Source of the DNA: a virus | IMG/VR virus record: IMGVR_UViG_3300020197_000182 | Coordinates: 1 to 22,392 of that record | Strand: one strand, 5' to 3' | DNA length: 22,392 bases | Part shown: positions 1 through 22,392 of the stretch, in pieces | Layout of the letters: every line of letters starts with the position of its first letter | How positions within the stretch are numbered: position 1 is the stretch's first letter | The notes under the pieces: generated by a model | The model's database searches: none | What the model was told of the DNA's origin: nothing | The model's input: the letters and a program-made list of their open reading frames with translations, nothing else | Program-made: the position numbers and the translations under genes

Positions 1-616
1 ACCATTCGTTTTCATTATCATAATCTTTAATGTATCTGCAGTAAACAGTTTTATACCCTGTTTTCTTTTCAATACCGTATTCACTACCAAGTAAATTAAC
101 TGAATCAGAATCAATTAAATGATACTCTAAATTAATAATTTCAACAACATTTCCTTCAACATCTCTTTGAACAACGAATTGATCTAAGCGTTGAATTCTA
201 AATGTAAAATTATCTTCCATTAAGAAGAGAACATCTCCAACAATTACAGCATGCTGCAAAGCTTGGTAAATAGTTTCTCTTAAGTTTGTTCCATTCAGTT
301 TATTAAACACCTGATAAGAAAGAGTTTCTAAATAACTTTCTATTTCAGGCGTTGCTTCTACGCCAGACTTCAGAGCAAATTTAAAGAACGGAGTATCATT
401 GAGCGGGAGCAGAGCGCTTAGTATGCGGCTGCTCATAGCTGTGACACCTTTGGCTGCAACAGACGAATATGGCTGTGGCAATGTCTGCTCTTCGTTCCAT
501 CCCTCAGGTGGTAACACTGAAGGGACGGTGAGACTGGCGCAGACTCTTGCACGGTTTAGTTTAGCTTGTCTACCACTGTGTAGAATTCTAAACCTATCAG
601 CAATTGTCTGTTCCAT
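1..616 (-). CDS. Portal (head-tail connector) protein, N-terminal part, cut by window edge
   Basis: About 205 codons are visible and the frame runs off the left edge. The ATG at 616 follows AGGAGTAACTT. The N-terminus reads RFRILHSGRQAKLNRARVCA and then PSVLPPEGW, AAKGVTAMSSRILSALLP and NDTPFFKF. This order (helix, 'P..P..', 'A.G...L...L...LFP...FF') is the pattern I know from T7 gp8 and its relatives, which form the dodecameric portal at the capsid vertex and the DNA entry and exit channel. It is the last gene in the direction of transcription, after the replication genes, where T7-like phages place gene 8. It therefore marks the start of the virion module. Identification is by recalled family pattern, not by alignment. 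Confidence 0.85.
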   Translation of the reverse strand, partial: MEQTIADRFRILHSGRQAKLNRARVCASLTVPSVLPPEGWNEEQTLPQPYSSVAAKGVTAMSSRILSALLPLNDTPFFKFALKSGVEATPEIESYLETLSYQVFNKLNGTNLRETIYQALQHAVIVGDVLFLMEDNFTFRIQRLDQFVVQRDVEGNVVEIINLEYHLIDSDSVNLLGSEYGIEKKTGYKTVYCRYIKDYDNENEW

Positions 617-626
617 AAGTTACTCC

Positions 627-971
627 TTATTCTGGTCGTTCATCTAAACCTTGATATAGCGAATTATAAAAGTCAAAAGCATCTTCATCTTCACCCTCTC
701 CACCATCTTCTTGTTCTGCGCCGCTAGTTTGTGCGGCAGCTTCTTGTTGAAGCTTGCTTTCAGCTTCTTCTACAGATTCAATCCTAGCTTTTTCAGCATC
801 AGCTGCTTTTTGGGCTTCTTGTCTTGCTCGTTCTTCTTGTTTTCTTAGTTGCTCTTCATAAAAAGTGCGCTGTTCTTTTTCTTTTCTGTCATTATATTCG
901 CGTTGCTCTTGAAGCATTGTCCGATACTCGGATTGTGTCATACCGCCACTAATTGAAGGTGATCCACCCAT
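627..971 (-). CDS. Acidic coiled-coil protein upstream of portal
   Basis: 114 residues. Roughly residues 12-80 are dominated by E, K, R, Q and A in a heptad-compatible pattern (EQREYNDRKEKEQR, EEQLRKQEERARQEAQKAAD), which predicts a long coiled coil. The C-terminus is very acidic (EDGGEGEDEDAFDF). It lies 10 bases before the portal start, and the ATG at 971 follows AGAGAGGTAAGTC. I do not recognise a named family. Small charged proteins just ahead of the portal are common in T7-like phages, so a virion assembly or scaffold-related role is possible but is only inferred from position. Confidence 0.8.
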   Translation of the reverse strand: MGGSPSISGGMTQSEYRTMLQEQREYNDRKEKEQRTFYEEQLRKQEERARQEAQKAADAEKARIESVEEAESKLQQEAAAQTSGAEQEDGGEGEDEDAFDFYNSLYQGLDERPE

Positions 972-974
972 GAC

Positions 975-1166
975 TTACCTCTCTTTCTGTTGTTGTTTTA
1001 GAATTAGTTTAAGCTTCTCTACTACAGATATTTGTCCAGCTCTATAGGCAGAAGCTCTGACAAATGCATCTACAGATAAATCAGGATCGTACTCAAAAGG
1101 TTGGTAAATTTTTTCAAGCTTCTCTATCAACTCGGGGTCTATTCTTGGAAACTCTTTCGATGTCAT
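975..1166 (-). CDS. Small hypothetical protein, 63 aa
   Basis: 63 residues with an acidic and aromatic middle (EKIYQPFEYDPDLSVDAFVR) and a basic Q/K-rich helical C-terminus. The ATG at 1166 is preceded by AAAGGACAAAGTAA, a good ribosome site that lies inside the upstream gene. It overlaps that gene by 53 bases in another frame and ends 3 bases before the next gene, so translation is probably coupled. No function is recognised. It may be a small virion or assembly protein because of its position next to the portal gene. Confidence 0.7.
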   Translation of the reverse strand: MTSKEFPRIDPELIEKLEKIYQPFEYDPDLSVDAFVRASAYRAGQISVVEKLKLILKQQQKER

Positions 1167-1311
1167 TTACTTTGTCCTTTAGTTTCTTGAGTTCTTCCTG
1201 CATTATTTCAGTTTTCTTAAACACCTCAGTAAAGACTAGGGCTAGCTCTGCGTTAGACAGAGCAGCCCCAATCTTAATCTTTGTAATAATAGTATTTAAC
1301 ATTGTATCCAT
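1114..1311 (-). CDS. Small helical hypothetical protein, 65 aa
   Basis: 65 residues, predicted almost fully helical, with a coiled-coil segment at about residues 32-52 (KTEIMQEELKKLKDKVNDIE). The ATG at 1311 has a strong site, AGGAGAACACG. It starts 10 bases after the ribonucleotide reductase stop, and its 3' end overlaps the next gene by 53 bases. Function unknown. Both overlapping frames have a ribosome site and protein-like composition, so I keep both. Confidence 0.7.
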   Translation of the reverse strand: MDTMLNTIITKIKIGAALSNAELALVFTEVFKKTEIMQEELKKLKDKVNDIERVSKNRPRVDREA

Positions 1312-1321
1312 CGTGTTCTCC

Positions 1322-3193
1322 TTATACTAATTCACAACCATTGGCAGTACATGCCATTGAGTGTGATGACTTAGTTGTATCTTCTTTTTCATATTGTGAT
1401 AGCTTGCTGAAATTAAAGTCAAGCTTGGGATGTAGGTTGTATGTTCTTACATCAATTTCTTCAAACGGAGCCTGAGCATAGATGTGGTCAGACTTAGGTA
1501 AGAAGGCGATGCCAGAGATAGAATCAAAGTTATCCCAAACCCATTGACCTACGCTAATGAATTCATCATCAGAGTAGTTAACAGTAATGCTAGGTTTGTG
1601 ATTGCAGTAATGATCCTGATAGGCTTTCCAGAGTTTAAGATGCTCAAGAGCTGTAAGATCTTTCTGTGTAAGAGATCCTTGTGGGGCTTTCTGAGCAAAG
1701 GTAAACACGGCAGTACTATCTGGATTCATTACGCAATCCTCCACATGAAGGCCACTAGATTCCATTAGATGGTATAGGGGATCCTTCTTATCAATACGCA
1801 CTCTTCTAAAATAGAAATCAGCGTACCGTGGGTGAAGACCACTAGAAGCATCAGCCAAACAAGAGGTTGTTCCTTCTGGCTTAATACATGTAATTGATTT
1901 GCTAGGAGAAATGTTAAGCATATCGGCCCATTTAAGGTTGGTAATAGTTGCGAGATCCCGCAGTTTTTCCAACGCATGAGCTAGCTTTGCATACCCCAAC
2001 TGACCACTGGTTAGTTTGTTATCAAAGATACCAGTCATCGAAACACCGAGCAATCTTTCTTCTTCTGAATTTTTAGCAAAATCATAAGAGAGATAAGGGA
2101 AGTGGGTAAACATGCTTTGAATTGTACCAATGATAGTGGCTTGCTCAATCTTACGCTCTAGATCCATAAGTGTATCTGTGGCTTTAACAACAATAGTAGA
2201 CAGGTTACAAAACTGATTAGGTTTGAGAATAATCTCAGAGCATGGGTTAGTTCCATAGTCTGCCTGTTCTCTACCAGACTTTTTGGCAATAGCGTTCATG
2301 GCTTCACGGTTGCAAATGCCGCGCTCTCCTGAGTGGGAGTTATACAATGAAGTCCATTCTTCTAGGAACTGGCCTAGGGATGGCTTGCATGTATAGATGG
2401 CTGAGTTGTTGGCAAGAGCGCGGTGGCCTGAGGTTTCCCACCAAGCACCACTCTTGCAAGTAGCCATCTCTCTATCCGAAAGATCACTGAGTGAGATCAT
2501 TGCTGAGCGGCGTACACCACCTACAATAACCGACTGAGCAATCTTGCAGCAGATATCGTGACACTCTAGGGCAGTTAGCCTACGGCCTTGAGCCTTGTAG
2601 AATGTTTGGACTACAAACCGCATGACTTCTTCTAGGGGAGCGGGACCGCTAGCACGACCGCCAAAGGTCTTTAGACGGGTTCCCGAAGGGCGTATCATAC
2701 TGATGTCCCACTTGGGGTGGATGCCTTCATAAAGGCTCTGCATGAGGTTCTTAAGTGCGTCACACCAACCTTCACGCGAGTCTTCAACTACAAAGATTGA
2801 ATTAAAATCCTTTGTGATATTCTTGGGAACAACGGGTAGCTGCTCTACACAGCGCCGTTCCACACTGTAGCCTACACCCGTACCACACATGAGAATATAC
2901 ATAAGCTCAGCAAACGACTTATGGCTTGTAATCTCAAGATAGCTGCAGTTGTATAGAGCAGTGTGATCCCGATCCAAAGCTGGGCCTGCGGTCATTAAAC
3001 CACGCATGCTTGGAAGGACTTCTAGATTTAGAATAGCATCACGGATATCTGGCCGTGTAGCTAGCTGTGGAGTTTTGTTAACAAAGTAATTCCACCAGCG
3101 ATCCACAGTTTCATCCCAAGTTTCCCGGCGATTAAGCTCGGGAATCCAGCGGGAATATCTTGATATAGCAATAAACTTCTGAAATGTATTCAT
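1322..3193 (-). CDS. nrdJ: Class II (adenosylcobalamin-dependent) ribonucleotide reductase
   Basis: 623 residues from the ATG at 3193 (preceded by AGGAGAGTAAG). An in-frame extension to 3244 would run into the dUTPase and has no ribosome site. It reduces ribonucleotides to deoxyribonucleotides using B12. The active-site segment TNPCSEIILKPNQFCNLS gives the thiyl Cys at about 318, Glu320 and Asn316. Cys83 (YNCSYLEI) and Cys329 form the expected internal redox pair. The C-terminal shuttle pair is ACTANGC (Cys615 and Cys620), with the same spacing as Lactobacillus leichmannii C731/C736. No ATP cone is apparent at the N-terminus, and the protein is shorter than the roughly 740-residue bacterial monomer, so it fits the monomeric triphosphate-reductase type. 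It follows dUTPase with 1 base between them. Class II enzymes need no oxygen and no partner subunit, but they do need cobalamin from the host. Confidence 0.93.
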   Translation of the reverse strand: MNTFQKFIAISRYSRWIPELNRRETWDETVDRWWNYFVNKTPQLATRPDIRDAILNLEVLPSMRGLMTAGPALDRDHTALYNCSYLEITSHKSFAELMYILMCGTGVGYSVERRCVEQLPVVPKNITKDFNSIFVVEDSREGWCDALKNLMQSLYEGIHPKWDISMIRPSGTRLKTFGGRASGPAPLEEVMRFVVQTFYKAQGRRLTALECHDICCKIAQSVIVGGVRRSAMISLSDLSDREMATCKSGAWWETSGHRALANNSAIYTCKPSLGQFLEEWTSLYNSHSGERGICNREAMNAIAKKSGREQADYGTNPCSEIILKPNQFCNLSTIVVKATDTLMDLERKIEQATIIGTIQSMFTHFPYLSYDFAKNSEEERLLGVSMTGIFDNKLTSGQLGYAKLAHALEKLRDLATITNLKWADMLNISPSKSITCIKPEGTTSCLADASSGLHPRYADFYFRRVRIDKKDPLYHLMESSGLHVEDCVMNPDSTAVFTFAQKAPQGSLTQKDLTALEHLKLWKAYQDHYCNHKPSITVNYSDDEFISVGQWVWDNFDSISGIAFLPKSDHIYAQAPFEEIDVRTYNLHPKLDFNFSKLSQYEKEDTTKSSHSMACTANGCELV

Positions 3194-3194
3194 C

Positions 3195-3689
3195 TTACTC
3201 TCCTGTTGAACCAAAACCACCAGTACCTCGGGCGGTGTTATCAAGCGAATCTACACGGACAATCTTGGGTTGAACAACTGGCATAATTAGCAGCTGAGCA
3301 ATCCGATCCCCTGCCATTATTTTAACAGGATAAGTATTGGTGTTAGTTAGCAGTGCCATAATTTCTCCACGGTAGTCAGCGTCGATGACACCAACCGCGT
3401 TAGAAACAGAGATACCCTTAGCGCCCATGCTAGAACGCCCAATTAATAGACCAACATGGCCCTTGGGGATAGCGATATAAAGACCTAGGGGAACCTTAGT
3501 TCGCTCATGTGGTTGCATTACAAAGTCCTTACATGCCTTGACATCCATCCCTGCTGAATCTGGGGTAGCGTAAAACGGGGCATAGTCCCCCACATAGTTC
3601 AGGGTAGATTCTACATAGTTAAAGCTATGGGCTGTAAGGGTTGTAGGATTATTAAAAGTATTAGAATTACAATCGTAGGTATTATTCAT
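3195..3689 (-). CDS. dut: dUTP diphosphatase (trimeric dUTPase)
   Basis: 164 residues. It hydrolyses dUTP to dUMP and pyrophosphate, which keeps uracil out of DNA and supplies dUMP to ThyX. All five motifs are present in order: I DSAGMDVKA (44-52), II GRSSMGAKG (84-92), III GVIDADYRGEI (100-110, catalytic Asp105), IV GDRIAQLLI (127-135) and V RGTGGFGSTG (154-163, P-loop-like with the stacking Phe159). The ATG at 3689 follows AAGGAGAACACTA; an earlier TTG at 3725 has no such site. The first 40 residues are Asn/Thr-rich and look poorly structured. The stop sits inside the ribosome site of the reductase gene. A candidate phage promoter lies just upstream. Confidence 0.95.
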   Translation of the reverse strand: MNNTYDCNSNTFNNPTTLTAHSFNYVESTLNYVGDYAPFYATPDSAGMDVKACKDFVMQPHERTKVPLGLYIAIPKGHVGLLIGRSSMGAKGISVSNAVGVIDADYRGEIMALLTNTNTYPVKIMAGDRIAQLLIMPVVQPKIVRVDSLDNTARGTGGFGSTGE

Positions 3690-3710
3690 TAGTGTTCTCC
3701 TTGGTTTATG

Positions 3711-3728
3711 TATCAGTAGCTCCAACTA
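3711..3728 (-). promoter_or_regulatory. Candidate phage promoter element, divergent copy
   Basis: In the gap between the exonuclease stop and the dUTPase start the minus strand reads GGAGCTACTGATACA. This shares GCTACTGATA with the exact 16-base element at 11927-11942 and 19978-19993. A second partial copy, GCTTACTGATAG, lies immediately upstream. The position just before a ribosome site suits a promoter for the phage RNA polymerase. This is inference from repetition and position only. Confidence 0.4.
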
Positions 3729-4454
3729 TCAGTAAGCATACACAGAGATAGTTGAATCTTGTTTATTATATTCCCCATTCCGTAGGATTCTAACGCAAAT
3801 AGCCTGCGATAAAGCGTAGTCTAGCGTATATTTATTACCGTCCTTGTCAGTTTTCTGCTCATAAGTAGCTAAAACTAGGGGCTTCCAGTTCTGTGGTGGA
3901 GTGCTGTCCAGTAGGGCAGCGGCTTTCTTTGGCCCCAGTTTCCATACACCGGGTACATTATCGGTAGAATCCCCGGTCAACCACTGGGTATAGAAGTTAC
4001 GGTCAGCCGTTAGTTCGTCTACTAGGGTAGGCTCTAGTTCCTTGTCGGGGTTCCAATGCCAGCCCGGTACAGTCCGTAGATCCTTGTCTATGGTTACGGC
4101 TATAGCCTTGCCCCCGGAAACCATCATACCCATTAGATCGTCCGCCTCAAGCCTTGGGACGGTGATAGGTATTCCAAGGGTACGGAGGTATTCCTCGGCC
4201 TCTGGGAGGGCTTCTGGCGTATGCTTCTTGACATCCCGGTGGGCCTTGTACTCAGGCCAGTAGTCCCTACGAAAGTTATCAGACCGTGAGCAAGACAAAG
4301 CAATGTATACCTTTTCTACCCCCGGCGGTGTCCACAAAGTAATGTCATGGTTTAGACGCTCTTCCAGATAATCAATGCCTTCTGTTTCTACAAAGAAGGC
4401 AGCTCTATAAGCAAGGATATCCCCATCTAGTACAGCAATCTTAGGTCGTTCCAT
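3729..4454 (-). CDS. 5'-3' exonuclease, T7 gp6/FEN family
   Basis: 241 residues. Structure-specific 5' nucleases of this family remove RNA primers and, in T7-like phages, degrade host DNA and help recombination. Metal-ligand and helical-clamp motifs occur in order: LDGDILAYRAA (9-19), FRRDYWPEYKAHR (about 61-73), LEADDLMGMM (about 102-111), TIDKDL (about 120-125), and TGDSTDNVPGV followed by GPKKAAALL (the H2TH DNA-binding segment, about 160-182). The ATG at 4454 overlaps the upstream kinase gene by 14 bases, so translation is likely coupled. Length is close to the usual 250-300 residues. Codon third positions look G/C-richer than in neighbouring genes. Confidence 0.92.
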   Translation of the reverse strand: MERPKIAVLDGDILAYRAAFFVETEGIDYLEERLNHDITLWTPPGVEKVYIALSCSRSDNFRRDYWPEYKAHRDVKKHTPEALPEAEEYLRTLGIPITVPRLEADDLMGMMVSGGKAIAVTIDKDLRTVPGWHWNPDKELEPTLVDELTADRNFYTQWLTGDSTDNVPGVWKLGPKKAAALLDSTPPQNWKPLVLATYEQKTDKDGNKYTLDYALSQAICVRILRNGEYNKQDSTISVYAY

Positions 4455-5163
4455 CTTCTTCCTCCTCTGGAAACATCTTAGTTAGTTCATCCAACACCTG
4501 TTCTTCTAGGCGTTCAATACACACGGGTCTGTCGTATCTGGTAGCAAGACAAAGCTCACACTCACATAGTGGCTCAAGCATCTTGTTATACATACAGTCA
4601 ACTATAATAGGAAAGTTATCCTTGATCTTGGTTGCCAGTGCTTTTTCAGTACCAGTGTTTCTAATAATGAAATCATACATGGTAACATAATCCTTATCAG
4701 CTTCTTCTGACTTATTAGCCATCTCTTCTGATTCGTGGTTACGCCACTCAGCATCTTGCTCAATAATCTGACGGTTGCCGTGAGTAATAAGAATACGGAA
4801 AGCATTAAACCGTGGTGCTAGATTAATTTCGTTTAGGTATCTGCAGTCATCTGCAATGATAACACGCTCAGGTACATCGTCGTTTTCTTCTTGCTGAATC
4901 TTGTAAGCTGATTCAATGAACTTGCTTACCCAGTAATCGGGGTTTTCACGACGGCGATCTGAGCCAAGCTTCTGACATAGCTTACGATATTCTTCTGGTT
5001 GTTTTTCTTTTGTAATACCCATAGTTTCAACTTCAGACTTAAGGGCTGCAGCAAACGGAAGCATTACTGGTTTATACCCAGCCTTGTAGAATAGCTCAGC
5101 AAACAGCTTGGCCGCTGTTGTCTTGCCCACTCTTGCTTTTCCTGACAATAGTAGCATTAGCAT
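4441..5163 (-). CDS. Deoxynucleoside monophosphate kinase-like P-loop protein
   Basis: 240 residues. A Walker A loop GKARVGKTT lies at 8-16. Later segments are KLGSDRRRENPDYWVSK (about 65-81) and VIIADDCRYLNEIN (about 100-113), which match the layout of phage dNMP kinases such as T4 gp1 (P-loop, lid region, 'D.R..NE'). The family phosphorylates dNMPs to dNDPs, which fits the surrounding dNTP genes. The C-terminal third carries CECELC and ends in an acidic tail; the Cys cluster could bind a metal. The ATG at 5163 follows a very strong site, AAAGGAGGTAACTA. The start overlaps the previous gene by 68 bases, an unusually long overlap. Substrate range cannot be read from the sequence. Confidence 0.75.
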   Translation of the reverse strand: MLMLLLSGKARVGKTTAAKLFAELFYKAGYKPVMLPFAAALKSEVETMGITKEKQPEEYRKLCQKLGSDRRRENPDYWVSKFIESAYKIQQEENDDVPERVIIADDCRYLNEINLAPRFNAFRILITHGNRQIIEQDAEWRNHESEEMANKSEEADKDYVTMYDFIIRNTGTEKALATKIKDNFPIIVDCMYNKMLEPLCECELCLATRYDRPVCIERLEEQVLDELTKMFPEEEEDGTT

Positions 5164-5605
5164 TAGTTACCTCCTTTAGTAACAGATGTGGTTCAATAAT
5201 ATTCATAGGAATAGAATATCCGTTATCCCTCAGGATATCAGCGGTAACTTTTCCACAAGTATGGGGTACAGGTTTATTAAAGTAGCGCCCAATCAAATGC
5301 CAAAACACACAGCTCTTGATTGTTTCAGTGCGCCAAATAGTTGTATCTAATAGAGGGGAATCTTTATTAATTAACACAGTCTGGATAAACACTGGGTTGC
5401 CATACTGTTTCCTAACAATGTCTATAGGGACTATCTTAACACCTCTATAGAGTAAAGCAAAGTAAGCAATTCCCTTGTCGGGATACTCAATGTGTACATG
5501 GTTTAAACGAGAGCCTGCTAGGATATACACTAGCCAAGCAATCAACCGTGACCACTTATCTCCACTCTCTAAGTTATAATAAGCAAGCTTTGCCTTAAGT
5601 TTCAT
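5096..5605 (-). CDS. Putative circularly permuted NlpC/P60-like thiol hydrolase
   Basis: 169 residues. An N-terminal hydrophobic helix (about 21-31, LIAWLVYILAG) precedes SRLNHVHIEY (about 32-41) with a His in a beta strand. A Cys at about 117 follows later, in HTCGKVTADILRDNGY, at the start of a helix. The order His-strand then Cys-helix is what permuted NlpC/P60 (YiiX/LRAT-like) enzymes show, whereas classical NlpC/P60 has Cys first. Such proteins act as amidases or esterases on peptidoglycan or lipids. The ATG at 5605 overlaps the DUF4406 gene by 11 bases and has only a weak ribosome site, so it is probably coupled. Family assignment is by pattern only and could be wrong. Confidence 0.5.
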   Translation of the reverse strand: MKLKAKLAYYNLESGDKWSRLIAWLVYILAGSRLNHVHIEYPDKGIAYFALLYRGVKIVPIDIVRKQYGNPVFIQTVLINKDSPLLDTTIWRTETIKSCVFWHLIGRYFNKPVPHTCGKVTADILRDNGYSIPMNIIEPHLLLKEVTNANATIVRKSKSGQDNSGQAVC

Positions 5606-5933
5606 AGAATATCTTTAGCCCCAAGTATACAGCAAGGGCATGCTCGACCTTAGCACCCTCACTTTTTTCCCAACCGGGCAGCATATAAATAGCATCACAC
5701 TTTAGGATTGAATTAAGATCGCGGGTCATGCAGTCTTTTAGGTGTTGCTTTGAATCCGTTGCTTGACTAGGATCAAAGCCTTCATCAAGATCCATCTGTG
5801 CTGGATTATAAATAAAACCAACAGCAGAACTCCACTTTCTACGGAGCTTTCTGTCAGCCTCCATAAAAGCATCAAAGTTGTGATTAGGGTAGCCCCGCAT
5901 AGGGCCAGCAATATAAATATCTAGTTGTTGCAT
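5595..5933 (-). CDS. DUF4406 protein (nucleoside 2-deoxyribosyltransferase-like)
   Basis: 112 residues from the ATG at 5933, preceded by AAAGGAGCTTT. The open frame extends upstream only because it reads through tRNA-Leu, so that extension is rejected. It begins DIYIAGPMRGYPNHNFDAF, continues with VGFIYNPAQMD and ends with CDAIYMLPGWEKSEGAKVEH, with a Glu/His near the helix start. This is the layout of DUF4406 and related deoxyribosyltransferase-fold proteins, which bind nucleosides or nucleotides. In this neighbourhood a role in nucleotide salvage or in clearing modified nucleotides is possible, but the reaction is not known for the family. Confidence 0.8.
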   Translation of the reverse strand: MQQLDIYIAGPMRGYPNHNFDAFMEADRKLRRKWSSAVGFIYNPAQMDLDEGFDPSQATDSKQHLKDCMTRDLNSILKCDAIYMLPGWEKSEGAKVEHALAVYLGLKIFYET

Positions 5934-5947
5934 AAAGCTCCTTTCAA

Positions 5948-6029
5948 TAGCTCCGGGGGGAATCGAACCCCCACGCCGTAAAGCGGCAGATTTTAAGTCC
6001 GCTGCGTCTGCCTGTTCCGCCACGGAGCC
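5948..6029 (-). tRNA. tRNA-Leu (anticodon UAA)
   Basis: 82 bases. The acceptor strands GGCTCCG and CGGAGCT pair (first pair G-U). The anticodon stem GCGGA/TCTGC carries loop CTTAAAA, giving anticodon TAA. A long variable arm (GCCG, loop CTTTA, CGGC) is the class II feature expected for Leu. The T arm is GGGGG-TTCGATT-CCCCC. The discriminator is A, as leucyl-tRNA synthetase requires. No CCA is encoded. It sits 5 bases after the DNA polymerase stop and 14 bases before the DUF4406 start, so it must be cut out of a polycistronic transcript. Confidence 0.95.
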
Positions 6030-6034
6030 GTCCA

Positions 6035-7741
6035 TCAGTGAGTCTCCGACCAGTTAGTACCGATCTTATACTCAGCTGCAATGGGAATACTGATACCTAG
6101 ACGAACACCAGCATCAGTAGCACACTCTGTTACAAGCTTGCCAATGTTGTCTGCATGCTCTGGACATACAGCATACTGTAGTTCGTCATGTACATACGCC
6201 ATTTGATAAGCTTTACCTTTGTATAGCTTTTTTAGTTTAGCGTCAGCAAGTACCATCCAATACTTACTTACAATAGCACCGCTACCTTGTAGCAGTGTGT
6301 TAAGGGCAGCATGTTCTGACCTAACAGGAACCTTACGCCCATCGGGTAAGGTTACAGTACCAAACTTCAATGCGTTATATCTAACTTCCTCTTGTACTTT
6401 AGCAAGTGCGGGAATCTCTTTTTGGAATTTATTCCGTAGCCTAGCGGCCTGATTCACACTGCAGTTAAGAACAAGGGAAATCTTTTTATCACCCGCTCCA
6501 TAGAGATAAGCATAGATGAATGATTTGGCAAGTGCTCTTGATTCAATGCCTGCAGCTTTCTGATTGTAAGTATGAATATCACCGTTAAGCAATACATCGG
6601 CATACTTGCCTTTGTCATACTTGTGCATAAAGTGTGCAAGCATTCTGAGTTCAAGACCTGATAGGTCAGAACCTAGCTGTACAAAACCATCATATGGAAT
6701 CCACAATTCTCTTGCACGGTGGTCGCCACTCACTTGTGCAATATTGGGTTCGCTGTGAGTGCATCTACCAGTAGCAGCACCCTGAGCATTTATGTAACCA
6801 TGAATACGCTTGTCGCGTGAACATGTTGCTCTAGCATTCCAATCTTCTACCATACCCATAAGCTTTACGAGATCAAAATACTTTACCAGCTCTTTAGCTT
6901 CTGGGTAATCTAGAGTCGATAGCACAGACTCATCAACCTTTGGGTTACCCTTTTCAGTTTTAGGTGGAACCCAACCATACTTTTCAGTGAGTCGCTGTGC
7001 AATCTGTTTACGAGAACCGGGATTGAAGGTTTCAATCTTTGGCTTGAGATCCTTACCAGTCTTCTCAGACTTGCGGTAATGAATCTTATCGGGGAAGATT
7101 GTCCTCATCCTATCCTCCAACTCAGCCTTCTCTTGTAGTAGAGAGAAGTAAAGCTCTTCCCCTTTATCGTAGTCATAGCCAAAACCACGGTCAGTCTGCT
7201 CCATTAGAATCTCAGATACCAAGTGCTCAAACTTGAAGACCTTAAGATTGTTCTTAGCAAACTCGCGTTGATGCTTGTAGATATCGCAACCAAGCTTTAC
7301 ATCTTGGATACAATACTCAAGCATCTCTTGTGAGAAATTAGACCAGCCTCCATCATAGTCAATCTTGTGATTGCCTAGGTGTTTACCCCAGCACTCTAGA
7401 GAGTTGCCGCCTAAGGGGTGATTGTTACGGTCTGGATACATAATCCTTGACACAACCAGTGTATCGAAGTACCCGTGCTTGGGTCGCTTAAGGTTTCCCA
7501 GAAGTCTTCTGATTACAGGGATGTCAAAGGATAGTATATTATGACCAATGAGGATGTCGGCTGTGTTTAAGCAGTCAACCAGTTGGTGCATGTTAGACTG
7601 AGTGAAAGTCTTGACATCACCAGTGTCTGCGTTGATAACAACAGCGCACCAGATTCGTGAGACTTCCTTAGCTGGCCCCTTGTTAGTCATGGTAACCTCG
7701 CCAAGTCCATCAGCTTCAATGTCAAGCACTAGTCTAATCAT
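6035..7741 (-). CDS. Family A DNA polymerase with 3'-5' exonuclease, T7 gp5-like
   Basis: 568 residues; replicates the phage genome. The proofreading domain is intact: Exo I DIEADGL (Asp7, Glu9), Exo II IGHNILSFDIP (Asn68, Asp73), Exo III YCIQD (Tyr143, Asp147). Polymerase motif A is SDLSGLELRMLAHF (Asp359), motif B RALAKSFIYAYLYGAG (Arg402, Lys406, Tyr410), motif C YVHDELQ (His518, Asp519, Glu520). The end, GTNWSETH, matches the GPNW...H end I recall for T7 gp5. T7 gp5 is 704 residues; much of the difference is between IFP (215-217) and FNPGSRKQI (239-247), where T7 carries its thioredoxin-binding insert. Tyr410 corresponds to E. coli Phe762. The ATG at 7741 follows GGAGGTATAAT and begins 1 base after the helicase gene. 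Confidence 0.97.
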   Translation of the reverse strand: MIRLVLDIEADGLGEVTMTNKGPAKEVSRIWCAVVINADTGDVKTFTQSNMHQLVDCLNTADILIGHNILSFDIPVIRRLLGNLKRPKHGYFDTLVVSRIMYPDRNNHPLGGNSLECWGKHLGNHKIDYDGGWSNFSQEMLEYCIQDVKLGCDIYKHQREFAKNNLKVFKFEHLVSEILMEQTDRGFGYDYDKGEELYFSLLQEKAELEDRMRTIFPDKIHYRKSEKTGKDLKPKIETFNPGSRKQIAQRLTEKYGWVPPKTEKGNPKVDESVLSTLDYPEAKELVKYFDLVKLMGMVEDWNARATCSRDKRIHGYINAQGAATGRCTHSEPNIAQVSGDHRARELWIPYDGFVQLGSDLSGLELRMLAHFMHKYDKGKYADVLLNGDIHTYNQKAAGIESRALAKSFIYAYLYGAGDKKISLVLNCSVNQAARLRNKFQKEIPALAKVQEEVRYNALKFGTVTLPDGRKVPVRSEHAALNTLLQGSGAIVSKYWMVLADAKLKKLYKGKAYQMAYVHDELQYAVCPEHADNIGKLVTECATDAGVRLGISIPIAAEYKIGTNWSETH

Positions 7742-7742
7742 A

Positions 7743-9464
7743 TTATACCTCCGTGGTTACTGGTTCAAACACTAGCTCTCCATCGTCATTGGAAGCAAAC
7801 CCTATCTCTGAGAGTCTGCCTGTATTGTGATCGTAGTATAGCGCAGTTGCAATCCCGGCTCTACCTGTCAATCTATTCTTAAGAACACGAACGATTGTTG
7901 TATTAGCTACACGCTCATCTGAGTTCTGTCGATCACGCTCAAGGGCAACAACTGTGTTGGGAACACTAGCTAGAGCACCTGAGCCTCTTAGATCTTGCAA
8001 GGTAATACGATCACCTTCTTCATAAGCCTTGTCAGTTTTCTTGAGCTGAGATACAATATCAATATGTACACCAGTTCTAACTGCAAGTGCTCTGAGTTCT
8101 TTCATAAGGTTGTCAATGATGATACGCTCCGAGTTACCACCGTCAACATCCTTATCACTCATTCCCATAAGACCCGCAGCAGCTGCTGTAATATGGTCAA
8201 GAATAATTACATCAACCTTAAGTGACACAGCCATGTATTCCATTCTAGCAAGTAGATTGGACATTGCGTTGTTACCTAGGTGGTCGTAGATATAAAAGTT
8301 TGTCTTGCCAAGGTGTGTCTTGGCATTATGATATTCTGTATCAGAAAGATTATCAAGGATTGTCATGTTAATTGGGTTCTTACCAAGCTTAACACGCAGC
8401 TCATTCATCATGCGAGATGCACGAATAGCACGAACTGGCTTGTTAATAATCAATGAGATCATATCATCCATTGTTTCTTGTGGGGATTCTTCCAACATGA
8501 TAGCACCGACTGAACGACCTTCGTCAAGGTGGTGCATCATTAGCTCACGCAAGATAGTAGACTTGCCTGAGCCTGTACCTGAAGCCCACAAAGTAATCTC
8601 ACCCGAACGCTGTCCAATCAAGTACTCAGATAATGTATCAAACGGAAATGGATAAACATGAACAGAATCCAGTTCTTCCATTGTGTTGATAATCTGAGAC
8701 ACATGCAGAATCTCGTCGGGTGAATAAGGTTGCGCTTCCCATAAGGCGGTAACAACAGCCTTGCCGTGGTTGTTAGCTAGACACTCATTAGCATCTTTGA
8801 AAGGCAACTTAGCAATCTTACACTTACCGGGTGGCAGGATTTCAGCAACTTCAAGGGCTGCTTTTTGACCGGGATCATCCATGTCAAAACACAAGACAAT
8901 CTCATTGTATGAATTAACAAACTCAAGATTATCTTTGATAGACTTGACTGCAGACGCTGCCCCGTTGGGTAGGGATACAACAGCCCAAGTATAACCCATA
9001 AGTTGAGCAACTGTCAAACAGTCGATCTCACCTTCGGTAATAATTAGTCGCTTGTTGTTACCTTTCCATAGGTGTTGACCAAACAATTCAATACCCTTGG
9101 TTTCACCCTTCCAAGCAAACTGCTTGTTAGGCCCACGCAAATGCTGACCTGTTAGTACACCGTCTTTGTAGTAGTTAGCAATCTCAACAGTCTTGCCGTT
9201 GACAAGAGCAGTCTGATAGCCATACATACGGCAAGCTTTTTCTTCTACTCTACGATGTGCAAGTTCTACTGTAGACCCAACTATAGGCTTCCAGTCTTTC
9301 TTGACAAGCGGTTCTTCTTGCATTGTATGTCCTTTCTTGGGAATGAAATATTTACACTTGAAGCAGTAGTAATTATTTTCATACTCTGCTAAATTATCAT
9401 TATGTTTATCCTCGCCTTTAGCTTTACACTTGGGGCAGGGATGTTTACCTATGAATGCTGACAT
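7743..9464 (-). CDS. Bifunctional primase-helicase, T7 gp4-like
   Basis: 573 residues, close to T7 gp4 (566). It makes primers and unwinds DNA as a hexamer. The zinc-binding domain has Cys10, Cys13, Cys34 and Cys37. The Toprim core is ITEGEIDCL (about 141-149) and CFDMDDPGQKA (about 191-201). The RecA-like helicase domain has Walker A ASGTGSGKST (about 293-302), Walker B VIILDHI, motif H3 VSQLKK and DLRGSGALASVPNTVVALER with NRLTG near the end. The ATG at 9464 follows AAAGGAAAAC. A second start at Met48 with its own ribosome site could give a helicase-only form, as T7 makes gp4B. The polymerase gene starts directly after it. Confidence 0.97.
   Translation of the reverse strand: MSAFIGKHPCPKCKAKGEDKHNDNLAEYENNYYCFKCKYFIPKKGHTMQEEPLVKKDWKPIVGSTVELAHRRVEEKACRMYGYQTALVNGKTVEIANYYKDGVLTGQHLRGPNKQFAWKGETKGIELFGQHLWKGNNKRLIITEGEIDCLTVAQLMGYTWAVVSLPNGAASAVKSIKDNLEFVNSYNEIVLCFDMDDPGQKAALEVAEILPPGKCKIAKLPFKDANECLANNHGKAVVTALWEAQPYSPDEILHVSQIINTMEELDSVHVYPFPFDTLSEYLIGQRSGEITLWASGTGSGKSTILRELMMHHLDEGRSVGAIMLEESPQETMDDMISLIINKPVRAIRASRMMNELRVKLGKNPINMTILDNLSDTEYHNAKTHLGKTNFYIYDHLGNNAMSNLLARMEYMAVSLKVDVIILDHITAAAAGLMGMSDKDVDGGNSERIIIDNLMKELRALAVRTGVHIDIVSQLKKTDKAYEEGDRITLQDLRGSGALASVPNTVVALERDRQNSDERVANTTIVRVLKNRLTGRAGIATALYYDHNTGRLSEIGFASNDDGELVFEPVTTEV
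9321..9335 (-). promoter_or_regulatory. Internal ribosome site and ATG for a short (4B-like) helicase
   Basis: Inside the primase-helicase gene the minus strand reads AAAGGACATACAATG, with the ATG at codon 48 in frame. This is just after the fourth zinc Cys (Cys37). Translation from here would give a protein without the zinc domain. T7 gene 4 uses an internal start at the equivalent place to make gp4B. Confidence 0.6.
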
Positions 9465-9630
9465 GTTTTCCTTTGAATAGTTGAATAATTGTTGCTCTCA
9501 TCTCATCTCGTTTATCTGTCAGTTTATCGTAAGTCTTTTGATTAGCGTTGTCACTTGTTTCCATACGCCCGATCTTAAAACATATATCAGCGTACTCAAA
9601 TATAAATATTTCAAATTCACTTGGAGTCAC
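9445..9630 (-). CDS. Small hypothetical protein, 61 aa (GTG start)
   Basis: 61 residues from a GTG at 9630, preceded by AAGGGTAAGCCCA. A GTG further up (9681) would overlap the previous gene more deeply and has no ribosome site. Visible segments are SEFEIFIFEYADICFKIGR and QKTYDKLTDKRDEMRATII; mixed helical, with alternating charges in the second half. It overlaps the upstream gene by 14 bases and the primase-helicase start by 20 bases, so the three genes are probably translationally coupled. Function unknown; start uncertain. Confidence 0.65.
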   Translation of the reverse strand: MTPSEFEIFIFEYADICFKIGRMETSDNANQKTYDKLTDKRDEMRATIIQLFKGKHVSIHR

Positions 9631-9757
9631 TGGGCTTACCCTTCTTCTTTTTCTTACCGAAAATCTTATCGTAGTTTTCACGATACTTCTTCATATCTAC
9701 TGGTCTATAGGCATCGCCTTTACCAGCACCACTAGTAATGCTTTTCTTCTTAGCCAT
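9617..9757 (-). CDS. Small basic phage protein, 46 aa
   Basis: 46 residues from the ATG at 9757, preceded by GGAGAGTATCAGA; the longer frame upstream is only a shadow of the deaminase gene. It reads MAKKKSITSGAGKGDAYRPV and then KKYRENYDKIFGKKKKK. I recall this 'GKGD..RPVD..KY..NYD.IFG' pattern as a frequent small protein of unknown function in tailed phages, often near replication genes. The Lys-rich ends suggest nucleic-acid binding, but no activity is known to me. Confidence 0.75.
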   Translation of the reverse strand: MAKKKSITSGAGKGDAYRPVDMKKYRENYDKIFGKKKKKGKPSDSK

Positions 9758-10103
9758 TCTGATACTCTCCATTCTCGTTTGAATAAACAATCTTATCAAA
9801 CACCTGAGCACACCACGGCATACAAAACCTGCATGGCTTTGACATACCGAGTTTACCAGTCTTGCTAATCCTAAAGTTATACAAGACAAGCTTATCAAGC
9901 GGAGTCTTGATCTTTCGGAATGCGTCCAACTCTGAATGTAGATATGGGTACATATAACCATACTCTACTGTTTTAGGGTGTGTTTTCCAGTTATTAGTAC
10001 CAATAGCAACAAGTTGGTTTTTTCTAACAATCAAAGACACATGCGCTTTATCTCTGTCAATTGTTTCAGCAATCTTGTAAGCTAGATGTTCCCACTTATC
10101 CAT
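9750..10103 (-). CDS. Cytidine/deoxycytidylate deaminase-like zinc protein
   Basis: 117 residues. It has the two zinc motifs of the cytidine deaminase fold: HSELDAF (His56, catalytic Glu58) and PCRFCMPWC (Cys91, Cys94). The order and spacing of about 35 residues match the superfamily, and an extra Cys98 is present. The ATG at 10103 overlaps the ThyX stop (CATGGATAA), so the two are coupled. The neighbour ThyX uses dUMP, so deamination of dCMP to dUMP is the natural guess. The superfamily also contains guanine, tRNA and nucleoside deaminases, and the substrate cannot be read from these motifs. Confidence 0.8.
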   Translation of the reverse strand: MDKWEHLAYKIAETIDRDKAHVSLIVRKNQLVAIGTNNWKTHPKTVEYGYMYPYLHSELDAFRKIKTPLDKLVLYNFRISKTGKLGMSKPCRFCMPWCAQVFDKIVYSNENGEYQNG

Positions 10104-10734
10104 GAGACATCAAAGCCTCCCAACTATGCGGGAACAACTGCTTTGCAAACACAGCTATATCTTCTGCGACTTCCCTAGTCTCAGCTTGGGCATGCTCGTC
10201 AGTACGCAGCTTGACCATTCTAGACCAAGCATACAATGAACCAGTCCAGATCCACTCGGTCATAGTAGCCTGTGGAAGGATTGCTCTAGCTTGCTCAGGG
10301 CAAACACCCGCAGCAATCATTTCTCTGTATAGATAAAAACAGGACTTAGCCACTTCGTCATAAGCGTGTAACAACACTGTGTTAGTGCTTACAAACTCAG
10401 GGCTAGATCCTTGCTTAATAGATCCTTCGGGAGTCTTACGAAATCCCATAGGAGTCCACAGTACAGGGTTGTCTTTAATATAGCGTCTTGATACTTCGTT
10501 CCATGCAAACCCTACCTGATGCTTCATTAATTGACGAGCAACAAAAATAGGAGCCATAACACGGCACTTCATAAAACAATGAGCAAAAGGTGACCAGTGA
10601 TTATGCTTGGCAAGATACTGGATTAGCTTAGCGTCCTTGTCTTCAAAGTTAGTAACTCTTTTACCAAATGATACACGGGCTGCGTCTGCAACAGCTGCAT
10701 CACTACCCATGTGTTCTATGTATTCTACAAACAT
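10096..10734 (-). CDS. thyX: Flavin-dependent thymidylate synthase
   Basis: 212 residues. It converts dUMP to dTMP using methylene-tetrahydrofolate, FAD and NADPH. The ThyX signature region is ARQLMKHQVGFAWNEVSRRY (about 66-85). The NE.S.RY half is canonical, but the usual RHR..S half is replaced by KHQ..F. I recall the KHQ form in other phage ThyX proteins. HWSPFAH (about 46-52), the usual 'H.S..EH'-like segment, and QARAILPQ...TEW.WTG near 148-165 also fit the family. The ATG at 10734 has a very strong site, AAAGGAGGCTTAG. A strong hairpin lies between it and the resolvase gene, so its expression may be set separately from the upstream genes. Confidence 0.93.
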   Translation of the reverse strand: MFVEYIEHMGSDAAVADAARVSFGKRVTNFEDKDAKLIQYLAKHNHWSPFAHCFMKCRVMAPIFVARQLMKHQVGFAWNEVSRRYIKDNPVLWTPMGFRKTPEGSIKQGSSPEFVSTNTVLLHAYDEVAKSCFYLYREMIAAGVCPEQARAILPQATMTEWIWTGSLYAWSRMVKLRTDEHAQAETREVAEDIAVFAKQLFPHSWEALMSHG

Positions 10735-10749
10735 CTAAGCCTCCTTTAT

Positions 10750-10780
10750 AACTAGGGGGCTATTGCTAGCCCCCATAGTT
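10750..10780 (-). terminator. Strong intergenic hairpin between rusA-like gene and thyX
   Basis: GGGGGCT (10755-10761) pairs with AGCCCCC (10768-10774) around a 6-base loop. AACTA and TAGTT extend the stem past a single bulged A, for about 12 pairs. It begins at the RusA stop codon. On the minus strand it is followed by TATAAAGGAGG and not by a U-run, so a classic intrinsic terminator is doubtful. Partial termination, an RNase cut site, or mRNA stabilisation are alternatives. Confidence 0.6.
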
Positions 10781-11172
10781 TACTTCTTTTTCTTGTCCCG
10801 TTGCTCACTAATATCCAATATAAAGTAACCCTCTGAACCTTTTTCAGCCCATTCTTTGGTTACATACATAGATATAATCTGTTCATCATCTTCCCATAGC
10901 TTGCCATTCATAACATCAAAGACAGCCTTTGTGTAGTTATCAATATCTGCTCTTGGGTATTTCTTTTCTGTTGACTTAGGGCGCTTAACAAACAACTCTA
11001 AAGAGACAGCAAGCGGAGAAGTAATCAGTTCTCTTTCTGTTCCGATTACTGAGTATACTAACTCCGATGCTTTCTCTCTAAAGTCTTTGTAAGCCCCTGT
11101 GTAGTAAGCTCCCCACTTACCTACGCGGGGTCTAGAAGCAGCAACGGGAGATATATCAAATCTCCATTGCAT
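10780..11172 (-). CDS. RusA-like Holliday junction resolvase
   Basis: 130 residues. It resembles RusA nucleases, which cut four-way DNA junctions. The N-terminus has the substrate-contact pattern ASRPRVGKWGAYY (about 12-24). The catalytic segment PRADIDNYTKAVFDVMNG followed by LWEDDEQI (about 73-99) preserves the D.DN..K...D.LN......DD..I ligands. Length is typical (about 120-140). The ATG at 11172 follows AAAAGGAGATAGC. The C-terminus is Lys-rich. It occupies the place of T7 endonuclease I (gp3) between SSB and the later replication genes, so it probably debranches replication and recombination intermediates before packaging. Confidence 0.9.
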   Translation of the reverse strand: MQWRFDISPVAASRPRVGKWGAYYTGAYKDFREKASELVYSVIGTERELITSPLAVSLELFVKRPKSTEKKYPRADIDNYTKAVFDVMNGKLWEDDEQIISMYVTKEWAEKGSEGYFILDISEQRDKKKK

Positions 11173-11184
11173 GCTATCTCCTTT

Positions 11185-11727
11185 TTAGAACGGCAGTTCT
11201 TCGTCTTCGGTTTCTTCGACAGCAACTGCTACGGGTTCTGCTGCCTTGGGAGCAGAGAAACCGCCAGTAACGGTAGAGAAACCTGAAGAGCCTGACGATG
11301 AGGCATTACCTTCGCCACGCTCTACAATCTGAACACCATTGAGATAGAAGCTAAGTGACTTGTCTCTTGCAACAATAGCAGGAGCAAGCTTAAGACGAAC
11401 CTTGTCACCACCAAAGGCAACAACATCCGTTTCCTGTGCATTAGAGTCAACACACGGGAACTTACCGGCTTCAATATGAATCCGGCTCTTAACCTTGAGG
11501 AACTTAGTACCTTCCTTCTCGTAGATTCCGTTGATCTTCTTAGCACCAGACTTCTTCAGGATATCCTGAAGCTTAGTCTCAAGTTTCTTGTCAAGAACAA
11601 CAGTGATGTTGTGGTTGGCAGAAGCTTCACCAAACGCCGTATCCGGCTTGAGAAGGTTAGACCACTTGCACTCAAGGGTTTCTGTTACAAACTGGGGAAG
11701 CTTCTTGAGTTTAGCTGTTGGATTCAT
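11185..11727 (-). CDS. Single-stranded DNA-binding protein, T7 gp2.5-like
   Basis: 180 residues from the ATG at 11727, preceded by AAGGAGAACCCAACTA. The longer frame upstream has no ribosome site and overlaps another gene. It has a beta-rich body (NHNITVVLDKK, TKFLKVKSRIHIEAG, KVRLKLAPAIVA), a Gly/Ser/Ala-rich linker (about 139-165) and an acidic tail EETEDEELPF ending in Phe. The acidic tail with a terminal aromatic residue is how gp2.5-type proteins touch the polymerase and helicase. The body (VKF-type strands, 'LNGVQIVE') fits phage SSBs of this class. It overlaps the gene upstream by 17 bases. Confidence 0.85.
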   Translation of the reverse strand: MNPTAKLKKLPQFVTETLECKWSNLLKPDTAFGEASANHNITVVLDKKLETKLQDILKKSGAKKINGIYEKEGTKFLKVKSRIHIEAGKFPCVDSNAQETDVVAFGGDKVRLKLAPAIVARDKSLSFYLNGVQIVERGEGNASSSGSSGFSTVTGGFSAPKAAEPVAVAVEETEDEELPF

Positions 11728-11902
11728 TAGTTGGGTTCTCCTTAGTAATAGCAGTGTTAATGTTAGCAATCTGATTATTAATATCAACAGTTAGTTGATT
11801 AAGAGCTGTAGCAACAAGGTTGAGATAAGCAACAACGCTGTCTGCAGCGATTGATGGCTTAGTTGTTGGCATTGGCTCAGTCATAGTAGTTTCATTTTCC
11901 AT
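11711..11902 (-). CDS. Small hypothetical protein, 63 aa
   Basis: 63 residues from the ATG at 11902, which follows a strong site, AAAGGAGGAATCAATA. The first 20 residues are Thr/Pro/Met-rich and probably unstructured. The rest is one amphipathic helix (VVAYLNLVATALNQLTVDIN, then NQIANINTAI) with leucines at heptad spacing, suggesting oligomerisation. Its end overlaps the SSB start and contains the SSB ribosome site. It is the first gene after the candidate phage promoter at 11927-11942. No family recognised. Confidence 0.8.
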   Translation of the reverse strand: MENETTMTEPMPTTKPSIAADSVVAYLNLVATALNQLTVDINNQIANINTAITKENPTNESNS

Positions 11903-11926
11903 TATTGATTCCTCCTTTCTTACTGA

Positions 11927-11950
11927 CCTTATCAGTAGCCCCACCTATAG
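11927..11950 (-). promoter_or_regulatory. Candidate phage RNA polymerase promoter (exact copy 1)
   Basis: In the 56-base gap before the SSB gene pair the minus strand reads CTATAGGTGGGGCTACTGA and then TAAGG. Its last 16 bases, GGGGCTACTGATAAGG (11942 down to 11927), recur exactly at 19993-19978, with GGT also conserved 1-2 bases upstream. The position in a gap before a strong ribosome site, and a vague likeness to the CT-ACT-ATA-GG layout of T7-type promoters, suggest a promoter. The evidence is repetition only. Confidence 0.5.
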
Positions 11951-11958
11951 GGCTGGAA

Positions 11959-12246
11959 TTACCAGTCATTGTAATATACAACGCCGTTCCCGTCAGTATC
12001 AAGAACTTCAACAGCAGTAATAAAGCTGTGCTGGCATATTGCTTTAATCAAATCAGGAACAAGATAGTCCTGACAGATATTAATAGTTTCATTAATATCG
12101 TAGTTATTATAGTGAGCTTCCAAAGTCCGTTCATTTCTCCAGACTCTGATTACTCGTCCGTTCTTCAGAGTCTTCTTAAACATAGACTCTTGGAACTTCT
12201 TTGGCTTGGGTTTAAGACCCATCATGCTGAATGTTTCAAATATCAT
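11959..12246 (-). CDS. Hypothetical protein, 95 aa
   Basis: 95 residues. A basic N-terminal third (KPKPKKFQESMFKKTLKNGR) leads into RVWRNERTLEAHY, and the acidic C-terminus ends AVEVLDTDGNGVVYYNDW. The ATG at 12246 overlaps the metallophosphoesterase stop in an ATGA arrangement, which indicates translational coupling. No family recognised. The last codons precede the gap that holds the candidate promoter. Confidence 0.75.
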   Translation of the reverse strand: MIFETFSMMGLKPKPKKFQESMFKKTLKNGRVIRVWRNERTLEAHYNNYDINETINICQDYLVPDLIKAICQHSFITAVEVLDTDGNGVVYYNDW

Positions 12247-12902
12247 AGAGGCATTAACTCCAAATAAGGATGACCATTAATAACAACACCACAAGAAATA
12301 ACAGGCTTCTTAATATAGTTAGCACCGTACTGCATGGACATATGGTGGCGGTCTACACCGCACCCTACATCCATTCCAAAGTATGCCGTGTTCGGGCCTA
12401 CGATCCAATGGATACCCGCCACAGAGTGGTGGTGGCCCATTACCACGGAGGTTGACCGAGACTTGGCAGCGTTAAACGCAGGGTAAGCTGAGCTTGCCCC
12501 AGTACCGTGGGTATAGAACACATTGTCAATAACAAAACCTGAATCCCACACCCATTGATTAGTACCATACAGTTCATTCCACGGCTTAAGGTAGAATGCT
12601 GGGATACCAACATCTGCATTTAGTCTGGCTACACGGTCATCGTGGTTGCCAATACAAATCTGCATCTTTGGGAAAGCCTTCTTCCATTCTTGGATATGGG
12701 CAAAGGCTTGTTGGTACTCAGCCACAGCACCCGTGTTGTCGGGATGCTTCTTATGGAACGACACTGTGTGATGGTCAATGACATCACCAATATGAATGAT
12801 TGTATCACAGCGATGCTTCTTCTTAATTTCTTTAACAAAGTCTAGATATCCGGGGTGAACAGCAGGAAAGTGTGTATCACCGATTACGAGAACTCTTGAC
12901 AT
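12243..12902 (-). CDS. Calcineurin-like metallophosphoesterase
   Basis: 219 residues with every metal motif of the family: GDTHFP (Asp9, His11), GDVIDHH (Asp40), GNHDDR (Asn86, His87, Asp88), YTHG (His132) and GHHH (157-159). Two-metal phosphoesterases of this fold act on nucleotides, phosphoproteins or nucleic acids. No extra domain is visible to narrow the substrate. A start at 12902 is supported by AAAGGAGATTGA. It overlaps the upstream gene by 26 bases and is coupled to the next by ATGA. Similar enzymes are common among replication genes of marine podoviruses, but their role there is not settled. Confidence 0.88.
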   Translation of the reverse strand: MSRVLVIGDTHFPAVHPGYLDFVKEIKKKHRCDTIIHIGDVIDHHTVSFHKKHPDNTGAVAEYQQAFAHIQEWKKAFPKMQICIGNHDDRVARLNADVGIPAFYLKPWNELYGTNQWVWDSGFVIDNVFYTHGTGASSAYPAFNAAKSRSTSVVMGHHHSVAGIHWIVGPNTAYFGMDVGCGVDRHHMSMQYGANYIKKPVISCGVVINGHPYLELMPL

Positions 12903-13089
12903 TCAATCTCCTTTTCCAATCGTCACGCCAATGTTGAGCGAGCGACATGCCTAGTTCAGGAATAATAGCATGTACATCTATATCGCCTTTGATATGTGCT
13001 TCCTGATAGGTATTGAATTTCCGATCTTGATTGTAGCGATACTCTTTAACAGGCTTGTGCTTCTTAAAGATTTTCTTCTTCGGAGTCAT
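12877..13089 (-). CDS. Small basic hypothetical protein, 70 aa
   Basis: 70 residues, strongly basic at the N-terminus (MTPKKKIFKKHKPVKEYRYN) and C-terminus (WKRRLNVKSSRNR), with a middle AHIKGDIDVHAIIPELGMS. The ATG at 13089 follows AAAGGAAACACTA. It overlaps both neighbours by 26 bases each, with each ribosome site inside the preceding gene. Composition suggests RNA or DNA binding. No family recognised. Confidence 0.75.
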   Translation of the reverse strand: MTPKKKIFKKHKPVKEYRYNQDRKFNTYQEAHIKGDIDVHAIIPELGMSLAQHWRDDWKRRLNVKSSRNR

Positions 13090-13330
13090 TAGTGTTTCCT
13101 TTCTCTACAAGCAGCGTGAGCATGAAGTCTTTTTGTTGTGGATAGCCACGCTTTATCCACTCATTGTACGCAATGCTTAGAAAGATACCGCTTAGCAACT
13201 CATTAGGAAACATAAGAGACAACTCTTTCTTTCCTTTTTGAGTAGCCAGTCTGCAGAACAACTCAACAGCTGCTTCAATATCCCCTTCACATTTTATTTC
13301 AATAGGCTCAATCTTTTTCTTCCTAGCCAT
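13064..13330 (-). CDS. Hypothetical protein, 88 aa
   Basis: 88 residues. The basic start MARKKKIEPIEIKCEGDIEA is followed by helical segments (AAVELFCRLATQKGKKELSL, NELLSGIFLSIAYNEWIKRG) and an acidic end NTNDSEEENL. The ATG at 13330 follows AAGGAGGCCA and lies 8 bases after the RNA polymerase gene. It may belong to the same transcript and be a regulator or accessory factor, but nothing in it identifies a function. Confidence 0.78.
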   Translation of the reverse strand: MARKKKIEPIEIKCEGDIEAAVELFCRLATQKGKKELSLMFPNELLSGIFLSIAYNEWIKRGYPQQKDFMLTLLVEKGNTNDSEEENL

Positions 13331-13338
13331 TGGCCTCC

Positions 13339-15819
13339 TTATTGGAATAGATAGTCAGCCTCACGGACAACTTCTATATCTAGGTTGTTAGTAACTGGAC
13401 AATCAGGAAGTTCAATAGACAACTGTGTTTCAATCTCAGTCTTAAGGTTTAGCAACAGGTTGTCTTTGTGCATCTCAATAAACTGTTCTTTAGTAAACTC
13501 ACGCATGAGTCCTACATAAGGAGCAAGACAACCATAGGAGTCATGTATCATTGAGAACTGGTCAATACCAGAATCAAGCATGGCATCTATGGTACACCAC
13601 ATATGACTAGCATCCAACGAGTGAATGTAGTTGGGAGAAATGGCAAGATTAACTGAGCTGTTATCAATGGTGTCTTTATTAGGAGCACCAAAGTGAAGCT
13701 CTTTCATATTAAACAACTTGGCAATTGACCGTCTAGTTAGAATCTCATAGTACTGATGAACAACCCTGAAACCACACGGGGTAGTCCATTCCATATTCTT
13801 ACCAAGCTCTGAACATATATCTGCCACATTCTTTAACCAGATTTTGCCTTTGTTAGCTTCGACAAGTGTATCTTTCAAAGCCTTGTCGATAAAGGTAGCA
13901 AGTTCCATAACAGCACCGGCCATCTTATCCTTTGGAACCCAATCAAGGTGTCCCTCAGTCTTACAGTAACGGCGAATACCATAGAAGGTAACGCCGTAGG
14001 GGTCTGTCATAACAGCTCGTTTAGGAACCGCTCTGGAGATTTTACCACCCCAGTGATCAAGGAATGTCGCTGCCCATTGTTTAGAGTCGGGGTCAGCATT
14101 TTCATCTTCCAAGACTTCTTGCATGTTGCTTGTCATAAGATCTGCAACATAACCGTAACAGTCATTAGGAGAATCAACGGGGGTAATGTTAACCATTTCA
14201 GCAAGCACAGGATCTTTCATAAGAGCTGCCCAGTGCTGAATACCATTACATGTACCATCCATTTGTACAGGAACCTGAGTCATACCGTCAGTACGACACA
14301 GATCAAAGATAGCTGCAAGTCTCTGAAATGTAGGATTCTTTTTCTTCTTATCTGAAACCCACAAACTACGAGTTACATAAGGATCTTCATTGATAGCGTG
14401 AAACATATTCATATTATCATCAACCCATTTAACTCGGTTATCAAAGGTATCTTTGTCTTGGTCAAACAAGTTAGCAATATGAACCTTAAGCCAATACAAA
14501 CCAGTCTTAGTTTGTTTCTCTGGACTAGCAAACATAATCAACGCACGATCAAAGTCACTTGCTTGTGGCGACAGTAGGTCACACGCTGCATTAGCTCGGC
14601 CTCTAAAGTCACAAGTAAAGATATGATAGAAGAACTTATGCTTAATTAGATCCCTAGAAAGTTGTAGCCTGACAAGCATTCTACCCCTTGCTCGTTCTTC
14701 TTTGTACCAATTACTATAGGATTCTTCTTTCCTGTTGCACCACTTTGCCTGCTCTTCTTTAGATCCTTCATGTGGATATGGTTCTCCAAAGTCAAAGGCT
14801 GAGAAGTCATAGGCTGGGAGATTACCCTGCCTAGTATTATTCTCAAACAGGTTTGTCATAACCTCTAGAACACGGGAGTTAACAGCCCACTCTGTGTTCA
14901 TCATAGCGTTCAAACCACGGATAACCATAGGGGAAGGAATGGAATTCTTTTGACTCACATTTTCATCCCACATAATATCCTTGAAGCGTTGAACAACAGG
15001 CTTACGAATAAAAGGAAGCATGTTACCACCGCTAGTTGTTTCAGTATGCTCTACTGGGGGAACAATCATGGGGCGGTAAAGCATTGCTGCTTTTGCTACC
15101 ATATCTTTGTGCCGTTGATTAAGCTCTTCAAGAATGTTGTCAGTAAATCCAACAAGCACCCGTTCAATCCAACGCTTACCAGTAAACTTACGATAGTTCT
15201 TAATCATAACGATATCAGACATCTCTGCAATGCGAAGCATATGATGTCCGAAATCTTCACGCTGCTTCCTAGTAAACTGCTTCTTAGTAAGCGTGTTCAT
15301 CTTCAAAGCAAAAGCCTTACACCGTTTAACAGTCCAATTCTTTTGGTAGTGAGATTGCTTTAGCCAGTCTTCTTTAAACTGTTTCTTAGCTTGTTGATAG
15401 GAAACAATATCAATTACCATGTCAGAAATAACATGGCTAATATGTTGAGCAGTTGGCATGGGGAATAGATCACCCTCATGTTTCTTTTCCCAGAAGGAAG
15501 AGTTAAACCACTCAAGTATAAGAGCACGGATGGTAATGTCTGCCATCTTAGCAGCACCCACAGCAAACAAAGGATAAGCCCATTCAGGAGTCTTACGGTT
15601 CTGAGATACAGAATCAATCCACTGTTGATAAATAGGTGTCAAGTGAATGACACAAACATCAAGCAAGGATTGCTCGGGATATCCTTCATCTGGAGCACGG
15701 GCATATTCTTCCCAGTACTTGTTCTCAGAAACAGCAAGCATATGTTCTTCTGACACAACCTGAAGATTGCGTCGTTTGTCTTGCTCTTCTTTACTAAGAG
15801 AATCCCAAAGCTTAGGCAT
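13339..15819 (-). CDS. Single-subunit DNA-directed RNA polymerase, T7-like
   Basis: 826 residues (T7 has 883). It transcribes the middle and late phage genes from phage promoters. DFRGRANAACDLLSPQASD (404-422) matches the T7 'DWRGR...NPQG' segment with Arg408. Motif A is VQMDGTCNGIQHW (Asp521, T7 Asp537). Motif B is RAVPKRAVMTDPYG (Lys600 and Tyr608, T7 Lys631 and Tyr639). ISPNYIHSLDASHM (727-740) and motif C SMIHDSYG (His759, Asp760, T7 Asp812) complete the site. The promoter-specificity loop should lie at about 693-715 (ILTRRSIAKLFNMKELHFG). The C-terminus is DYLFQ, not the T7 FAFA. The ATG at 15819 follows AAAGGGGGGGCAT, in which the ribosome site is a run of seven G. Confidence 0.97.
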   Translation of the reverse strand: MPKLWDSLSKEEQDKRRNLQVVSEEHMLAVSENKYWEEYARAPDEGYPEQSLLDVCVIHLTPIYQQWIDSVSQNRKTPEWAYPLFAVGAAKMADITIRALILEWFNSSFWEKKHEGDLFPMPTAQHISHVISDMVIDIVSYQQAKKQFKEDWLKQSHYQKNWTVKRCKAFALKMNTLTKKQFTRKQREDFGHHMLRIAEMSDIVMIKNYRKFTGKRWIERVLVGFTDNILEELNQRHKDMVAKAAMLYRPMIVPPVEHTETTSGGNMLPFIRKPVVQRFKDIMWDENVSQKNSIPSPMVIRGLNAMMNTEWAVNSRVLEVMTNLFENNTRQGNLPAYDFSAFDFGEPYPHEGSKEEQAKWCNRKEESYSNWYKEERARGRMLVRLQLSRDLIKHKFFYHIFTCDFRGRANAACDLLSPQASDFDRALIMFASPEKQTKTGLYWLKVHIANLFDQDKDTFDNRVKWVDDNMNMFHAINEDPYVTRSLWVSDKKKKNPTFQRLAAIFDLCRTDGMTQVPVQMDGTCNGIQHWAALMKDPVLAEMVNITPVDSPNDCYGYVADLMTSNMQEVLEDENADPDSKQWAATFLDHWGGKISRAVPKRAVMTDPYGVTFYGIRRYCKTEGHLDWVPKDKMAGAVMELATFIDKALKDTLVEANKGKIWLKNVADICSELGKNMEWTTPCGFRVVHQYYEILTRRSIAKLFNMKELHFGAPNKDTIDNSSVNLAISPNYIHSLDASHMWCTIDAMLDSGIDQFSMIHDSYGCLAPYVGLMREFTKEQFIEMHKDNLLLNLKTEIETQLSIELPDCPVTNNLDIEVVREADYLFQ

Positions 15820-15830
15820 ATGCCCCCCCT

Positions 15831-15944
15831 TTATTTGTCAAGCTTCTTTATTTTTTTGTATGTAACATAAATGTAACTAATAACACCAACATTTGCTAGT
15901 AACAAAATAACTATAGAGGTTTGAAGAAAAGTTACTTCATCCAT
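15831..15944 (-). CDS. Small single-pass membrane protein, 37 aa
   Basis: 37 codons ending in TAA, immediately upstream of the RNA polymerase gene. It reads MDEVTFLQTS, then a hydrophobic segment IVILLLANVGVISYIYVTY (11-29), then KKIKKLDK. The acidic N-terminus, one membrane helix and a basic C-terminus predict an N-out/C-in inner-membrane protein. The ATG at 15944 follows AAAGGAAAAAACTA. Its stop is 11 bases from the polymerase start. Function unknown; small holin-like or host-membrane proteins have this shape, but that is a guess. Confidence 0.75.
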   Translation of the reverse strand: MDEVTFLQTSIVILLLANVGVISYIYVTYKKIKKLDK

Positions 15945-15969
15945 TAGTTTTTTCCTTTCCTTTTGGTTA

Positions 15970-16004
15970 AACATCCCCAGCTGGACTTGAACCATTGTTT
16001 GGTT
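15970..16004 (-). other. tRNA 3'-half-like fragment
   Basis: The minus strand contains a T-arm-like segment TGGTTCAAGTCCA (15994-15982), preceded by CCAAACCAAACAA and followed by GCTGGGGATG. This resembles the anticodon-to-acceptor half of a tRNA. The T stem pairs over only 3 bases, and no D arm or matching 5' acceptor strand (CATCCCC-like) is present upstream, so it is not a complete tRNA. A decayed tRNA or a host tRNA 3' end carried as an attachment site are possibilities. Confidence 0.35.
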
Positions 16005-16008
16005 TGGA

Positions 16009-16221
16009 TCAGATCAGACCGTGCAGCGGAATATCTGATCGTTGAGGAGTGCATTCGCCAGCATCGATCTGGCCGTTGCAGAGATCATTGTAGTCCTCTG
16101 CCGAAACGAAACGAATCATTGCACCCCCCGGCCCCGGGTCATCGAAGTCGGGAATGGATTCCCAAGTCTCACCATCGCTGAACACCACGATGGGAACGAT
16201 TTTCTTTTGTTCAGTTTTCAT
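16009..16221 (-). CDS. Acidic hypothetical protein, 70 aa
   Basis: 70 residues from the ATG at 16221 (AGAGGTACA upstream). The ATG overlaps the previous stop as ATGA. The first 15 residues (MKTEQKKIVPIVVFS) form a likely beta strand. The rest is acidic and Gly/Pro-rich (DGETWESIPDFDDPGPGG, SAEDYNDLCNGQIDAGECTP). No family recognised. The gene and its upstream neighbour are visibly richer in G and C than the flanking genes. The stop codon lies within an 8-bp inverted repeat (16007-16014 and 16033-16040). Confidence 0.7.
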   Translation of the reverse strand: MKTEQKKIVPIVVFSDGETWESIPDFDDPGPGGAMIRFVSAEDYNDLCNGQIDAGECTPQRSDIPLHGLI

Positions 16222-16715
16222 TGTACCTCTACCCCGTCTACATAGACGGGAAGATCCATGCAATCACGGTTCCGCTTGATCTTCTTGTTCTTGATGCTAT
16301 CAATTCCCTTAGAGAACTTCTCAATTGATGACATGGATTTTAAAACAAACTCAAGGCTAACATAGTTGTCGCCTTGCATCCCTTGCTCAGTGTAATCGAT
16401 TTTGTTTGCTACCCAAGCCAAGGATGGGAAGCAAGTCTTAAACTGCTCACGGAAGTCCTTGAGCCACAGGCTGTCGGTGTAGATCAGGCCGTGCTTGTCT
16501 GTGTTCCAGCCCTTCTTTGTGAAGTAGGCGTTGACATAGACTGGTAGATAGAGGCTGAAGTCATAGAGATGAGTACTCAACTCGCCCACCTCCAAAACGA
16601 TCTTGGTGATGGGGACAGATCGAGTATCAACTGACCACAGCCCTTTCCCATTAGTTGAGCAGGACATAGTGGTTTTAGGTGTCAGGGTAATAATAGTGTT
16701 TTCATCTAATTTCAT
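16218..16715 (-). CDS. Hypothetical protein, 165 aa
   Basis: 165 residues; the ATG at 16715 follows AAGGAAAATTAAA. It is mixed beta/alpha with several aromatic-rich strands (SLYLPVYVNAYFTKKGW, YTDSLWLKDFREQF) and a basic stretch near the end (KNKKIKRNRD). I see no catalytic motif, signal peptide or membrane helix, and do not recognise a family. The coding sequence is G/C-richer than that of its neighbours, which may mean a different origin. It is coupled to the next gene by ATGA. Confidence 0.75.
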   Translation of the reverse strand: MKLDENTIITLTPKTTMSCSTNGKGLWSVDTRSVPITKIVLEVGELSTHLYDFSLYLPVYVNAYFTKKGWNTDKHGLIYTDSLWLKDFREQFKTCFPSLAWVANKIDYTEQGMQGDNYVSLEFVLKSMSSIEKFSKGIDSIKNKKIKRNRDCMDLPVYVDGVEVQ

Positions 16716-16726
16716 TTTAATTTTCC

Positions 16727-17722
16727 TTAATTAAAAGCTTCAGCAAACCGAACAGCCTTAATAACATCGTCTGCGGTAGTGCCAACAATGTTGTTAAAGT
16801 TTCTGTTCTCCTTTGAAGGGATACGACCACGGCTAGGAATACGATGCTGCATCCAGTTAGTAGCAGCGTTTACAGCAACCCACATACTAGCTGGAGCGTT
16901 GATACGCTTGCGTTCAGTATCAAAGATATCAGCCCACTTAGCCATAGTAGTCTGAGCCTTGATGCGGTTATCATAATCCTCTTCAGTCTTAGGATTAGCA
17001 ACCACAGGTTCTTCAATAAGACCATACAGATCAAGCCAGAACCGCTGAACATCCTGCACACTCATAGTGCGGTTACTGAGGGCATTGACTTGCTCTTCAA
17101 AGAGCTTACCAGTATTTTTATACTGCGCCAAAGCATTTTCCATAGCCTTCTTCTTTGCCTTCATATCGCCGCTGTGAACAACACGATACATCTTCTTACC
17201 GTCCCGATGCAAAGCCATGCTCAGGGTATTGTTGCACACAATACGAATGCTAGTAGGCAGAGCAGAGAGAGCAAGAGTACCGTTGTGGGAATTAACCAGA
17301 CCAAGATACTTAGTCACGGCATCTTCCTTGCTGTTACTAGGAGCAAAGGTTTCCCCTCGTAGTAGACAGACAACTCTAGCACCATTGTTCATAGAGAACG
17401 CAGACTCAACCTTAACATCAGCACCCAGAGAATAAGCAAGTTCAAACATTTCACTGTTCTGAATGATCTTATAATCAGGAGACTGCACACTAAGGATACG
17501 CTTAGTATCACTACGAACAAGAGCAGTAAACTCTTCGCTAACAGTTTCACCGTCAGCATAATCAGCAATGATAGAGTTACTGCGGAGAACTTCCCAGTCA
17601 AGCCCACTCAACTTAAGTGCTTCGGCGGGACTCGGAGCGTGTTCAACAACCTTACCAATACCATGCCATGCTGCTTCTCCTGCAAACATTGCACTATCTT
17701 CAGTCATAATTTCATGAGCCAT
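16727..17722 (-). CDS. DUF932 / TIGR03299-type phage-plasmid protein
   Basis: 331 residues. The N-terminus MAHEIMTEDSAMFAGEAAWHG with AWHGIGKVV is the family signature ('W.G.G..V'). Later come LVRSDTKRILSVQSPDYKII, ALSALPTSIRIVCNNTLSMA and the C-terminal TNWMQHRIPSRGR. DUF932/TIGR03299 proteins occur on phages, plasmids and genomic islands; their biochemical role is not established, and one suggestion is a link to DNA metabolism or anti-defence. Length is typical (about 300-360). The ATG at 17722 follows AGGAGAAACTA and shares one base with the stop of the upstream gene. It is well expressed in principle (strong site) and precedes the RNA polymerase gene, so it is likely an early protein. Confidence 0.85.
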   Translation of the reverse strand: MAHEIMTEDSAMFAGEAAWHGIGKVVEHAPSPAEALKLSGLDWEVLRSNSIIADYADGETVSEEFTALVRSDTKRILSVQSPDYKIIQNSEMFELAYSLGADVKVESAFSMNNGARVVCLLRGETFAPSNSKEDAVTKYLGLVNSHNGTLALSALPTSIRIVCNNTLSMALHRDGKKMYRVVHSGDMKAKKKAMENALAQYKNTGKLFEEQVNALSNRTMSVQDVQRFWLDLYGLIEEPVVANPKTEEDYDNRIKAQTTMAKWADIFDTERKRINAPASMWVAVNAATNWMQHRIPSRGRIPSKENRNFNNIVGTTADDVIKAVRFAEAFN

Positions 17723-17877
17723 TAGTTTCTCCTAAGAAGTTTAATTTCTTCACATTTAAGGCAATCAATCATGCGGTATCCACAACCACACTTATTCTTC
17801 GTACTTTCCTGAGCGGTCTTTGCTTCTGGTTTCGGCTCGTTTGTAGGGCTTGAGCTTTGGCCGCTTTCGGTATTCAT
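17722..17877 (-). CDS. Small Cys-rich (possible zinc ribbon) protein, 51 aa
   Basis: 51 residues from the ATG at 17877. The first 28 residues are a Ser/Pro/Glu/Lys-rich linker. The rest contains KCGCGYRMIDCLKCEEIK, with Cys pairs at 30/32 and 39/42 that could hold one zinc. The ribosome site is poor (GAGAACCTAAAG). It overlaps most of another small frame (17792-17926), and at least one of the two is probably real. The TAATG junction with the DUF932 gene supports this one. Function unknown. Confidence 0.55.
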   Translation of the reverse strand: MNTESGQSSSPTNEPKPEAKTAQESTKNKCGCGYRMIDCLKCEEIKLLRRN

Positions 17878-17926
17878 CTTTAGGTTCTCGCTTCTTTTTA
17901 TCTTTTGCAAACCGTTCTGGATTCAC
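17792..17926 (-). CDS. Possible small basic protein in overlapping frame, 44 aa
   Basis: A GTG at 17926 overlaps the stop of the upstream membrane-protein gene (GTGA), with GAAGG 12 bases before it. It gives 44 codons, very basic and charged: NPERFAKDKKKREPKDEYRK, then RPKLKPYKRAE and a KDRSGKYEE end. It overlaps the Cys-rich protein over 17792-17877 in another frame. Both have protein-like composition; which is translated, or whether both are, cannot be decided by reading. Confidence 0.4.
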   Translation of the reverse strand: MNPERFAKDKKKREPKDEYRKRPKLKPYKRAETRSKDRSGKYEE

Positions 17927-18171
17927 TTCTTGCTAGCCTTCTTCTTCTTAACAACAAGCTTTCCCTGAATAGTATCAAGTTCTTGGTCAATAGAAGAGAG
18001 ATGAAAACGGAAGTCGCTAACACGCTCACTCATAAACGAAAGTTCTTCACCAGTCATGTGGTCAAGATTGTTAATACGCTTATTCATTTTCTTGTGTGAC
18101 ATAATAGCAAACACAAAGCCACACATGCCCATAACAAAAGCACTAATACCAATCATCATTTCATTAGTCAT
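17923..18171 (-). CDS. Membrane-anchored coiled-coil protein, 82 aa
   Basis: 82 residues from the ATG at 18171 (AAAGGAGAATTT upstream); the longer frame is a shadow. A membrane helix, MMIGISAFVMGMCGFVFAIM, occupies about residues 5-24. It is followed by a basic turn (SHKKMNKRINN), an amphipathic or coiled region (LSFMSERVSDFRFHLSSIDQ) and a Lys-rich tail (VVKKKKASKK). Topology is probably N-out with a cytoplasmic helical domain. It could be a holin-like or membrane-tethering early protein; no family is recognised. Confidence 0.78.
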   Translation of the reverse strand: MTNEMMIGISAFVMGMCGFVFAIMSHKKMNKRINNLDHMTGEELSFMSERVSDFRFHLSSIDQELDTIQGKLVVKKKKASKK

Positions 18172-18181
18172 AAATTCTCCT

Positions 18182-18439
18182 TTAGATAACTTGCGAATAC
18201 AGGGTACGAGGAATGTAGTACCGCTGATAATTAATTTCAAAACGGTGATCCACAGCATGGTCACCACAACGGGTATTGTGAATACCTGTAAGAGCTTCGA
18301 TAGCACGGCTAATATCGTAAGCATCACAATTACACAAAGCATTGAGTTCGTCAAACTCACGGTTAAAGGTAGTCAAAGTAACCAAGCAAAGCTTAGTTGG
18401 TTCCGGTACATTAATCATTGTTTCTGTCTGCGGTTCCAT
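18182..18439 (-). CDS. Hypothetical protein, 85 aa
   Basis: 85 residues if the ATG at 18439 is used (GGGAA 9 bases upstream). ATGs at 18448 and 18418 are alternatives, and none has a strong site. It has LCLVTLTTFNREFDELNALC and NCDAYDISRAIEALTGIHNT with scattered Cys (CNC and RCGDH), and ends in a Tyr/Arg-rich strand. The stop TAA overlaps the ribosome site of the next gene. Its start lies inside the upstream gene, so it is probably coupled. No family recognised. Confidence 0.7.
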   Translation of the reverse strand: MEPQTETMINVPEPTKLCLVTLTTFNREFDELNALCNCDAYDISRAIEALTGIHNTRCGDHAVDHRFEINYQRYYIPRTLYSQVI

Positions 18440-18743
18440 CGAATTCATTTCCCATTAGATTAACAATCGTATCAAAGTAGTTAGAGATAAAGAACGCCTC
18501 TATCTCTTCCATCAAGTTTATAGCAAACTCTGATGGCGTGAATGTACCATCAAACCAAATGGTTACAAACCCATCTTCATCAGTTTCTGTAAGCTCTTGA
18601 ACCTCACAATCGTAATCGAAACTACCATCCCCATAATCTCTGCCATCAATACCGTAGAGAATACGGGCTTCATAAGTACGCTCGTTTACTGTATCTTCAA
18701 ACTCAATCGTGGTTGAAGCCGTAGTAGTAATATTATTATCCAT
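18411..18743 (-). CDS. Acidic hypothetical protein, 110 aa
   Basis: 110 residues from the ATG at 18743, which overlaps the previous stop as TGATG and has GGGAAAAGATTTG upstream. It is very acidic and beta-rich: TIEFEDTVNERTYEARILYG, DYGDGSFDYDCEVQELTETD, EDGFVTIWFDG. A helical segment follows (EFAINLMEEIEAFFISNYFD). High negative charge and small size recall DNA-mimic or host-takeover proteins of early regions, but this is only a resemblance. No family recognised. Confidence 0.78.
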   Translation of the reverse strand: MDNNITTTASTTIEFEDTVNERTYEARILYGIDGRDYGDGSFDYDCEVQELTETDEDGFVTIWFDGTFTPSEFAINLMEEIEAFFISNYFDTIVNLMGNEFDGTADRNND

Positions 18744-19153
18744 CAAATCTTTTCCCAATGTTTCTTAATAGCTGCGGCAATGTTGCTAAAGGTTCCATCT
18801 TTACCAAAGTATCTTTCTTCGCCGTCGTTCCAACTAGTAAGGAAAATTTCCTGTTCATTCACAAGGAAAGCAGCATTTGCATTACCATAAAAAGGGAGGG
18901 CAACATCCTTACCAATACCAATGCCTGCCCAGTCAATTACACATTGCGGAAGAACGCAAGCTTCGTTATCATACTTAACACAATCATCATAAACACCCGG
19001 ACCCCTGATATCATTTCCAGTCTGCTTAATATACAGTTCACAAAGAACACCAAGGCAGCAATACTGATCCTTTGCACACAGATATTCTTTGCCCTGCTCA
19101 TATTGACCAGACTCAAGGGCATCAACCCACATCTTAGCAATCTGTTTATCCAT
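18743..19153 (-). CDS. Conserved phage protein of unknown function ('CCLGVLC' type), 136 aa
   Basis: 136 residues; the ATG at 19153 follows AGGAGATTTAT. The N-terminal pattern KMWVDALESGQYEQGKEYLC followed by CCLGVLCELY is one I recall in many tailed-phage hypothetical proteins ('W..AL.SG.Y.Q....L.....CCLGVLC'). The rest includes LPFYGNANAAFLVNEQEIF and DGTFSNIAAAIKKHW, also usual for that group. No biochemical role is known to me. It is the first protein gene after the tRNA cluster, separated from it by a small hairpin. Confidence 0.82.
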   Translation of the reverse strand: MDKQIAKMWVDALESGQYEQGKEYLCAKDQYCCLGVLCELYIKQTGNDIRGPGVYDDCVKYDNEACVLPQCVIDWAGIGIGKDVALPFYGNANAAFLVNEQEIFLTSWNDGEERYFGKDGTFSNIAAAIKKHWEKI

Positions 19154-19180
19154 ATAAATCTCCTAGTAATTAAACAAGTG

Positions 19181-19198
19181 AACTCTTACGCAAGAGTT
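19181..19198 (-). terminator. Small hairpin after the tRNA cluster
   Basis: AACTCTT (19181-19187) and AAGAGTT (19192-19198) form a perfect 7-bp stem with a 4-base loop, 2 bases beyond the 3' end of tRNA-Arg. It is not followed by a U-run on the minus strand, so it is more likely a tRNA 3' processing signal or a stability element than an intrinsic terminator. Confidence 0.45.
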
Positions 19199-19200
19199 AA

Positions 19201-19274
19201 CATCCCTAACAGGACTTGAACCTGTAACCTATGACTTAGAAGGTCATTGCTCTATCCAGTTGAGCTACAGGGAT
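19201..19274 (-). tRNA. tRNA-Arg (anticodon UCU)
   Basis: 74 bases. Acceptor ATCCCTG/TAGGGAT (last pair G-U), D arm GCTC...GAGC with a normal GG in the loop, anticodon stem ATGAC/GTCAT with loop CTTCTAA (anticodon TCT), T arm ACAGG-TTCAAGT-CCTGT. Discriminator G, no encoded CCA. It reads AGA/AGG, codons that A/T-leaning phages use more than many hosts. Third of three clustered tRNAs. Confidence 0.95.
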
Positions 19275-19278
19275 AGAA

Positions 19279-19352
19279 TAGAAGGGGCGGGAATCGCACC
19301 CACATATTCACGCTTATAAGGCATGCGCTCTATCTACTTCAGCCACCCTTCT
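19279..19352 (-). tRNA. tRNA-Ile (anticodon UAU), with unusual elbow bases
   Basis: 74 bases. Acceptor AGAAGGG/CCCTTCT fully paired, anticodon stem CATGC/GCGTG with loop CTTATAA (anticodon TAT, reads AUA), T stem GTGGG/CCCGC, discriminator A, no CCA. The T loop is TGCGATT, with G where U55 is nearly universal. The D loop AAGTAGATA lacks the usual GG pair. Most bacteria read AUA with a CAU-anticodon tRNA modified to lysidine, so a UAU tRNA is uncommon. It could be functional or beginning to decay. Confidence 0.85.
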
Positions 19353-19358
19353 AAAGAA

Positions 19359-19431
19359 TGCCCCCAGTAGGGATCGAACCTACGACCGATAGATTAAAAG
19401 TCTACTGCTCTACCAACTGAGCTATAGGGGC
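19359..19431 (-). tRNA. tRNA-Lys (anticodon UUU)
   Basis: 73 bases. Acceptor GCCCCTA/TGGGGGC, D arm GCTC-AGTTGGTA-GAGC, anticodon stem GTAGA/TCTAT with loop CTTTTAA (anticodon TTT), T arm GTAGG-TTCGATC-CCTAC. Discriminator A, no CCA. All canonical elbow bases are present. First tRNA of the cluster in the direction of transcription. Confidence 0.96.
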
Positions 19432-19441
19432 AAGTACCTAG

Positions 19442-19470
19442 CCATATATGTAACCATATACAGCCATATA
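19442..19470 (-). repeat. Three short TATATGG repeats upstream of the tRNA cluster
   Basis: The minus strand has TATATGG three times in 29 bases (19470-19464, 19460-19454, 19448-19442), in TATATGGCTG, TATATGGTTA and TATATGGCTA contexts. They lie in the 42-base gap between the 38-codon gene and tRNA-Lys. They may be a regulator site, part of a host-type promoter (A/T-rich) or simple slippage products. Confidence 0.4.
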
Positions 19471-19473
19471 ATC

Positions 19474-19590
19474 TTACTTAACCCCGTGTTTATGGAGGAT
19501 CATGCAAAGCATATCCATAGCCTCACAGAACTTATTAAGACACATCAGTTCATAGATCTTCTGTAACTCAGACTTAGTATACTTATCCAT
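19474..19590 (-). CDS. Small hypothetical protein, 38 aa
   Basis: 38 codons, MDKYTKSELQKIYELMCLNK then FCEAMDMLCMILHKHGVK, helical, with three Cys and five Met. The ATG directly abuts the upstream stop (TAAATG), with AGAGGAAG as ribosome site. The helical pattern 'SELQKIYELMCLNKFCEAMD' is protein-like. No family recognised. Confidence 0.65.
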   Translation of the reverse strand: MDKYTKSELQKIYELMCLNKFCEAMDMLCMILHKHGVK

Positions 19591-19821
19591 TTAATCTTCC
19601 TCTCTAGTAAGAGTAACTGCAAGGAAGTCAAGAATAGCCTGCTCCTCTTCGCTAATCCAGTATAGGTTACTGTAATTATTAATATCTTCTACACATGCTA
19701 GGATTTCCTTCCTGACCTTTGGGCCTAGGGTATAATAATAATTACTATCCTCCATAAGCATGTAACTAAAGAAATCCAAGTGCTCTAGGGACTCTGAGAT
19801 ATCAAGCGTTGTCGAGTTCAT
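19591..19821 (-). CDS. Acidic hypothetical protein, 76 aa
   Basis: 76 residues, acidic and aromatic (DISESLEHLDFFSYMLMEDS, NYYYTLGPKVRKEIL) with a helical acidic end (SEEEQAILDFLAVTLTREED). The start at 19821 overlaps the previous gene by 20 bases and has only a weak site, so coupling is likely. Function unknown; typical of early-region phage proteins. Confidence 0.7.
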   Translation of the reverse strand: MNSTTLDISESLEHLDFFSYMLMEDSNYYYTLGPKVRKEILACVEDINNYSNLYWISEEEQAILDFLAVTLTREED

Positions 19822-19972
19822 CCTGTTCTTCTTTGGTTAAATAAGGGAAACAATAACTAGCAGGGTATCCTAGCATCCAAGCATCTACATCCTTAGATTT
19901 AACTAGGAGTTCTTTCTCTTTATTGATTATTAACTTACACTCAGTCTTGGATACGGCGAGGACTTGAATCAT
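19802..19972 (-). CDS. Small hypothetical protein, 56 aa
   Basis: 56 residues from the ATG at 19972, chosen because TAAGGACAAC precedes it; a longer frame runs back into the upstream gene and lacks a site. It reads IQVLAVSKTECKLIINKEKE and ends FPYLTKEEQDELDNA. It is the first gene after the exact promoter-like element, whose last bases (AAGG) form part of its ribosome site. Function unknown. Confidence 0.68.
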   Translation of the reverse strand: MIQVLAVSKTECKLIINKEKELLVKSKDVDAWMLGYPASYCFPYLTKEEQDELDNA

Positions 19973-19977
19973 GTTGT

Positions 19978-19996
19978 CCTTATCAGTAGCCCCGAC
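19978..19996 (-). promoter_or_regulatory. Candidate phage RNA polymerase promoter (exact copy 2)
   Basis: The minus strand reads GGTCGGGGCTACTGATAAGG, sharing 16 exact bases (19993-19978) with the copy at 11942-11927 and GCTACTGATA with the one at 3711-3728. It overlaps the last codons of the 67-residue gene (CGG GGC TAC TGA) and lies 5 bases before the next ATG. The close fit to a ribosome site leaves open that it acts on RNA rather than as a promoter. Confidence 0.45.
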
Positions 19997-20186
19997 CATT
20001 CGGCCCAGAGTGGATAACATGTGGGTTATTGTGGGCAATCACCCATGAGATTGCATCGTCGTGGTTAGAGAACGAGTCAATATACTCGTCACGGTAATAA
20101 ACTGAGTACCAAACATCTGTCATGTTATTATTAAAGTAGATCTTGATAATCCAGTTATTAGTGTTGTTATTACAAAGGATTCTCAT
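19983..20186 (-). CDS. Small hypothetical protein, 67 aa
   Basis: 67 residues. The ATG at 20186 follows the upstream stop by one base (TAATATG). Ribosome site GAGGCGG is rather far upstream, and ATG 20123 (MTDVWYS) is an alternative without a site. From residue 22 the protein reads MTDVWYSVYYRDEYIDSFSN then HDDAISWVIAHNNPHV, a strand-strand-helix pattern common in small phage proteins with 'Y.V..R.E.I.SF...DDA..W'. Function unknown. Confidence 0.7.
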   Translation of the reverse strand: MRILCNNNTNNWIIKIYFNNNMTDVWYSVYYRDEYIDSFSNHDDAISWVIAHNNPHVIHSGPNGRGY

Positions 20187-20187
20187 A

Positions 20188-20340
20188 TTAGTTATTTACC
20201 GCCTCGTCTACATAGCCAACGAAACCGTCATTTATACGCATGCTGTTTAGTGCCTCTTCCAAAACAGAGATAATATAATCTGCTTCAGATGATTCAACAT
20301 CTTTAATATTGGGGAAATCAAAGACAACATAAACCTTCAT
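20188..20340 (-). CDS. Small acidic hypothetical protein, 50 aa
   Basis: 50 codons: KVYVVFDFPNIKDVESSEAD, YIISVLEEALNSMRINDGFV, GYVDEAVNN. The beta strand, long helix and acidic composition are protein-like. The ATG at 20340 overlaps the previous stop as ATGA, with AAGGAG 10 bases upstream. The next gene begins one base after its stop. Coupled translation on both sides supports it as a real gene. Function unknown. Confidence 0.72.
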   Translation of the reverse strand: MKVYVVFDFPNIKDVESSEADYIISVLEEALNSMRINDGFVGYVDEAVNN

Positions 20341-20477
20341 TGGTCATCATCTCCTTCTTCTTTAAAGGGGTTATCACCGTCCCATTCTCTATAGATGTAA
20401 TCGTACACGCTATAGTCCCATTCATTTCGCTCTTCATAAAGAGCGTCGGGATCTGGATAAGAATCATTTGGTTTCAC
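20337..20477 (-). CDS. Small acidic, Tyr/Trp-rich protein, 46 aa (GTG start)
   Basis: 46 codons from the GTG at 20477, which overlaps the lysozyme stop (GTGA) and has AAGGAGCAAAT as ribosome site. It reads KPNDSYPDPDALYEERNEWD then YSVYDYIYREWDGDNPFKEE and ends EGDDDQ. Its net charge is strongly negative and aromatic content is high. The 3' end overlaps the next gene as ATGA. No family recognised; a host-protein-binding decoy is conceivable. Confidence 0.68.
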   Translation of the reverse strand: MKPNDSYPDPDALYEERNEWDYSVYDYIYREWDGDNPFKEEGDDDQ

Positions 20478-20854
20478 ATTTGCTCCTTGACCTTAAGCCA
20501 ATACTTGACAGTTGCCTGCTTACGATGTCCCTTGGGGCCACCGTTATGAATCCTAGCACAGTCCTCAATAGACTTGTTCTTTGCATAACGATTAAGATAT
20601 GCGGTTACAATCTTACGGGCATACGCTTCGTTCATACAATCATTATAACACCCACCAATGGATGGGTCAAACTGAATCGCATCTTTCCAGTAAACTTCCC
20701 AGATTTGGTAGGGGCCAATAGCCTTACCATTATCTCCTACCATATGCTTGCCATCACCAGACTCCACAATACGCAGAGCCTTAAAGAAAGCGTCTTCCTG
20801 CTTATCAGGAATGGCTTGGACATTACAAAGCAAGGTAAAGATTAGGCCGTACAC
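20474..20854 (-). CDS. Secreted i-type (invertebrate/destabilase-like) lysozyme
   Basis: 126 residues from a GTG at 20854 (AAGGAAATCAA upstream; an in-frame stop 12 bases before the GTG excludes a longer start). It would cleave peptidoglycan in the periplasm. A hydrophobic leader, YGLIFTLLC, ends with VQA at 12-14, a likely signal-peptidase site, though no basic residue precedes it. The body follows i-type lysozymes: ALRIVESGDG (catalytic Glu31), GDNGKAIGPYQIWEVYWKDA (probable Asp41, then GPYQI and YW), KIVTAYLNRYAK, and the hallmark ARIHNGGPKGH...YWLKV (100-122). The Cys-rich disulfide set of animal enzymes is reduced to Cys69, Cys73 and Cys99. The leader would let it reach the wall without a classical holin. 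It sits in the early region, not with structural genes. Confidence 0.78.
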   Translation of the reverse strand: MYGLIFTLLCNVQAIPDKQEDAFFKALRIVESGDGKHMVGDNGKAIGPYQIWEVYWKDAIQFDPSIGGCYNDCMNEAYARKIVTAYLNRYAKNKSIEDCARIHNGGPKGHRKQATVKYWLKVKEQM

Positions 20855-20994
20855 TTGATTTCCTTCTTAAGTTGCTTCTTCAACTTCTTACGCAGCACTT
20901 CACAGGTATCAGGATCATTAATCAGCTGCTTAATATAAGCATTAGCAAGGCGCTGATGATACGGGGTCAAAGCGTTTTTGTTGTACTTAGCCAT
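20842..20994 (-). CDS. Small basic hypothetical protein, 50 aa
   Basis: 50 codons: MAKYNKNALTPYHQRLANAY, IKQLINDPDTCEVLRKKLKK, QLKKEIKCTA. Helical and strongly basic. The ATG at 20994 follows GGAGGTTTGATT, and it starts 2 bases after the upstream gene. Its end overlaps the lysozyme start by 13 bases and carries the lysozyme ribosome site. Perhaps a nucleic-acid-binding early protein; no family recognised. Confidence 0.72.
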   Translation of the reverse strand: MAKYNKNALTPYHQRLANAYIKQLINDPDTCEVLRKKLKKQLKKEIKCTA

Positions 20995-20996
20995 AA

Positions 20997-21809
20997 TCAA
21001 ACCTCCATTAGAGCGTGATGAGAGAAGTCAATACAGACAATGTTACCCTGCCACATAGCAAGGTTACCACTATGCAAGTCACCGCCAAGGCAATACTCTT
21101 GGCCGGAATCCTTTGTAATAAGAACATTAGAAAGGCAGTTAAAAAGTTCGTCCATATCCCGATCAGGGACAATAACATACCCCTTATTAGCAGCCCATTC
21201 TTCAATACCCAAAGGACCAACAGTTAGGAAATGTTCTTCAATAAGACCAGTAAGATCTTCGACTAGAGATTCGGGGAAATAGTTAGCATCCCCTTCACCA
21301 ATCGCTGAAAGAATCTTATCACGATAACGCTTCTCTTCGTCCTCATAGTCATAACAATACTCTTCATATTCAGACTGGAGATAATCACCGTAAACAAGAT
21401 TGTGCTTACATTCAGCAACGCTAGTAGTATAGCCCCAATAAACAAATGTTTCAGGGCCATCAACAAATGTTTCAGGGCCATCAACACGCTGACGATGATT
21501 GATAATCTTTACCATTCTATGAACGGGGGGTGCTGCACCTTCGGAGTGTGCCTTATCTTGGCACACAAACATAAAGTGCATTTCTTCTTTAGAAACACCC
21601 CAAGAATACTTGATACCAAACTCATAAGAGTCATGGAGTTTGGCGTTGTTATCAAGGAACTCGCAAAGACTCCCGGAGCCTGCACAAATAGGGTTACCAA
21701 TAATCACATAAACATCCACTTGTTCTTGGATGTCCGAGTCATAGTAACTGTCCTCTGGCGTGTATTTCGCGCCTGCAAATGTCTTTGGTTTAGAAGATAC
21801 AGTAATCAT
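20997..21809 (-). CDS. Protein with kinase-like catalytic loop (possible degenerate protein kinase)
   Basis: 270 residues; the ATG at 21809 follows GAGGTGATTG, and a TTG one codon earlier is less likely. Near the C-terminus GGDLHSGNLAMWQGNIVCIDFS has the spacing of a kinase catalytic loop (D-x4-N) followed about 13 residues later by a DF dyad, as in eukaryote-like kinases and aminoglycoside phosphotransferases. PPVHRMVKI (about 95-103) could supply the N-lobe lysine. The DF dyad is close to the C-terminus, so no C-terminal half-lobe is left, and the protein may bind rather than phosphorylate. VDGPETF is duplicated in tandem (about 109-122). T7-like phages make an early kinase that modifies host RNA polymerase, but homology to it is not claimed. 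The overlap with the upstream gene is 20 bases. Confidence 0.6.
   Translation of the reverse strand: MITVSSKPKTFAGAKYTPEDSYYDSDIQEQVDVYVIIGNPICAGSGSLCEFLDNNAKLHDSYEFGIKYSWGVSKEEMHFMFVCQDKAHSEGAAPPVHRMVKIINHRQRVDGPETFVDGPETFVYWGYTTSVAECKHNLVYGDYLQSEYEEYCYDYEDEEKRYRDKILSAIGEGDANYFPESLVEDLTGLIEEHFLTVGPLGIEEWAANKGYVIVPDRDMDELFNCLSNVLITKDSGQEYCLGGDLHSGNLAMWQGNIVCIDFSHHALMEV
21441..21485 (-). repeat. Perfect 21-bp tandem duplication inside the kinase-like gene
   Basis: The 21-base unit at 21441-21461 (AACAAATGTTTCAGGGCCATC in plus orientation begins AACAAATGTT) is repeated exactly at 21462-21482 and followed by a further AAC. In the protein it doubles the seven residues VDGPETF without shifting the frame. 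Absence of any difference between copies indicates a recent event or selection for identity. Confidence 0.9.
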
Positions 21810-22029
21810 CAATCACCTCAATAAATGGTAGTTCTTCATGCGGATTATCTATGGCGCTAGGTGACCACCACCTTTCGCCACAGCACTCACAATATGATGG
21901 ATTATACCAAGTCTTACTGACAAGTCTAGCCGTTGCTTCGGCTGCTGTTTCAGCCCACACATAATAATACTGGGGGCCAATATAATAACCCCCGCTATTA
22001 TTCTGAACAAACTTCCACAACTTCTTCAT
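21790..22029 (-). CDS. Small phage protein with CxCC zinc-like motif, 79 aa
   Basis: 79 residues; the ATG at 22029 follows GGAGCCGACTA. Segments: FVQNNSGGYYIGPQYYYVWA, AETAAEATARLVSKTW, YCECCGERWWSP. A similar order ('Y.V.A....EA...A........C.CCG.RW') occurs in phage hypothetical proteins I remember from marine myoviruses and podoviruses. The C-x-C-C cluster could bind zinc. The 3' end overlaps the kinase-like gene start. Function unknown. Confidence 0.78.
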   Translation of the reverse strand: MKKLWKFVQNNSGGYYIGPQYYYVWAETAAEATARLVSKTWYNPSYCECCGERWWSPSAIDNPHEELPFIEVIDDYCIF

Positions 22030-22120
22030 TAGTCGGCTCCGTTCTTATGGTTTCCTTTATCCTTGAATGATTGGGGTCACAGGAACACATTTGTATCCTG
22101 CGACTAGGTTTGTTTCGGGG

Positions 22121-22321
22121 TCATTCCTCGTTTGACGGTGAATCGAAAAACTCCGTACCATCCCAATCCTTATCGGCTTTGGGATCATCTACGACAAGTG
22201 TATCTCGGAGAGAACAATATGCTTGTCCTTTGGATGCTTCGTATGCCAGATTCTCCATTCCGACATGGCTCGGATCAAACTCTGACCATATCACAATGGT
22301 TGTCTTGTAGAGAGTTTTCAT
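22121..22321 (-). CDS. Conserved small phage protein, 66 aa
   Basis: 66 residues from the ATG at 22321, with AAGGATGACC at the right distance; the ATG two codons upstream is too close to the AAGG. It begins KTLYKTTIVIWSEFDPSHVG, then ENLAYEASKGQAYCSL, and ends in an acidic stretch (DPKADKDWDG). I recall the 'TTIVIWSE.DP......LA.EA..G.AYCS' pattern from many marine phage hypothetical proteins. No function is known to me. A gap of about 90 bases with no gene follows. Confidence 0.78.
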   Translation of the reverse strand: MKTLYKTTIVIWSEFDPSHVGMENLAYEASKGQAYCSLRDTLVVDDPKADKDWDGTEFFDSPSNEE

Positions 22322-22392
22322 GGTCATCCTTGATAATAATGGCCTTGATAAATTGGCCGTACATGTGAACCTTATTATGATCCAAATTGATA
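22275..22392 (-). CDS. Possible C-terminal end of a gene cut by the right window edge
   Basis: One minus-strand frame is open from the right edge to a TGA at 22275-22277, reading INLDHNKVHMYGQFIKAI then KDDHENSLQDN. It overlaps the start of the next gene by 47 bases. An internal ATG with AAGG upstream lies at about codon 10 of the visible part, so a separate 29-codon gene is also possible. There is too little sequence to judge. Confidence 0.35.
   Translation of the reverse strand, partial: INLDHNKVHMYGQFIKAIIIKDDHENSLQDNHCDMVRV

Follow-up and report, generated by a model that had tools for sequence, protein, structure and literature searches.

A cysteine-poor, destabilase-family (i-type) lysozyme gene in the early region of a T7-like phage: a candidate exported lysis enzyme

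The window, i.e. the whole stretch of DNA analysed, is a 22.4-kb (22,392-nucleotide) record of an uncultivated virus. It carries on its minus strand a gene for an i-type lysozyme, flanked by small open reading frames, with the following features:

20842 to 21000, minus strand: upstream ORF of 52 residues, whose end extends 13 bases into the lysozyme gene; it bounds, on one side, the site that is empty in relatives
20860 to 20865, minus strand: Shine-Dalgarno-like AAGGA(A) before the lysozyme GTG, read from the sequence
20474 to 20854, minus strand: i-type (destabilase-family, GH22i-like) lysozyme gene, 126 residues, GTG start, assigned by PF05497, phmmer and an AlphaFold2 model
20813 to 20854, minus strand: apparent export leader MYGLIFTLLCNVQA, codons 1-14, with putative cleavage after Ala14 (V-Q-A)
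20762 to 20764, minus strand: codon of Glu31, the predicted general acid
20732 to 20734, minus strand: codon of Asp41, the predicted second catalytic carboxylate
20188 to 20340, minus strand: ORF of 50 residues behind the lysozyme gene, absent, like it, from the sister lineage
19983 to 20186, minus strand: ORF that bounds the empty site on its opposite side, with 47% identical homologues in the sister lineage (L099, about 3747; L093:945)

The coordinates, strand, GTG start and motifs of the lysozyme gene are as an earlier note on this DNA had given them. The AAGGA box lies six bases 5' of the GTG and an in-frame TAA five codons 5' of it, so that a longer N terminus is impossible, a later TTG start being possible. 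The 13-base overlap with the 52-residue ORF is what would be expected in a tightly packed operon. Three further proposals concerning the gene were rejected: a start-codon hairpin that blocks translation (the start region is no more stably folded than shuffled sequences, z +1.2), a strong dedicated promoter (the scan did not rise above shuffles, 11 versus 8.7 ± 3.0) and a recent import visible in composition (the gene, at GC 0.444 and GC3 0.457, does not stand out from its neighbours).

Pfam, sequence searches and the AlphaFold2 model agree that the protein is an i-type lysozyme, which bears out the identification that the earlier note had made from motifs. The match to PF05497 (Destabilase) is significant, at 44.2 bits (E 2.6e-11) against a gathering cut-off of 26.2 bits, and none of 14 control genomes gave a PF05497 match. 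A phmmer search of all PDB sequences returned i-type lysozymes only (8bbu, 1.3e-12; 3ab6, 8.7e-8; 2dqa, 4.9e-7), and a profile of 59 phage relatives, 57 of which match PF05497, finds the leech lysozyme at 4e-28, with the nearest other family at 0.026; no PHROGs family was found for the protein. The AlphaFold2 model, built with the 59 relatives, has a mean pLDDT of 92.6, with about 59 at residues 1-10 and helices from residue 17 on, near which the folded domain begins. Superposition with VIA-align gives Z 16.2 for leech destabilase (rmsd 1.8 over 104 residues, 38% identity), Z 15.3 for the Tapes lysozyme and Z 15.1-16.2 for five i-type entries, compared with up to Z 12.0 for soluble lytic transglycosylases and 8.2-8.4 for goose-type lysozymes; a Foldseek search with the model reaches E<=0.001 for i-type chains only. 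The i-type fold is thus preferred to the goose-type and transglycosylase families that the earlier note had named as competing outcomes.

The residues expected to carry out catalysis are strongly conserved. Glu31 is present in all 72 of the relatives that reach the position (73 phage sequences were compared) and pairs with leech Glu34 in both profile and MAFFT alignments. Asp41 is kept in 72 of 73 and pairs with leech Asp46 in the HMMER profile alignment; MAFFT displaces it by one column, since a loop that is flexible in the structure of the leech enzyme (PMC10126035) differs there by one residue in length. Of the catalytic pair guessed previously, Glu31 therefore stands in both alignments, whereas Asp41 stands by profile alignment and is shifted by one column in MAFFT. 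Gly43, Gly47, Gln50, Asp58 and Asn104-Gly105-Gly106 are invariant in all 73 phage sequences. Given these conserved residues in a characterised family, muramidase chemistry would be predicted for the window protein. The missing cysteines pointed out in the earlier note are confirmed, the ORF having four (positions 10, 69, 73 and 99) where the leech chain has 14; Cys73 is common to 57 of the 73 phage sequences, and the mature part of most relatives has one to four cysteines. The many disulfides typical of animal members, which the Pfam model does not require, are not present in the ORF, and the family claim is limited to a cysteine-poor phage branch.

Hydrophobic and with V-x-A at its end, the leader MYGLIFTLLCNVQA is also short and has no basic residue, and hence no basic n-region, so that 'apparent', the word used of it at the outset, is the right one. 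Nearly all relatives have an AxA-type leader or another hydrophobic N terminus, most of them clearer than that in the window, which indicates export, and we infer the same for the window protein, with its leader free of basic residues. In a subgroup of relatives (L068, L071, L074, L075, L077 and L087) the N-terminal hydrophobic stretch (e.g. MNWAILLAALIAVESSG) continues directly as far as the catalytic Glu and a separate leader is lacking, an arrangement that recalls signal-arrest-release endolysins.

The phage is T7-like, encoding a single-subunit RNA polymerase (phrog_414), a primase/helicase, DNA polymerase A and a gp2.5-like SSB, together with RusA, ThyX, ribonucleotide reductase and dUTPase, and in the order of transcription its lysozyme gene comes about 4.7 kb before that for the RNA polymerase. 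A relative, G401 (a 68-kb contig), has an 87% identical RNA polymerase, the same gene order and the same tRNA trio; it also encodes a T7-like connector, capsid, terminase and holin, and its virion genes form a separate block, so that synteny supports the earlier placement of the lysozyme gene in the early region of a podovirus. In G401 and in a second contig, L093, the genes found on either side of the lysozyme gene adjoin each other, about 10 bp apart (the homologues of the 52-residue ORF, at L099:3576-3683 and L093:771-887, are 67-72% identical), whereas in the window they are separated by 655 bp holding the lysozyme gene and the 50-residue ORF, no homologue of which was found in G401 or L093. 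The site is thus empty in the sister lineage and the lysozyme gene is accessory, with which gain here and loss in the sister lineage are both compatible. A search by way of the neighbouring ORF 20997-21812 found no close relatives.

Several other features of these genomes were observed. Tandem genes for tRNA-Lys(ttt), tRNA-Ile(tat) and tRNA-Arg(tct) (19200-19432, minus strand) lie about 1 kb behind the lysozyme gene and are conserved in the sister contigs, and a gene for tRNA-Leu(taa) (5948-6029, minus strand) overlaps the start of ORF 5595-6035. G401 has a second RNA-polymerase-like ORF (L099:6-1715, 569 residues), which shares 25% identity with the main RNA polymerase of the phage and precedes the early genes, and about 3 kb free of convincing ORFs between its virion and early genes (L098:17117-20000, about 37-40 kb in G401) is possibly a control or terminal region.

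The earlier note set such an enzyme apart from the usual phage endolysin folds. IMG/VR has at least 526 stretches with a gene for a relative; i-type lysozymes are thus common in phages, which takes away most of the surprise. Clear phage homologues in GenBank occur in Callevirus (Calle, phi38:1 and phi40:1), Microcystis phage Mel-JY01 has a homologue over a short stretch, and 'Destabilase' is already the name of a phage entry in UniProt (A0A6J5P067). In a 2023 paper the PF05497 members from bacterial and viral metagenomes make up a single branch with poor support, which its authors left out of their phylogeny (PMC10126035); 'destabilase' domains in predicted lysins receive one sentence in a 2026 lysin database. 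Within the phylum of the Phycisphaerales (planctomycetes), PF05497 was found in three of 392 genomes, in chromosomal settings, and a scan of bacterial genomes with the phage profile gave one locus, in a Phycisphaerales MAG with phage-like surroundings; no plasmid match was found. In two planctomycete genomes (L089 and L091) the chromosomal i-type gene lies between EamA-type transporter and glycosyltransferase-9-like genes. A tree of 64 sequences, including three from animals, places the animals in one clade (100/100) and the planctomycete sequences among those of phages, the forks within which are poorly resolved. Of the mixing of phage, bacterial and animal sequences raised earlier, that between bacteria and phages is seen, whereas the animals stand apart. 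Recent capture from an animal was rejected, the three animal sequences forming a separate clade on a long branch.

The best reading of these results, to which we give a probability of about 0.62, is that the gene encodes a muramidase that is exported by the Sec route and serves in host lysis, in line with the 'secreted lysis enzyme' of the earlier note; both the export and the lysis role are what we infer. The lysozyme would be translated from an early-region operon and, by virtue of its hydrophobic N terminus, be exported to the periplasm by the Sec machinery; there it would fold, lacking the disulfides found in animal members. Glu31, with Asp41, would cut MurNAc-GlcNAc bonds of peptidoglycan, and the weakening of the wall would contribute to host lysis, the enzyme acting as main or additional endolysin. 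Six lysin families (Amidase_2, Amidase_3, GH24, M15_3, M15_4 and SLT) were searched for in 24 records, 22 of them i-type carriers. In 20 of the 22 carriers, many of whose contigs may be fragments (five of the records are of 82-140 kb), none of the six was found apart from the i-type gene, to which every SLT match in carriers maps, and this favours the lysis role. The other two are Calle, with an Amidase_3, and G412, with a partial GH24 at the cut-off; the published Callevirus endolysin is an amidase (PMC8776804), making the i-type enzyme extra there. 'Sole lysin' is a provisional description, referring to the six families searched for. In G403, a relative without the i-type gene, a GH24 lysozyme domain (G403:C1:48792-49214) lies within a 1737-residue frame and is probably a virion-associated lysozyme.

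Some observations count against a role in lysis. Relatives of the gene in other phages adjoin replication genes rather than holins, with DNA polymerase B, dUTPase, UvsX and methyltransferase genes among the neighbours, and a holin-endolysin cassette was rejected, short membrane ORFs not being enriched beside the gene in relatives (5/282 versus 18/478, p 0.13). Sister phages do without the gene, and one of them has retained a holin; the window leader has no basic residue; and a secreted lysozyme made early would need restraint, none of which, e.g. a hairpin at the ribosome-binding site, was found.

A rather unlikely alternative, which draws on part of the same evidence, is that the exported early lysozyme serves a non-lytic purpose in the periplasm, i.e. 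local loosening of the wall, or a change in it that shuts out a second phage (superinfection exclusion), and that the real endolysin is encoded elsewhere. The position of the gene before that for RNA polymerase, and beside replication genes in many relatives, would suit such a use, as would the separate amidase of Calle, and absence from the sister phages implies that the i-type gene is not a core lysis gene. More weakly, a core papain-like ORF in the window could encode another wall enzyme. Nevertheless, most carrier contigs are without another recognised lysin, which a lysin role fits better, and we know of no case of an i-type lysozyme in exclusion. The papain-like ORF (5096-5605, minus strand) encodes a 169-residue core protein with invariant H36, H38, E40, T116-C117 and D123; its model, of low confidence, weakly resembles PPPDE1 and a YiiX-like cysteine peptidase in structure, and the protein is a possible permuted papain-like hydrolase.

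It is improbable that the protein acts as a lytic transglycosylase, with one catalytic Glu and an anhydro product, rather than as a hydrolysing muramidase. The SLT profile is weakly matched by 28 of the 59 relatives (best 1.8e-6), SLT folds reach Z 12 and the ES...G.AxG..QI stretch is SLT-like; however, the window protein itself has no SLT (GH23, PF01464) match at E<=1, i-type folds score Z 15-16 and Asp41 is nearly invariant. An isopeptidase or protease-like function, like the second activity of leech destabilase, is most improbable, since although 56 of 61 sequences have His103, which corresponds to His112 of the leech enzyme, Ser49 and Ser51, the proposed nucleophiles of the leech isopeptidase, and Lys58 (PMC10126035) are not conserved, the three positions being, depending on the alignment, Gly/Lys, Ala and Trp in the window.

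The preferred reading, that of an exported muramidase used in lysis, concerns a family that is already on record, in phages as well and under the same name, and the window lysozyme is ordinary within a neglected phage branch of that family; no biochemically characterised phage i-type member was found in the literature searched. I-type lysozymes are usually described as animal defence and digestion enzymes, and the bacterial PliI inhibitors of i-type lysozyme have so far been explained by animal immunity. We suggest, as a speculation that we consider doubtful, that i-type lysozymes of phages make up a large class of Sec-exported endolysins that has been overlooked and has a clade of its own, that the origin of the family may be phage or bacterial rather than animal and that PliI might act against phage lysis too. 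Hundreds of phage genes with conserved catalytic residues, export leaders and few cysteines represent enzymes that are simple to express; the phage branch offers a test of the origin of the family and raises a question on the purpose of the PliI inhibitors, and the clean presence or absence of the gene between sister phages is a usable natural comparison.

Among known systems, the destabilase of the leech Hirudo medicinalis (8bbu/8bbw) shares with the window protein its fold, the catalytic Glu, the Asp by profile alignment, and the NGGP and YW motifs; it differs in having 14 cysteines, compared with three in the mature window protein, and the isopeptidase Ser/Lys residues, and the window gene comes from a bacterial virus and belongs to a separate clade. 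The i-type lysozymes of Tapes japonica and Meretrix lusoria (2dqa, 3ab6 and 4pj2) have the same fold (Z about 15) and predicted catalytic residues, but they are disulfide-rich animal proteins of 28-30% identity. The Destabilase A0A6J5P067 of an uncultured Caudovirales phage is a member of the same family with 44% identity (E 4.9e-11 in the structure search), although it and the IMG/VR relatives come from other phage types, many of them T4-like, where the neighbours are genes for DNA polymerase B, dUTPase and UvsX. Calle gp55, annotated as 'lysozyme (Destabilise-like protein)' in the Callevirus group of Cellulophaga phages (Calle, phi38:1 and phi40:1), is a homologue with a leader and 32% identity, but falls below PF05497 in the genome scan, and its phage also has an Amidase_3 endolysin. 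The planctomycete PF05497 genes (L089-L091) share the motifs, a membrane leader and placement in the phage part of the tree, but are chromosomal, with EamA transporter and glycosyltransferase-9-like neighbours in two of the genomes.
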